The notes below the pieces were generated by a model. The model saw only the letters and a list, made by a program, of their open reading frames with translations. It had not been told where the DNA came from and did no database searches. A program made the translations under genes and the position numbers. DNA of 64,000 nucleotides from Reyranella massiliensis 521 (GTDB lineage: Bacteria > Pseudomonadota > Alphaproteobacteria > Reyranellales > Reyranellaceae): contig CAMARK010000006.1 in NCBI GenBank assembly GCA_945860205.1, positions 20,725-84,724 of the forward strand. The letters run 5' to 3'. Positions within the stretch are counted from its first letter, which is position 1; the number at the start of each line of letters is the position of its first letter. Shown in pieces: positions 1 to 64,000 of this stretch.

Positions 1-542
1 TAGCCGGGAAAGCGCGCGGCGTAAGGCTCCAGCGGCAGTTTTAGCGCGCGGCAGAGAAAACTGATCGTGTGGTAGTAGCCCACCAGCGCGATCGCCTCGA
101 GAATCTGCGCGTCGTCGAAAAGCGCAATGAGCGACGTCCAGGTTTTTACGCCGATGGTGCGGTGGTCGACGAGATCGTCGACCAGGGTGAGCAGGGCCTG
201 CTCGTCTGACGTCCAGCAGGTGGCATCGGCCGGGCCGGTCACGGTGGCGGCGATGCGCTCGGCGTCGAAACCCACTTTGGCGGCGAAGAAGGCGATGTGG
301 ACGCCCCATTCGTATTCGCAGCCGAGCCGCGCCGTCGTGCGGTCGATCACGAGCTCGCGCTGGCCGAGGCTGAGCGCCCCTTTGTCGAGCAGGCCACCGG
401 CAAACATCTTCTCGAACACCCGCGGGCTTCGCGCCAGGGTGCGGAACAGCACCAGCGGCTCGACGCCCTCGGGCATGATGCGCGCGAGCTCGGCGGCGAT
501 CCGGGGCGGGTAGGGGGCTTCGGCGGGGGCGATGCGGGGCAT
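1..542 (-). CDS. carboxymuconolactone decarboxylase (AhpD-like) family protein, truncated at window edge
   Basis: Minus-strand frame open from ATG at 542 to the window edge: MPRIAPAEAPYPPRIAAELARIMPEGVEPLVLFRTLARSPRVFEKMFAGGLLDKGALSLGQRELVIDRTTARLGCEYEWGVHIAFFAAKVG..., typical CMD-family pattern. Confidence 0.8.
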   Translation of the reverse strand, partial: MPRIAPAEAPYPPRIAAELARIMPEGVEPLVLFRTLARSPRVFEKMFAGGLLDKGALSLGQRELVIDRTTARLGCEYEWGVHIAFFAAKVGFDAERIAATVTGPADATCWTSDEQALLTLVDDLVDHRTIGVKTWTSLIALFDDAQILEAIALVGYYHTISFLCRALKLPLEPYAARFPG

Positions 543-563
543 GGTCGGTCTCCTGTCATTGCG

Positions 564-612
564 CTACAATTTATGTAGTGATCCGAGATGCGTGACGCTA
601 CAGAAAATGTAG
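564..612. promoter_or_regulatory. two copies of a perfect inverted repeat CTACA-N5-TGTAG between divergent genes (putative HxlR operator)
   Basis: CTACAATTTATGTAG at 564-578 and CTACAGAAAATGTAG at 598-612, centres 34 bp apart. Confidence 0.7.
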
Positions 613-628
613 TAACGGAGTGTAATAG

Positions 629-943
629 ATGGTGAAGCGAGTTCGCGGCTCACGGACCGGTCGGCCGATCATGGCGCTGCTCGACCTGCTGGGCCGGCGC
701 TGGGTGCTGCGCATCGTCTGGGAGCTGCGCGAGGAGCCCAAGCGCTTCCGCGAGCTACAAGACCTGATCGGCGCCAGCCCCACCATCGTCAACGGTCGGC
801 TGGCCGAGCTGCGCGAGGCGAAGCTGGTCGAGCTCGACGCCCAGTCGGGCTATCGCCTGACGGCGCTGGGCAAGGAACTGCTGCGGCTCTTCCTGCCACT
901 GCATACCTGGTCGGGAAAGTGGGCGAAGGTGGCTGCTACTTGA
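629..943 (+). CDS. HxlR-family winged helix transcriptional regulator
   Basis: ORF with MALLDLLGRRWVLRIVWELREEPKRFRELQDLIGASPTIVNGRLAELREAKLVE, HxlR signature. Confidence 0.9.
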   Translation: MVKRVRGSRTGRPIMALLDLLGRRWVLRIVWELREEPKRFRELQDLIGASPTIVNGRLAELREAKLVELDAQSGYRLTALGKELLRLFLPLHTWSGKWAKVAAT

Positions 944-1367
944 GGAACGGGTTCTCGCTGCTGCGGCCCTTGCGGCGCGGCGGGAACTGCTCGACGAGAT
1001 AGTCGAGCACCTCGGTGCGCTCCTCGGGCTTCATCGGCACCATGTGGTGCCGCGACACCATCAGGTCGAGGCTCGCGTCCCAGAGATCCCGCGTCAGCCC
1101 CTGCGCCTTGATGATCGCCACGCCATGGCAGGCCGCGCAGGCGTAAAAGACCGTGTCGCGGCCCTTGCCGTCGGGCAGGTCCGCCACGGTGTCGTTGTGC
1201 GGTGGCGGCTTGCCCTTGTCCGGATCGACGACGGCCGGCGCGATCTTCGCCAGCGGCACGTATCCGGGCCGGGGGCCTCGCAGCTCTCCGGCCCGATCGA
1301 GGGCCACCAGAAGAATCACCGCCGTCAAGGATGCGACGACGACGTGCGTGATCGTGAGTTGCTTCAA
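936..1367 (-). CDS. c-type cytochrome, probable electron acceptor subunit of the adjacent sulfite dehydrogenase
   Basis: N-terminal TM/signal, single CxxCH haem motif (CAACH); overlaps the molybdoenzyme end (ATGA-type overlap). Confidence 0.8.
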   Translation of the reverse strand: MKQLTITHVVVASLTAVILLVALDRAGELRGPRPGYVPLAKIAPAVVDPDKGKPPPHNDTVADLPDGKGRDTVFYACAACHGVAIIKAQGLTRDLWDASLDLMVSRHHMVPMKPEERTEVLDYLVEQFPPRRKGRSSENPFLK

Positions 1368-2608
1368 GATTCGACGAGCACGCGGATGTGATTGATCGGG
1401 TTGCCGCCGTAGCCCTGCGGGTTCCAGTTGCCGGCGACGAAGGGCTGGGTGACGCCCTTGCTGTCGGTCGCCTTGGCCCAGACCTCGTAGTAGCCGGCCG
1501 CCGGCAGGTCGACCGAGGCGGTGAAGCGCTGCCAGGCATACTTGTTGGGCGGCGGATCGACCTTCGCGGGCTTCCAGGAGACGCCGTAGTCGGTCGAGAT
1601 GTCGACCGTCTTGATGTCGGATTCACCCGCCCAGGCGTGGCCGCGCAGATCGAGCTTGCGCGTGCCGGCGGCGAGCTTGGCGCCGTCGGCCGGGAAGGTG
1701 ATGACCGAACGTACGGGCATTGCCTCGAGGATGACGGTGTCCTTCTCGTCGCCCTTGCTGCCGGGCACGATCGGAGTCTTGGCCATGCGGTAGGAGAACC
1801 CGCCCATGCCGGGGCCATCGTGTTCCTTGTCGCGCACCCAGATGCGGGTCAGCCACTTGGTCGAGGTCGAGCCGGTCCAGCCCGGCACGATCAGGCGCAC
1901 CGGACCGCCGTGAATCAGCGGCAGGTCCTTGCCGTTCATCTTGAAGGCGATCAGCGTGTGCGGCTCCATCGCCTTGGCAATCGGCACGCCGCGCGAGATC
2001 GAGGGCTTGGTGGCGTCGCCGCTGAGATGCGGATCGGCACCGTATTGGCCGGTATAGACCGCGCTCGATTTCACGCCTGCGGCTTTCAGCACGTCGGCGA
2101 GACGGACGCCGGTCCATTCGGCGCAGCCGGCGCCGCCGTTGGTCCAGGGATTGCCGCGCGCCTCGGGCGTGAAGAAGGCGCGGCCGTTGCCGCCGCACTC
2201 CAGCATCATCTTGTAGGAGACGTTGGGGAAGCGGCTCATGAGATCGCCCAGCGTGATCTCCAGCGGCTTCTCGACTTCGCCGTCGATCTTGATCTTCCAG
2301 GCCTTGGCGTCGGCCGGCGCATCGGGCACCAGGCCGTTGTTGCGCACGAAGAACTTGTCGATGGGCGTGACGTCATCGTCCAGCATCGCCGACGGCGTCT
2401 CGGCGACCAGGGGCTTGTCGCCCAACACCACCAGCTTGGCCTTGCCGTCCATTTCAAGAAACTTGGGTCCCTTCGGCGCTGCCGCGGGGGCTGTTCCTTG
2501 TGCGAGGGCTACCCCGAATGGCGGCAGCGAAGCACCGACGACAGTCGCCATTCCGACCCCCTTCAGCACATTACGACGTGAAGCTTTCGAGGTTCCTGAT
2601 CGCAGCAT
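1364..2608 (-). CDS. sulfite oxidase/dehydrogenase family molybdopterin protein (SorA/SoxC-like), Tat signal
   Basis: SRRNVLKGVGMATVVGAS twin-arginine leader; MLECGGNGRAFF and GGPVRLIVPGWTGSTSTKWL motifs; C-terminal Mo-co dimerisation domain. Confidence 0.88.
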   Translation of the reverse strand: MLRSGTSKASRRNVLKGVGMATVVGASLPPFGVALAQGTAPAAAPKGPKFLEMDGKAKLVVLGDKPLVAETPSAMLDDDVTPIDKFFVRNNGLVPDAPADAKAWKIKIDGEVEKPLEITLGDLMSRFPNVSYKMMLECGGNGRAFFTPEARGNPWTNGGAGCAEWTGVRLADVLKAAGVKSSAVYTGQYGADPHLSGDATKPSISRGVPIAKAMEPHTLIAFKMNGKDLPLIHGGPVRLIVPGWTGSTSTKWLTRIWVRDKEHDGPGMGGFSYRMAKTPIVPGSKGDEKDTVILEAMPVRSVITFPADGAKLAAGTRKLDLRGHAWAGESDIKTVDISTDYGVSWKPAKVDPPPNKYAWQRFTASVDLPAAGYYEVWAKATDSKGVTQPFVAGNWNPQGYGGNPINHIRVLVES

Positions 2609-2637
2609 TTTTTCCTCCCTATTGCGGGAGTCTTAGC

Positions 2638-3429
2638 TCAAACTTTCCGTCTCGTCAGCCAGCCGGAAAAGATAAGTGCACAGGCTGCGACCATTACGAT
2701 GACGGTGGCGAGCACGTTGATCTGCGGGTCGACGCCCAGCCGCACGCTGGAATAGACGCGCATCGGCAGGGTCTGCGACTGCGCGCCGGCGACGAACTGC
2801 GTCATGATCAGGTCGTCGAGCGAGAGCGTGAAGGCGAGCAGCCAGCCCGAGCCTACGGCCGGCGCGATCAGCGGCAACGTCACCGTCAGGAAGGTGACCC
2901 AGGGCGTGGCGCCGAGATCCATCGCCGCCTCCTCGAGCGAGCGGTCGAAGTCGGCGAGCCGCGCTTGCACCACGATGGCGACGAAAGCAATCGAGAAGGT
3001 GGCGTGGGCGATGGCGATGGTGAGGAAGCCGCGCTCCGGTCCGCCGAACAGGCGCTCGGCACCGACGAACAGCAGCAGCATGGAGATCCCCATCACCACC
3101 TCGGGCATCACCATGGGCGCGATCACCAGGCCGCCGAACAGGCTGCGACCCGGGAACGGGGGCGCACGCGCCAGTGCATAGCCCGCGGCCAAGCCGATCA
3201 AGGCTGCCGCCGTGGCACTCACGAACGCAATCCTGAGCGACAGCCACGCCGCCTGCAGCATCGCCTCGTTGGCCAGCAGCGCGCTCCACCACTTGGTCGA
3301 GAAGCCGCCCCACACCGTCACCAGGCGCGACTCGTTGAAGGAATAGATCATCACCAGCGCGAGCGGCAGGTAGAGGAAGGCGTAGCCGAAACCCAGCACC
3401 GTGAAGGCAAAGCGCGCGCGGCCCATCAT
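2638..3429 (-). CDS. potI: polyamine ABC transporter permease (PotI-like)
   Basis: BPD permease fold with EEAAMDLGATPWVTFLTVTLPLIAP motif; order within pot-like operon. Confidence 0.82.
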   Translation of the reverse strand: MMGRARFAFTVLGFGYAFLYLPLALVMIYSFNESRLVTVWGGFSTKWWSALLANEAMLQAAWLSLRIAFVSATAAALIGLAAGYALARAPPFPGRSLFGGLVIAPMVMPEVVMGISMLLLFVGAERLFGGPERGFLTIAIAHATFSIAFVAIVVQARLADFDRSLEEAAMDLGATPWVTFLTVTLPLIAPAVGSGWLLAFTLSLDDLIMTQFVAGAQSQTLPMRVYSSVRLGVDPQINVLATVIVMVAACALIFSGWLTRRKV

Positions 3430-3442
3430 GACAGGCCCCGCA

Positions 3443-4279
3443 TCAGCGGCGCTCCAGGCTGCGCGCCTGGTGGCGCTGGAACAGCATGATCGGGCCCACC
3501 AGCAGCACCAGCAGGGAGATCGCCACGGCGGAGGCCAGCGGCCAGTCGGCGTTGGTGAAGAATTCGTCCCACAGCACCTTGCCGATCATCAGCGTGTCGG
3601 TGCCGCCCAGCAGGTCGGGGATCACGAACTCGCCGACCGAGGGAATGAACACCAGCAGGCAGCCGGCGACGATGCCGGGCAGCGACAGCGGCAGGGTGAT
3701 GGTGAGGAAGGCTTTTAGCGGCGTGGCGCCGAGATCGGCCGCGGCTTCGAGCAGGCCGGTGTCGAGTTTCTCCAGCGTGGCGTAGAGCGGCAGCACCATG
3801 AAGGGCAGGTAGGCATAGACGATGCCGAGATGGACCGCCCATTCGGTGCCCAGGATGGTGCCGGGATCGGCGGCGATCCCGCTCCAGCGCAGGAACTGGT
3901 TGAGCAGGCCGTTTTCGTCCAGCAGGCCCATCCAGGCGTAGACCCGGATCAGGAACGAAGTCCAGAAGGGCAGCACCACCAGCATCAGCAGCAGCGGCCG
4001 GCGCTCCGGCGCCGCGCGTGCGATGGCGTAGGCCATGGGATAGCCGAGCAGAAGCGCCACCAGGGTCGAGGTGGCAGCGATGCGCAGCGAGGTAAGCCAT
4101 GCCGCGAGGTAGAGATCGTCGGTGAACAGCAGCGAGAAGTTCTTGAGGCTTGCGCCGAGCTCGACCGGTGGCACCGAGTCGGGCGAATTGGTGCCGAGCG
4201 CGATTGCCAGCACCAGCGCGAACGGCAGCAGGAAGAAGACCCCGAGCCACAGGAAGGGAAGCGCGATGACGGCCTTCAT
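3443..4279 (-). CDS. potH: polyamine ABC transporter permease (PotH-like)
   Basis: LEAAADLGATPLKAFLTITLPLSLPGI EAA motif; likely start at ATG 4279 (MKAVIALPFLWLG). Confidence 0.82.
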   Translation of the reverse strand: MKAVIALPFLWLGVFFLLPFALVLAIALGTNSPDSVPPVELGASLKNFSLLFTDDLYLAAWLTSLRIAATSTLVALLLGYPMAYAIARAAPERRPLLLMLVVLPFWTSFLIRVYAWMGLLDENGLLNQFLRWSGIAADPGTILGTEWAVHLGIVYAYLPFMVLPLYATLEKLDTGLLEAAADLGATPLKAFLTITLPLSLPGIVAGCLLVFIPSVGEFVIPDLLGGTDTLMIGKVLWDEFFTNADWPLASAVAISLLVLLVGPIMLFQRHQARSLERR

Positions 4280-5250
4280 GGGGCAAGGATATGCTCGGCG
4301 CCGTCCGTCCAGCCGAGCCAAACGGATTGGCCACGCTGATGGGCAGAGTCCGGCAAGGCGGACACGATCATGACGGTGCCGTCAGTGGCGACGCGCAGCA
4401 GGGAACGATCACCTTCGTAAGCGATGTCGATGATTTTGCCCTGAACGGTTCGCAACGTGGTGGGCCGCTGCGGCGAGAGGGCGATTTTCTCGGGCCGCAA
4501 GACGGTCCAGTGCCCGTCTCTTTCGAAGATGTTGGCGATGCCGATGAAATCGGCGACGAAGCGCGAGACCGGCCGCTCGTAGACCTCGTGCGGCGTGCCG
4601 ACCTGGACGACGCGGCCGGCGTGCATGACGGCCAGCCTGGTAGCCATCGACATCGCCTCTTCCTGGTCGTGCGTCACCATCACGAAGGTGAGGCCGAGCT
4701 CAGCCTGCAGGCGCACCAGCTCGAAGCGCGTGCCCTCGCGCAGCTTGCGGTCGAGGGCGGCCAGCGGTTCGTCGAGCAGCAGCAATTTGGGGCGCTTGAC
4801 CAGGGCCCGCGCCAGCGCCACGCGCTGACGCTGGCCGCCCGAGAGCTGGGCCGGACGGCGCGCGGCGAAGTCGGAAAGCTTGACCTGCTCCAGCGCCTCG
4901 GCGACCCGCGTCGCGGTCTCGGCCTTGGCGATGCCCTCGCGGCGGAGCCCGTAGCCCACGTTCTCCGCCACGGTCATGTGTGGAAAGAGTGCGTAGGACT
5001 GGAACATCATGTTGATCGGCCGCAGATGTGGCGGCACGCCGGTCATGTCGTGGCCGTCGATCAGCAGGCGGCCCGAGTCGGGAGTCTCGAAACCGGCCAG
5101 CAGCCGCAGCAGCGTGGTCTTGCCGCAACCCGAACCGCCCAGCAGTGCGAACAGCTCGCCACGCGCAATCTCTAGATCGACGCTATCGACGGCCGTGACC
5201 GCGCCGAAGCGCTTGGTCAGGCCTTCTATCCTGATGATGGGATCGCTCAC
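4276..5250 (-). CDS. potG: polyamine ABC transporter ATP-binding protein (PotG-like)
   Basis: Walker A GGSGCGKTT, LSGGQRQRVALARAL, Walker B LLLLDEPLAALD; likely GTG start overlapping potF stop. Confidence 0.85.
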   Translation of the reverse strand: MSDPIIRIEGLTKRFGAVTAVDSVDLEIARGELFALLGGSGCGKTTLLRLLAGFETPDSGRLLIDGHDMTGVPPHLRPINMMFQSYALFPHMTVAENVGYGLRREGIAKAETATRVAEALEQVKLSDFAARRPAQLSGGQRQRVALARALVKRPKLLLLDEPLAALDRKLREGTRFELVRLQAELGLTFVMVTHDQEEAMSMATRLAVMHAGRVVQVGTPHEVYERPVSRFVADFIGIANIFERDGHWTVLRPEKIALSPQRPTTLRTVQGKIIDIAYEGDRSLLRVATDGTVMIVSALPDSAHQRGQSVWLGWTDGAEHILAP

Positions 5251-6332
5251 CGGCCCGTCTTCACGGTGGTCCACAGCCGCGTGCGCTCGCGCGTCTGCTC
5301 GGGCGTCCCGGCGGTGATGGTGTAGAACTTGGCGCGCACATCTTGAGGCGGATAGATCAGCGGGTTGTCGGAAATGTCCTTGGGCATCAGCGCCAGAGCC
5401 GCCTTGTTGCCGTTGGCATAGCCGGTGAGCTCGCTCGACGCGGCGGCGACCTTGGGCTCGAGCAGGAAATCAAGGAAGCGGAGCGCATTGGCCGGGTTCG
5501 GCGCGTCTTTCGGAATGGCTGCAACGTCGATCCAGAGCAGCGAGCCTTCGCGGGGAATGGCGTAGGTGATGTCGCGCTTGTCCTTGGCCTTGGCGGCACG
5601 GTCGCGGGCCTGAAAGATGTCGCCGGAGAAGCCGAAGGCGAGGCAGATGTTCCCGCCCGCCAGCGCGTTGATGTACTCCGACGAATGGAACTTGCGGACG
5701 AAGGGCCGTATTGCCTTCACGACGTCGGCCGCCTTGGCAAGATCCTCGGGCTTCTTGGAGTCGGGATCGAGGCCGAGATACTTTAGCGTCGCTGGCAGCA
5801 CGTCGGTGGCGCTGTCGAGCACCATGACGCCGCAATCCTTGAACTTCGACACCACCGCCGGATCGAAGATCATCTTCAGCGAATCGATCGGCGCATCGGG
5901 CATGCGCTTTTTGATCTCTGCCACGTTGTAGCCGATGCCCGTCGTGCCCCACATCCAGGGGATGCCGTGGACGTTGCCAGGATCGTACTTGGCCAGCGCC
6001 GCCAGGATCTCGGGATCGAGATTGTTCCAGTTCTTCAGCTTGGTCCGGTCGAGCGGGAGGTAGAGGTTGGCCGCGAGCTGGCGCACGAAGAAGGGCGAGG
6101 CCGTGGGCACAACGACGTCGTAGCCCGATTTTCCGGTCCTGAGCTTGGCGTCGAGGATCTCATTGGAATCGTAGGTCGTGTAGTTGACCCTGGTGCCGGT
6201 GTCCTTCTCGAAGACCTTGAGTTGGTCCTCGGCGATATAGTCGGACCAGTTGTAGACGTTGACGCTGCCTCCTTGCGCCAAGGCGGGGGTGGCGACGAGG
6301 ACGAGCAGGACGACGAAGGCAGGCAGACGCAT
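5247..6332 (-). CDS. potF: polyamine ABC transporter substrate-binding protein (PotF-like)
   Basis: Signal peptide, VNVYNWSDYIAEDQLKVFEKDTGTRVNYTTYDSNE typical of PotF/PotD. Confidence 0.88.
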   Translation of the reverse strand: MRLPAFVVLLVLVATPALAQGGSVNVYNWSDYIAEDQLKVFEKDTGTRVNYTTYDSNEILDAKLRTGKSGYDVVVPTASPFFVRQLAANLYLPLDRTKLKNWNNLDPEILAALAKYDPGNVHGIPWMWGTTGIGYNVAEIKKRMPDAPIDSLKMIFDPAVVSKFKDCGVMVLDSATDVLPATLKYLGLDPDSKKPEDLAKAADVVKAIRPFVRKFHSSEYINALAGGNICLAFGFSGDIFQARDRAAKAKDKRDITYAIPREGSLLWIDVAAIPKDAPNPANALRFLDFLLEPKVAAASSELTGYANGNKAALALMPKDISDNPLIYPPQDVRAKFYTITAGTPEQTRERTRLWTTVKTGR

Positions 6333-6348
6333 CGGAAACTCCGCAGGA

Positions 6349-7049
6349 TCAGACGCCAAGATACCTGTGCTGCAATTCCTTGTCCCCGGCCAGGTCCGTG
6401 GATGAACCGGTCCAGACGACGCGGCCCTTCTCGACGATGTGGTGGCGGTCGGCCAATCCGATCAGCGCGCCCACGTTCTTGTCGATCACCAGGATGGCCT
6501 GGCCCTCGCGCTTCAACCGGCCGAGGCAGGACCAGATCTCGTGGCGGATCAGCGGTGCCAGCCCCTCGGTCGCCTCGTCGAGAATCAGCAGCTTGGGGTT
6601 GGTCATCAGGGCGCGGCCGACCGCCAGCATCTGCTGCTCGCCGCCGGAAAGCTGATTGCCCATGTTGCGCTGGCGCTCGGCCAGGCGCGGGAAGAACTCG
6701 AAGGCGCGCTCGATCGTCCAGGGATTGGCTCGGGCGCTGCGATTAGCGGCAGCGGCCAAAAGGTTTTCGCGCACCGAGAGATTGGGGAAGATCTGCCGTC
6801 CCTCGGGCACCAGCCCGAGGCCGAGGCGGGCGATGCGGAATGACGCCATCTCGTCGACCCTGACGCCGTCGAACTCCACGACGCCGCGCCGTGTCTCCAG
6901 CAGGCCCATGACCGCGTGCACGGTCGTGGTCTTGCCCATGCCGTTGCGGCCCATCAGGGTCACGACCTCGCCGGCATCGACGCTCAGCTCCATGCCGAAC
7001 AGCGCCTGGCTGGCGCCATAAAAGGCTTCCAGGTCGCGGATCCGTAGCA

Positions 7050-7053
<4 letters not shown>
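6349..7053 (-). CDS. livF: branched-chain amino acid-type ABC transporter ATP-binding protein (LivF-like)
   Basis: GRNGMGKTTTVHAVMGLL, LSGGEQQMLAVGRALM motifs. Confidence 0.88.
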
Positions 7054-7794
<741 letters not shown>

Positions 7795-7802
<8 letters not shown>

Positions 7803-8763
7803 GGCGGCGCCCCAACAGGGAATCGATGCCGCCTCTCGCATAGAGCGCGATCAGCACCAGCATCGGGCCGAACACGATCTGCCAGTATTCGCCCCAGCCC
7901 TTGCGGCCGAGATCGAGCAGAGGTTTTAGCGACTCCTCCAGCACGAAGAACGCGATGGTGCCGTAGAGCGGCCCAAACAGCGTGCCCATGCCGCCCAGCA
8001 CGACGATGACGATGAGGTCGCCCGACTTCACCCACGACATCATGGCGGGCGAGACATAGGCGCCTTCGTTGGCGAGCAGGATGCCAGCCAGGCCGCCGAA
8101 GGCGCCGGAGAGGATGAAGGCGGTGAGGCGGTAGCGGAACACCGGGAAGCCCAGCGCCATCATGCGCTGGTCGTTAGACTTGGCGCCGCGCAGCACGAAA
8201 CCGAAACGCGAGTTGGCGAAGCGGCTGCAAAACCACAGCGTGCCGAGCAGCAGCACGAAGCAGAGCCAGTAGAACGACGCCTTGTCGCGCAGATCGATCA
8301 GGCCGGGAAAGCGGCTGCGGCTGATGTTGAGGCCGTCGTCCGCGCCATAGGCCTCCAGCCCGGCGCTCACATAGAAGACGAGCTGGGCAAACGCGAGCGT
8401 GATCATGATGAAGTAGAGGCCGCGCGTCCGGAGCGACAGCGCGCCGACCAGCGCCGCCCACAGCACCGAGGCGGCGATGGCGGCGGGCCATTGCAGCCAG
8501 CCGCTGTGCAGGCCGTTGGCCGACAGGATGCCGACGGCATAGCCGCCGATGCCGAAGAACACGGCATGGCCGAAGCTCACCAGCCCGCCATAGCCCAGGA
8601 TCATGTTGAGGCTGACGGCGGCGATCGACCAGATGACGATGCGCGTGCCGATCGACAGCAGATAGCGCTGGTCGAAGGCCTGCGTGAGGAGCGGCAGCAC
8701 CGCCAGCACCAGCAGGATCGCGGCCGTGGCGAGTCCGCGCGGCGTGCGCAGGGCGGCGATCAT
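7795..8763 (-). CDS. livM: branched-chain amino acid-type ABC permease (LivM-like)
   Basis: MILGYGGLVSFGHAVFFGIGGYAVG, VVLGGMGTLFGPLYG motifs. Confidence 0.87.
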
Positions 8764-8773
8764 GCCCACGCGG

Positions 8774-9688
8774 TCATGTCCTTTGCCCAAAGAGTCCGGT
8801 GGGCCGCCACACCAGGACACCCGCCATCAGCACATAGACCAGGACCTGCGAGATCGCGGGCGCCGCACTCGAGGCCGCGGCGGAACTCATGAAGGTTTTC
8901 AGGAAATCGGGCAAAAAGGCACGTCCGACGATGTCGATCTGGCCCACCACCATGGCGGCCACGAACGCGCCTTTTATGGAGCCGATGCCGCCGATGACGA
9001 TGATCACGAAGGCGAGGATGAGGATGTCGTCGCCCATGCCGATCTTCACCGAGCTGATGGGGGCCGCCATCAGGCCGGCGAGGCCGGCGAAGACGGCGCC
9101 CAAGCCGAACACCAGGCTGAACAGCAACTCGATGTTGACGCCCAAGGCGGCGATCATGCGTCGGTTGGAAGCGCCGGCGCGGATCAGCATGCCGAGGCGC
9201 GTGCGTGCCACCAGCCAGGCGAGAAAGAGGGCGACCAGGGCGCCGACCACGATGATGGCGAAGCGGTAGGCGGGATAAAGTACGCCCGGCAGAATTTCCA
9301 CCGTGTGGGCGAGGAACGCCGGTACCGCGATGCTCTTGCCGGCCGGACCCCAGACCGCGCGGACCAATTCATTGAAGAACAGGATCAGGCCGAAGGTCGC
9401 CAGCACCTGGTCGAGATGGTCGCGGGCATAAAGCCGTCGCATGACCACGGCCTCGACCACGACGCCCAGCAGGAAGGTAGCGGGCAGCGCCAGCAGCGCG
9501 CCCAAAAAGAAAGAGTCGGTGATCCCGATCAGCGTCCAGGCGATATAGGCGCCCATCATGTAGAGCGAACCGTGCGCCAGGTTCACGAGGTCCATGATGC
9601 CGAAGGTGAGCGTGAGGCCGGCGGCGAGCAGGAACATCAGCAGGCCGAGCTGCACGCCGTTCAACATCTGGATCAGCAGATAGTCCAT
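8774..9688 (-). CDS. livH: branched-chain amino acid-type ABC permease (LivH-like)
   Basis: GLLMFLLAAGLTLTFGIMDLVNLAHGSLYMMGAY motif. Confidence 0.87.
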   Translation of the reverse strand: MDYLLIQMLNGVQLGLLMFLLAAGLTLTFGIMDLVNLAHGSLYMMGAYIAWTLIGITDSFFLGALLALPATFLLGVVVEAVVMRRLYARDHLDQVLATFGLILFFNELVRAVWGPAGKSIAVPAFLAHTVEILPGVLYPAYRFAIIVVGALVALFLAWLVARTRLGMLIRAGASNRRMIAALGVNIELLFSLVFGLGAVFAGLAGLMAAPISSVKIGMGDDILILAFVIIVIGGIGSIKGAFVAAMVVGQIDIVGRAFLPDFLKTFMSSAAASSAAPAISQVLVYVLMAGVLVWRPTGLFGQRT

Positions 9689-9752
9689 CGCCCCCCGCAA
9701 ACGAAACGGGAGCGCGTTGCCGCGCTCCCGTCGTTGATCGGCCTCACTAGCC

Positions 9753-10940
9753 TCACTTCATCGGGCACTTTTCATAGTACGGATCCTTGGCGTCCTTCAC
9801 GGCCGTGGCGATGGTCTTCACCGTCATCATGCCGCCGGCATCCTTGACTGCTTCCTGGATGTAGAAGTTCTGGATCGGGAACTGATTGGTGTTGTACTTG
9901 AAGTCGCCGCGCAGCGACTTGAAGTTGGCCTTCTTGAGCTCGGCGCGGACCTTGTCCTTGTTCGAGAGATCGCCCTTCAGGGCATCGGCGGCCGAGGCCA
10001 TCAGCATGATGGCGTCGTAGCTCTGCGCGCCGTAGTAGGACGGGTAGACGTTGTGCTTCTTCTTGAAGTCGGCGACGTAGCGCTTGTTCTGCTCGTTCGG
10101 CAGGTCGTTCACCCACTCCTGGGCGCCCAGGGTGCCAAGCGCGAGATCGCCCTGCTGCGGCAGCGTGATCGCGTCGATCGAGAACACCTGGTAGAGCGGC
10201 ACGGTCTTGTTGAGGCCGGCCTGCGCCCACTGCTTCACGAACTGAACGCCGTGCGCGCCGGGATAGAAGATGAAGATGCCGTCGGGCTTGGCCGCGGCGA
10301 TCTTGGCGAGCTCGGCCGAGAAGTCGATCTGGTCGGGCCACTTGGTGAAGTCCTCGTTCACGATCGTGCCCTTGTAGGTGCGCCTGACGCCGGCCAGCAT
10401 GTCCTTGCCGGCGGCGTAGTTGGGACCCACCAGATAGAGGCTCTTCACGCCCTTGGTGTTAAGGTACTCGCCCATCGCCATCGGCGTCTGGTCGTTGTTC
10501 CACGAGGTCGAGAAGAAGTTCTTGTTGCAGAGTTCGCCCGCGATCTGCGACGGCCCGGCGTTGGCCGAGATCAGGATGGTGTCGCCCTCGTCGGTCACGG
10601 TCTTGAGCGAGGCTAGCAGCACGTTCGACCAGATGTAGCCGGCGATGAAGTTCACCTTGTCCTGCAGCACGAGCTTCTCGGAGCGCGCCTTGCCGACGTC
10701 GGGCTTGAAGGTGTCGTCCTCGTAGATGATCTCGAACGGCTTGCCGCCCATCATGCCGCCGAGATGCTCCTTGGCGAGCTCGACCGAGCGGCGCATGTCC
10801 TCGCCGATGGCGGCCTGCGGGCCGGAGAAGGTGCTGACGAAGCCGACCTTGATCGGGCTTTGCGCCATCGCGGGCAGGCTGCCTATCCCCACGGTGGCGA
10901 GCGCCGCGATTGTTGCGGGTCCAAACAATTTGCTTTTCAT
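9753..10940 (-). CDS. ABC transporter substrate-binding protein (LivK/Peripla_BP_6 type)
   Basis: Signal peptide then IKVGFVSTFSGPQAAIGEDMRRSVELAKEHLGG; operon position. Confidence 0.87.
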   Translation of the reverse strand: MKSKLFGPATIAALATVGIGSLPAMAQSPIKVGFVSTFSGPQAAIGEDMRRSVELAKEHLGGMMGGKPFEIIYEDDTFKPDVGKARSEKLVLQDKVNFIAGYIWSNVLLASLKTVTDEGDTILISANAGPSQIAGELCNKNFFSTSWNNDQTPMAMGEYLNTKGVKSLYLVGPNYAAGKDMLAGVRRTYKGTIVNEDFTKWPDQIDFSAELAKIAAAKPDGIFIFYPGAHGVQFVKQWAQAGLNKTVPLYQVFSIDAITLPQQGDLALGTLGAQEWVNDLPNEQNKRYVADFKKKHNVYPSYYGAQSYDAIMLMASAADALKGDLSNKDKVRAELKKANFKSLRGDFKYNTNQFPIQNFYIQEAVKDAGGMMTVKTIATAVKDAKDPYYEKCPMK

Positions 10941-11003
10941 GGGCCGAAACTCCCTGTTTCCCTTGGCGCTATAGAAGCCGAAAACCACGCCTGCAACAAC
11001 GGC

Positions 11004-11631
11004 TTATTGCCCCTCGCACCCCATCCAGAGCGTTCGTCCCAAGACCGGGGCTTCGAGGGGGAGCGCCTCGAATCCGCGTGCTCGCCAGAAGCGGATCGCG
11101 CCTTTGTTGGCCCGATTGACGCCGACATGCATTGCCCGCATGCCATCGCCGCTGGCGGCCTGGCGCCAGGCATCGAGCAGCTTCGAACCGATCCCGCGCC
11201 GCTGCAGGCGAGGCAGGATATTCATATGCAGATGCGCGGGGAATTTCGCCGTGACTGCAGCCGGCGTCGGTGTCGGATGGTGGATCATGAAGGCCCGCCG
11301 CTGGTCCGCGGTCTGCGTCTTGGGCGGCACGTCGGAAGGATCCGAATATCGAGAGCGTAGCGCCGGCCACCAGTCCCGCTCCAGCCTATGCTCCCACGTC
11401 GCGGTGTCTGTCGTGCCGGCCACGAACCCGGCGATGCCGTCGCCGTCTTCGACAACCAGCGCCAGGGTCGGTTCGAGCAGCGCATAGGGCGCGATATAGA
11501 TGTGCCCCATCAGGCACGGGTCGACGTAGAGGTGAGAGGCATCGCCGCCAGCGAGACCCGTCGCCAGGGAGATCGCATAGCAGGCGTCGATATCGGCCTT
11601 CGAATCGGCGAATGTCGATCGCGCGATCCAT
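11004..11631 (-). pseudogene. GNAT family N-acetyltransferase with an apparent single-base frameshift near 11598
   Basis: N-terminus MDRAIDIRRFE in one frame from ATG 11631, continuing as ADIDACYAISLATGLAGGDASHLYVDPCLMGHIYIAPYALLEPTL in the next frame; removing one G restores a continuous GNAT protein. Confidence 0.65.
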
Positions 11632-13181
11632 TACGACCTGAGCTTGAATCGCTGGATCTTGCCGGTCGCGGTCTTGGGCAGTTCGGGCATGTACTCGACC
11701 CAGCGCGGATATTTATAAGGCGCCAGGGTTTTCTTGCAGTGCGCCATCAGCTCGTCGGTGAGCGCCGCGCCCGCATCGGCCGCCTGCTTCAGGACGATGA
11801 TCGCCTTGGGCTTGATCAGCCCCTGCTCGTCGGCATGGCCCACGACGGCGGCTTCCAGCACGGCGGGGTGGCCGACCAGGCAGTTCTCGATCTCGACCGG
11901 CGAGCACCAGATGCCGCCCACCTTCAGCATGTCGTCGCTGCGGCCCTCGTAGATGAAATACCCATCGGGATCCTCGCGATAAGTGTCGCCGGTGTTGAGC
12001 CAGCCGTTCACCATCGTCTCCGCCGTCTTCTCCGGCTTGTTCCAGTAAGAGGTGGCGGCCGACTCGGCCCTGATCCAGAGGCGCCCGCTCACTCCCTTGG
12101 CCACGGCGTCGCCATTCTCGTCGAGGATGCGGCAGTCGTAGCCCGGCACCGGCCGGCCGCTGGTGCCGGCGCGGAAATCGCCCAGCCGGTTGCCGATGAA
12201 GATGTGCAGCGCCTCAGTCGAGCCGATGCCGTCCAGGATCACCGTGCCGGTCTTTTCTTTCCAACGCCGGAACATGTCGGCCGGCAGCGCTTCGCCGGCC
12301 GAGACGCAGGCCCGCACTGAGGAGAGATCGCGCGGCTTGGCGTCCAGGGCGGCGAGCTGCGCGGCATAGAGCGTCGGCACGCCGTAATAGAGCGAGGGCT
12401 TGAAGCGATCGATATTGTCGAAGACCGTGTCCGGCGTCGGCCTGCGGTCGTCGAGCACGGCGGTGCCGCCGGTCCACAGCGGGAAGGTCATGCCGTTGCC
12501 CAGCCCGTAGGCGAAGAACAGTTTTGCCGCCGAGTAGCTGATGTCGCTTTCCGTGACGCCCAGCACGCGCACGCCATAGAGCTCGCTGGTCACCACCATG
12601 TCGCGCTGGGCATGGACCGCGCCCTTGGGCCGGCCGGTCGAGCCGGAGGAATAGAGCCAGAAGCAGTCGTCGGTGGCCGCGGCCATGCGCGGCTCCAGCT
12701 CGTCGGATGCCGCCGCCATTTTCGCCAGGAACGCATCGACCGTGAGCGCATCGGCAGGCGACTGCCTTAGCGCCGGCTCGATCTCGCCCGCGAATTCGCC
12801 GGAATAGACCACAAGCCGGCAGCCCGAATCCTCGATCATGTAGGCATAGTCGAGTGCACGCAGCAGCGTGTTGGGCGGCACCGGCACGATCCCGGCCTTG
12901 ATGGCCCCCCAGAACAGATAGAAGAACGCCGGACAATCCTTCACCACCATCAGCAGCCGGTCGCCCGGTTTCAGCCCAAGACCGAGGAGCGCATTGCCGG
13001 TGCGGTTCACCCGCTCCGCCAGCTCGGCATAGGTGACCGTCTCCTGTGCCGTCCGGATCGCCGCCTTAGCGCCGCGGCCCTCGCCGACATGCCGGTCGAT
13101 GAACGGCACCGCGACATTGAAGTGCGCCGGCAGCCAGACCTTGTGGTCGGACGAGAAGGAGATGCCGGAAGGAAGCGCCAT
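11631..13181 (-). CDS. benzoate-CoA ligase family acyl-CoA synthetase
   Basis: AMP-binding YSSGSTGRPKGAVH motif; HFNVAVPFIDRHV N-terminus and ESDISYSAAKLFFAYGLGNGMTFPL typical of benzoate-CoA ligases. Confidence 0.87.
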   Translation of the reverse strand: MALPSGISFSSDHKVWLPAHFNVAVPFIDRHVGEGRGAKAAIRTAQETVTYAELAERVNRTGNALLGLGLKPGDRLLMVVKDCPAFFYLFWGAIKAGIVPVPPNTLLRALDYAYMIEDSGCRLVVYSGEFAGEIEPALRQSPADALTVDAFLAKMAAASDELEPRMAAATDDCFWLYSSGSTGRPKGAVHAQRDMVVTSELYGVRVLGVTESDISYSAAKLFFAYGLGNGMTFPLWTGGTAVLDDRRPTPDTVFDNIDRFKPSLYYGVPTLYAAQLAALDAKPRDLSSVRACVSAGEALPADMFRRWKEKTGTVILDGIGSTEALHIFIGNRLGDFRAGTSGRPVPGYDCRILDENGDAVAKGVSGRLWIRAESAATSYWNKPEKTAETMVNGWLNTGDTYREDPDGYFIYEGRSDDMLKVGGIWCSPVEIENCLVGHPAVLEAAVVGHADEQGLIKPKAIIVLKQAADAGAALTDELMAHCKKTLAPYKYPRWVEYMPELPKTATGKIQRFKLRS

Positions 13182-13249
13182 GACGGGACCCGGAGTGGAT
13201 TTACAAGGCCCTCCTGTAGCGCAAGCCGGCGCTCAAGGGGAGCGCGTCC

Positions 13250-13819
13250 CTACCAGGGTGGCTTTTCGCGGGAAGACGGCGGCCGCGGCGGCGGCGGCAC
13301 TGAGGGCGCGCCGCCCGACCTGCGGATATCGACATAGTGGCGGTTGAGCTGGGTCGCGAGCACGATCGCCCGGCCCAGCATCGCCGCCGCGCCGACCATG
13401 GCCAGCAGCGCCGCGACATAGCGGATGACCTCCAGCTCAGGCGCTGCGCGGGCGCCCACTATTTCCACCGCGACCGCGGCAGCCACCAACACGGCGACCC
13501 AGAGCAGCACGAACCGGGCCCTGAACGACACCGCCACCATCGGGCGATAAAGGTCGTGCTCGACGCGCATCAGGGCGCCGCGCAGCCCGCCGGCGAGGAG
13601 GCCCGCCGCCAGGGCGAGCAGGAACGTCCAGCCCGGCTGGCGGGCGAGCACGATCTGGATCAGGGCGAGGCCCAGTGCCGCGCCGAGGCCGGGCGCCGGC
13701 GGTGCCAGCAGGCGCCATTGCGAGATGTAGCGCCGCCGTACCTCGCGCCAGGCAAGGTAGAGGCTGCCGCAGGCCAGGGCGGCCAGGATGATGTGCAGCA
13801 GGGCGAGCTTGGCGATCAC
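13250..13819 (-). CDS. hypothetical multi-pass membrane protein with proline-rich C-terminus
   Basis: Several hydrophobic segments, ends PSVPPPPRPPSSREKPPW. Confidence 0.55.
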   Translation of the reverse strand: MIAKLALLHIILAALACGSLYLAWREVRRRYISQWRLLAPPAPGLGAALGLALIQIVLARQPGWTFLLALAAGLLAGGLRGALMRVEHDLYRPMVAVSFRARFVLLWVAVLVAAAVAVEIVGARAAPELEVIRYVAALLAMVGAAAMLGRAIVLATQLNRHYVDIRRSGGAPSVPPPPRPPSSREKPPW

Positions 13820-14023
13820 GCTGCCGTCCTCTATTCCAATTCAGAGCCGCCAGAAAGATGACGAATCGTCGTAGGGCTCCTTGCGGCCGGGCGAAGTTGC
13901 TGGTTGCCGTCGAGATCCTCGACGATCGGCGCGAACACATCGGCCTCGAAGCGGCTGACCCCGGCAACCCGGGCCCGCCATTGCGGGCGATGGCTGAACG
14001 CAGTCGCGGAGCAATGCCGATCT

Positions 14024-15265
14024 TTATCGCGACAGCCGTTCAGTCGGCAGACTCATCTCCGCCATGAGGCCGTCCGTATTCCAATGGCATTGCAGCGATC
14101 CACCAAACGTGGTCTCGATTGTTTCCCGGATCAGACGAGTGCCGAAGCCTGCGGCTGAAGGCGTTCCCGCAACGAGCGGACCATGCCGCTCACGCCATGC
14201 GACTTGCAGCTTGGTGTCTTCTACATTCCAGCCGATCTCCACCACGCCGGTTTCCTTGGCAAGCGCACCGTACTTGGTCGCATTGGTGGCGAGTTCGTGG
14301 AAGACCAGGGCCATGCCATTGGCCGCGTGCTCGCCCAGCCGCATGACAGGACCCAGCAGGATAAAGCGAGGCGGCTGGCCCGGAAGAGACTGATGTGGTT
14401 GCAGGACTGCGCGCACAAGCGACTGCAGGTCCGACACTTGTGGAACATCTTCCAGATCGGTGAAGCTGCGCCGGATCAGGCCGTGTGCCGCAGCCAGGGC
14501 GCGGACACGCCCTGACAAGGCGGAGGCCAGGCCTTCGGCCGAACCCCCCTTTGCTCCACTGATCTGGATCATGCCGTCAAACAGACTGAAGACGTTCTTG
14601 AGGCGATGGCTCATTTCACGGGCGAGGACATGCTGCTCTGCAAGCGCATCGCGCAGACGCTGCTCGGTCTGGTGCATTTGCAGCGCTGTGCTGACGAAGG
14701 AGCCCAGTTCCGTGACGGCCTCGACATGACTCTTGTTGAAGTGGCCGACGTGCGCGGCGACATTCCAGAGAGTGCCGAGCTGTTCGCTGCCGCGGCGAAG
14801 CGGAATCAGCAGGACCTCGGGGACCACGATCTGCGCGTCGGATATCCAGTCGTAGTATCGCTCGGCATGCCGGCAAAGAACCGGACCGTCGGAATCCAGC
14901 GTGACACCGCACGGGCTGAAATCTCGCGGCGTCGTCGCTCCTTCGAAAGTAGCGAGCGAACCGCGCAGGAAAGCCCATCGGAAGAGCGGTGGCTCGGAGA
15001 TGCTGATGCCGGCCGCGACACTGCCTGTCATCTGCATGGCCAGATCGACGAAGCTCGGGAGGACCTGGTCCGGGCCTTCGGCCATGCGGGCCGCCAGTTC
15101 CAGAATCGCTTGCTTGGTTTCCGTGGAATCCACCGCCGATGCGGGACGCTCGTCCAGCTCGTGGGTGATCACGACGTCCGCTAGCGTGACGGCGCTCAGT
15201 GTTGTCACGATACCTCCGGCTCCTCTGGCGAACATGAGGTTGTTTGGGCGAGGGCACAAGCGCAT
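14024..15265 (-). CDS. GAF-domain sensor histidine kinase, HWE/HisKA_2 type
   Basis: EMSHRLKNVFSLFDGMIQ phosphoacceptor region, ALVFHELATNATKYGAL N-box, TRLIRETIETTFGG. Confidence 0.85.
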   Translation of the reverse strand: MRLCPRPNNLMFARGAGGIVTTLSAVTLADVVITHELDERPASAVDSTETKQAILELAARMAEGPDQVLPSFVDLAMQMTGSVAAGISISEPPLFRWAFLRGSLATFEGATTPRDFSPCGVTLDSDGPVLCRHAERYYDWISDAQIVVPEVLLIPLRRGSEQLGTLWNVAAHVGHFNKSHVEAVTELGSFVSTALQMHQTEQRLRDALAEQHVLAREMSHRLKNVFSLFDGMIQISGAKGGSAEGLASALSGRVRALAAAHGLIRRSFTDLEDVPQVSDLQSLVRAVLQPHQSLPGQPPRFILLGPVMRLGEHAANGMALVFHELATNATKYGALAKETGVVEIGWNVEDTKLQVAWRERHGPLVAGTPSAAGFGTRLIRETIETTFGGSLQCHWNTDGLMAEMSLPTERLSR

Positions 15266-15579
15266 GCAGCGGGCGCGGCTGGCCGAGCAGGAGGGCGCTG
15301 CCGAGGTCGAGACGATGCATACCGCCCGGGAAAACCGCCAGCAGGGCGGCCCTGCGGCCGGTGCCGGTGGGCCATTGTGAGGGCTTCCGGCGCCGGATTG
15401 GCCGCACTTTCCGCCTCGCGCGCGGGCTTTTGACGTCGGCGTCAGGCAATTTGGGGGTGGGGGCCGGTTTGACGGCGGCCCCGGGAACCGTTACGGCCCC
15501 GTATACGTAGATAACCGGGGGTACGCGTCGCGTGCCGCCGCACTTAGCTCACGCTCTCTTACTAACTAGGATACAGAAA

Positions 15580-15780
15580 ATGGCTTCAGGCACAGTCAAG
15601 TGGTTCAACGCCACCAAGGGTTTCGGCTTCATCCAGCCCGATGGCGGCGGCAAGGACGTGTTCGTCCACATCAGCGCCGTCGAGCGCGCGGGCCTGAATG
15701 GGCTCAATGAAGGCCAGAAGATCACCTATGAAGTCCAGCAGGACCGCGGCAAGGATGCCGCCGTTAACCTGAAGGCCTAG
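15580..15780 (+). CDS. cspA: cold shock protein (CspA family)
   Basis: [39 protein letters not shown]. Confidence 0.97.
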
Positions 15781-15806
15781 GCGCTTCCAGCTCCAGAATT
15801 TTCAAG

Positions 15807-15842
15807 GCCCGTCCCGGCTTTTGCCGGGGCGGGCTTTTCTTT
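15807..15842 (+). terminator. Rho-independent terminator of the cold shock gene
   Basis: GCCCGTCCCGGC-TTTT-GCCGGGGCGGGC (12-bp stem, one G.U) then TTTTCTTT. Confidence 0.9.
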
Positions 15843-16028
15843 GCCTGGGGTGACCCTCAACACCAGGCCGGCGGTGGCCGGCGGGACAAGGCCGGCGATG
15901 AACATCGCGAACAGCGCCGATTGCGCCATCGACGGGTTCTGACACCGGCGACGGAGATGACGAAGCCCAGCCCCGCGCTGTTCCGACGGCGGGCCAATGC
16001 CCTATGGTCGGGCCGGGGGAGAGGTCTG

Positions 16029-17696
16029 ATGACCATCACGCGCTGGATGCCGGGGCTCGCCATGCTCCGCGACTACAAGCTTGCCTCGCTGCCGCACGAT
16101 CTTGCGGCGGGGCTCACCCTCGGCGCCGTGATGGTGCCGGTGGGGCTGGCCTATGGCGAGCTGGCAGGGCTGCCGCTGGCGGGGCTCTACGGCAGCATGC
16201 TGCCGTTGCTGGCCTATGCGCTGTTCGGCAGCTCGCGCCAGCTCGTGGTCGGGCCCGACACGGCGATGGCGGCGATCGTGGCCGTCGCGGTGGCGCCGTT
16301 GGCGTTGGGCGATCCGACGCGGCTCGCGCTGCTGGCGGCGGGGCTCGGCGTGATGGTGGGCGTGCTCTGCCTGCTGGCGGGCGTGCTGCGGCTGGGGTTC
16401 GTCGCTGACTTCCTCTCCAAGCCAGTGATCGTGGGATTCATGCATGGCCTCGCCCTGGTGATCATCGGCGCACAGCTGCCCAAGGTGTTCGGGCTGAAGT
16501 CCGAGGGTGAGACGACGCTCGAGCAGTTCGTGAGCCTCGCGGCGCGGCTGGGCGACACCAATCTCGTGACCCTGGCGATCGGGGGTGCGAGCTTCGCGGT
16601 CATTCTTTTGTGCCGGCGCTTCGTGCCGCGCGTGCCGGGGGCAGTGTTGGCGCTGGTGGGCTCGGTGCTGGCCGTCGTCTGGCTCGGGCTCGACAAGCAG
16701 GGCGTGGCGGTCGTCGGGCGGATCCCTGCCGGCCTGCCCGGGCTCTCGCTGCCGGTGCCGACGCTGGCCGACTTCGAGAATCTTCTGCCGGTGGCGCTGG
16801 TGGCGGCGTTGCTCTCCTTCTCCGACACCATGATCACGGCGCGCGGCTTCGCGGCGCGCAACCGCTATCGCATCGACGGCAATCAGGAGCTTTTAGGCAT
16901 CGGCATGGCCAACCTCGTCTCGGGGCTGAACCAGGGCCTGCCGATCAGCGCCAGCGACACGCGCACCGCAGTGGCCGAAGCGGCAGGTGGACGGACGCAG
17001 GTGACATGCGTGATCGCGGCGGCGGTCGTGGCTGGCGTCACCCTGTGGCTGGCAGGGCTCTTGTTCTACCTGCCGCAGGCCGCACTGGGCGGCATTCTGA
17101 TCGCCTCGGCCTGGGGCCTTTGCGACTTCGCCGAGTTCGGCCGGCTGTGGCGCTTCCGCGGCATCAGCCTGGCGGGCGCGCTAGTGACGCTCCTCGGCGT
17201 GGTGACGCTGGGGGTGATGGAAGGCATCCTGGTCGGGGTGGTCTTCGCCCTGGTGCTGCTGTTGCGGGCGCTGGCGTTTCCGGTCGATGCCGTGCTCGGG
17301 CGCACGCCCGATGGCGGCTGGCACGATGTTGCGCACCGCAGCGATGCAGAGCCGGTGCCGGGCCTGCTAGTCTACCGATTCGCGGCGCCGCTGTTCTTCG
17401 CCAACTGCAACCAGTTCCGCGACCGCCTCGACGCGTTGATCGCTTCAGCGCCCGCAGCGGCGCCGGTGAAGGGCGTGGTGCTGGACGGCGGCGCCATCAA
17501 CGACGTCGACCTGATGGGCTGCGAGACGCTGTCCGAGGTCTATGAGGCGTTGCAGGCCCGCGGTATTGGTTTTGCCGTCGGCAACCTGCGCGACCGGGTG
17601 AAGCGCGACATCGAGCGTGGGCTGGCGCTCGGCCCGGAAGGTGATGATATCACCTTCCCCGACGTGGCCGCGGCGGCCAGCCATTTGCGGGAATGA
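16029..17696 (+). CDS. SulP family sulfate/anion permease with C-terminal STAS domain
   Basis: LTLGAVMVPVGLAYGELAGLPLAGLYGSMLPLLAYALFGSSRQLVVGPDTA; STAS GVVLDGGAINDVDLMGCETL. Confidence 0.93.
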   Translation: MTITRWMPGLAMLRDYKLASLPHDLAAGLTLGAVMVPVGLAYGELAGLPLAGLYGSMLPLLAYALFGSSRQLVVGPDTAMAAIVAVAVAPLALGDPTRLALLAAGLGVMVGVLCLLAGVLRLGFVADFLSKPVIVGFMHGLALVIIGAQLPKVFGLKSEGETTLEQFVSLAARLGDTNLVTLAIGGASFAVILLCRRFVPRVPGAVLALVGSVLAVVWLGLDKQGVAVVGRIPAGLPGLSLPVPTLADFENLLPVALVAALLSFSDTMITARGFAARNRYRIDGNQELLGIGMANLVSGLNQGLPISASDTRTAVAEAAGGRTQVTCVIAAAVVAGVTLWLAGLLFYLPQAALGGILIASAWGLCDFAEFGRLWRFRGISLAGALVTLLGVVTLGVMEGILVGVVFALVLLLRALAFPVDAVLGRTPDGGWHDVAHRSDAEPVPGLLVYRFAAPLFFANCNQFRDRLDALIASAPAAAPVKGVVLDGGAINDVDLMGCETLSEVYEALQARGIGFAVGNLRDRVKRDIERGLALGPEGDDITFPDVAAAASHLRE

Positions 17697-17699
17697 CGG

Positions 17700-19118
<1,419 letters not shown>

Positions 19119-19127
19119 GATTGCCTC

Positions 19128-20780
19128 CTATGCCCGCTTCCGGTCGTACTTCGATTGCTTGCCCGTGCCGTAGAGTTTTAGCGCGCCCTCGGGGCCGGTT
19201 GCGTTGGGCCGCTGAAAAATCCAATTCTGCCAGGCCGAGAGCCGCGCGAAGATCTTGGTCTCCATCGTCTCCGGCCCGGCGAAGCGCAGATTGGCCTCCA
19301 TGCCGATCAGCCCGTCGGGCGAGAAGCCGGCGCGTTCTTCGACGGCCAGCCGGACCTCGTCTTCCCAATCGATATCGTCGGGCGTGAAGGTGACGAGGCC
19401 TGCCTCGTCGGCAGCCTCGGCGTCGAGCGCAATGCCGGTCTCTTCCTTCAGCCCGTCGACATGCCTGGGATCGGACAGGAAGCGCGTGGCGAGCCTCGTG
19501 AGGCCGTTGCCCATGGGGTAGGGGCCGAAATTCATCGCCGTGAGCCTAAGCGTCGCGGCCGGCAGGTTCGATCCTTCCACGATGCCGTCCAACATGTAGG
19601 AGCGGTCCGCGGCCAGCACGATTTCCAGCAAGGTGCCGGTGAAGCACGAGCCCGGCTCGACCAGCGCAATCAGGCTGCGCGAGCTCACGTCGAGGCGCTT
19701 CAGCGTGCGCTTCCAGTAGAGCACGATCTCCTGCACCAGCCAGTTCGACGCTTCCTTGGCGAGCAGCGCGTCGTAGGCCTCGACCATCGCCGCATCGCCC
19801 TGGCTCGTGAGCACCCAGGTGCCGATCTCGGTCTCGTTGAGGCGGAGATGCATCATGGCGTCGTCGAGATCGCGCGCCAGCGCCAGCGGCCAGAAGGCGG
19901 CGCCGGCAGCATGGATATCGGCCGGCGGTGACGTGGGGCCGTTGAGGCGCAGCTTTGCTGAGCGACCTTCGCGATCGATCTCGACGGTGAGATGGCCATA
20001 GCGGATCGTGTCGCCGTCGATCGCGCGCTCGACGGTGGGGAGTGTGATGCCCTTGGCACCCTTTGGCCGCACCGACTTGGCCGCCGTTTCCTCGGCGATC
20101 TTTCGGGTCTCGTCTGTGAGCTTGCTGGGCGGGATCAACCGGTCGACCAGCCGCCATTCCTGCGCGCGCTTGCCGCGCAATCCTTCGGCGGTGGTGCAGA
20201 AGAAATCGGCGTGGTCACGCCGCACCATGCGCTTGTCGACAAGCCGTGTCAGGCCACCGGTGCCGGGCAGCACGGCGAGCAGCGGCAGCTCGGGCAGCGA
20301 CACCGCGCTCGACCCATCGTCGGCCAGCAGGATCTGCTCGCAGGCCAGCGCCAGCTCGTAGCCGCCGCCGGCGGCGATACCGTTGATCGAGCAGATGTAG
20401 GTCTGGCCGGAATGCTGGCTGGCATCTTCGATCGCAAGCCGCGTCTCGTTGGTGAACTTGCAGAAGTTCACCTTGTGGTCGTGCGTGCTGAGACCCAGCA
20501 TGTTGATGTTGGCGCCGGAGCAGAAGACACGGTCGCGCTGCGAGCGGATCACCACCGCGCCGATCTCGGGATGCTCGAAGCGCAGGCGCTGCACGGCATC
20601 GGCCAGTTCGATATCGACACCGAGATCGTATGAATTGAGTTTGAGCTTGTAGCCGGGCTTGAGCCCGCCATCCTCGCTCACGTCCATGGTGAGATAGGCG
20701 ACGCCATTCTCCAGCGCGAGCTTCCAGTGCCGGTAGCGCTCCGGCGCGGTACGGAAGTCGATGATGGCGGTTTCGGCCAT
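19128..20780 (-). CDS. boxC: 2,3-epoxybenzoyl-CoA dihydrolase BoxC (enoyl-CoA hydratase superfamily)
   Basis: DFRTAPERYRHWKLALENGVAYLTMDVSEDGGL..., double-crotonase-length protein adjacent to boxB. Confidence 0.93.
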   Translation of the reverse strand: MAETAIIDFRTAPERYRHWKLALENGVAYLTMDVSEDGGLKPGYKLKLNSYDLGVDIELADAVQRLRFEHPEIGAVVIRSQRDRVFCSGANINMLGLSTHDHKVNFCKFTNETRLAIEDASQHSGQTYICSINGIAAGGGYELALACEQILLADDGSSAVSLPELPLLAVLPGTGGLTRLVDKRMVRRDHADFFCTTAEGLRGKRAQEWRLVDRLIPPSKLTDETRKIAEETAAKSVRPKGAKGITLPTVERAIDGDTIRYGHLTVEIDREGRSAKLRLNGPTSPPADIHAAGAAFWPLALARDLDDAMMHLRLNETEIGTWVLTSQGDAAMVEAYDALLAKEASNWLVQEIVLYWKRTLKRLDVSSRSLIALVEPGSCFTGTLLEIVLAADRSYMLDGIVEGSNLPAATLRLTAMNFGPYPMGNGLTRLATRFLSDPRHVDGLKEETGIALDAEAADEAGLVTFTPDDIDWEDEVRLAVEERAGFSPDGLIGMEANLRFAGPETMETKIFARLSAWQNWIFQRPNATGPEGALKLYGTGKQSKYDRKRA

Positions 20781-20789
20781 GGTGTTTCC

Positions 20790-20815
20790 TATTTCAGTAA
20801 TCCGGTACTGAAATA
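20790..20815. promoter_or_regulatory. perfect 10-bp inverted repeat, putative operator between boxC and the divergent gene
   Basis: TATTTCAGTA-ATCCGG-TACTGAAATA. Confidence 0.7.
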
Positions 20816-20857
20816 CCTATTTACTTTCCCCACCGCAAGTTCATTCTGTCAATATCC

Positions 20858-21277
20858 ATGGTCGCTGTCCGCCCTGCCCAAGCCTCTGATCTGTCAGCAA
20901 TTTCCGCGCTGGACGCCCGCCTGACGGGTACCTCCAAGCCGGAATACTGGCCGGAAAGGCTGGCCCCAGGCCTCCATTTCCTGGTGGCCGAGACCGGCAA
21001 GGGCGCCTTCGCGGGCTTCATCGCGGGCGAAGTTCGGGCCTGGGAATTCGGCCAGCCGCCGGCCGGCTGGGTCTTCGCCATCCAGATCGATCCAAAACTT
21101 CGCCTCAAGGGCACCGGCAGCGCGCTGTTCGAGGCGCTGGTGGCGCGCTTCAAGGCTGAAGGCGTGACGCGTGTGCGCACCCTGGTCGATCGCAAGGATC
21201 ATCTGATCCTCTCTTTCTTCCGCGCCCAAGGGATGGTCGCCGGGCCGTCGCTGCAACTCGATATGGAATTGCCGTGA
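20858..21277 (+). CDS. GNAT family N-acetyltransferase
   Basis: VRPAQASDLSAISALDARLTG...FAIQIDPKLRLKGTGSALFEALVARFKAEG. Confidence 0.8.
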   Translation: MVAVRPAQASDLSAISALDARLTGTSKPEYWPERLAPGLHFLVAETGKGAFAGFIAGEVRAWEFGQPPAGWVFAIQIDPKLRLKGTGSALFEALVARFKAEGVTRVRTLVDRKDHLILSFFRAQGMVAGPSLQLDMELP

Positions 21278-21675
21278 AGCTGCAGACGGCGACGCGGCTC
21301 GGCCTCTACGCCACGCTCGAACTCGCGCGTGATCCGGCGCAGACCCTGTCGTCGGCCGATCTCGCCGAGCGCTTCGGCGTGTCGACGCATCATCTCGCCA
21401 AGGTCCTGCGCACGCTCTCGAACGCGGGCCTGGTGCAGGCCGAACGCGGCGCCTCGGGCGGCTACCGCTTCACTGGCAACCGCCGTCGCGTTACCCTGAT
21501 GGATATCGTCGCCTTGTTCGAACCGGCGCCGGGCAACCGCGCCAAGGAGCCCGGAGAGGACACCGCCATCGGTGGGGCGCTGCAGCGCGTGCTTCAGGAA
21601 ATCGACGAGATCGCCGAAGCGACGCTGCGCTCGGTCAGCCTGGAGACTATGCTGAAGCGTCCGACCGACCGGTAA
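21274..21675 (+). CDS. Rrf2 family transcriptional regulator
   Basis: LYATLELARDPAQTLSSADLAERFGVSTHHLAKVLRTLSNAGLVQAERGASGGYRF. Confidence 0.88.
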   Translation: MKLQTATRLGLYATLELARDPAQTLSSADLAERFGVSTHHLAKVLRTLSNAGLVQAERGASGGYRFTGNRRRVTLMDIVALFEPAPGNRAKEPGEDTAIGGALQRVLQEIDEIAEATLRSVSLETMLKRPTDR

Positions 21676-21679
21676 CCGC

Positions 21680-22357
21680 ATGCTCGCACGCCTGGCCTGT
21701 CTTGCCGCCCTGCTGTTGCCCGCCGCCGCGCTTGCGCAGGCGACCGGCGGGGAGCCGAAGGCCTGCGTGCCGAACGGCGCACCGCCCACCCAGGAATACG
21801 AGCGCGAGAGCCAAACCAAGGAATGGCCGCAGGAAGCGCAGCGCTTCAGGGGTGACGTACCGAATGTGGCGCGCCAAGGCGACCGGCTCCGTCTGGCGAT
21901 CGATGGCGGCAAGGTGGTCGAGCTGCAGGACTGTCCCTACGGCGACACCGCCTATCAGTATCTCTACGAAAGATTCGACGATCCCGGCCGCTCCTACGTC
22001 GTCCGCACGCCGGCCTACGAAGACTTTTCCTACACGCTGGTGATGAAGCGCACGGGCCGGCTGTTCAACGTCTATGGCGCGCCGGTCTGGGCGTCGGACA
22101 AGTCGAGGTTCCTCAGCGTTGCCTGCTCGCTCCTGCCGGAAAGAGGCACTCTCTCGATTCACAAGCCGTCAGACGACGGCCTCGCCGTCGAGGCGGAGAT
22201 CGCCTTGCCTTGCGCGATGGAAAGTTGTTCGGCGCGCTGGGATTTCCATTCCTGGATCTCGGTCTCCTGCACGCCGCGCGACGAGACGGGCAAGAAGGGC
22301 ACCGAGTTCGTCGTGCTGCGCGGCAACGACGGCAAGTGGAACAGGTTCGGGCGCTAG
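21680..22357 (+). CDS. hypothetical secreted protein
   Basis: Signal peptide MLARLACLAALLLPAAALAQA; no recognised domain. Confidence 0.6.
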   Translation: MLARLACLAALLLPAAALAQATGGEPKACVPNGAPPTQEYERESQTKEWPQEAQRFRGDVPNVARQGDRLRLAIDGGKVVELQDCPYGDTAYQYLYERFDDPGRSYVVRTPAYEDFSYTLVMKRTGRLFNVYGAPVWASDKSRFLSVACSLLPERGTLSIHKPSDDGLAVEAEIALPCAMESCSARWDFHSWISVSCTPRDETGKKGTEFVVLRGNDGKWNRFGR

Positions 22358-22363
22358 GCCTTG

Positions 22364-23557
22364 TTAGGTTTGGCCCCAGCCCTCGCGCGTCTGCGGCAGC
22401 TTCTTCTTGAGGAGCGCGCCCGCCACGACGTTGCGCAGCACTTCCGCCGTGCCGCCGCCGATGGTGAACATGCGGACGTCGCGCGCCATGCGCTCCAGTG
22501 GCAACTCGCGGCTGTAGCCCCGCGCGCCGAAGAACTGCAATGCCTCGTTCACGATCTGGATGGCGCTCTCTGACGTGAACACCTTGGCCTGGGCGGCCAT
22601 CAGCATGTCGGGGAAGCCGCCTTCGCCGCTCCGCGCGGCGTTGTAGACCAGCGCCCGTGCCGCCGAGAGCTTGATCGACATGTCGGCTAGCTTCCACTGC
22701 AGGCCCTGGAACTCATTGATCGGACGGCCGAACTGGTGACGCTTCTCGGACCAGTCGAGTGCGAGCTGATAGGCACCCTCGGCGATGCCGAGCGCCACCG
22801 TGGCGGCACCGACGCGCTGGCTGTTGTAAGCGGTCATCAGGTCGGCGAAACCCTTCTTCAGGCCGCGCGGCGGGATCACCAGCGCCGAGGGCGGCACGTC
22901 CATGTCCTCGAAGTCGATCACCGCCTCGGGAATGCCGCGCAGCCCCATGGTCGGCTCGCGCTTGGTGATTTTTAACCCCTTGGTCTCATCGCGGATGGCG
23001 AGGAAGCCGCCAATGCCCTCGTAGTTGTTCTTCTCGTCGTAGACCTTGGCGAAGATCAGGTGCAGCCGTGAGACGCCGCCGCCGGTGATCCAGTGCTTGC
23101 GGCCGTTGATGACGTAGCGGTTGCCCTTCTTGTCGGCGCGCGTGGTCATGCCGTTGGCGTCGGAGCCGGCCTCGGGTTCGGTGATGCAGATGGCGGGCTT
23201 GTCGCCGGCCAGCACCATGTCGGCGCACATCTTCTTCTGCTCCTCGGAGCCGTAGGCCATTACCGCGCTGATCGCGCCCATGTTGGTCTCGACGGCAATG
23301 CGGCCGGTGACCGCGCAGGCCGCCGACAGTGCCTCGATCGCCAGCACGGCCTCGAGCCAGCCCTTGCCCTGGCCTCCGTACTGCGTGGGGATCGTCATGC
23401 CGATCAGCTTGGCGTCCTTCAACAGTTCGACATTGTCCCAGGGATATTGCTCGGTGCGGTCGACCTCGGCGGCTCGCTTGGTCACCGGCCCCGAGGCCAG
23501 TTCGCGGGCGCGGGCCTGCAGCTTCACCTGGTCGGGCGACAGTCCGGACGCGTTCAT
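22364..23557 (-). CDS. acyl-CoA dehydrogenase
   Basis: AICITEPEAGSDANGMTTRA and IHQ-type YSRELPLERMARDVRMFTIGGGTAEVLRNVVAG motifs. Confidence 0.92.
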   Translation of the reverse strand: MNASGLSPDQVKLQARARELASGPVTKRAAEVDRTEQYPWDNVELLKDAKLIGMTIPTQYGGQGKGWLEAVLAIEALSAACAVTGRIAVETNMGAISAVMAYGSEEQKKMCADMVLAGDKPAICITEPEAGSDANGMTTRADKKGNRYVINGRKHWITGGGVSRLHLIFAKVYDEKNNYEGIGGFLAIRDETKGLKITKREPTMGLRGIPEAVIDFEDMDVPPSALVIPPRGLKKGFADLMTAYNSQRVGAATVALGIAEGAYQLALDWSEKRHQFGRPINEFQGLQWKLADMSIKLSAARALVYNAARSGEGGFPDMLMAAQAKVFTSESAIQIVNEALQFFGARGYSRELPLERMARDVRMFTIGGGTAEVLRNVVAGALLKKKLPQTREGWGQT

Positions 23558-25065
23558 GAATGTTTTTCCTGGTTGTTGGGATCGATGCTGAAGACGGCGA
23601 CCGCATCGCTGCGGCCGCGCACGACGACGCTGCCCAGTGCTGCGAACTTGAACTCGCCATTGCATGCCGTGCAGGTGCTTTCCGAAACCAGAATGCGCGT
23701 GCCGTGCTGCTTGTTCAACTCTTCAAGCCGCGATGCGAGGTTCACGGCGTCGCCGAGCAGGGTGAAGCTCATGCGCTGGCCGGCGCCGACCGAACCGCCG
23801 ATCACGTTGCCCGTGCTGATGCCGATCCGGGTGGCGAAGGCCACGCCCTGGTCACCGAAGACGCGGCTGCCGACGGCGCGCTGGATATCGATTGCCGCGC
23901 GCACCGCGGCGGCCGCGTGGTCTTCGCAGGCGAGCGGCATGTTGAAACTCGCGAACAGGCCGTCGCCGATGAAGGTATTGACCACGCCACCGTGGGCACG
24001 GATCGGTCCCAGCACCGTCTCGAGATATTCGTTGAGCGCCGTCACCAGCCGGTCGGGCGCCAGATATTCGGCGATGGTGGTGAAGCCCGCGATGTCGGTG
24101 AACAGGACCGTGGCCTCGCGCGTCTCTCCCGCCAGCACGCCCTGGCCCTCGCGGTGCAGGATGGTCGAGGCCACGCTCTGGTCGACGTAGCGGCCGAAGG
24201 TCTCGCGGATGCGTTCGCGCTCGCGCAGCCCCTCGACCATGTTGTTGAACTGGCCGGTGAGTTCGCCGACGTCGTCGTTGGAGGTCACGGGCACACGCAC
24301 GCTGAGGTCGCCGGCGGCCACCTTCGTCATTGCGCTTGAGAGCGTGTGGAGGGGGCGCAGCAGCGATCGGCTGATGAAGTAGGCCGTGATGGCCACCCCT
24401 ATCACGGCCGAGGCGATATCGATCAGGATCTCGGACTGCAGGCGCTCGGCTTCGTAGGAGAAGAGGTCGGCCAGAATGGCCGCCAGCGGGCCGATCGAAA
24501 TCACCAGCAACCCGACGAGGAGTTTTATCGTGTAGCTGCCGAAGAATAGGCCGAGGTTCCGGCCGTAGTGTCTGAAGATGAAGGTGCAGAGGCTGGCGAG
24601 GTAGTCGCTGACGACGAAGTAGGTGTAGGTGAAATAGAAGATCGTGAGGACCACCAACCCGACGAAGAGGTCGCCGATTGTGGGTTTGGGGATACCGGCC
24701 GATTCGTCGACCCACCAAGGCACCGAAAATCTGAAGGCCCAGACGGCTAGAGCCAGAATTGCCGTCGTTTGCGCCGTCAGCAGCGGCAGCTGGGTGAGGC
24801 GGCGCTGGATGTCCTCGAACGGGATGGTGCCGTCGAGATAACGCCGGACCGGCTCGAACAGCTGGCGGACGACCAGCCAATTGACGCCGAGCAGGAGCAG
24901 CAGGCTGATGCCGACCTGTCGCCAAGCGCTGGCCCAGGCACCCGAAGTCGCCATGAAGATCACGGTGATGGCGAAGTCGAAGAAGAAGACCGACGTTGCC
25001 ATCCAGAGATAGCGCCGGCGAATCGCGGCGATCTCGGCAGATATCGCGGGGACAGGAACGTTCAT
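23554..25065 (-). CDS. membrane adenylate/guanylate cyclase with HAMP domain (class III)
   Basis: TM segments, HAMP, then VLFTDIAGFTTIAEYLAPDRLVTALNEYLETV and FTLLGDAVNLASRLEELNK. Confidence 0.92.
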   Translation of the reverse strand: MNVPVPAISAEIAAIRRRYLWMATSVFFFDFAITVIFMATSGAWASAWRQVGISLLLLLGVNWLVVRQLFEPVRRYLDGTIPFEDIQRRLTQLPLLTAQTTAILALAVWAFRFSVPWWVDESAGIPKPTIGDLFVGLVVLTIFYFTYTYFVVSDYLASLCTFIFRHYGRNLGLFFGSYTIKLLVGLLVISIGPLAAILADLFSYEAERLQSEILIDIASAVIGVAITAYFISRSLLRPLHTLSSAMTKVAAGDLSVRVPVTSNDDVGELTGQFNNMVEGLRERERIRETFGRYVDQSVASTILHREGQGVLAGETREATVLFTDIAGFTTIAEYLAPDRLVTALNEYLETVLGPIRAHGGVVNTFIGDGLFASFNMPLACEDHAAAAVRAAIDIQRAVGSRVFGDQGVAFATRIGISTGNVIGGSVGAGQRMSFTLLGDAVNLASRLEELNKQHGTRILVSESTCTACNGEFKFAALGSVVVRGRSDAVAVFSIDPNNQEKHS

Positions 25066-25115
25066 GCCCGCCGGTATATACCCGGCGGGCCGAGCGTTCG
25101 AAACGCCGAAGAGTG

Positions 25116-26207
25116 CTAGGCCGTCAGTTCGCGCGCCGTGATGCGGTACTTGAACTGGTCCGGGTCGAGTGAATCGAGGAACCCGGCTTTGTTCTCGGCC
25201 TGCGGGTACGTCAGGAACGGGATCGCCGGCTCGTTCGAGCCGGGCAGCTTGAGGTCGTGCGCGACGTTGAAGGCGACCCAGTTGCCTTCCCACGAACCGA
25301 ACAGCGCCCGGCGCACCACCACGACCTTGGGATCGGTCATCGCGAGGTTGGCCGGCGGCTCCTCGAGCACGACCTTGCGCACGTCGGCGGGATCGACCGG
25401 CGTCCAGCCGCTGCCCACGAGCCAGACCTCGGCGCGGCAATGCTGCGCCTTGCTGACGACTTCGGAGCCCGCGCCCAGCGCCTTGAACCCGAACTCAGAC
25501 GGCGCGACGCGGAGGCCGTAGACGTCGCGCGCCGGCAGGCCGACCGAGCGCGCCAGGCCGACGAACAACGCATTGAGGTCGGCACATTTGCCGCTGAGGT
25601 TGCCGGTCCTGATCATCGTGGTGATGTCGCCGACACCGCAGCCCAGCGTCTTGGGATTGCGGAAGGTGTTCTCGACCACCCAGTCGTAGATTGCGCGGGC
25701 CTTGGCGGTATCGTCGCGCTTGCCGCGCACGATGCCTTCGGCGGTTTCCTTGACCAGGCCGTCGGTCGGCAACAGGTCGGTGGCGGCAAGGTTGAGCTTG
25801 CGCTCGGCGTCACTGAGCGGTGCTGCCGTCCCTTTGCCGGGGGTAACGGCGCGATTTTGCGTCTGCACCTGCGCCGTGACTTCGATCACCGGCGAGAGCT
25901 GGTCGCTCGCCCATTCGACGCGCAGCATCTCGGCGCCGTACTTGGGATCGCGCACCCGCTCGGTCACGCGCGCGTCGCCCTTCCAGGTGACATTGCCCGG
26001 CCGCTGCCAGTCGGCGGCCTCGAAGGTCGGCAGCGGGATCCAGGCCTTGTTGGCGCCGGCCGTCGGCTCGACCTGCATGGTCAACACGAAGCTTCGCCAG
26101 CCCTTGGGCACGGGCGCGAAGGTGGCCTGGGCCGACGCCAGGCGCGGCGAGAGACCGATGGCGCCGGCGGCGATGCCGGCTTTGAACATGTCGCGACGAT
26201 TGATCAT
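25116..26207 (-). CDS. transglutaminase-like cysteine protease domain protein with Tat signal
   Basis: INRRDMFKAGIAAGAIGLSPRLASAQA; GNLSGKCADLNALFVGLARSVGLPARDVYG; AQHCRAEVWLVGSGWTPVDPADV. Confidence 0.87.
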   Translation of the reverse strand: MINRRDMFKAGIAAGAIGLSPRLASAQATFAPVPKGWRSFVLTMQVEPTAGANKAWIPLPTFEAADWQRPGNVTWKGDARVTERVRDPKYGAEMLRVEWASDQLSPVIEVTAQVQTQNRAVTPGKGTAAPLSDAERKLNLAATDLLPTDGLVKETAEGIVRGKRDDTAKARAIYDWVVENTFRNPKTLGCGVGDITTMIRTGNLSGKCADLNALFVGLARSVGLPARDVYGLRVAPSEFGFKALGAGSEVVSKAQHCRAEVWLVGSGWTPVDPADVRKVVLEEPPANLAMTDPKVVVVRRALFGSWEGNWVAFNVAHDLKLPGSNEPAIPFLTYPQAENKAGFLDSLDPDQFKYRITARELTA

Positions 26208-26383
26208 TTCTTGTCCTCCCCATGGCGATGCGTGCCGGGGAGGGTGCGCGTTCCCGTCGTCGGGAAGGCCGCAAATCATCCCGGATCAAATCCGCGCCGC
26301 ACGCGGCAGCGGTCTGTACCGGATGTGCCTAGAATTGCAGGGTGGTGGTGCAGCCGTCAACCGGCCGTGCTAGGTCGGCCGGC

Positions 26384-27265
26384 ATGACGCTACCGCTGGC
26401 CGACCTCAACCGAATGACCCTCCCGGCCTTTTCCGGCGCGGTCGGCGAGACCTTCGAACTGGCGCCCTGGGTGGCCGAAGCGGCCTGGGCGAAGCGCCCT
26501 TTTGCCAGCGTAAAGGCGCTGCACGAGGCGATGATGGGCGCGGTGCGGTCGGCGCCTCGCGAACGACAGCTCGAGTTCCTGCGCGGCCATCCCGACCTCG
26601 CCGGCAAGGCCGCCCGCGCCGGCGCGATCACCGATGACTCGAAGAGCGAACAGTCGAGCGTCGGCCTCGATTCGCTGGGCGAGGACGACTTCGCGCGCTT
26701 CCATCGCCTGAACGATGCCTACCGGGCGAAGTTCGGCTTTCCATTTATCGTCTGTGTGCGCCGCCACACGCGCGATTCGATCCTGACGCAGTTCGAACGC
26801 CGTCTCGGCCACGACGACGCCACGGAGTTCGCCGCCGCGCTGATGGAAGTCTTCTACATCACGCGCCTGCGCATCGCGGCCAAGGTGACGGGCGAGGGCA
26901 TGCCGCGGGTGAGCGGCCGCCTCAGCACCCATGTGCTCGACACGCATGCCGGCCGGCCGGCGGTGGGCGTCTTGGTCGAGCTCTACGAATTCGCCGGCGA
27001 AGCCGCGCATTGCATCGCCACCGCGGTCACCAATGCCGATGGCCGCACCGACTGGCCTTTGATTGGCGGCCGGCCGTTGCCGATCGGGCGCTACGAATTG
27101 CGCTTCGCCGTCGGTAACCATTTCCGCAGCAGGGGCATCGAGCAGGGCGATCCGCCATTCCTCGACATCGTACCTTTGCGCTTTTCTATTGCCGAGCCGG
27201 AAGGGCATTATCACGTGCCGTTGCTCTGCACGCCCTGGAGCTATTCGACCTATCGCGGCAGTTGA
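26384..27265 (+). CDS. bifunctional OHCU decarboxylase / 5-hydroxyisourate hydrolase fusion (cytoplasmic)
   Basis: N-terminal OHCU decarboxylase motifs (RGHPDLAGKAA, NDAYRAKFGFPFIV, ILTQFERRL) fused to HIUase (LSTHVLDTHAGRPA, DGRTD, HYHVPLLCTPWSYSTYRGS). Confidence 0.88.
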   Translation: MTLPLADLNRMTLPAFSGAVGETFELAPWVAEAAWAKRPFASVKALHEAMMGAVRSAPRERQLEFLRGHPDLAGKAARAGAITDDSKSEQSSVGLDSLGEDDFARFHRLNDAYRAKFGFPFIVCVRRHTRDSILTQFERRLGHDDATEFAAALMEVFYITRLRIAAKVTGEGMPRVSGRLSTHVLDTHAGRPAVGVLVELYEFAGEAAHCIATAVTNADGRTDWPLIGGRPLPIGRYELRFAVGNHFRSRGIEQGDPPFLDIVPLRFSIAEPEGHYHVPLLCTPWSYSTYRGS

Positions 27266-27279
27266 GGGAGGGAAGTTCG

Positions 27280-28266
27280 ATGGTGCTGTCGGTTTCCGGC
27301 CGCCGCCGTTTTTGTCTTGGAGCGCTTGCCGGCGGCGTGCTGGCGGCTGTGCTATCGCCTTGGGGGATGGCTCTGGCCCAGCCGGCGCCGGTCAAGGCCA
27401 CCCTGACATTGGCCGAGGTCAACCGCATGGACGAGGCCGCTTTCGTGGCGGCCTTCGGCGATACCTATGAATTGTCGCCGTGGGTGGCGAAAGCGGCCTT
27501 CACCAAGCGGCCATTCCTGACCGTGACTGCGCTCCATCAGGCCCTGGCCGACGCTTTCCGGACGGCGCCGCGCGAACAGCAGCTGGCCTTCTTCCACAAG
27601 CTTTCGGACATCGGCGACAGGACCGTGAAGGCGGAGAACATCACGGCGGCGTCGAAGCTCGAGCAGTCGGTCTCGGGCGTCGACTCGCTGACCGAGGCCG
27701 ATCACGAACGGCTGAAGAAGCTGAACAAGGCCTATCGCGACAAGTTCAACATGTCCTTCACGATCGCCAACCGCCGCAATACCAAGGACACGATCTTCAC
27801 GCAGTTCGAGCGTAGGCTCGGCAACGACCTTGCAACCGAACTTGCCAGCGCGATCCAGGAAGAATTCTTCGTCACGCGCCTGCGCATCGCCGAGCAGGTG
27901 TCGGGTGAGGGAGTGCCGCGGGTCTATGGTGATCTCACCGTGCATGCCCTCAACAGCGTCGTCGGCCAGCCGGCAAACGGCATGGTCATCGAGTTGTTCG
28001 AGATGTCGGGCGAGAAGGGCCGCAAGGTCGCGCAGGCCACGTCCAACGTCGACGGCCGGGCCGATGTCCTCGTCGGACGGCCGTTGCCGATCGGTCGCTA
28101 CGAATTGCGTTTTGCGGTGGCTGACTATTTCCGCAAGCAGGGCTCAACGCTCGGCAATCCGCCCTTCCTCGACATCGTACCGGTCCGCCTTTACTTCGAG
28201 AACCCCGAAGGCAGCTACCATGTACCGATGGTTTGCTCACCCTGGAGTTATGCGGTGTACCGGTGA
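27280..28266 (+). CDS. exported OHCU decarboxylase-like/HIU hydrolase-like fusion (paralogue of previous gene) with changed active-site motifs
   Basis: Tat-like leader SGRRRFCLGALAGGVLAAVLSPWGMALAQ; HPDLA replaced by LSDIG, FGFPF by FNMSF; C-terminus ends SYAVYR without GS. Confidence 0.82.
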   Translation: MVLSVSGRRRFCLGALAGGVLAAVLSPWGMALAQPAPVKATLTLAEVNRMDEAAFVAAFGDTYELSPWVAKAAFTKRPFLTVTALHQALADAFRTAPREQQLAFFHKLSDIGDRTVKAENITAASKLEQSVSGVDSLTEADHERLKKLNKAYRDKFNMSFTIANRRNTKDTIFTQFERRLGNDLATELASAIQEEFFVTRLRIAEQVSGEGVPRVYGDLTVHALNSVVGQPANGMVIELFEMSGEKGRKVAQATSNVDGRADVLVGRPLPIGRYELRFAVADYFRKQGSTLGNPPFLDIVPVRLYFENPEGSYHVPMVCSPWSYAVYR

Positions 28267-28730
28267 ACGGCATCATCGTCCCGGGCCGCCGCGGTCTCTG
28301 GCGCGTCATCGTCGCGTGCGCGGCGGTCGTTGCTGTATCGTTGTCGAGCGGCGAGAGCCATGCCCAAGCAGCGCCTCGCGTCAACGGCGACATCAATACC
28401 CACGTACTGGACGCGGTCAGCGGCCAGCCCGCTGCCGGCATGGCGGTCGAGCTGTTCGCAGTCGAAGGCGAGACCTTGCGCAGGATCTCGCAGGAAACGA
28501 TCAACGCCGAGGGCCGTGCCGACCTGTGGCTCGGCCGGCCACTCGCCGTCGGGCGTTACGAGCTGCGCTTCCAGGTTGCCGACTATTTTCGCAAGCAGGG
28601 TGTCCGGACCGGTGATCCGGCGTATCTCGATTACGTGCCGGTTCGCTTCTCGGTCGACACGCCGAACGGGCACTATCAGGTGCCTTTCATTTGCACGCCT
28701 TGGTCTTATTCAACCTATCGCGGAAGCTGA
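28263..28730 (+). CDS. exported transthyretin-like/HIU hydrolase-like protein (single domain)
   Basis: GTG start overlapping previous stop (GTGA); leader ...VAVSLSSGESHAQA; INTHVLDAVSGQPAAG, HYQVPFICTPWSYSTYRGS. Confidence 0.82.
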   Translation: MNGIIVPGRRGLWRVIVACAAVVAVSLSSGESHAQAAPRVNGDINTHVLDAVSGQPAAGMAVELFAVEGETLRRISQETINAEGRADLWLGRPLAVGRYELRFQVADYFRKQGVRTGDPAYLDYVPVRFSVDTPNGHYQVPFICTPWSYSTYRGS

Positions 28731-28746
28731 GTAGACGGAGAAAGCC

Positions 28747-30183
28747 ATGACCTACAGCGATGTCTCTCTGATGATCGATGGCGCCTGGACGAAAGGCGCC
28801 AACGGACGAACCATCCCCGTCATCAATCCGGCGACCGAGGAAGTGATCGGCCACGTGGCGCACGCGGAGAAGGCCGACCTCGACCGTGCGCTCGCCGCCG
28901 CCGACAAGGGCTTCAAGATCTGGAAGAAGGTCTCGGCCTACGAGCGCTACAAGATCATGCGCAAGGCCGCCGACCTGATGCGCCAGCGCCTCGACGAGAT
29001 TTGCGCGATCATGACCATGGAACAGGGCAAGCCGCTCTACGAGGCCAAGGTCGAGACCAGCCTTGCCGCCGACATCATCGACTGGATGGCCGAGGAAGGC
29101 CGCCGCACCTATGGCCGCATCGTGCCGGCGCGCGCCGAGAACATCTATCAGCTCGTCACGAAGGAGCCGGTCGGCCCTGTTGCCGCCTTCACGCCGTGGA
29201 ATTTCCCGATCAACCAGGTGGTGCGCAAGGCGTCGGCCGCGTTGGCCACGGGTTGCTCGATCATCATCAAGGGACCGGAAGACACGCCCGGCTCCTGCGC
29301 CCAGCTCATAAAAGCCTTCGTCGATGCCGGCGTGCCGGCGGGCGTGATCCAGCTCGTCTACGGTGTGCCGTCGGAGATTAGCGCGTATCTGATCCCGCAT
29401 CCGATCATCAAGAAGGTGACGTTCACGGGCTCGACGCCGGTCGGCAAGCAGCTCGCCGCCCTTGCCGGTGCGCACATGAAGCGCGTCACCATGGAACTGG
29501 GCGGCCATGCGCCGGCCATCGTGTTCGAGGACGCCGATCTCGAGCAGGCCGTGAACGTGCTGGGTGCCAACAAGTTCAGGAACGCGGGCCAGGTCTGCGT
29601 CGCACCTACGCGCTTCCTGGTGCACGAGAAGGTCTATCCCGAGTTCGTCGAGCGCTTTACTGCCTACGCCAAGAACATGAAGGTGGGCAACGGCCTCGAC
29701 GCCGACACCAAGATGGGCCCGCTGGTGGCTGAGCGCCGGCTCCATGCGATGGACACGTTCGTGTCCGACGCGATCTCGAAGGGCGCCAAGATCCATACGG
29801 GTGGCCAGAGGAAGGGCAACAAGGGCTATTTCTACGAGCCCACCGTCATGACCGACGTGCCGCTCAGCGCCAAGATCATGAACGACGAGCCGTTCGGCCC
29901 TCTGGCGCCAATCACGCCGTTCAAGGACTTCGACAGCGTGATGAAGGAAGCGAACCGCCTCGACTGGGGCCTCGCCGCCTACGCCTACACCAAGAACACC
30001 AAGACGATGGCCCAGGTTGGTGCGGCGTTCGAAAGCGGCATGGTGTCGATCAATCACCACGGCCTCGCCCTGCCGGAAGTGCCGTTCGGTGGCATGAAGG
30101 ACTCGGGCTACGGCTCGGAAGGTGGTCTCGAGGCGCTGGAGGCCTATCTCAACACCAAGTTCATCAGCCAGCTCGGTATGTAA
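28747..30183 (+). CDS. NAD(P)-dependent aldehyde dehydrogenase (succinate-semialdehyde dehydrogenase type)
   Basis: [39 protein letters not shown] motifs. Confidence 0.9.
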
Positions 30184-30191
30184 CGGGTACG

Positions 30192-30218
30192 GCCCTCCGC
30201 CGCGATGCGGAGGAGGGC
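30192..30218 (+). terminator. hairpin after the aldehyde dehydrogenase, weak terminator candidate
   Basis: GCCCTCCGCCGC-GAT-GCGGAGGAGGGC, 12-bp stem with one mismatch; no clear T tract. Confidence 0.35.
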
Positions 30219-30325
30219 TGTCCTTCCTGCGAAACTTGTCGCCTCTCGGAACGAGGGGCCATCGGCTTCTCGCCTTTTTCCTGTGCGGACCTATACACGG
30301 TGCCGTGTTCAAGGAGAGCAAGACG

Positions 30326-31300
30326 ATGAAGCGCAGAAATGTCCTGGCCATTCTCGGCAGCGTGCCGGCTGCAGCGGCCTTCAGTGCCCCGATACGCGCG
30401 CAGGAGGCCTATCCCGCCAGGGCGGTGAAAATCCTCGTGCCGTTCGGGCCGGGCGGTTCGACCGACATCATCTCGCGACTGGTCGGCAAGCAGCTCGAGA
30501 CCGTGACCGGCAAGCCGTTCGTGGTCGAGAACAAGCCGGGCGCCACCGGCATGATCGGCACGACCCAGGTCAAGAACGCTGCCCCCGACGGCTATACGCT
30601 GCTGCTCGGTTCGACCAGCACGCTCGCGGCCAACCCCAGCCTCTACAAGCAGATGACCTACGACCCCTCCGATTTCACGACGGTCGCGGTCAACGGCGCC
30701 GTCGGCAACTTCATGCTGGTGAACAAGGACGGTCCCTACAAGACGGTCAAGGAGTTCGTGGCCTTCGCGAAGGCGAGCAAGGAGCCGCTGTTCTCGGGTT
30801 ACGGCAACGCCTCCTCGCGCGTGCCGTCGGCGCTGTTCGAGGTGACGAGCGGCGTCAAGTTCGAGGAGGTCGCCTATCGCGACGCCGTGGCCTCCATCCA
30901 GGATCTCGCCGCCGGCCGCGTCCACGCCGTCTTCCCCGATCAGGTTGTGGGCGAGAGCTATGTCCGCTCCGGCTTCGTGCGCGCGCTGGCCGTCACCTCG
31001 GCCGAGCGCTCGGCGCTGTTCCCCGACGTCGAGGCCATCGCCGAGACCTATCCCGGCTTCAACATCATCGCCTTCTCGTGCTTCTCGGTGCGCAAGGAAA
31101 CGCCGGTTGAGATCAAGCAGCGCCTCAATCGCCTGGTGATGGACGCGCTGTACGAGCCCACGGTGCTGGAGCGGGTGAAGCAGCTCGGCTTCTTGCCGCC
31201 GCCCCGCGACTGGGACATCGCCAAGTGCGATGCATTCGTTGTGCGAGAGCGGGAGGATTGGACCAAATACATCAAGCTCGCCAAGATCGAGGCGCAATGA
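30326..31300 (+). CDS. Bug/TctC family tripartite tricarboxylate transporter substrate-binding protein
   Basis: AYPARAVKILVPFGPGGSTDIISRLVGKQLETVTGKPFVVENKPGATG. Confidence 0.9.
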   Translation: MKRRNVLAILGSVPAAAAFSAPIRAQEAYPARAVKILVPFGPGGSTDIISRLVGKQLETVTGKPFVVENKPGATGMIGTTQVKNAAPDGYTLLLGSTSTLAANPSLYKQMTYDPSDFTTVAVNGAVGNFMLVNKDGPYKTVKEFVAFAKASKEPLFSGYGNASSRVPSALFEVTSGVKFEEVAYRDAVASIQDLAAGRVHAVFPDQVVGESYVRSGFVRALAVTSAERSALFPDVEAIAETYPGFNIIAFSCFSVRKETPVEIKQRLNRLVMDALYEPTVLERVKQLGFLPPPRDWDIAKCDAFVVREREDWTKYIKLAKIEAQ

Positions 31301-31392
31301 ACGGCTGAGGCTGGTCTTTCGCGCGACTGTTAAGCGTTTGTGACGGCCGATGGTCTACCCTTCAGGGAGCAATGCGGTAAGCTCACAGCCGC

Positions 31393-32367
31393 ATGATGGG
31401 GATGGCAAGGCGTTCGGTACTCGGGGGGCTGCTGGCGGCGGGCGCGGGAGCCGGCGCACGCGCGGACGAATGGCCGGCGCGGTCGGTGACTTGGTTCGTG
31501 CCGTTCCCGGCCGGCGGCGGCTCTGACATGTTCGCCCGGCCGATCGCCGCTCGCGCCACCGACCGGCTCGGCCAGACGATGGTGATCGACAACAGGAGCG
31601 GCGCCGGCGGCACGCTGGGCACGGCCATCGCGGCCCGCGCGCCGGCCGACGGCTACTCCCTGCTGGTCGGCGACACCGGCCTCACCTACGCGCCCACGAT
31701 CTATTCGAAGGCGGGATTCGATTTCGGCCGCGACTTCGCCCCCATCAGCGCGTTCGGCCGCGTGCCGTATGTGCTGGTGATCAATCCGGCCCGCCTCGAT
31801 GTTCCGACCCTCGCGGCGTTCCTCGAGGCTGCAAGGAAGAAGCCCGGCGAGATCGACATCGGATCGGCTGGCCTCGGGACCGTGACGCATCTCGCCATCG
31901 GCCTGTTCGAGGGGCGTGCGGGCGTGCGGCTCAATCATGTGCCATATCGCGGCGGTGCGCCGATGCTGCAGGACCTGCTGGCCGGGCAGATCGCCGCCGC
32001 CTTTGTCCTGGTGAGCGCCGTCGCGGGTTACGTGAAGTCTGGCAAGCTGCGCGCGCTGGCGGTGGCCAGCCGCCGTCGCGAGGCGTTGATCCCCGAGGTC
32101 CCTACGGCACACGAGGCGGGTCTTGCCGATTTCCGCATGACCACCTGGTTCGGCCTGTTTGCGCCGGCGCGTACGCCGGCCGCGATCCTCGACCGGCTGC
32201 ATGGCGCTGTGCAGGAAGCGATCGTCGATGAAGGCGTGAAGCGCCTGTGGCGGGAGCAGGGCGCCAAGGTCGAACCCGAGAGTCGCGCCGACTTCGCCCG
32301 CTTCGTCGCGCGCGACACCGAGCGCTGGAGCCGCATCGCCAAGGCCGCCAATGTGCAGATGGAGTAG
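31393..32367 (+). CDS. Bug/TctC family substrate-binding protein
   Basis: WPARSVTWFVPFPAGGGSDMFARPIAARATDRLGQTMVIDNRSGAGG. Confidence 0.9.
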   Translation: MMGMARRSVLGGLLAAGAGAGARADEWPARSVTWFVPFPAGGGSDMFARPIAARATDRLGQTMVIDNRSGAGGTLGTAIAARAPADGYSLLVGDTGLTYAPTIYSKAGFDFGRDFAPISAFGRVPYVLVINPARLDVPTLAAFLEAARKKPGEIDIGSAGLGTVTHLAIGLFEGRAGVRLNHVPYRGGAPMLQDLLAGQIAAAFVLVSAVAGYVKSGKLRALAVASRRREALIPEVPTAHEAGLADFRMTTWFGLFAPARTPAAILDRLHGAVQEAIVDEGVKRLWREQGAKVEPESRADFARFVARDTERWSRIAKAANVQME

Positions 32368-32370
32368 CCG

Positions 32371-33357
32371 ATGAAAACCCCTCGGAATATCCCTCGCCGG
32401 GCCGCCTTGGGTGGCCTGCTCGCGGCAAGTGCCGCCGCGCCGTTGCTCGCCGCCGACTGGCGGCCGACGCGGTCGATGAATTGGATCGTGCCGTTTCCGC
32501 CCGGCGGGTCGAACGACACGTTTGCGCGCCCCGTGGCGGCCTATGTCGGGCAACGGTTCAGCCAACCCATCGTGGTCGAGAACCGGGGCGGCGCCGGGGG
32601 CACGCTGGGCGGCTCGATCGTGTCGAGGGCGCGGCCCGACGGCTGCACCTTGCTGGTCGGCAACACCAGCCTCACCTTCGCGCCGGTCGTCTATGCCGAG
32701 TCGGGTTTCGATCTGCTGCGCGATTTCTCGCCGGTTTGCGCCATCGCAAGCGTTCCAGTCGGCCTGGTCGTCAATCCCGCCAAGCTCGACGTCAAGGATC
32801 TGGCGGGTTTTCTGGCGGCGGCGCGCAAGTCCCCTGAGGTCATCAACGTCGGCTCTTCGGGACTGGGAACGATGGCGCATCTCGCGATCGAGCTCCTGCA
32901 GCGGCGCACCGGCATCAAGCTCACCCATGTGCCCTACCGAGGCGGCGGCCCCGCGCTGCAGGATCTGCTCTCGGGCCAGCTCGACGCCACCTTCCAGCCG
33001 TTCAGCACCGTGTCGGCCTACGTGCAGTCCGGCCGGCTGCGGGCATTGGCGATCGCCACCCGCCGACGGGAACCGCTGCTGCCCAACGTGCCGACCTTCG
33101 CCGAAGCCGGCGTGCCGGATTTCAACGTCAGCACCTGGTACGGCCTGTTCGCGCCCAAGGCCACGCCGGATGAGCCGCTCGATGCGCTGCATGCCGCCGT
33201 CCAGGCAGCGCTGGGCGAGGGCGACGTCAAGCGCATCTGGCAGGAGCAGGGCGCGCGAGTCGACCTCGAGAGCCGCAAGGCCTTCGCCGAGTTCGTGGCG
33301 CGCGAAGTCGAACGCTGGACCGCCGTCGCGACGACGACCGGTCTTCCGATGGAGTAG
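32371..33357 (+). CDS. Bug/TctC family substrate-binding protein
   Basis: WRPTRSMNWIVPFPPGGSNDTFARPVAAYVGQRFSQPIVVENRGGAGG. Confidence 0.9.
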   Translation: MKTPRNIPRRAALGGLLAASAAAPLLAADWRPTRSMNWIVPFPPGGSNDTFARPVAAYVGQRFSQPIVVENRGGAGGTLGGSIVSRARPDGCTLLVGNTSLTFAPVVYAESGFDLLRDFSPVCAIASVPVGLVVNPAKLDVKDLAGFLAAARKSPEVINVGSSGLGTMAHLAIELLQRRTGIKLTHVPYRGGGPALQDLLSGQLDATFQPFSTVSAYVQSGRLRALAIATRRREPLLPNVPTFAEAGVPDFNVSTWYGLFAPKATPDEPLDALHAAVQAALGEGDVKRIWQEQGARVDLESRKAFAEFVAREVERWTAVATTTGLPME

Positions 33358-33363
33358 GGGCGG

Positions 33364-34110
33364 CTAGGTCTCGGCGCCGCCGTTGACCTGGATCATCTGG
33401 CCGTTGATATAGGCGCCATTCTCGGAGATCAGCAGCCGCGCCGTGGCCGCGACCTCGACGGGCGTTCCCATGCGGCCGAGCGGCACCTTGGCCACCGTCT
33501 GCTGGCGGTGATGCGACGAGGCATCGTCTCCCTCGACGTCGGCGGCGATGGGGCCGGGCGAGATGGCGTTGGTCGTCACGCCCTTGGGTCCAAACTCCTT
33601 GGCCAGCGACTTGGTGAGACCCCACACGCCGTGCTTGGCGACCGATACCGGCGCTCGACCGGCGTAGCCGTGGATGGCGTTCATGCCGGTGAAGTTGACG
33701 ATGCGGCCCCAGCCCTTCTTCAGCATGCCCGGCAGGCACGCACGCGAGAGCCAGACGGCGGCGTTCATGTCGACGTCGATTACGCGCTGCCACTCGGCAT
33801 CGGTCATCTCGAGGAACGGCTTGCCCGGGCGAAGGGCGGCGTTGTTCACCAGAACGTCGACGGCGCCGAAGGCCTTGATCGCTTCGGCGGCAATGCGCCT
33901 GCATTCGTCGGGCTTGCCGACATCGCCCATGACGACGAGCGTCTTCACGCCGAACGACGCTGCTTCCTTGGCGACGCTTTCGCAGGCGGCGCGATCGCTC
34001 GAGCCGTTGATCGCGACGTTGAAGCCGTCTTCCGCCAGGCCCAGCACACAGGCACGGCCGATGTTCTTGCCGGCTCCCGTGACGAGTGCGGCCTTGCCGT
34101 TGGCTGCCAT
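33364..34110 (-). CDS. short-chain dehydrogenase/reductase
   Basis: AALVTGAGKNIGRACVLGLAEDGFNVAING; C-terminal NGGAET; catalytic Tyr replaced in the SVAKHG segment. Confidence 0.88.
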   Translation of the reverse strand: MAANGKAALVTGAGKNIGRACVLGLAEDGFNVAINGSSDRAACESVAKEAASFGVKTLVVMGDVGKPDECRRIAAEAIKAFGAVDVLVNNAALRPGKPFLEMTDAEWQRVIDVDMNAAVWLSRACLPGMLKKGWGRIVNFTGMNAIHGYAGRAPVSVAKHGVWGLTKSLAKEFGPKGVTTNAISPGPIAADVEGDDASSHHRQQTVAKVPLGRMGTPVEVAATARLLISENGAYINGQMIQVNGGAET

Positions 34111-35297
34111 CAGACGACACCGCCGGCGCGCAGTTCCTTGATCTTCTTCAGGCTCATGCCCAGGCTCTTGAGCACCGCGTTGGTGTGCTGGCCGAGATCG
34201 GGCGTGGGCTTCAGCCTCTTGGGCTGTGGCGACCCCGTGAGGTTGATCGGATTGCCGACCACCTTGATCTCGCCGAGCTTGGGATGTTTTACGCCGCGTG
34301 CGATGCCGAGATGCTTTACCTGCGGCTCGGCGAAGGTCATGTCGATCGAGTTGATCGGTCCGCACGGCACGCCCGCCTTGTTGAGCGCCGCGATCCAGTG
34401 CGCCGCCGTGTTGGTCCGCGTGACCTCGCTGATGCGCTCGTTCAGCACCTTGCGGTTCTCCGAGCGCGCCGCCGGCGTCGCGTGCTCGGGATGGTCGAGC
34501 AACTGGCTGCCGCCCATTGCCTGTGCGAAGCGCTTCCACATGCTCTGTCCGGCGGCGGCGATGTTGATGTAGCCGTCGCTGGTCGCGAACACGCCGGTCG
34601 GGATCGAGGTCGGATGGTCGTTGCCCGCCTGCTTGGGCACCTCGCCCTTCATCAGCCAGCGTGCGGCCTGGAAGTCGAGCATGAAGATCTGCGCTTCGAT
34701 CAGCGAGGTGTGGACCCACTGGCCCTTCTTGGTGCGTTCGCGATTGTAGAGGGCGAGCGTGATCGCCTGGGCCAACAGAAGACCCGCCGTGAGATCGCAA
34801 ATGGGAATGCCGACGCGCATCGGCCCGCGGCCGGGCTCGCCGGTGATCGACATCAGCCCGCCCATGCCCTGCGCGATCTGGTCGACACCGGGCCGCGCCG
34901 CATCGGGGCCGTCCTGGCCGAAGCCCGCGATCGAGCCGTAGATGATCTTCGGGTTCACCTTCTTGACCGATTTGTAGTCGACCTTGAGACGGTACTTCAC
35001 GTCGGAGCGATAGTTCTCGACGATCACGTCGGCCTTCTTCGCGAGCTTCATGAAGATCGCGTGGCCTTCCTTGCTCTTGAGGTTGAGCGTGATCGCCTGC
35101 TTGTTGCGATGCAGGTTCTGGAAGTCGAAACCGTGGCGCGCGCCGCCCATCGAATCGGTCGTCGTGCCGGGTTCGGGCGGCTGTTCGATCTTGATCACCT
35201 GTGCGCCCCAATCGGCGAGCTGGCGCACCGCGGTCGGGCCGGCGCGATGGGCGGTGAGGTCGAGGACCTTGATATGGGAGAGGGGAAGCTTGGCCAT
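34110..35297 (-). CDS. CaiB/BaiF family III CoA-transferase
   Basis: IKVLDLTAHRAGPTAVRQLADWGAQVIKIEQP; DQIAQGMGGLMSITGEPGRGPMRVG. Confidence 0.92.
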   Translation of the reverse strand: MAKLPLSHIKVLDLTAHRAGPTAVRQLADWGAQVIKIEQPPEPGTTTDSMGGARHGFDFQNLHRNKQAITLNLKSKEGHAIFMKLAKKADVIVENYRSDVKYRLKVDYKSVKKVNPKIIYGSIAGFGQDGPDAARPGVDQIAQGMGGLMSITGEPGRGPMRVGIPICDLTAGLLLAQAITLALYNRERTKKGQWVHTSLIEAQIFMLDFQAARWLMKGEVPKQAGNDHPTSIPTGVFATSDGYINIAAAGQSMWKRFAQAMGGSQLLDHPEHATPAARSENRKVLNERISEVTRTNTAAHWIAALNKAGVPCGPINSIDMTFAEPQVKHLGIARGVKHPKLGEIKVVGNPINLTGSPQPKRLKPTPDLGQHTNAVLKSLGMSLKKIKELRAGGVV

Positions 35298-35316
35298 GGT
35301 GTGCGTTCCTTTAGCT

Positions 35317-35397
35317 TGTCATCCCGACCGTAGCGAAGCGGCGTGGAGGAATCTTTTTTTGAGACATGAAAGGCCCCTTGGCTTCGCTCGGGGCGCC
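35317..35397. repeat. REP-like intergenic element (degenerate copy)
   Basis: TTGTCATCCCGACCGTAGCGAAGCGGCGTGGAGGAATCTTTTTTTGAGACATGAAAGGCCCCTTGGCTTCGCTCGGGG resembles dispersed alphaproteobacterial repeats; only one copy seen here. Confidence 0.4.
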
Positions 35398-35402
35398 GGC
35401 AC

Positions 35403-36191
35403 TTATTTCCCTTTGAAGACGGGCCGGCGCTTTTCCATGAAGGCGCGGCGGCCTTCCTTGAAGTCGTCGCTGTCGAAGCAGGCCTCGGCCATCTTCTCGA
35501 GCTTCGCGTGATTCTGCTTGGATTCGGGCTTGGCGATCTCGCGGGCCGCGGCCTTGGCGAGCGCAATGGTGAGCGGGGCGTTCTGGGCGATGGCGCCGGT
35601 GATGCCGTCGACCAGGACGTCGAGCTCGGCGTCGGTCGCGACACCGTGCACCAGGCCCATGTCGTAGGCTTCCTTCGACGAATACTGCTTGGCGGTGAAC
35701 AGGAACTCCAAGGCGCGCGGCAGGCCCACGATGCGCGAAAAGCGTTCGATGCGCAGGAAACCGTAGCCGAGCCCGAGCTTGGCCGCCGGCACGCCGAAGC
35801 GGGCACCCTCGTTGCAGTAGCGGAGGTCACAGCAGGCCGCGAGGTTCATGCCGCCGCCGATGCAGTAGCCGGTGATCTTGGCGATGGTGGGCTTGGAGAA
35901 ATTGTAGAGCGACTCGTAGCCTTCCTTGGAGATGGCGTCGTAGCGGACCTGGGCCTCGGCGTTGGCGCGCTCGCTCTCGAACTTCGAGATGTCGGCGCCG
36001 GAGACGAAGGCCTTGCCGCCGGCACCGCTCACCACCAGGCAGCGGATCTCGGGGTCGGCATCGAAATCCTTCAGGATCCCCACGAAGCTGTCCCACATGT
36101 CGAGGGACACGGCATTGAGCTTGGCCGGGTTGTTGAAGACGAGATGTCCGACCGCGCCGTCGCGCCGTCCGAAGAGCTTCTGTTCCTGCAT
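35403..36191 (-). CDS. enoyl-CoA hydratase/isomerase family protein
   Basis: GRRDGAVGHLVFNNPAKLNAVSLDMWDSF; GGKAFVSGADISKFES; GYCIGGGMNLAACCDLRYC. Confidence 0.92.
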   Translation of the reverse strand: MQEQKLFGRRDGAVGHLVFNNPAKLNAVSLDMWDSFVGILKDFDADPEIRCLVVSGAGGKAFVSGADISKFESERANAEAQVRYDAISKEGYESLYNFSKPTIAKITGYCIGGGMNLAACCDLRYCNEGARFGVPAAKLGLGYGFLRIERFSRIVGLPRALEFLFTAKQYSSKEAYDMGLVHGVATDAELDVLVDGITGAIAQNAPLTIALAKAAAREIAKPESKQNHAKLEKMAEACFDSDDFKEGRRAFMEKRRPVFKGK

Positions 36192-36271
36192 GCCGCCTGA
36201 TCCTCCGATGGGGCCGGGAATATAGCGCGCGTCGGCTGATTTGAATAAGGTAAGCGCGTCAGGGAGGAAAC

Positions 36272-37339
36272 GTGGCCTCGGTAGAACTGAAAGGCCTTAC
36301 AAAGCACTATGGATCTGCCGTAGCGGTCGACGACGTGTCGCTGCGCGTGGAGCATGGCCAGCTCGTCTGCCTTCTGGGGCCGTCGGGCTGCGGCAAGACC
36401 ACGACGCTGCGGCTGATCGCGGGCTTCATCGAGCCCTCGGCAGGCGAAATCATGGTCGGCGACAAGAAGCTGTCCTCGCCGGCGCGCACCGTGCCGCCGG
36501 AAGGCCGCAACATGTCGATGATCTTCCAGAGCTATGCGCTGTGGCCGCATATGACGGTGGCCGAGAACGTTTCCTACGGCCTCAGGATCCGCAAGCTCGA
36601 CAAGCCCACGATCGACGCCAAGCTGAAGGCGATCCTCACCACCGCCCGGCTGGAAGCGCTGGCCGGGCGCTATCCCGGCGAGCTGTCGGGCGGCCAGCAG
36701 CAGCGCGTGTCGCTGGCCCGCGCGCTGGTGGTCGAGCCCGAGACGCTGCTGCTCGATGAGCCGCTCTCCAACCTCGACGCCAACCTCCGCGAGGAGATGC
36801 GCTTCGAGATCCGCCGCCTGCACGATCGCTACCGCTACACCACGGTCTATGTCACCCACGACCAGTCCGAGGCCATGACCACCGCCGACCTGATCGCGGT
36901 GATGAACCACGGCAAGGTCGAGCAACTCGGCACGCCCGAGGAGATTTATAGCCGCCCGCGGTCGGAGTTCGTCGCCCGCTTCATCGGCGGCGCCAACATT
37001 TTGCGCGGCACCGCGCTGGATGCGAACCGCATTTCTATCGGTGGCACGCCGGTGCGGACCACGGGACGCACCCTGCAGACGGCCAAGCCGGTGGCGGTGT
37101 CGGTGCGCCAGCACGAGATCGGCATCGCCCTGGAAGCGCCTGGATCGGAGACGGAAAACCACCTGCGCGCCGTCGTGGCGCGCCAGGTCTTCCTGGGCTC
37201 GGCGCGCGACTATACCGTCCAGCTCGACGACAAGACCGAACTGCGCGTGACAGCGCCGCCCGGCAACAACATCGCGCCGGGCCAGGCTGTGTGGCTGCAT
37301 CTGCCGGCGGAGAAATGCCGGGCATTGGCGGAGGACTAG
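36272..37339 (+). CDS. ABC transporter ATP-binding protein (Fe3+/polyamine type with TOBE domain)
   Basis: GPSGCGKTTTLRLIAGF, LSGGQQQRVSLARALV, LLLDEPLSNLDANLREEMRFE. Confidence 0.92.
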   Translation: MASVELKGLTKHYGSAVAVDDVSLRVEHGQLVCLLGPSGCGKTTTLRLIAGFIEPSAGEIMVGDKKLSSPARTVPPEGRNMSMIFQSYALWPHMTVAENVSYGLRIRKLDKPTIDAKLKAILTTARLEALAGRYPGELSGGQQQRVSLARALVVEPETLLLDEPLSNLDANLREEMRFEIRRLHDRYRYTTVYVTHDQSEAMTTADLIAVMNHGKVEQLGTPEEIYSRPRSEFVARFIGGANILRGTALDANRISIGGTPVRTTGRTLQTAKPVAVSVRQHEIGIALEAPGSETENHLRAVVARQVFLGSARDYTVQLDDKTELRVTAPPGNNIAPGQAVWLHLPAEKCRALAED

Positions 37340-37342
37340 CGC

Positions 37343-38404
37343 ATGACCAGGAAGCTGACGCGGCGCCATGTGATCGCCGCCTCTACGGCCGCAGCCGCGG
37401 GATCGTTCGTGACGCCGGTGCGTGGTGCGCCGCCTGAAGCGCAGAAGATCACACCGGCGTTGATCGAGGGAGCCAAGAAAGAGGGCAAGCTCGCCTGGTA
37501 TACGTCGGTCGACCTGCCGGTGGCGGAGAAGATCGCCAAGGCCTTCGAAGCTGCTTATCCCGGCATTTCCGTAAAGGTCGAGCGCTCCGGCGCGGAGCGC
37601 ATCTTCCAGCGCATCGGCCAGGAGTATCAAAGCAAGATCTACAATTGCGACGTCGTGAACAGCTCCGACGCCGCCCACCTGATCGTCTGGAAGCGCGCCA
37701 GCATGCTGGCGCCGTTCGTGCCCGAGGACGTGGCCCAGCACTTTCCCGCCGCCCACAAGGACCCCGACGGCATGTACGCCTCGTGGCGCATAACCTTGTC
37801 GCCGGTTGCCTACAGCACCAAGCTGGTGAAGCCGGAGGAGGCGCCCAAGGGCTTTATCGACCTGCTCGATCCCCGATGGATGGGCAAGATCGTGAAAGCG
37901 CATCCCGGCTACTCCGGCACCATCATGACCGCGACGCAGCAGCTCAGCCGCGATCTCGGCTGGGAGTATTTCGAGAAGCTCGCTAAGCAGAAGGTCATGC
38001 AGGTCCAGTCGGCCAGCGATCCACCGAAGAAGCTGGCGCTGGGCGAACGCAGCGTGATGGCCGATGGCACCGAATATGTCGTCTCGGAACTGAAGTCGCG
38101 CGGCGAGTCGATCGAGGTTGTCTATGCCATCGAAGGCACGCCGCTGGTGACTGGCCCGTCCGCGATCATGGCACGGTCGGCCAACCCCAACGCGTCGCGC
38201 CTGTTCACCGCCTGGTCGATGACCGCCGCGGCACAGCAGATGAACGTCGATGTCGGAGCACTTCGTTCGGCCCATGCGCTGGTGACGGAGCGGCCGGGCC
38301 GGCCGAAACTCGCCGACATCAAGACGTTGCGCGAGGACGCCGCCGCCGTGGCCGACCAGGCCGATGCGATCAAGACCCGCTACACCCAGATCTTCAAGGT
38401 CTAG
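37343..38404 (+). CDS. extracellular solute-binding protein (Fe3+-type, SBP family 1)
   Basis: TPALIEGAKKEGKLAWYTSVDLPVAEKIAKAFEAAYPGISVKVERSGAERIFQRI. Confidence 0.9.
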   Translation: MTRKLTRRHVIAASTAAAAGSFVTPVRGAPPEAQKITPALIEGAKKEGKLAWYTSVDLPVAEKIAKAFEAAYPGISVKVERSGAERIFQRIGQEYQSKIYNCDVVNSSDAAHLIVWKRASMLAPFVPEDVAQHFPAAHKDPDGMYASWRITLSPVAYSTKLVKPEEAPKGFIDLLDPRWMGKIVKAHPGYSGTIMTATQQLSRDLGWEYFEKLAKQKVMQVQSASDPPKKLALGERSVMADGTEYVVSELKSRGESIEVVYAIEGTPLVTGPSAIMARSANPNASRLFTAWSMTAAAQQMNVDVGALRSAHALVTERPGRPKLADIKTLREDAAAVADQADAIKTRYTQIFKV

Positions 38405-38407
38405 ACC

Positions 38408-39448
38408 ATGCGCCGCAGAACGCTTCTCGCTTCCGCCGCTCTCGTACCGTTCGGCGCCCGTGTCGTGTCGGCGGCCCCGCCGCCCGAACAGATCACCCCG
38501 GCGCTGATCGAGGCCGCCAAGAAGGAAGGCAAGGTCAGCTACTACACGGCGATGGATCTTTCCGTTGCCGAACCGACGGCCCGGGCCTTCGAGGCCAAGT
38601 ATCCCGGCATCAAGGTCGCGGTCGAGCGCACCGGCAGCGAGCGGCTGTTCAACCGCATCGCCCAGGAGGCGTCGAGCAAGATCTACAAGGTCGACGTCGC
38701 CAACAGCGCCGACGCTGCTCATTTCCTGCCGTGGAAGCGGCAGGGCTGGCTGCAACCGTTCCTCACCGTCGAGATGGCCGAGAACATCCCGGCCGAGCAG
38801 CGCGACCCCGACGGCACCTACGTCAACCAGCGCACGCACTTGAGCGCGATCGCCTACAACACCAGCCTGGTGAAGCCCGAGGACGCGCCCAAGGGCTTCG
38901 TCGACCTTCTCGACCCCAAGTACGCCGGCAAGATGGTCAAGGGCCATCCCGGCTATAGCGGAACCGTCATGACGGCCACCCAGCAGCTCGTACGCGAGCT
39001 GGGCTGGGAGTATTTCGAGAAGCTCGGCAAGCAGCGGGTGCTGCAAGTCCAGTCGGCGACCGAGCCGCCCAAGAAGATCGAGGCCGGCGAGCGCGCCATC
39101 GCCGTCGACGGCAGCGACTACCTCTTCTGGATGGCCAAGGAACGCGGCTCGCCGATCGAGGTCGTGCATGCCGTCGAAGGCACGCCGCTGATCTCGAACC
39201 CGATGGCGGTGTTCAAGGCCGCCCCCAATCCCAACGCCGCCCGTCTTCTCGCGGGCTGGATCATGTCGGCCGAGGGCCAGCAGTTCATCGTCGATCTCAG
39301 CGGTCAATATCCGGCCAACAAACTGGTCAAGGCCAAGGCCGGCCGCCCGGCGTTGGCCTCGATCAAGACGTTCAAGGAGGATCCCGCCGCGGTCGAGAAG
39401 CAGGCCGACGAGATCAAGGCCAGGTACGCGAAGATTTTCAAGGTATGA
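38408..39448 (+). CDS. extracellular solute-binding protein, tandem paralogue of the preceding gene
   Basis: TPALIEAAKKEGKVSYYTAMDLSVAEPTARAFEAKYPGIKVAVERTGSERLFNRI; co-linear similarity to 37343-38404. Confidence 0.9.
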   Translation: MRRRTLLASAALVPFGARVVSAAPPPEQITPALIEAAKKEGKVSYYTAMDLSVAEPTARAFEAKYPGIKVAVERTGSERLFNRIAQEASSKIYKVDVANSADAAHFLPWKRQGWLQPFLTVEMAENIPAEQRDPDGTYVNQRTHLSAIAYNTSLVKPEDAPKGFVDLLDPKYAGKMVKGHPGYSGTVMTATQQLVRELGWEYFEKLGKQRVLQVQSATEPPKKIEAGERAIAVDGSDYLFWMAKERGSPIEVVHAVEGTPLISNPMAVFKAAPNPNAARLLAGWIMSAEGQQFIVDLSGQYPANKLVKAKAGRPALASIKTFKEDPAAVEKQADEIKARYAKIFKV

Positions 39449-41142
39449 CGCGGTCGCTCGACCTCTCTCGTCCTGTACTGATCGCCGTCGCCGCGCTCCT
39501 CGCGGTGATGATCGTGCTGCCGGTGGGCTGGCTGGTCGTCTATGCCTTCTCCGACAAGGAAGGCGCCGCCACCCTCGGCAACTTCGCGACCCTGTTCACC
39601 GATCCTACGTTCGTCGATCCGCTGATCACCACACTCATCATCGCCGTCTCGGTCAGCCTGCTGTGCTGCGCCGTCGCGGCCCCGCTCGGCTGGCTGGTGG
39701 CGCGCACCGACATGCCGTTTCGCGGCAGCGTCCGCACGCTCGTGATGGCCTCGCTGGTGACGCCGCCGTTCGTCGGCGCCATCGCCTGGGAGATGCTGGC
39801 CGCGCCGAACTCGGGCCTGCTGAACCAGCTCTGGCGCCTGCTCACCGGCATGCCGCCCGACGAGGCGCTTTTGGACATCTACAGCCTGCAAGGCCTGATC
39901 TTCGTCATCACCTGCTACACCTTTCCCTACGTCTTCATCCTGGTCGCCAACGCGCTCGACCGCATGCCCGGCGAACTCGAAGACGCCTCCTCAATGCTGG
40001 GTGCGAAGACCTGGGACACCGCGCGCCGTATCACGGTGCCGCTCGCCTTGCCGACCCTGCTGGCCGGCGCGCTGGTGGCGTTCCTGCAGGCGATGAACCT
40101 GTTCGGCTCGCCCGCCATCCTCGCCATTCCCGCCGGCTTCCACACGCTCACCACCCGCATCTGGAGCCTGTTCCAGTTCCCGCCCAAACCCGAGCTCGCC
40201 GCCGCCGCTTCGTTGCCGCTCCTCGTGCTCACCGTGCTTCTCCTGCGCGCCCAAGCCGTGGCGCTGGGCCGCCGCGGCTATGCGGTGCTGGGTGGAAAAT
40301 ACGGCGAGCCGCGCCTGATCAAGCTCGGGGCGCTGAAGTGGCCCGCCGCGGCACTGGCGCTCCTCGTGCTCGCCATGCCGCTGTTCCTGCCTTACGCGGC
40401 GCTGTTCAACTCCGCCTTCTCGCGCGTCGCCTCGCGGGTCATCAGCGTCGAGACCGCGACGCTGCACAATTTCCGCTTCACCTTCCTCGAACTCAGCTCA
40501 ACGATGCCGGCGCTGAAGAACACCTTCCTGCTCGCCACCTCCACGGCGACCCTGGGCGCGCTGCTGGCGCTGCTGATCGCCTACATCGTCGCCCGCCAGG
40601 CGGTGACCGGCCACCGCGTGCTGGGCTTCCTCGCCACCGCGCCGCTCGCCATCCCGGGCATCGTGCTGGGCGTCGGCCTCTTCCTCGCCTACACGCGCCC
40701 GCCGCTCACGCTCTACGGCACGCTGTGGATCCTGCTCATCGCCTTCGTCACCATCGAGCTGCCGGTGGCCTATCAGCAGCTCTCCTCGGCCTTCCACGCC
40801 GTCCACCCCGAACTGGAGGAGGCCGGCCGCATGCTGGGCGCCTCGCGGCTCAGGACCCTGGCCGACATCACCGCGCCGCTGCTGCGCTCCGCCGTGATCG
40901 CCACCTGGTGCTTCGTCTTCGTGGCCGTCATCCGCGAACTCAGCGCCGCCGTGATCCTGTTCACCTCCGACACCAAGGTCCTCTCGGTTCTGATCTTCGA
41001 CCTGAAGGAAAGCGGCGACGTCGGCGCCATCGCGGTGCTCAGCCTCACCATGATCGCCATCACCACCGTGGTCGTCACCGTCGCCAACCGCTTCGCCGGC
41101 ACCCGCCAGACCAGCCGGCTGGCGGCGCGCCCCGTCGGCTAA
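39445..41142 (+). CDS. fused ABC permease with two BPD domains (FbpB-like)
   Basis: Two EAA motifs: LEDASSMLGAKTWDTARRITVPLALP and LEEAGRMLGASRLRTLADITAPLLR. Confidence 0.9.
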   Translation: MTRSLDLSRPVLIAVAALLAVMIVLPVGWLVVYAFSDKEGAATLGNFATLFTDPTFVDPLITTLIIAVSVSLLCCAVAAPLGWLVARTDMPFRGSVRTLVMASLVTPPFVGAIAWEMLAAPNSGLLNQLWRLLTGMPPDEALLDIYSLQGLIFVITCYTFPYVFILVANALDRMPGELEDASSMLGAKTWDTARRITVPLALPTLLAGALVAFLQAMNLFGSPAILAIPAGFHTLTTRIWSLFQFPPKPELAAAASLPLLVLTVLLLRAQAVALGRRGYAVLGGKYGEPRLIKLGALKWPAAALALLVLAMPLFLPYAALFNSAFSRVASRVISVETATLHNFRFTFLELSSTMPALKNTFLLATSTATLGALLALLIAYIVARQAVTGHRVLGFLATAPLAIPGIVLGVGLFLAYTRPPLTLYGTLWILLIAFVTIELPVAYQQLSSAFHAVHPELEEAGRMLGASRLRTLADITAPLLRSAVIATWCFVFVAVIRELSAAVILFTSDTKVLSVLIFDLKESGDVGAIAVLSLTMIAITTVVVTVANRFAGTRQTSRLAARPVG

Positions 41143-41481
41143 CTTAGGGGTAGCGCGGGCAAAACTCCCTGCCCGCGTCCCACCTGCTTTTTCATGGCCT
41201 AAAAGGCCGTTCGATGCCGTGTTTGCACGGCCTTCTCGCATTAATTGAAGACGCCTGAATGTAACGCGTTCTGTCCGGCAACCTGTCCCGGGCAGCGTCG
41301 CAAACCGGTCGCAAGCAGATCGTCCTGGCCGACGTTCGCCGTCGGCATTGTTTGCTGTTTGGGTTCTGGTCGTTCGTCGAAGGCATGGTCAGGACCATGC
41401 CAAGGCGCAGCGCTCTCTGAAGAGCTTTTGGGGCACGCCGGAGGGAGTTCCGGTGGCACGGACGCCTTGTTGTCGGTGGAT

Positions 41482-43026
41482 TTAGAAGTCGTCGTCGTCT
41501 TCGTTGTCGTTCTCGGGCCACCAGTAGTCCTCATTGAAGTCGCGATAGAGGTCGTACTTGGTGTTGTAGAAGTGCTGAACCGGCACCTCCAGGTCCCACG
41601 CAAAACTGGTAGCGGGCTGTGCAAAGGTGAGCGCCAGCGCGTCGCCGATATCGGGCGAGGCGAGGCCGCGTTTCTTCATGTCCTCCTTCTTCTCGAGCTG
41701 GATCTCGCCCTTGGCGTTGTAGCCATACTCGATGCCCGTGAGGTCGGAGCGCAGCTCGGGATCGGGCGGCAGGCAGCCGGTCTGCAGCCAGTCGCGCAGG
41801 TTGCCCCAGATCTCGGCCCGCTTGTTGGCATAGAGCGGCTTGGCGCCGTCGGCATCCCAGCGCTCGGCGCCGCTGCCGAAGTTCACCCCCACGACATAGC
41901 GCGCGCCGAGCTGGCGCAGGCGATCGACCACCCCGGCGCCCAGGCCGCCCTCGTCGACGAAGATGCCTTTTACGCCCTCCGCCATGGCCCGCTCCATGAC
42001 GCGTGAGGCGAGCGTCATCAGGTCGAGGTCGCGATGCCGCTCGATCCGCCAGGCCCGCGCGTCGCGGCCCTTGCGCAGGACCATGACGCTGCTGTCGTCG
42101 CCGAAGCGGGCGACGTCGACGCCCATCACCAGCGGCTGGTGCTGGTCCGCGACGGCGTCGGGCAGCCGGTTCATCGCCGCATCGACCAGGTCGGCCGAAA
42201 TGAACTGCATCGAGCCCGCCGCCGGGAACTGGCCGCGCACGCGGACCTTCACGAAGTCGGACTCCTCGCCATAGTCGGCGACCCAGCGCGCGAGCTGTTC
42301 CTTGTCGGTGAGGCTGACGCTGCGCGAATCGACATGGTGGCCGTGCCAGCGGTTGCGCAGGCGGCCAAAACACTGGTGGAAGCGCCCGGCCGTGCGCGTG
42401 GGATTGCCGAACACCAGCCAGACAATCTCCGTGCCGGCATCGGTCAGCGCGCCCTCGGCGGTGTCCCAGATGGTGTCGGCGATGGCCGAGGCCTCGTCGA
42501 ACACCATCAGCAGCCGGCTGCCCTTGTTATGGAGACCGGCGAAGGCCTCGGCATTGTTCGCGGCCCATGGCACCATGTCGACGCGGCCGCTCTCGCCGCT
42601 GCCCGGCAGGGCGGAGACCAGCGCGGTGGCGCCGAGGCTGTACCAGTTGTGCGACATCACGAGGCGATGCCACTTGCCGAGCTCGACCCAGGTCTTGGTT
42701 TTCAGCTGCGTCTCGGTGTTGGCCGTGACGACGCCGCGCGTGCCCGGCACGGTGGCCATCGCCCACAGGATCAGCCACGACACCAGCGCCGACTTGCCGA
42801 CGCCATGGCCCGAGGCCACCGCGACGCGGACCGGCCCCTGCTTGGCGCGCAGGCCTTCGCCGATCTGGGCGAGCACCTGGCGCTGCCACGCCTCGGGACC
42901 TTCATGGCCGGCGAGGACGCCTTCGCCCCACGGAAAAGCCCATTCGACGAAGCCCAGCGGATCGTGGCGGAAGCATTCGATGCGCTGCAGCCGCAGCACC
43001 TCGGCGCGGGCGAGTTCATTTCGCAT
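41482..43026 (-). CDS. phage terminase large subunit-like protein
   Basis: Walker A VASGHGVGKSALVSW, Walker B-like LLMVFDEASAI, nuclease-domain MGVDVARFGDDSSVM; acidic C-terminus. Confidence 0.85.
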   Translation of the reverse strand: MRNELARAEVLRLQRIECFRHDPLGFVEWAFPWGEGVLAGHEGPEAWQRQVLAQIGEGLRAKQGPVRVAVASGHGVGKSALVSWLILWAMATVPGTRGVVTANTETQLKTKTWVELGKWHRLVMSHNWYSLGATALVSALPGSGESGRVDMVPWAANNAEAFAGLHNKGSRLLMVFDEASAIADTIWDTAEGALTDAGTEIVWLVFGNPTRTAGRFHQCFGRLRNRWHGHHVDSRSVSLTDKEQLARWVADYGEESDFVKVRVRGQFPAAGSMQFISADLVDAAMNRLPDAVADQHQPLVMGVDVARFGDDSSVMVLRKGRDARAWRIERHRDLDLMTLASRVMERAMAEGVKGIFVDEGGLGAGVVDRLRQLGARYVVGVNFGSGAERWDADGAKPLYANKRAEIWGNLRDWLQTGCLPPDPELRSDLTGIEYGYNAKGEIQLEKKEDMKKRGLASPDIGDALALTFAQPATSFAWDLEVPVQHFYNTKYDLYRDFNEDYWWPENDNEDDDDF

Positions 43027-43507
43027 GCTTCTTCCCCTTGGTCTTCTTCCCGGGCGTGCGCTTCTTCTCCCGTTCCGCCAGCCGCGCCTCGGCGGCGGCC
43101 ATGCGCTTCACCAGGTCGAAGGGCAGGCCGGGGGCGGCGGCATGGCCGCGATCGCCGTAGAGATCGGGCCGGTGCGCCTTCAGCAGGAACTGCAGCAGGC
43201 GATTGTCGAACTGCTGGACCGAGCCGATCTTCTGGCCGTTGCGCCAGACGGGCTTCGGCGTGCCGTTCATGGCGCGGTTCATGGCGTTGTCCTGCAGCCG
43301 CTCGACACCGAGATCGAGCGCGCGGGCCCAGCGCTCGGCGAAGGCATCGTCCTCCTGGCGCATCTGGTAGAGCGTGGTGCGCCGGAGCTGGGCGCGGTTG
43401 GCGGCGACCGTCACCGAGCCGGTGCGGCCGAGATGATGGAAGAAGGCGTTGACCCTGACAGCGGGCAGGGGCGCGCGACCGGGGCCGCGGCTTTCCGGCT
43501 TGGACAT
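43016..43507 (-). CDS. terminase small subunit-like/HTH protein
   Basis: FFHHLGRTGSVTVAANRAQLRRTTLYQMRQEDDAFAERWARALD; overlaps terminase large subunit start; likely ATG at 43507. Confidence 0.72.
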   Translation of the reverse strand: MSKPESRGPGRAPLPAVRVNAFFHHLGRTGSVTVAANRAQLRRTTLYQMRQEDDAFAERWARALDLGVERLQDNAMNRAMNGTPKPVWRNGQKIGSVQQFDNRLLQFLLKAHRPDLYGDRGHAAAPGLPFDLVKRMAAAEARLAEREKKRTPGKKTKGKKHAK

Positions 43508-43526
43508 CTGGACCTCGTTTGAACAG

Positions 43527-43560
43527 GAAAAAGCCCGCCGCGGCGGGGCCGGGCGGGCTT
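43527..43560 (-). terminator. terminator-like hairpin about 20 nt upstream of the terminase small subunit start
   Basis: AAGCCCGCC (43531-43539) pairs with GGCGGGCTT (43552-43560); minus strand runs into TTTTT. Confidence 0.55.
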
Positions 43561-44120
43561 GGGTCGCGGCGGATATACAGTCCGCCACGATAGGCTTTTT
43601 CTTAGCCGGAACCTGCGGAACCTGTCAAATTTGGTTAGGACTTTTTTATGCTAGCAGTGCTTGCATCGCCGTCACGTAGGGTTGCAAATGTCGACTAGGA
43701 TGCTTTCGTTTTGATTGAACAACGCAAGCCTTTAGGCAAAATGCACAGTCTGCGAACTCGGTCGCGGCTAGACCGAGTTATTCGGTCACTGAGGTAAGTG
43801 ATGGTCGACGCCCAAACGCTTCGCACTCAGTATCGAGTATCTCATACTCATCTTCGCCGACTTTCGATCAGCTTCGCGAGCAGTTTGTAGATCAGCCAAA
43901 GCGCAATCGCGCCAAGAGCATACGGGTTGTCGATAGTGAAAAAGAAAGGAGGCATCTTCACACCATAAAGTCCGAGAGTTCCGGATTAGGTCCGGAGCCG
44001 CGGTGGTGTTCGTCTTGCAGTTCGAGTCACGCCCTCGAACAACGCCGCATGGCGGAGACGACACGGCAAGCCCATGCCTGATAGTGATGAATATACCCAC
44101 ACGGGCACTAAAATTCAAGG

Positions 44121-45461
44121 TTAGCCGCCGAACGGGGCGGTGCGCTCGTTCGGCACGCCGTTGAGATTGACGTTGCCGGCGCGGATCTGCCGGCCGACGC
44201 GGTTGGCGCTTTCGACCGAGCCGGCGGAGACGTAGCCGGCGAGGCCATAAGGCGTGTCGTTGGCGATCTTGACCGCGTCGGCTTCGTCCTTGGCGCCGAG
44301 GATGGTGATCACCGGTCCGAAGATCTCCTCGCGGGCCACCGTCATGTCGTTGGTGACGTCGGCGAAGATGGTCGGGCGGACGTAGAAGCCCTTGTTGACG
44401 CCTTCGGGCAGGCCGGGGCCGCCGGCGACGAGCGTGGCACCCTCGTCGATGCCCTTCTTGATCAGCGCCTGGATCTTGTCCCACTGCGTGCGATTGACCA
44501 CGGGTCCCATGGTGATGCCCTCGGCCTTGGGGTCGCCCACCTTCGTCTTGTCGGCGACGCCTTTGGCGATGGCCGCCACTTCCTTCATCTTCGCCGCCGG
44601 CACGATCATGCGCGTCGGCGCGTTGCAGGACTGGCCCGAGTTGTTGAACACCGAGGCCACGCCGCCGGAGACCGCCTTGGTGAAGTCGGCGTCTTCGAGG
44701 ATGACGTTCGGCGACTTGCCGCCGAGTTCCTGGCTGACGCGCTTGACGGTATTGGCGGCGCGCTTGGCGACGTCGATGCCGGCGCGGGTCGAGCCCGTGA
44801 ACGAGATCATGTCGATGCCGGTGTGTTCGCTCATCGCGACGCCGACGTCGGGGCCGAGGCCGTTCACGAGGTTGAACACGCCCTTGGGGACGCCCGCTTC
44901 ATGCATGACTTCGGCGAAGATCAAGGCCGAGGTCGGCGTGAACTCCGACGGCTTCAGGAGCATGGTGCAGCCGGCGGCGATCGCGGGCGCCACCTTGCAG
45001 GCGATCTGGTTGAGCGGCCAGTTCCACGGGGTGATCATGCCGATGACGCCGACCGGCTCGCGCACGACGATGGCCGAGCCGACCTTTTCCTCGAAGTGAT
45101 AGTCCTTCAGCACCTGCAAGGTCGACATCAGGTGGCCGAGGCCCGATCCCGCCTGCGCGCGCTCGGCCATCATCATCGGCGCGCCCATCTCGTCGGAAAT
45201 GGCGAGCGCGATGTCCTTGGCGCGGGCCTTGTAGGCCTCGATGATTTTGGTGAGCAGCTCGATGCGCTCCTCCCGGGTCGTCACTGAGAAGGTCTCGAAC
45301 GCGCGGCGGGCCGCGGCGACCGCCTTGTCGACGTCCGCCTTCGAGCCGACGGCCACGTCATAGATACGGTCCTCGGTGGCCGGATTGACCACCGGGACGG
45401 TCTTCATGACGGCCGGATCGACCCAGGCGCCGTCGATGTAGAACTTCATTCGATTGACCAT
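44121..45461 (-). CDS. aldehyde dehydrogenase lacking the usual C-terminal tail (3'-truncated)
   Basis: VSQELGGKSPNVILEDADF, FNNSGQSCNAPTRM; ORF stops right after ...VPNERTAPFGG. Confidence 0.88.
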   Translation of the reverse strand: MVNRMKFYIDGAWVDPAVMKTVPVVNPATEDRIYDVAVGSKADVDKAVAAARRAFETFSVTTREERIELLTKIIEAYKARAKDIALAISDEMGAPMMMAERAQAGSGLGHLMSTLQVLKDYHFEEKVGSAIVVREPVGVIGMITPWNWPLNQIACKVAPAIAAGCTMLLKPSEFTPTSALIFAEVMHEAGVPKGVFNLVNGLGPDVGVAMSEHTGIDMISFTGSTRAGIDVAKRAANTVKRVSQELGGKSPNVILEDADFTKAVSGGVASVFNNSGQSCNAPTRMIVPAAKMKEVAAIAKGVADKTKVGDPKAEGITMGPVVNRTQWDKIQALIKKGIDEGATLVAGGPGLPEGVNKGFYVRPTIFADVTNDMTVAREEIFGPVITILGAKDEADAVKIANDTPYGLAGYVSAGSVESANRVGRQIRAGNVNLNGVPNERTAPFGG

Positions 45462-45637
45462 GGCGCACCTCTTTGAAATGCCGGGTTGAAATAGGGGGGG
45501 CCGCGGCGGGCGGCCCAACCGGGCCAGACGATAAGGCTGCCCGGCCTCGAATCCTACGCCGTTCTTTTCGGTGAATTCCGCCGATTGGCGCGCGACGCCT
45601 GCTATCCTCACGCATTCGATAACGGGCGTAGGACCTC

Positions 45638-46318
45638 ATGGATTTTCAGGCATTGGTGCACAGCCGCCGCAGCGTCAGGGGTTTCAGGAACGAGGCGGTG
45701 CCGAAAACGGTGATCCGCGAGATCATCGAGGATGCCAAGCGCGCGCCGTCGTCGATGAACAGCCAGCCGTGGCACGTCCATGTCCTCACCGGCGCGCCGC
45801 TGGAAGAGGTCCGCCGCCGCAACATGGAAGAGATGGCGGCGGGCAAGCCGTCGAAGCGGGACATCTTCACCCACGGGCCCTACGAGGGCGCCCATCGCGA
45901 GCGCCAGGTCGGCGTCGCCAAGCAGCTGTTCGCCGCCATGGGGATCGCGCGCGACGACAAAGAGATGCGCCAGGACTGGGTGCTGCGCGGTTTCAGGCAG
46001 TTCGATGCGCCGGTCTCGCTGGTGCTGACCTACGATCGCGTTCTCGATCCCGGCGCCACCTGCCACTTCGATCTCGGCGCGCTTTGCTACGGCATCGTGC
46101 TGGCCGCCTGGGATCGCGGCATCGGCGCCGTCGTGAACGGCCAGGGCATTTCCCGCTCCGACATCGTACGCGAGGTGGCACAGATTCCGGACGACGAAGC
46201 GATCATGACGTGTGTCGCGATGGGCTATCCCGACGAGGCTTTCCCGGCGAATGCGGTCCGCTCCGAGCGGACGCCGGCCGATGCGTTCGTGCGCTACGTC
46301 GGCTTCGCGGACGACTGA
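45638..46318 (+). CDS. nitroreductase family protein
   Basis: HSRRSVRGFRNEAVPKTVIREIIEDAKRAPSSMNSQPWHVHVLTG. Confidence 0.93.
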   Translation: MDFQALVHSRRSVRGFRNEAVPKTVIREIIEDAKRAPSSMNSQPWHVHVLTGAPLEEVRRRNMEEMAAGKPSKRDIFTHGPYEGAHRERQVGVAKQLFAAMGIARDDKEMRQDWVLRGFRQFDAPVSLVLTYDRVLDPGATCHFDLGALCYGIVLAAWDRGIGAVVNGQGISRSDIVREVAQIPDDEAIMTCVAMGYPDEAFPANAVRSERTPADAFVRYVGFADD

Positions 46319-46322
46319 TCCG

Positions 46323-46949
46323 CTATCGCGTCGGCTGAAGGGGCGATGGCTGCAGAGGAGTCGGCTGAAGGGGAGCCGGCTGAACGAGAGGCCTGGCGGT
46401 TCCCGTGCCCGCGGTTCGGGTCGGCCCTTGAGCGTTCGGCCCGGGCGGGGTCGGCGGCGGTTGATCGGCTGGTTGCTGCTCTTGCTGTTGCTGCTGATCC
46501 ACAAATCGGGCGGCCGAGGTCATGTACAGGTACTGGTCCGCGCCCGCCGCCCGGCCTTCCTTGAAGACGTCGATGGCGCGGGCCCGGTCGCCGGTTTTCC
46601 AGAAGGCTTCCGAGACGTCGCCATAGACCACGCCGGTGGCCCCTGCCCTGAACTCGGGATCGGTCATGCCCAGTGCCTGCTTGGCGCTCCTGAAGCTGCC
46701 TTCTCCGCCCGTTCGATCGCCGTCCAGGATCTGGTAACGGGCCAGCGTGCCGTAGGCCAAAGCCAGCGTCCCGCAGTTGACGGTGGTGGTCCGCGAGCAC
46801 TGGTCGGCGGTGGAGAATCGGGCGACCTCTTTCTTGGCGAGGCTGGTTGCGGCTTTCTGATCGCCGCTGTTGGAGGCTTCCATGGCCGCCTCCTGGTAGG
46901 AAGGGTTGCTGGCGCAGGATGTCATCGCCAGGGCACACGCCGCGGCCAT
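46323..46949 (-). CDS. putative lipoprotein with Q/P-rich C-terminal repeats
   Basis: MAAACALAMTSCASNPSYQEAA lipobox; TPR-like middle; tail APLQPTPLQPSPLQPTR. Confidence 0.65.
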   Translation of the reverse strand: MAAACALAMTSCASNPSYQEAAMEASNSGDQKAATSLAKKEVARFSTADQCSRTTTVNCGTLALAYGTLARYQILDGDRTGGEGSFRSAKQALGMTDPEFRAGATGVVYGDVSEAFWKTGDRARAIDVFKEGRAAGADQYLYMTSAARFVDQQQQQEQQPADQPPPTPPGPNAQGPTRTAGTGTARPLVQPAPLQPTPLQPSPLQPTR

Positions 46950-47208
46950 GACCAGCTTCTCGAGGCGATAACGCTTGCCGCAAGGGTGGGACGAGCCGCC
47001 CATTTCCGATCCTCAGAACAATGGCCGATGGCTCGACCTCTGGGGCCAGTGTGCCATGTGGATTGCTTAAAATGTAACAAAATCAACGTGTTATCGGCCA
47101 AAATTACTGTGGCAAAATTGCAACATTTGTTGGACGGCCGCACCGGCCTTCGCCACAATGGCCGGGACCGTCGGGCGCGCTGCCTTGGGTCCAAGGGAGA
47201 TAGAGTTT

Positions 47209-47865
47209 ATGGCGTTGAGGAACGGAATCCTGGTGCTGGCCGCCCTGGCCTTGTTCGGGACGGCGGGTGTTCTTTCTCCCGCAATGGCCCAGGTCAAGGC
47301 GCCTACAAAGGCGAAGCTGAAACCTGCGGTGAAGGCCGATCCTTCGGACAGCGTTTCCGATCAACTCAATGCCAAATGGCAGCAGGAGAACGGCGTGTAC
47401 GCCGGCTTTACGCAGGCGGCGCCGGCCGCGGTTACCGCGGTCCCGGTTTCATTCGCCACCCCCGCCGTCGCGCCCGCCGTGACGAACGACTGGGGTGACC
47501 GCCTGGTCTCGCGCGCCATGAACTACCTGGGCACGCCCTATCGCTACGGCGGCACCTCGCCGAAGACGGGCTTCGACTGCAGCGGCTTCGTCTATTACCT
47601 CTACGGCGCGGTCTTCGGACAACGGATTCCGCGCATGCCGCACGACATGGCGCGCGAGGGCGTGACTGTCGCGCGCAACGACCTCCAGCGGGGAGACCTC
47701 GTCCTCTTCGGTTCCCGCGGCACCTACACCCACATCGGCATCTATGCCGGCAACGACCACTTCGTTCATGCCACGCAGCGCGGCTCGCCCGTGATGGTGA
47801 CGCACCTGGACTCCGACTATTTCCGCACCCGCTTCATGACGGCGGTGAGACTGTCCCCGCAGTAA
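47209..47865 (+). CDS. NlpC/P60 family peptidoglycan endopeptidase
   Basis: Signal peptide; YLGTPYRYGGTSPKTGFDCSGFVYYLYGAVFGQRIPRMPHDMA; THIGIYAGNDHFVHA. Confidence 0.93.
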   Translation: MALRNGILVLAALALFGTAGVLSPAMAQVKAPTKAKLKPAVKADPSDSVSDQLNAKWQQENGVYAGFTQAAPAAVTAVPVSFATPAVAPAVTNDWGDRLVSRAMNYLGTPYRYGGTSPKTGFDCSGFVYYLYGAVFGQRIPRMPHDMAREGVTVARNDLQRGDLVLFGSRGTYTHIGIYAGNDHFVHATQRGSPVMVTHLDSDYFRTRFMTAVRLSPQ

Positions 47866-47876
47866 CGGCTCATTCT

Positions 47877-47978
47877 CTTCCCCCGTCTGCGGGGGAAGTG
47901 CCCTCGTCTTACGAGGGCGATGGGGTCATGACCCCTCCGGCCCGTATGACGGGCCACCTCCCCCGATGACGGGGGAGG
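47877..47978. repeat. array of five consecutive perfect inverted repeats (composite palindromic element)
   Basis: CTTCCCCCG-TCTG-CGGGGGAAG; GCCCTCGT-CTT-ACGAGGGC; GGGGTCATGACCCC; GGCCCGT-ATG-ACGGGCC; CCTCCCCCG-ATGA-CGGGGGAGG. Confidence 0.85.
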
Positions 47979-48195
47979 AGACTGCTTCTTCAATTGGCAG
48001 GCACACCCTGCTCAAGCCCCCGGATCGGGAGCATCGCAGGGCCCTGACGGCCGACGGTGCGCCAGCTATGCTGCGTACCATGTGTAACCTCTACGCCACC
48101 CGTCTCAGCCGCGACGAAGGGCAATCGCTCTTGGCGCTACAGCGGCCGGCGGAGCCCGCGACGGCCGTGCTGTTACCGGTCGAGGAAAAGGCGCC

Positions 48196-48444
48196 ATGAC
48201 CGCCACTGTTCAGTTCATTGTGTTGGGGCTGATGGCCCTGCTTGGCCTCGTGGGCGGCGGGCTTGGCTGGTGGTACGGCACGACCACCTTCTATGCCCGC
48301 ACAGTTTACGGCGACACGACTCCACGTCCAATGAGCCGGGGCCGCCTCGTCCGACGCCACATACGACGCGTTTTCTTGATGCTGTTGGGCGCGGTTGGCG
48401 GCGCGCTGGTCCCGATTGTGGGCGTCATGTTGCTCAAGCGATGA
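48196..48444 (+). CDS. small membrane protein, unknown function
   Basis: Two hydrophobic segments in an 82-aa ORF: VQFIVLGLMALLGLVGGGLGWWYG and VFLMLLGAVGGALVPIVGVMLL. Confidence 0.5.
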   Translation: MTATVQFIVLGLMALLGLVGGGLGWWYGTTTFYARTVYGDTTPRPMSRGRLVRRHIRRVFLMLLGAVGGALVPIVGVMLLKR

Positions 48445-48500
48445 TGTGGAGTTGAAAGCTCCAGGTGATCGACAACGAGCCGCCGGGCACGCGCCCAGAG

Positions 48501-49034
48501 TCAGAAGCGGAAGGCGAGACGGCCACCTATATTGTCCATGCCGGGATTGGGAAAGGCCGTGTAGGCGTTGGAGACATGTTCGTAGAAGGCCGAGACGCGG
48601 ACCTGTGGCGTGATCTGCAGGCCGATCTCGAGGGGAATGTGGAATAGCACGCGCGAGCCCAACGCCTTTTGGCCGCTCGTCGATACATAGAGGTTGTTGC
48701 CGGTCTGGATCGCCGGCCCGACGCCGATGCCGAAGAAGAACAGCGGGCCGGCCCATTCCCACCTCGCATCGACATATACCCAGCTCGTCTGGCCGTTGGG
48801 CGCGAAGGAGCCGCCGAGGACCGGCCGGATCGCGCCACCGAACAGCGGCAATGACGGGGTGAAGGCTATCTCGGCGTTGAGGCTGATCCCGCTTTCGTAG
48901 CGGCCGGCGGCGACGATCGGGATGTCATGTGCCAGCACGCCGCCGCGGACCTCATACACCCAGGACTGGGCAAAAGCCGATGGCGATGCGAAGAGCACGC
49001 AGGCCATAAAAGACATCAAAATGCCAACCCGCAT
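48501..49034 (-). CDS. PagL-like lipid A 3-O-deacylase / acyloxyacyl hydrolase outer-membrane protein
   Basis: Signal peptide; C-terminal FYEHVSNAYTAFPNPGMDNIGGRLAFRF typical of PagL. Confidence 0.85.
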   Translation of the reverse strand: MRVGILMSFMACVLFASPSAFAQSWVYEVRGGVLAHDIPIVAAGRYESGISLNAEIAFTPSLPLFGGAIRPVLGGSFAPNGQTSWVYVDARWEWAGPLFFFGIGVGPAIQTGNNLYVSTSGQKALGSRVLFHIPLEIGLQITPQVRVSAFYEHVSNAYTAFPNPGMDNIGGRLAFRF

Positions 49035-49156
49035 GCGATCCCCCAAAAATACAAAGTTGATAACGCGCGAAGCGGAAGAAGGATGCAACCGCACACCGGA
49101 TAGATGCTACGTTTCGCGACTGTGCGTTTTCGCAATGCAATGAAAGAGGGCGGACA

Positions 49157-49924
49157 ATGGGAAGGCTCGACGGCAAGATCGCGGCGGTGACGGGCGGGGC
49201 ATCCGGGATCGGTGAGGCGACGGTCAGGCGTTTCGTCGCCGAGGGCGCGATGGTGGCATTCTGTGATCGGGACGGCGAGCGCGGCCAGCGCGTAGCGGTC
49301 GAGCTCGAGGCCGCCGGCGCCAAAGTCGCGTTCACGCAGGCGGACGTCGGTACCGAGGCCGCATGCCTCGCCTTCGTCAACGGTGCCGCGGACAAGTTCG
49401 GGCGCCTCGACATCCTCGTGAACAATGCCGGTATCCGCAAATACGAGAAAATCGACGAGGCGAGTGCTGCGAGCTGGAGCGAGATCCTCAACGTCAACCT
49501 GATGAGCTACGCCTTCTGTGCCAAGGCGGCGATTCCGCTCATGCGCCGCGACAAGGGCGGGGCCATCGTCAACGTCGCCTCCGTCCGTTCCGTCGTCGCA
49601 GGCGGCGGCAACCTGCAGTACGACACCACCAAGGCCGCGATCGCGGGCCTGACGCGGGCGCTCGCCGCCGACCACTCGCCGGAGGGCATTCGCGTGAATG
49701 CCGTGGGCCCTGGCCCGATCTTCACGCCGTTCCATGCACGCCGTATTGCAGCGGCCGGCGAGACCGTCGAGCAGTACAACGCCAGCGCCGCGAAAGGGAC
49801 CATGATGAAGCGCCCGGGAAGGGCCGAGGAGGTCGCCGCCGCGATCCTGTTCCTGGCCTCCGACGATGCCTCCTACGTCACCGGCGCCCTGCTGTTCGTG
49901 GACGGCGGCATGACGGCGATGTAA
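49157..49924 (+). CDS. short-chain dehydrogenase/reductase
   Basis: GKIAAVTGGASGIGEATVRRFVAEGA; YDTTKAAIAGLTRALAADHSPEGIRVNAVGPG. Confidence 0.93.
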   Translation: MGRLDGKIAAVTGGASGIGEATVRRFVAEGAMVAFCDRDGERGQRVAVELEAAGAKVAFTQADVGTEAACLAFVNGAADKFGRLDILVNNAGIRKYEKIDEASAASWSEILNVNLMSYAFCAKAAIPLMRRDKGGAIVNVASVRSVVAGGGNLQYDTTKAAIAGLTRALAADHSPEGIRVNAVGPGPIFTPFHARRIAAAGETVEQYNASAAKGTMMKRPGRAEEVAAAILFLASDDASYVTGALLFVDGGMTAM

Positions 49925-49962
49925 CGCTTGATGCGCACGCGACCTCTCCAAGGAAAAGCCCC

Positions 49963-50409
49963 ATGCCACTGACCCGCCGCGTCCTGATCGCAACCGCAAC
50001 AATTGCCACTTCAACTTTGGCCGCCGCCCATCCGGCTGCCGCGCAAACCCAGGGAAAAGCCATGACGACCCCATCCGGCCTGCAAATCATCGATACGACC
50101 GTCGGCACGGGCGCCAGCCCGAAGACCGGCCAGACCTGTGTCATGCACTACACCGGCTGGCTCTCCGAAGGAGGGGCGAAAGGCAAAAAATTCGATTCGT
50201 CCGTAGACCGCGGATCGCCCTTCGAGTTTCCCATCGGCATGAAGCGCGTCATCGGCGGCTGGGACGAGGGCGTCGCCAGCATGAAGGTCGGCGGCAAGCG
50301 AACCCTGATCATTCCGCCGGAACTGGGCTACGGAGCGCGCGGCGCCGGCGGCGCCATTCCGCCCAACGCGACGCTGATTTTCGACGTCGAGCTGCTGGGG
50401 ATCAAGTAA
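49963..50409 (+). CDS. FKBP-type peptidyl-prolyl cis-trans isomerase, exported
   Basis: Signal peptide; VMHYTGWL...KFDSSVDRGSPFEFPIG...GWDEGVASMKVGGKRTLIIPPELGYG. Confidence 0.94.
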   Translation: MPLTRRVLIATATIATSTLAAAHPAAAQTQGKAMTTPSGLQIIDTTVGTGASPKTGQTCVMHYTGWLSEGGAKGKKFDSSVDRGSPFEFPIGMKRVIGGWDEGVASMKVGGKRTLIIPPELGYGARGAGGAIPPNATLIFDVELLGIK

Positions 50410-50423
50410 GCCGGGCGCACACG

Positions 50424-51722
50424 CTATTGAAGCCGCGCGACCGGAAGAATCGCCGGGCCCGGGCGCCGGTCCGCGATCAGATGCCGGGCCTCCGCCACGC
50501 GTCCCGCGTTCAGATAGGCCCGCAGCAGCGTCGCTTCCACCAGATCGATCTGCGCCCGGCTGCCGCCCATGCGTTCCCGATCGGGCAGCATCGGCACGAT
50601 CAGGTCGATCGCCGTGGCATGATCGCCGCGCTGGAAGGCCGCGAAGGCGCGCGCCACGGTGGGGATGGTGGCGCCGGAGGGATAGCGGCCGGCCTTCACC
50701 AGCTCCTCGATGCCCTCCACCCAGTCTTCCAACGCAGCGTCTTCGCCTGAGGCAGCCAATGCGAGGGCCACGTGCCAGTCGGCGAGGGAAAAGCCCGGGT
50801 GTGGAATTTTCTCGCGCGCGTATTCCAGCAGCTTCGCCCAGCGCGCGGGATCGCGGGGATGGCCCGCCAGTTCCGAGCGCCACAGGAACGAGGAGGAATC
50901 CGAGAGCTTCTGATGCACGGCGCCGCGATGATCGTCGGCGCAGAAGGCATCGTTGTAGAGGCGAAGCCCCGCGTCGAGATGGCCGGCATGCAGCTCGAAC
51001 AGGCCGAGGTGCCAGTTCAGGTGGCCGAACAAGCCGCCGCCGCGATCGTAAAGCGGCAGCCAGTCGCGCATGAAGTCGATGCCGCTGTCGCGCTCGCCGG
51101 TTTCGTAGCAGAGATGGGCGAAGGCGTGGGCGCCATAGGCGTTGCGCCTGACCTGCGCCAGGGAGCGTTCTATCCGGGGGCGTGCCGCGTCGTGCCGGCC
51201 GATTTCCGACAGCGCCATGCCGTAGTGGGCCTCGAACCACCAATCCTCACCATAGTGCGTGGCGAGCGGATCCAGAAAATCGACAAGCCCCTGTTCACGG
51301 CCGGGCAGGCCGGACATCCCGATCAAGCCGCCCTGATTGGCGGCGAGGCTCAGCACCAGCGCGTCGCGCGGCCACGTCTCCACATGGGCGCGGAGTGCTG
51401 CCAGCGCCGCGACGGCCTGGCCGGCAAACAGGAGACGAAAGACATTTATGTGGCTGAGCTCGCGCGCCGAAGCTCCTTCGGTGAGCGTGAGTGCCGTGGC
51501 GAGAGAGTCGCGCATGCCAGCAAGGTTGACCACGAGCTGGAAGGCACGGGCCTTGCCGATGTGGGCAAGGGCGAATTTTGGATCGGCGGCGATGGCGCGG
51601 TCGAAAGCCGCGCCGGCGCCGGGGTAGACGGTCAGGAGAAGATTTACGCCGTCGGCGTAAGCATCGCGCGCGGCGGCGACGTTGGTGGAGAGGGGGAGGC
51701 CGTAGCGGTCCGTCAGCATCAC
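50424..51722 (-). CDS. tetratricopeptide repeat protein, unknown role
   Basis: Helical repeats; FAHLCYETGERDSGIDFMRDWLPLYDRGGGLFGHLNWHLGLFELHAGHLD. Confidence 0.8.
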   Translation of the reverse strand: MMLTDRYGLPLSTNVAAARDAYADGVNLLLTVYPGAGAAFDRAIAADPKFALAHIGKARAFQLVVNLAGMRDSLATALTLTEGASARELSHINVFRLLFAGQAVAALAALRAHVETWPRDALVLSLAANQGGLIGMSGLPGREQGLVDFLDPLATHYGEDWWFEAHYGMALSEIGRHDAARPRIERSLAQVRRNAYGAHAFAHLCYETGERDSGIDFMRDWLPLYDRGGGLFGHLNWHLGLFELHAGHLDAGLRLYNDAFCADDHRGAVHQKLSDSSSFLWRSELAGHPRDPARWAKLLEYAREKIPHPGFSLADWHVALALAASGEDAALEDWVEGIEELVKAGRYPSGATIPTVARAFAAFQRGDHATAIDLIVPMLPDRERMGGSRAQIDLVEATLLRAYLNAGRVAEARHLIADRRPGPAILPVARLQ

Positions 51723-52114
51723 AGCTTTTCAACGCCGGCGCGGGCGCAATCCTCGTCTTCCTGGGCGGTCCCGCCGCCAACGCCGCAGGCACCGATCAGG
51801 ACACCCTGGCGGAGGATCGGCACGGCGCCCTGGCCATAGAACATGTGGTTGCCTTCGGCCGCGGCGATGCCGCGCAAGGTCGGATGGTCGGCACGTGGCG
51901 TCAGATCGCCACTCGGGCGTCCAAAGGCGGCCGAGGCCATGGCCTTGCCCTGACTTCCGAAGGCGCCCGCCCACATGGCGCCATCCATGCGCTGAAAGGC
52001 GAGGAGCCGTCCGCCGGCGTCGCACACGGCAATGTTCATCTTGGTGCCTTGCTGGTTCGCCTTCTCGATGGCGCCGGCGATCACGCGATTGGCATCCGCG
52101 AGGGTGAGGGTCAT
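51719..52114 (-). CDS. GlcG/HbpS family heme-binding-like protein
   Basis: LTLADANRVIAGAIEKANQQGTKMNIAVCDAGGRLLAFQRMDGA; GAVPILRQGVLIGACGVGGGTAQEDEDCARAG. Confidence 0.92.
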   Translation of the reverse strand: MTLTLADANRVIAGAIEKANQQGTKMNIAVCDAGGRLLAFQRMDGAMWAGAFGSQGKAMASAAFGRPSGDLTPRADHPTLRGIAAAEGNHMFYGQGAVPILRQGVLIGACGVGGGTAQEDEDCARAGVEKL

Positions 52115-52141
52115 GAGGTCAATCCTTTCAGGTCGATGATT

Positions 52142-53341
52142 TTACTGCTGCAACACCCCGAGCGTTTTGAGGCGCGCGATCTCGTCGGCGGAATAGCCGG
52201 CGTCGCGCAGCACCGTCGCCGAATGCTGACCGACGGTGGGCGCGCGTTGCGGCGCGACCTTGGCGGAGCCTTCGATGTGGAACGGGCTCGACACGGTGAG
52301 GCCGGCGCCGTCGGCAAAAGGAACGAGTGCGCCGATCTCGCGCGACTGCGGATCGTCGGCGGCCTCGTCGACCGTGAACACGGCGCCGAAGGTGACGCCG
52401 GCCGCTTCGAGGATCGTCTTCCAGTCCGCGAGGTCGTGCCGGGCAAAGATCTCGCCCAGAATCTGGGTCAGTGCCTTGGCGTTTGCACGCCGGGCCGGCT
52501 GGGTGGCGAAGCGTTCGTCCTGGGCCAGATGCTCGGCGTCGATCGCCTTGAGGAAGCTCGCGAGCTGACGGGCCTCGTTGTGCAGCGCCATCAGGAACCA
52601 GCGACCGTCGCGGCAGCGATAGTGATTGGCGAGCGCGCTCGGCGTGTCGGTGCGCGACGGCCGGTGCTTGACGTGCTCGCCGAACAACCGGTTCTGCACG
52701 AAGCAGCCGTTGGCCCAGAGCCCATTCTGCAGCAGCGAGGTTTGCGCGACGCCGCCCTGCCCCGTTTTCTCGCGGCGGTAGAGCGCCGTCACGATGGCCG
52801 CATAGAGGCCGGTCGCGGTGGGATGGTCGCCCATGCCCGGCATCGACCGGGTCGGCTCCGTCTCGGTGGTGGCCCGCACCATGTCCATCAGTCCCGTGCG
52901 GGCCCAGTAGGCGGTGGCGTCGAAACCTGTGCGGGCCGCCTCCTCGCCGGTCTCGCCATAGGCCGTGATGGAGCCATAGATGAGCCGCGGATTGACCGCG
53001 AGGAGGTCCGAGGCCGCGATCTTCAGGCGTTCGCGCACCGGCAGGGGGAAATTGGTGATGAAAACGTCGGTCGAGGCGATCAGGCGTTGAAGGACCGCCA
53101 GTCCCTCGGCGTGCTTGAGATCGATGGCGAGGCTCCGCTTGTTGCGGGCGGTGAGCTGCCACCAATAGTCCGTGGTCTTGCCCGGAACGGGGGCCGACGC
53201 GCGCCACGGATCGCCGGCCCCCGGCGGTTCGATCTTGATCACTTCGGCGCCGAAGTCCGAGAGAATCGTCGCCGCCGCGGGCCCCGCGATCCAGCTTGCG
53301 CAATCGATGACCTTCAGACCTGCGAATATTCCATCAGCCAT
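52142..53341 (-). CDS. CaiB/BaiF family III CoA-transferase
   Basis: FAGLKVIDCASWIAGPAAATILSDFGAEVIKIEPPGAGDPWR. Confidence 0.92.
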   Translation of the reverse strand: MADGIFAGLKVIDCASWIAGPAAATILSDFGAEVIKIEPPGAGDPWRASAPVPGKTTDYWWQLTARNKRSLAIDLKHAEGLAVLQRLIASTDVFITNFPLPVRERLKIAASDLLAVNPRLIYGSITAYGETGEEAARTGFDATAYWARTGLMDMVRATTETEPTRSMPGMGDHPTATGLYAAIVTALYRREKTGQGGVAQTSLLQNGLWANGCFVQNRLFGEHVKHRPSRTDTPSALANHYRCRDGRWFLMALHNEARQLASFLKAIDAEHLAQDERFATQPARRANAKALTQILGEIFARHDLADWKTILEAAGVTFGAVFTVDEAADDPQSREIGALVPFADGAGLTVSSPFHIEGSAKVAPQRAPTVGQHSATVLRDAGYSADEIARLKTLGVLQQ

Positions 53342-53348
53342 CTGACCT

Positions 53349-54278
53349 TTACCTCCGGAATGCCTGGCGAGCCCAGGCGCAGGCCTCGGCCATCGCAGAG
53401 TCGGCGCCGCCAACGACGCCGACCCAAAACAGAAAGCCGTGGTTCATGCCGGGAAAGCGGGTGATCTCGGTCGGCACGCCAGCGGCCCGCAGCCGCATGC
53501 CGTAGCGTTCGGCCTCGTCGCGCAAGGGGTCATACTCGGCGCTCGTCACATAGGCCGGCGGCAGGCCGGTGAGGTCGCGGGCGCGCAGCGGTGATGCATA
53601 GGGATTCTCCGCCTCCACCGGGCTGGTGAGGTAATGCGCCCAGAACCACTCCATGGTGTCGCGGGTGAGGCCATAACCGTCGGCGTTCTCGGCATAGGAA
53701 GGCGTCCCCGGCGTGTGATAGTCGGTCACCGGATAGAGCAGCATCTGGCCGCAAAGCCTAGGTCCGCCTTCGTCACGAATGCGGAGCGCGGTGACCGCGG
53801 CCATGTTGCCGCCGGCGCTGTCGCCGGCCACCATGACGCGCGCCGGATCGATGTCGAGCCCGGCGGCGTTGGCGGCCGCCCAGCGTGTCGCCGCCAGGCA
53901 ATCATCGGGACCCCTGGGGAACTTGTGCTCCGGGGCGAGCCGGTAATCGACCGACACCACCACGCAGCCGATGCCGGCCGCCAGGTTGCGGCACATGCCG
54001 TCGTGCGTATCGAGACTGCACAGCACGAAGCCGCTGCCGTGGAAGAACATCATCAGGGGAAACGGCCCACTGTCGGCGGGTGTGTAGACGCGAAGCCTGA
54101 TCGCGCCCTCAGGACTGTCGATGCTGCGCTCCAGGACCTTCGCCACGGCCGGTGGCGGTGCCATAAGCGCGATGCGCGCTTCATACTGCCGCCGCGCCTC
54201 GGCCACCGGTAGCGTGTGGGTGGCGGGCACACCGGTACCCCGATCCAGCAAGGCCTGGATTTGTGGGTCGACGGGCAT
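53349..54278 (-). CDS. alpha/beta hydrolase, HSL-type esterase
   Basis: MMFFHGSGFVLCSLDTHDGMCR; VMVAGDSAGGNMAAVTAL; PGMNHGF. Confidence 0.9.
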   Translation of the reverse strand: MPVDPQIQALLDRGTGVPATHTLPVAEARRQYEARIALMAPPPAVAKVLERSIDSPEGAIRLRVYTPADSGPFPLMMFFHGSGFVLCSLDTHDGMCRNLAAGIGCVVVSVDYRLAPEHKFPRGPDDCLAATRWAAANAAGLDIDPARVMVAGDSAGGNMAAVTALRIRDEGGPRLCGQMLLYPVTDYHTPGTPSYAENADGYGLTRDTMEWFWAHYLTSPVEAENPYASPLRARDLTGLPPAYVTSAEYDPLRDEAERYGMRLRAAGVPTEITRFPGMNHGFLFWVGVVGGADSAMAEACAWARQAFRR

Positions 54279-54435
54279 GGTCTCTCCTCTCCTGCGGGAC
54301 GATAGATAAGGTCGACGACCGGGAGGCGGGTGGCAATTTGCAAGAGCCGCGATGCGGCTCGCAGGCTTGAAGGGGCAGACGCTCCACCGACGCCGTCGTA
54401 TCGTGGCGTCCCGAGAGCCATCGATGGGGTACGCC

Positions 54436-55692
54436 ATGACGATGCCGGCCGAAACCGACACATCCAGCCCGAAATACCTGCGCGACAAGTACGCCATCGT
54501 GGGCGTCGGCGAGACCGAATACATGCGCGGCTCGGGCGTGACGACGCGGGCGCTCGGCACGAAGGCGGTGCGCAACGCCATCGAAGATGCGGGGCTGAAA
54601 CCTTCCGACGTCGACGGCATGCTCTCCTACCAATCGGGCGATTCGACCTTCTCGACCTTTGTCGCGGGCGACCTCGGCATCCGGCCCAACTTCTACATGG
54701 ACGTGTTCGGCGGCGGCTCCTCGACCGAGGCGCTGGTCGGCATGGCGATGGGCCTGATGGAAGCCGGCATGTGCAAATGCGTGGTGATCTTCCGCGCCAT
54801 GAACGGCTTTAGCCAGGTGCGCATCGGCGGCACCGGCGCGCGCGCCGTGGCGCCGGTGTCGGGCGACATGCTGCACGCCCGCGCTTACGGCTGGCAGAGC
54901 GCCGGCCAGATGTTCGCGCCCAGCTTCATGCGCCATATGTACGATTACGGCACGCGGCCGGAACAGGTGGCCGCGGTCAAGGCGATCCACAGCGAGCACG
55001 CCTCGAACAATCCCAAGGCCTTCTACAAGGAGCGCGTCAGCGTCGACGACGTGCTCAAGAGCCGCATCATCTGCAAGCCGCTGCACCTGCTCGATTGCTG
55101 CGTCGAGACCGACAATGGCACGGCGCTGGTCGTCACCAGTGCGGAGCGGGCGCGCGACTGCCGCCATCCGCGCACGATGATTCGCGGCGTCGTCGGCCGC
55201 TGCAACAAGCCGCGCACCGACATGCACTACCAGCACGGGCCGATCTCGACCGTGGCCGGCAAGTACGCCCGCGAGATCCTGTGGCCCAACTCAGGGGTCG
55301 GGCCGGAGGACATCGACGTCACCGGCTCCTACGACGCCTTCACCTTCACCACCATGCTGCAGCTCGAGGATTACGGCTTCTGCAAGAAGGGCGAGGGCGG
55401 CAACTACGTGAGCGACGGCACGATCCGCCTCGGCGGCCGGCGGCCCAACAACACCAGCGGTGGCCATCTCTGCGAGGGTTATACGCACGGCCTCAACATG
55501 GTGATCGAGAACGTGCGCCAGCTGCGCCACGACGCCGACGATTCATGTCCCGTTGGGCCCGACGGCAAGCGGCAACACACCTACGACTATCGCGAGGGCG
55601 GCTGCCGGCAGGCGAAGAAGTGCGAGCTCACCACCAACATGGGCTGGGCCAACCCGGGCACGGGATCGGCCATGGTCATGCGGAACGAGTAG
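54436..55692 (+). CDS. thiolase family / lipid-transfer-like acetyl-CoA acetyltransferase
   Basis: KYAIVGVGETEYMRGSGVTTRALGTKAVRNAIEDAGLKPSDVDGML; GGHLCEGYTHGLNMVIENVRQLR. Confidence 0.88.
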   Translation: MTMPAETDTSSPKYLRDKYAIVGVGETEYMRGSGVTTRALGTKAVRNAIEDAGLKPSDVDGMLSYQSGDSTFSTFVAGDLGIRPNFYMDVFGGGSSTEALVGMAMGLMEAGMCKCVVIFRAMNGFSQVRIGGTGARAVAPVSGDMLHARAYGWQSAGQMFAPSFMRHMYDYGTRPEQVAAVKAIHSEHASNNPKAFYKERVSVDDVLKSRIICKPLHLLDCCVETDNGTALVVTSAERARDCRHPRTMIRGVVGRCNKPRTDMHYQHGPISTVAGKYAREILWPNSGVGPEDIDVTGSYDAFTFTTMLQLEDYGFCKKGEGGNYVSDGTIRLGGRRPNNTSGGHLCEGYTHGLNMVIENVRQLRHDADDSCPVGPDGKRQHTYDYREGGCRQAKKCELTTNMGWANPGTGSAMVMRNE

Positions 55693-55705
55693 GGGGAGCA
55701 GCACC

Positions 55706-56227
55706 ATGGCCGTCCAGGGAACTTATCTAGGCATGCCGCTCGACGTGAACGATCTCGACGTCGAGAACCTCGCCTACTTCAAGCATTGCGCCCAGCACGA
55801 CTTCCATCTGCAGAAATGCAGCGCGTGCGGCCTGCTGCGCTACCCGCCGACCACGGCGTGTCCGTGGTGCGCGTCGCCCGAGTCGGCGTGGACGAAGGTG
55901 GAAGGCAAGGGCGCGGTGCATTCCTACACCGAGGTCCATCACGCCATCCAGCCCGCCTTCAAGGCGCACTCGCCGTACCTGATCCTGCTGGTCGACCTCG
56001 ACACGCAGAAGGGCAAGCCCAGCGAGCACGAGGCGCTGCGCGTCGTCGGCAATCTCGTGACACAGGATGGCACGCTGGCGCCCGCCGAGATGGTGCGCCG
56101 CGTCGGCATCGGCACGCGGGTGCGCATGGTCTTCGCCGACGTCTCGCCCGGTCTCGCCATCCCGCACTGGACCATCGACGAGGGTGCCGAGCAGCCGGCC
56201 AAGCCCTGGCGCTATCCGCAGGAGTGA
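55706..56227 (+). CDS. Zn-ribbon OB-fold protein (DUF35), thiolase partner
   Basis: LQKCSACGLLRYPPTTACPWCASPESAWTKVEGKGAVHSYTEVHH; adjacent to thiolase. Confidence 0.9.
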   Translation: MAVQGTYLGMPLDVNDLDVENLAYFKHCAQHDFHLQKCSACGLLRYPPTTACPWCASPESAWTKVEGKGAVHSYTEVHHAIQPAFKAHSPYLILLVDLDTQKGKPSEHEALRVVGNLVTQDGTLAPAEMVRRVGIGTRVRMVFADVSPGLAIPHWTIDEGAEQPAKPWRYPQE

Positions 56228-56237
56228 CGGAGAGGGT

Positions 56238-57434
56238 TCAGCCGCCCTCCCGCCAGCCGCGTCTCGGCATGGTGAGCGCCATCGCCATGCCCGCGACGTT
56301 GGCACCGGCGGCGATCAGCACCGCGGTGCCGTACTCGCGGGTCATGTCGAACAAGTAGCCGGCCAGGACCGGCAGGCTGACGGCGGCCAGGCACCAGGCG
56401 ACGTAGGTGCGTCCGGCGACGCGCCCGTAGTCGGCCGGCCGCCAGTAGAGGCCGATGCCGCCGGCGGTGGCGCCGGAGACGAAGCCGTAGCCGAGGCCGA
56501 TCATCCCGAGGCCCAGAACCGCGGTGACGGGCGAGGGCAGCAACGTCACCAGCAGCCCGCCGCAGAGCGCCAGCGCGTGCGCCCCGCACATCACATGCGG
56601 CACCGCGAAGCGATCGACCAGCCAGCCGCCGCCGATGCGCGCGGCTGCAATCGCGCCGGTGAGGCCGGTCGTGGCGCCCACCGCAAGGGCTGCCGCCCCG
56701 CCATAGGCGGCCACGATCTCCCGCGCCTGACTCAGCACCATCAGCCCGGCCGCGGCGGCGAGGAAAAACGTTGCCGAGAGCTTGAAGAAGGTCGGGCCCA
56801 GAATCGCCGGCCCTGTCGTTGTGTTCCCTGCCGGCGCAACTAGCCGCGCGCCGGCATGTCGGGCAAGTAGCGCCGCCGCCATGCCGCTTGCCACCAGCAC
56901 GGCCGCCAGACCCGCCAGCGTCGTGCGCCAGCCGAAGGCCTCGTTGCAGGCGTGGAAGATGGGCGTCGCGATCATGGCGCCCATTGGGTAGAGGCTGACG
57001 ATGTAGCCGTTCACCAGCCCCTGGCGCCGCCGCACCAGCATGTTCACGCCCTGCTGCAGCAGGATGTAGGCGACGCCGCCGCCGGTGCCGAAGACGATGC
57101 CGTAGCCCAGCAGCAATTGCGTGAGCCCAGTCGCTGTCGCCGCCATCACGATGCCGCCGGCGGCCACCAGCGCGCTCGCCAGCACCAGGATCGGCGCGGG
57201 AGCGACGCGAAACAGGAAGGCGGCGCATACCGAGCCCACCGTGAAGCCCACCGTGCACAGGCCGAAGACGAGCGACAGCGCCGAGCGCGGGATGGCCAGC
57301 TCCTGCTCGATCGGGCGCAGCAGCACGCTGAAGGAGTAGACCGATCCCAGGGGCAGGTTCATCAGCGTCGCTGCCAGCAGCGCCGCCCACAGGCGCTCGG
57401 CTCGGGCGGGGAGGGTCGGCGTCGCAACAGACAT
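56238..57434 (-). CDS. MFS transporter (OFA-like)
   Basis: NLPLGSVYSFSVLLRPIEQELAIPRSALSLVFGLCTVGFTVGS; about 12 TM segments. Confidence 0.88.
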   Translation of the reverse strand: MSVATPTLPARAERLWAALLAATLMNLPLGSVYSFSVLLRPIEQELAIPRSALSLVFGLCTVGFTVGSVCAAFLFRVAPAPILVLASALVAAGGIVMAATATGLTQLLLGYGIVFGTGGGVAYILLQQGVNMLVRRRQGLVNGYIVSLYPMGAMIATPIFHACNEAFGWRTTLAGLAAVLVASGMAAALLARHAGARLVAPAGNTTTGPAILGPTFFKLSATFFLAAAAGLMVLSQAREIVAAYGGAAALAVGATTGLTGAIAAARIGGGWLVDRFAVPHVMCGAHALALCGGLLVTLLPSPVTAVLGLGMIGLGYGFVSGATAGGIGLYWRPADYGRVAGRTYVAWCLAAVSLPVLAGYLFDMTREYGTAVLIAAGANVAGMAMALTMPRRGWREGG

Positions 57435-57481
57435 CGCGCAACTATGACGACATAGCGGCGTTGAGTGCAGTGGAGAACATC

Positions 57482-57994
57482 ATGAATTCCACGGCCTTGG
57501 CGGTCGCCCTCTCGTCCCTGTTGCTTCTGGCGGCAACCCCTGCCGTCGGCCAGGGCTCATTTGGTCCGGTCGCCATCGAGAGTTGCCAGGATTACGTCGC
57601 GAAAGCGACGAGCCAGGTCCAGATGGCGACGGGATGCAATTTTCCAGGTCCGCGATGGAGCCCCGATCCGGCGGCACACATGAACTGGTGCAAGGGGGCG
57701 TCTCCTAAAGATCGTGGTCGGGAAGATGACGAGCGCCGCAAGACACTGGTGACCTGCAGAGGCGATTTCGGTGCGGTCCCCATCACGAACTGCAACGAGT
57801 ATACGGCCAGATCGCGGAGCCAGGTGGAGCTTGCCCAGTCCCTGGAGTCGAGCTGCACCTTCGAAGGCATGCGGTGGAGTGCAAACCTGGTTCAACACAT
57901 GAATTGGTGTAACCGCAATTCCGCAAGCAGGCATGGAGTGGAAGACGCAGCACGCCGCAAGGAACTGGCGGCGTGCAAAGTGAACTCAAAGTAA
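57482..57994 (+). CDS. exported protein with two copies of a Cys-rich repeat, unknown function
   Basis: Signal peptide then two about 60-aa units sharing C-x2-Y...SQV..A...C.F.G.RWS...HMNWC...R..ED..RR..L..C. Confidence 0.75.
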   Translation: MNSTALAVALSSLLLLAATPAVGQGSFGPVAIESCQDYVAKATSQVQMATGCNFPGPRWSPDPAAHMNWCKGASPKDRGREDDERRKTLVTCRGDFGAVPITNCNEYTARSRSQVELAQSLESSCTFEGMRWSANLVQHMNWCNRNSASRHGVEDAARRKELAACKVNSK

Positions 57995-58004
57995 GGATTT
58001 CTTT

Positions 58005-58328
58005 TCACGCGCGCGCGGAGAGTTCCTCCGCGATCTCGACGATTTCGCGCGTGCGCGTGACCTCGGTTCCCCAGAAGTGGTCGAACTCGGCGATCTGGCC
58101 GGCCAGCGCCTCCGAGTCGAGGATGGCCTCGGCCTCTTCGACGCTCGGAAATTCGTAGAGTGCCAGATGCACGAGGGGATTGGTCCGGCTCCAGCAGCGC
58201 CAGGCCCGTTGCGCCTGGAAGGCTTTGAGTGCCGACGGCAGATGGTCGGTCCGGTACCAATCGTCGAACTTCCGCCGGTCGGACAGGTTGTTCAGTCGGG
58301 CGCGAACGATGAGAACGGCTGTAGCCAC
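58005..58328 (-). CDS. small dimeric alpha/beta-barrel (EthD-like) protein
   Basis: RRKFDDWYRTDHLPSALKAFQAQRAWRCW; AGGAGG preceding GTG at 58328. Confidence 0.6.
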   Translation of the reverse strand: MATAVLIVRARLNNLSDRRKFDDWYRTDHLPSALKAFQAQRAWRCWSRTNPLVHLALYEFPSVEEAEAILDSEALAGQIAEFDHFWGTEVTRTREIVEIAEELSARA

Positions 58329-58469
58329 GAGCACCTCCTGGTCGGTCTGGACGTCAGGACACGGGACGTCAGGAAACGGAACGCACGCTAGGACTGCTTC
58401 TTGCCGCCGAATCATAGGCGCGCCGACGGCGGGCCGTCACCCCCGGAAGCCGGCTCCAGAAACCGCGCC

Positions 58470-58697
58470 TCAGAAACCGCGATTTAGGTCCAGGATCAGG
58501 CCGGGGATCACCAGGGCGATGATGACGACCATGACGATGGTCACGATCACCCAGGGCTGCACCAACCAGAATTCCCGGGCGACGACCCGGGTCGATTCCG
58601 GCGGCAAGGGACGCACGATCGGGCCTTCGATCAGCATGAAGTCCGGCGTGGGTGCCTTCGGGGCACGCCTGAAAGGGGAAAACAGGTGCTTCAACAC
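58470..58697 (-). CDS. small membrane protein, unknown function
   Basis: Single TM VTIVMVVIIALVIPGLIL; probable GTG start at 58697. Confidence 0.45.
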   Translation of the reverse strand: MLKHLFSPFRRAPKAPTPDFMLIEGPIVRPLPPESTRVVAREFWLVQPWVIVTIVMVVIIALVIPGLILDLNRGF

Positions 58698-58705
58698 CGA
58701 CCCGC

Positions 58706-60844
58706 CTACTTGCCGTCCAGCGTGTTCACCGGCTCCCAATCCGCGCCGGGCGGCTGCCGGACGAGCGCAAGCGCGCGCTGCTGGAAGGACGCAGCCGGCT
58801 TGTCGGCTTCCGCTGTCCGGCCGAAGCATTCGGCGGCGGCGGAAAAATCGCGGGCGCGCCAGCGCGCGAGGCCATCCTTATAGTTGATGTTCCAGAGTGT
58901 CTGGTCGTCTGACGCTTCGCCCTCGGCCAGAGGCTCGAAGATGCGGACCGGGCGGTCGCGGCCCTTTACGCGGATCCAGTCGAGTTCGCGCCACACGAAG
59001 CCTGGCCCTGCCAGCTCGACCGTAGCCTCCGACGCCATGATCGGCGTGCCGAAATACTTGTTGGCGCCTTCCAGGCGCGAGGCGAGGTTCACGGCGTCGC
59101 CCATGACCGTGTAGTTGAAGCGCCGCCGCGAGCCGATGTTGCCCACCAGCACCTCGCCCGAGTTGAGCCCGATGCGCTGGCCGACCGGGCGCGACTTGAA
59201 GGGCTCCTGGGTGGCGTTCATCTCCCGCAGTTTTCTCTGGCAGCGGAGGGCTGCACGCACTGCGCTCGTGGCGTGCGCGGCGTCTTCGGCCGGCGCGCCG
59301 AACACCGCCACGATGGCATCGCCGATGTACTTGTCGACGAAGCCGCCCTCCTGCTCGATGATGTCGGTCATCGCCGAGAGATAGTCGTTCATCAGTGCCA
59401 CGATCTCGTGCGGCTGCATGTGCTCCGAGAAGGACGAGAAGCCCGCGACGTCTGAGAAATAGATGGTGACCGTGCGCTCCTCGCCGCCCAGTTCCGGCGG
59501 CTTGCTGGAAGCCAGCATGCGGTCGATGACGGCGGGCGCCAGGTAGAGCGCAAAGCTCTGGCGCAGCAGGCGCTTGTCCTTGTCCGCGACCATGAAGCGG
59601 TAGCCAACGGTGATCGCCAGCACGGCGAGCGATGCCAGCAGCGGGGACACCAGCGGCAGCGCCAGCCCGCTGCGGAAGAGGGCCGTCGCCACACCTGTCC
59701 AGACTACGGCGCCGGCTGCCCAAGCAAGCGTTGCGCGGGCCGGGCTGAACGTCAAAGCGGCGCCGGCCACCAGCAGCGCAAGCACGACGCTGATCGCCGC
59801 GATCGCCGGACGTCCGAGCTCGGTGACGGACTCGCGCCGCAGCAGATTGCTGACGGCGGTGGCGTGGGCATAGACGCCCGAAATCGACTCGCGCACGGGG
59901 CCGCTGGCGGTGGCCGGCTGCAGGACGCAACGCGACGCCCGCGCACTCTCGACGCCGGTGGCGAAGCGCTTGGAGGTGAGCCGGCGATCCTCGACGTCCA
60001 GCAGGGTGCCCAGGATCACGACCTTGCCGGCGAAGGCGCGCTTGAAGAAGTCCTTGTCGTTCTTGTCGGCACAGGCGCGCAGGTCAGCCAGCGAATAGGT
60101 CGGGATGCCGTCGGCGCCGCCGGCGAAGTTCAGCGTCAGCGTGTTGGCGACCGGCTGTGGCACGCGATAGCCCGCGAGAGTGAGGTCGCCGGCGTCGTCC
60201 CACACCGGGGCCTCGCGTTGGGCGCGCGCGGCCAGTTCGAGGGCCATCGACGGTGTCCGCACGCCGTCGACCGTGAAGGAAAGCGGCATGCGGCGGATGA
60301 CATCGTCGGCATCGCTGTAGGCATTGAGGGCGCGGATGTTGCGCTGCTGGCCGACGGCGACGCGCTGCCCGGGCGACGGCTGGATGGGATGCGCGGAATG
60401 CTGGACCTGGCCCAGCACCACCTTGCCTTCGCGCGCAGCGCCCGCCAGCGCGCGGAGATAGTCGCGTTCGAAGCCGCGCACGCGGGCGCCCAGCGTCTCC
60501 TCGCCGAACGGCATCTGCGATTGCTCCAGCGAGACCGGGAAGACGATGTCGAAGCCGACCACGCTGGCGCCGCCCTCGACGATCGCCGTCAGTACCCGGC
60601 CGATCTCGCGCGTCCAGGTGACGTTGGGCGTGCCCTGGAAAGGCGGCGTGCGGTAGGTCTCCTCGTCGAGCGCCACGACCACGACCGGCGAGGCGTCGGG
60701 CGGCCGTTCGTTGCCGAAGATCTGCCAGCGCAGGCCCGTCAGCACATCGAGCGACAGGCCGCGCAGGACATCGAAGGGCGGGGTGGCGACGCCGATGCCC
60801 GCGACGAGGGCAAGTATGACGGCCACGAGGATGTGGCGACGCAT
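58706..60844 (-). CDS. CHASE2-domain adenylate/guanylate cyclase
   Basis: Extracellular CHASE2 region (SPVVVVALDEETYRTPPFQGTPN...), TM helices, VTIYFSDVAGFSSFSEHMQPHEIVALMNDYLSAM. Confidence 0.93.
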   Translation of the reverse strand: MRRHILVAVILALVAGIGVATPPFDVLRGLSLDVLTGLRWQIFGNERPPDASPVVVVALDEETYRTPPFQGTPNVTWTREIGRVLTAIVEGGASVVGFDIVFPVSLEQSQMPFGEETLGARVRGFERDYLRALAGAAREGKVVLGQVQHSAHPIQPSPGQRVAVGQQRNIRALNAYSDADDVIRRMPLSFTVDGVRTPSMALELAARAQREAPVWDDAGDLTLAGYRVPQPVANTLTLNFAGGADGIPTYSLADLRACADKNDKDFFKRAFAGKVVILGTLLDVEDRRLTSKRFATGVESARASRCVLQPATASGPVRESISGVYAHATAVSNLLRRESVTELGRPAIAAISVVLALLVAGAALTFSPARATLAWAAGAVVWTGVATALFRSGLALPLVSPLLASLAVLAITVGYRFMVADKDKRLLRQSFALYLAPAVIDRMLASSKPPELGGEERTVTIYFSDVAGFSSFSEHMQPHEIVALMNDYLSAMTDIIEQEGGFVDKYIGDAIVAVFGAPAEDAAHATSAVRAALRCQRKLREMNATQEPFKSRPVGQRIGLNSGEVLVGNIGSRRRFNYTVMGDAVNLASRLEGANKYFGTPIMASEATVELAGPGFVWRELDWIRVKGRDRPVRIFEPLAEGEASDDQTLWNINYKDGLARWRARDFSAAAECFGRTAEADKPAASFQQRALALVRQPPGADWEPVNTLDGK

Positions 60845-60858
60845 CGGCGAGTGCCTGG

Positions 60859-61536
60859 TCAGCCGGCGGGCTGGAAGCGGAGCAGGCGGCCGGCCATTGG
60901 TTCGGCGCCATCTTTGGCGCCGGCATCGACCTCGAAGACGATCTGCTGGTCGCCGACCTTGGCGCGATAGACGCCGCCGGGCTTCAGGTCCTTGTCGGCT
61001 TTGGCGAGATCGTAGAAGGCGCCGTTCACGAGCTGGGCCGGGGCGATGACAATTTCCAGGCGATCTCCGCTCGGCACGTCGACGCGCTCGATCACCAGCG
61101 TGCCGCCGCCCTTCAGCTCGACGACCGGCGCGCGCCCATAAATCTTAAACTGGGGCTTGGGCGGCGTGTTGGGGCCGGGCGCCTTGCGGAACACCATGGC
61201 GGCGCTCTGCTTCGACTGCGCGGCAGCCAGTTCCATCTTGCCGCCGTCGCAGCCGACCTTGATGCGGTCGACGGTGCCGCCCGCCACGTCGCTCTGTTCG
61301 TTGCCGACGGTGACCGTGCCGCCGCGGATGCTCTCGCGCCAGCACGACTTCAGGTAGCCCAGCACGATCGAGTCGCCGGCCCCGAGCTTGATCACCTTGC
61401 CCGGCTCGACATAGTCCATGAACTCGACGCCGGCCGGCTTGCCGCCGACGTCCTCGACGACGGCGACCGGTGTATCGGCGAGTGCTGGCGGAACGAACCA
61501 CGTCAGGGCAAGAAGAGCAGCCGTCAGGGTCTTCAT
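60859..61536 (-). CDS. exported FecR-like protein, putative partner of the CHASE2 cyclase
   Basis: Signal peptide; VAVVEDVGGKPAGVEFMDYVEPGKVIKLGAGDSIVLGYLKSC; directly upstream of the cyclase on the same strand. Confidence 0.65.
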   Translation of the reverse strand: MKTLTAALLALTWFVPPALADTPVAVVEDVGGKPAGVEFMDYVEPGKVIKLGAGDSIVLGYLKSCWRESIRGGTVTVGNEQSDVAGGTVDRIKVGCDGGKMELAAAQSKQSAAMVFRKAPGPNTPPKPQFKIYGRAPVVELKGGGTLVIERVDVPSGDRLEIVIAPAQLVNGAFYDLAKADKDLKPGGVYRAKVGDQQIVFEVDAGAKDGAEPMAGRLLRFQPAG

Positions 61537-61640
61537 CACTTCACCTTTGCAATCAAGGCCTCGACCTGTGGCGGCGGTTCGATTCCGTCTCGGGGCACCA
61601 CCACCCTTTTCTGTGCAATCAGGAGCCTTCGACGCGCCGC

Positions 61641-62285
61641 CTAAGGCTTGCGGATCAATTCCTCGACGAGCGGCAGCGTGCGCTGGACGACACGGTCGTA
61701 GCCGGCTGCATTGAGATGCCATTCGGTTCCGGTCCGCCACACCTCCTCCACATGGAGCTTTGGATCGTCAACCAGTCCGGCCTGCATCGGTGTTGTCGGT
61801 AGCGCTCCCAACGCCCGCATGCGGGTTTGCTCGTCGCCGGACGGTTTACCGTGTTTACCTGCGACCGGGAGGTTGAAGACCAGAACCTCGATGTTGCGGG
61901 CGCGAAGCCGGCTAATGATCGCGAGCAGATTGGTGATCGTTGTCGCCCGATCGGCGCCGTACAAAATAATATCGTTTCCGCCGACGCTGAGGACGACAAT
62001 GCGCGTGCCCTGGGGAACGGCGCTGTCCATACGGCTGAGAACACCTTTGGTCGTGTCGCCGTTGGAACCGGCGTTGGTCACGACGACATTGTGGCCCTTT
62101 GCCTTGAGGGCGCGCTCGAGCTTGGCCGGATAGGCATCGGCTTCTGCAACGCCCTTGCCCCTGATCTCGCTGTCGCCGAGTGCCACGATCCTGGTCTGGG
62201 CGTGCGCCAACGAGCCCCACAAAAGCAGCCCGGCGAGCATCGCCACGAGCTGTGCCGCTCGAAGTCCAATCCGATTGAGCGACAT
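61641..62285 (-). CDS. SGNH/GDSL-type hydrolase (arylesterase-like), exported
   Basis: ALGDSEIRGKGVAEADAYPAKLERAL; VLSVGGNDI; WHLNAAGYDRVV. Confidence 0.86.
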   Translation of the reverse strand: MSLNRIGLRAAQLVAMLAGLLLWGSLAHAQTRIVALGDSEIRGKGVAEADAYPAKLERALKAKGHNVVVTNAGSNGDTTKGVLSRMDSAVPQGTRIVVLSVGGNDIILYGADRATTITNLLAIISRLRARNIEVLVFNLPVAGKHGKPSGDEQTRMRALGALPTTPMQAGLVDDPKLHVEEVWRTGTEWHLNAAGYDRVVQRTLPLVEELIRKP

Positions 62286-62419
62286 GGGAACGACACTCCT
62301 CACACTGAGACTTGGAACGTCCGGATCGGTAGAATGAACCGCCGGCGAGCAGGTCCACCGCGGAGACTAGCGCAGCCGCGGCCGATGCGCGGGCGACAAG
62401 GTATGGCGCTTCTTTTTCT

Positions 62420-63916
62420 ATGCTCCCAACAAGACGATTCCACCCTGATCGAGAGACGATAGCGCAATCAATCAGCACGCGCGACGCGAAAATAATCGTG
62501 CAGCGATGGAAGTGGGCCGTTAGGTTGCCGGCGGCAATGATGAGGCAGGCAATGTTAGATGGGTTGCGTTGCAGTGGGACTGTCATTGTGGCGACTGTCT
62601 TGCTTTTGGTCGCGTCCATGTCGGCCGGTTCGATATCGCGGGCGCAAACGGCGCCGCCTGCCGCCACGCCACCGATGCGCAGCATCGCTGACATCACGGC
62701 GATCCTCGACCAGCAGAAACCCGATCCCAACCTGATCGCGCGGCGGCAGCGGGCGGCGGCGGCTGAACCACCCGCGAACGCCACGGGCAATGATCTGGCC
62801 CAATTCTACTTTCAAAGGGCGCAGGCCCGTGCCGACCTCGGCCGTGCGGCCGAAGCCATCGCCGACGCGGATCGGGCGGCCGAAAACGTCGCCCGGCCCG
62901 CGCGGCTCGCCTACATCATCGACCAGTTCATCGTCGGTCAGAACGTGGTCAACGGGGAGGCCATCAAGTCGCTTCGCGTTCTGACGGACCCGGCGCGCTC
63001 GTTCGCCGCGGCACCGGTCAATATCAGGTTGTCCATGCTGCGGCAGGCCGGCCGGGTACTGATCATCCAGGGCGACTTGGCCGCCGCCGAAGCCAACCTC
63101 AAGACGATGGAAACCGTGCTCGCCGAAGCCAGGAGCACGGCGAGCGCCGAGAATCTCGAACTTTTCGGCAGCCAATGGCAGGCCAACCTCGATTATGCCC
63201 GCGCAAACTATTTCTACTTCGCAAGCAGAGACTGGAAGGAAGCCGAGGCGGCTTTTGCCAAAGCCGAATCGGGGTTCCAGGAGACGGTGAAGCAGCATCC
63301 CAGATGGCCCGCGAATGCAGTGCAGTCGCTCTCCACGCTTCAGCTCGTGATCGCGCAACTGGCCGCCTTCCAGGGCTGGACCAAGCTGGAACAGGGGCGG
63401 CTGACCGAAGCCGAAGTCGACGCCCGCCGGGCCTTGCTCGGCACGGTGAGTGCGGTCGGCAAATACCATTCCGCAACCGCGCACACGTGTCGGGCGCTCG
63501 CCATACTCCTCGGCGACCAGGGACGACACGAAGAGGCCGAGAAGCTTCTGCGCGTTACCATCGATATCCTGCGCACCGTCGGATTTCCCGAGGATTCCGA
63601 TCCGCTGGTCATCGCCTCGGCCGATGTGGCAAATCAGCTTCGCCTGCAGGGTCGATGGAGCGAGGCGGCGGCGATGTATGCCGAAATCGACACCGTCATC
63701 AAGGATTGGCCGCCGCTCAGGGCGGGTCGTCTGCAAACCGATGTCGGCCGGATCCTCACGCTTTACAAGACCGGCAATGTCGCCGCCGGCCTCGCGGCGT
63801 CTGCAAGCAGCGTAGAGACCCAGCGTGCGCGTTTCGGTACGGATAATTTTTATGGGTCTTCCGGGAATCGAGTGGGTGATTGGGGAGATCATAGGGCGCG
63901 AAAAGCTTGTGGATAG
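62420..63916 (+). pseudogene. TPR-repeat exported protein, apparently interrupted near its 3' end
   Basis: TPR helices to ETQRARFGTDNF (about 63850), then a short unrelated low-complexity tail GSSGNRVGDWGDHRARKACG. Confidence 0.6.
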
Positions 63917-64000
63917 CGGTCTTTCTGCGCTTTGAGGCTCGCAGTAATTTGGCACAGTGAGGGATGGGCAAAACAGTGAAGCGGCAGCGTCGTCTGTCGG
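63854..64000 (+). mobile_element. possible left end of an insertion sequence, with transposase start at 63964
   Basis: Composition change after the TPR frame breaks; ATG at 63964 begins MGKTVKRQRRLS..., resembling some small transposase N-termini; cut by window edge. Confidence 0.4.

Follow-up and report, generated by a model that had tools for sequence, protein, structure and literature searches.

The window, by which we mean the whole stretch of 64,000 nucleotides from Reyranella massiliensis 521 that was analysed, raises the question of what two exported-type relatives of a ureide-pathway enzyme may be doing when the positions altered in them are catalytic ones. They follow gene 1, a fusion of an OHCU decarboxylase and a 5-hydroxyisourate (HIU) hydrolase, on the same strand:

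26384-27265, + strand: gene 1, ATG to stop; cytoplasmic OHCU decarboxylase/HIU hydrolase fusion (open reading frame, Pfam, NCBIfam)
27280-28266, + strand: gene 2, ATG to stop; twin-arginine-type leader, OHCU-like domain and type-b HIUase domain
27280-27378, + strand: predicted leader of gene 2 by motif reading (GRRRFC, hydrophobic stretch, MALA/QP)
27421-27888, + strand: OHCU-like domain of gene 2 (residues 48-203); KLSDIG replaces GHPDLA, FNMSF replaces FGFPF, the EQ pair is retained
27601-27603, + strand: Leu codon CTT, in frame, at the position of the presumably catalytic His of HPxL
27934-28263, + strand: type-b HIUase domain of gene 2 (residues 219-328); equivalents of His7, Arg41 and His92 and the Tyr-Arg retained, Gly-Ser end missing
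28263-28730, + strand: gene 3, GTG start overlapping the gene 2 stop (GTGA); twin-arginine-type leader and type-c HIUase domain with YRGS retained
28263-28364, + strand: predicted leader of gene 3 by motif reading (GRRGLW, hydrophobic stretch, SHA/QA)
28677-28679, + strand: Gln codon CAG, in frame, at the His92 equivalent; YQVP replaces YHVP
28747-30183, + strand: aldehyde dehydrogenase gene, directly 3' of gene 1 in other Reyranella and the right-hand boundary of the genes 2-3 insert (Pfam, NCBIfam, locus comparison)

The initial annotation had given the coordinates and layouts of genes 1-3 and the positions of the Leu and Gln codons; every detail checked against the sequence and the open reading frames was correct.

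Gene 1 and its surroundings

Judged from its motifs, gene 1 is an ordinary allantoin-synthase-type fusion whose two domains both have intact catalytic motifs (HPDLAGK, EQ, FGFPF, YHVP and YRGS in the alignment). Its Pfam scores are 165 bits for OHCU_decarbox and 113 bits for Transthyretin/HIUase. The cut-offs of these two domains are ~25 bits, and all scores of genes 1-3 are far higher. The corresponding NCBIfam models are UHCUDC (TIGR03164) and hydroxyisourate hydrolase (TIGR02962). By motif reading, gene 1 has no leader, and a leader is absent from both gene 1 copies checked.

A domain search of the whole genome (4.98 Mb) found two OHCU and three HIUase domains in total, all of them in the gene 1-3 cluster. 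The profile search for a PF01014 uricase found none in this genome. The remark that no uricase lies nearby holds locally, but a PuuD-type urate oxidase domain, a full-length match, is encoded on another contig; gene 1 therefore has an ordinary cytoplasmic partner.

Nearly every Reyranella locus examined has a gene-1-type fusion immediately 5' of the aldehyde dehydrogenase gene, with a gap of ~14-28 bp. The spacing in the window is also tight: genes 1 and 2 are 14 bp apart, genes 2 and 3 overlap by GTGA, and 16 bp separate gene 3 from the dehydrogenase gene. These tightly packed genes probably form one transcript; a promoter and terminator scan gave no signal exceeding the shuffled background. 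The wider neighbourhood (26384-33357) is conserved in Reyranella and comprises a transglutaminase-like gene, gene 1, a succinate-semialdehyde-type aldehyde dehydrogenase and apparent tripartite tricarboxylate receptor proteins.

Altered residues and retained folds in genes 2 and 3

The domain assignments of the initial annotation were confirmed with Pfam and NCBIfam for all three genes. Gene 2 scores 119 bits for OHCU_decarbox and 84 bits for Transthyretin/HIUase, and gene 3 scores 104 bits for Transthyretin/HIUase. With the NCBIfam models, the OHCU-like domain of gene 2 reaches 134 bits (cut-off 96), and its HIUase domain, at 87.2 bits, stays slightly under the TIGR02962 equivalog cut-off of 87.45. 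Both leaders combine an RR pair, a hydrophobic stretch (Kyte-Doolittle 2.3-2.4) and an AxA-type site. RR leaders occur in 6/7 exported genes across the genomes that carry such copies, the remaining one having a hydrophobic leader. These motifs point to the Tat system as the probable route by which the proteins of genes 2 and 3 reach the periplasm.

The residues that have changed are nearly invariant elsewhere. The HIUase and OHCU domains from other loci collected in this analysis served as background: the His of YHVP (His92) is found in 105/105 and the first His (His7) in 104/104 of the HIUase domains, and the HPxL His in 117 of the 121 OHCU domains. This background invariance indicates that the changes in genes 2 and 3 are not chance noise. 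The non-His exceptions among the OHCU domains are the N-domains of L166 and L167, L185 and L112. In the Lolliginicoccus loci L166 and L167 (6576-9064), two OHCU-type domains are adjacent and the first reads FPDL for HPDL. L185 (1498-3183, genome G590) holds an unrelated leaderless OHCU/HIUase fusion with LPDL for HPDL and YHVA for YHVP, the OHCU activity of which is probably lost.

The exported copies were compared over three carrier genomes: that of the window, a second Reyranella genome (G084) and an alphaproteobacterial MAG (G445). The alignments show three domain types. The exported OHCU domain (OHCU*) lacks the HPxL His, which we take to be the catalytic residue of the OHCU decarboxylase family, in 3/3 genomes (Leu in the window and G445, Gly in G084), and retains the Glu-Gln pair. 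In the window, this domain matches the family in both profile and fold. Type b, read in the same alignments, has His7, Arg41 and His92 in 3/3 genomes and lacks the Gly-Ser in 3/3 (endings YAVYR, YAMHG and YGVFH); gene 2, ending in YAVYR in place of YRGS, is thus missing the Ser108 position. Type c keeps the tail as YRG(S/T) in 3/3, and a catalytic His is lost in 2/3 copies, namely the two from Reyranella (His92 to Gln in the window, His7 to Leu in G084); the G445 copy has both His and is intact at the listed residues except for Ser to Thr. The description of genes 2 and 3 as exported-type paralogues with altered catalytic positions is thus supported by alignments and leader motifs.

Catalysis in the Klebsiella HIUase is carried out by His7, Arg41, His92 and Ser108, with Tyr105 alongside; they form a symmetric site at a dimer interface (PMC3225178). 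Characterised members of the family have their active site where two dimers meet (PMC2834698). Types b and c retain complementary parts of this site, a pattern that, over three genomes, fits matching halves of one enzyme. The HIUase domain of gene 2, with both catalytic His and the Arg retained and the tail alone missing, is by its residues not a plain pseudoenzyme. Among the options that the initial annotation had left open, that of split-function enzymes gains from the complementary sites, and that of a pseudoenzyme loses ground for this domain.

Predicted structures place OHCU* and gene 3 in the OHCU decarboxylase and HIUase folds. The OHCU* model matches the zebrafish OHCU decarboxylase (2o70) with a TM of 0.91-0.94, depending on the target, and the gene 3 model matches HIUases with a TM of ~0.8-0.86, again by target. 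OHCU* has the fold and the Glu-Gln pair in common with Urad/OHCU decarboxylases (zebrafish 2o70, Klebsiella 3o7h), but the HPxL His is replaced in 3/3 exported copies. For the whole of gene 2, the best PDB match is allantoin synthase (plant TTL, 5z5m), by sequence and by fold, the C-terminal half being modelled at low confidence. Gene 2 has the two-domain order of this protein, with which gene 1 agrees in all motifs; in contrast to it, gene 2 is of the exported type and has neither the catalytic His in its OHCU domain nor the Gly-Ser end.

Distribution, origin and transfer of the exported genes

Extra exported genes between gene 1 and the aldehyde dehydrogenase gene were found in only 2/65 Reyranella genomes, that of the window and G084 (CAMDOT010000023.1, locus L146/L067), which has three. 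When 385 genomes from the class and 399 from the phylum were searched with profiles for OHCU or exported copies, one further carrier emerged: G445 (MAG RBC064, CADEGL010000001.1, locus L117), which belongs to another family than Reyranella and has two such genes. The three carriers have three ARRANGEMENTS:

Window: leader-OHCU*-b, leader-c
G084: leader-OHCU*-HIUase, leader-b, leader-c
G445: leader-b, leader-OHCU*-c

OHCU* is thus fused to b in the window, to c in G445 and to a separate HIUase copy in G084. The three-gene order, the recurrence of which the initial annotation had proposed to look for, is not conserved; the OHCU domain changes its fusion partner. Such swapping of fusion partners usually marks proteins that work together. 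No plasmid-borne relatives of the cassette with more than 60% identity were found, the best reaching 40%.

One further exported-type HIUase fragment lies at a contig end in G005 (L069), with Arg41 changed to Met and a YRGT ending. This genome has two copies of the dehydrogenase gene (L203:4604-6220, L069:4115-5868), from duplication or a mixed bin: one stands after gene 1, with an aldehyde-dehydrogenase-like open reading frame on the opposite strand in between, and the other after the exported-type fragment. An exported HIUase in tandem also has a separate origin, seen in two other alphaproteobacterial genomes, where a HIUase gene stands beside a second, divergent one (L109:726-1693 in G218, the second copy there having a Tat-type leader, and L089:483-1472 in G346); the second copies of the two genomes cluster together (100/98). 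In many Reyranella, a second divergent HIUase-like protein ending in FRGGA, with Arg41 changed to Ala or Val, is encoded, often 12-30 kb from gene 1 (for example L073:1240-1605, L116:5809-6240 and L122:1967-3184). The window genome has none.

In the trees, the exported HIUase domains form one clade (99/90), within which b (99/92) and c (100/92) are each one clade over the three genomes. Pairing the HIUase domains of one genome as sisters was rejected in every case (AU p 0.009 for the two of the window, 0.008 for the two of the MAG, 3e-5 for the three of G084). The separation of b and c therefore predates these lineages, and OHCU* has changed its partner since. A recent tandem duplication within the window genome is ruled out, as b and c each group across genomes. 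The suggestion that genes 2 and 3 act together is strengthened by the two clades and the complementary residues; that they are simple sister copies is not upheld.

In the OHCU tree, the OHCU* domains join the gene-1 clade of Reyranella (98/98 for the two together). Those of the window and G445 are sisters (100/99), the clade of all three is moderately supported (48/81), and the AU test is compatible with a place inside or beside the gene-1 clade. The trees show that genes 2 and 3, as far as their sequences tell, derive from a Reyranella-type OHCU/HIUase fusion gene. The simplest reading would be duplication of such a gene, then export and later transfer.

In G445, the pair lies ~330 bp from a tRNA-Ser gene. 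Both flanks have counterparts in a genus-mate, G178 (84-85% DNA identity), but the intervening block has none there; the agreement of the flanks also disfavours misbinning of the MAG. Reyranella DNA matches the right part of this block at 78%, the part that encodes a Tat-type multicopper oxidase and an enzyme of the xanthine dehydrogenase family. The foreign block (L117:7460-15500) stands beside tRNA-Ser(GCT) and includes the exported pair as well; its molybdenum enzyme is a fused [2Fe-2S]/molybdopterin protein with an FAD subunit.

Within Reyranella, the cassettes are more divergent than their surroundings. Between the window and G084, two close genomes, the exported copies have 43-64% identity. 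The dS is 0.32-0.40 for the aldehyde dehydrogenase, acyl-CoA dehydrogenase, receptor and transglutaminase-like genes and 0.63 for gene 1, versus 1.04 for OHCU*, 1.87 for b and 0.97 for c. From this, the cassettes either predate the divergence of the genes around them or were gained in separate events. Vertical inheritance within Reyranella is disfavoured by these values, and a near relative of the window genome (L135) lacks the cassette. Recombination via gene 1 and the dehydrogenase gene would be a plausible way of exchanging the cassettes.

Possible functions of the cassette

From these residues and trees, a b:c oligomer acting as a split-site HIU hydrolase or as a ligand binder is the most likely reading. 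Our favoured explanation, held tentatively, is an exported accessory cassette in which OHCU* would be a non-decarboxylating scaffold or binding domain and b and c a periplasmic hetero-oligomer hydrolysing HIU or a close analogue. After Tat export, b and c, which trace back to two anciently separated copies and are maintained as a pair in 3/3 genomes, would co-assemble into a transthyretin-like hetero-oligomer. Since the active site of HIUases is formed where dimers meet, a b:c interface would unite the His/Arg set of b with the Ser-bearing tail of c. The oligomer may then break down 5-hydroxyisourate, or a close analogue, arising outside the cytoplasm, and gene 1 would process the ordinary cytoplasmic HIU and OHCU from the PuuD-type urate oxidase. 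In its strictest form, the proposal is of one HIU hydrolase divided between paralogues and active only as a heteromer, in which b would give His and Arg and c the Ser tail, a partner-switching OHCU* scaffold would hold or tune it, and the whole would be a transferable exported cassette; this form we consider rather doubtful.

Several observations weigh against the favoured explanation. The single mutants H6A and H95A of the Salmonella TLP, like Y108F, lose rapid HIU hydrolysis (PMC4324301), and a site with one His92 may be dead. The type-c copy of G445 is nearly intact, so that complementarity is not forced in the MAG. A search of this MAG found neither a uricase nor a full-length PuuD, and a source of HIU is therefore not evident there. 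The complementary pattern comes from three genomes, and a fourth sequence, the contig-edge fragment, combines Arg41 to Met with YRGT.

The main rival to a b:c hydrolase is a transthyretin-like binding role. The cassette would then be a non-enzymatic periplasmic binder of a small aromatic or purine-like ligand, in which the missing tail of b leaves the central channel open and the pocket of the OHCU-like domain, lacking its His, binds without decarboxylation. Altered catalytic positions in all three domain types, with the predicted folds retained, would agree with this role, as would the strong divergence between two close Reyranella, expected with a drifting ligand specificity. A precedent exists in vertebrates, where active-site changes turned the HIUase into a hormone carrier and the Y116T/I16A HIUase binds T4 (PMC4324301; PDB 3q1e). 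Pure binding would not require the His/Arg of b and the tail of c that are retained in 3/3 genomes, however, and the cassette has no fused or associated transporter or sensor; we regard this role, taken by itself, as possible but on the whole unlikely. Improbable to a further degree is that each exported protein is a modestly active periplasmic HIU hydrolase forming a homotetramer, as the Salmonella and E. coli enzymes do, with the changes as tolerated drift. Periplasmic HIUases, as the initial annotation stated, do exist (PMC3528726, PMC9302797), pairs of cytoplasmic and periplasmic copies in one bacterium have been described (PMC4324301), and the MAG type-c copy is nearly intact. Against it stand the invariance of His92 and His7 in the background domains and the Salmonella mutants, by which gene 3 and the G084 type-c protein should be inactive alone.

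Degenerating tandem duplicates with no maintained function could account for the lost catalytic residues and for the sporadic distribution, the full set being present in 2/65 Reyranella genomes. Yet the exported copies have no stop codons, a high GC3 of 0.74-0.83 and a dN/dS of ~0.25-0.33, well below 1 (synonymous sites being partly saturated); the leaders are retained, b and c are paired in three genomes, and the cassette was transferred to another lineage. Intact frames and an excess of synonymous over amino-acid change disfavour pseudogene decay, and this support suggests that genes 2 and 3 are under selection, which makes degeneration a poor candidate. We give still less credit to a joint purine- or aromatic-oxidising set with the exported multicopper oxidase and the xanthine-dehydrogenase-family molybdenum enzyme. 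In the MAG, the Tat-type oxidase gene begins 186 bp after the pair and is followed by the Mo-hydroxylase genes, in the block resembling Reyranella DNA. However, the MAG molybdenum enzyme passes no specific xanthine dehydrogenase cut-off, and these genes lie on other contigs in G084 and in the window genome, where they follow a porin-like gene (contig C80) instead.

Known systems share parts of this arrangement. The periplasmic HIUases/TLPs of Salmonella and E. coli (YedX/HiuH) combine a leader with the transthyretin fold, also lack a local uricase, and are thought to handle HIU from outside or under oxidant or copper stress (PMC3528726, PMC9302797). They are, however, single genes for active enzymes (the Salmonella TLP was assayed, PMC3528726), whereas the cassette has two complementary types and an OHCU-like domain and comes from Reyranella-type fusion genes. 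Comparable, too, is vertebrate transthyretin, a secreted HIUase duplicate with an altered active site (PMC4324301), from which the cassette differs in its independent origin and its substitutions. The open-access literature searched held no report of exported OHCU domains, of the b/c split, of the partner exchange or of Reyranella ureide genes.

The HIUase is the ancestor of transthyretin and an example of an enzyme turned into a secreted carrier. Bacteria appear to have a second, exported branch of the HIUase fold, with a silenced OHCU partner and two complementary-looking HIUase types, and genes of this kind annotated as 'uraD/uraH' may code for less activity than the name implies. Should the heteromer exist, it would be a simple test case for the splitting of a symmetric homotetrameric active site between paralogues; if the proteins bind a ligand instead, they would represent an independent bacterial transition from enzyme to binder.
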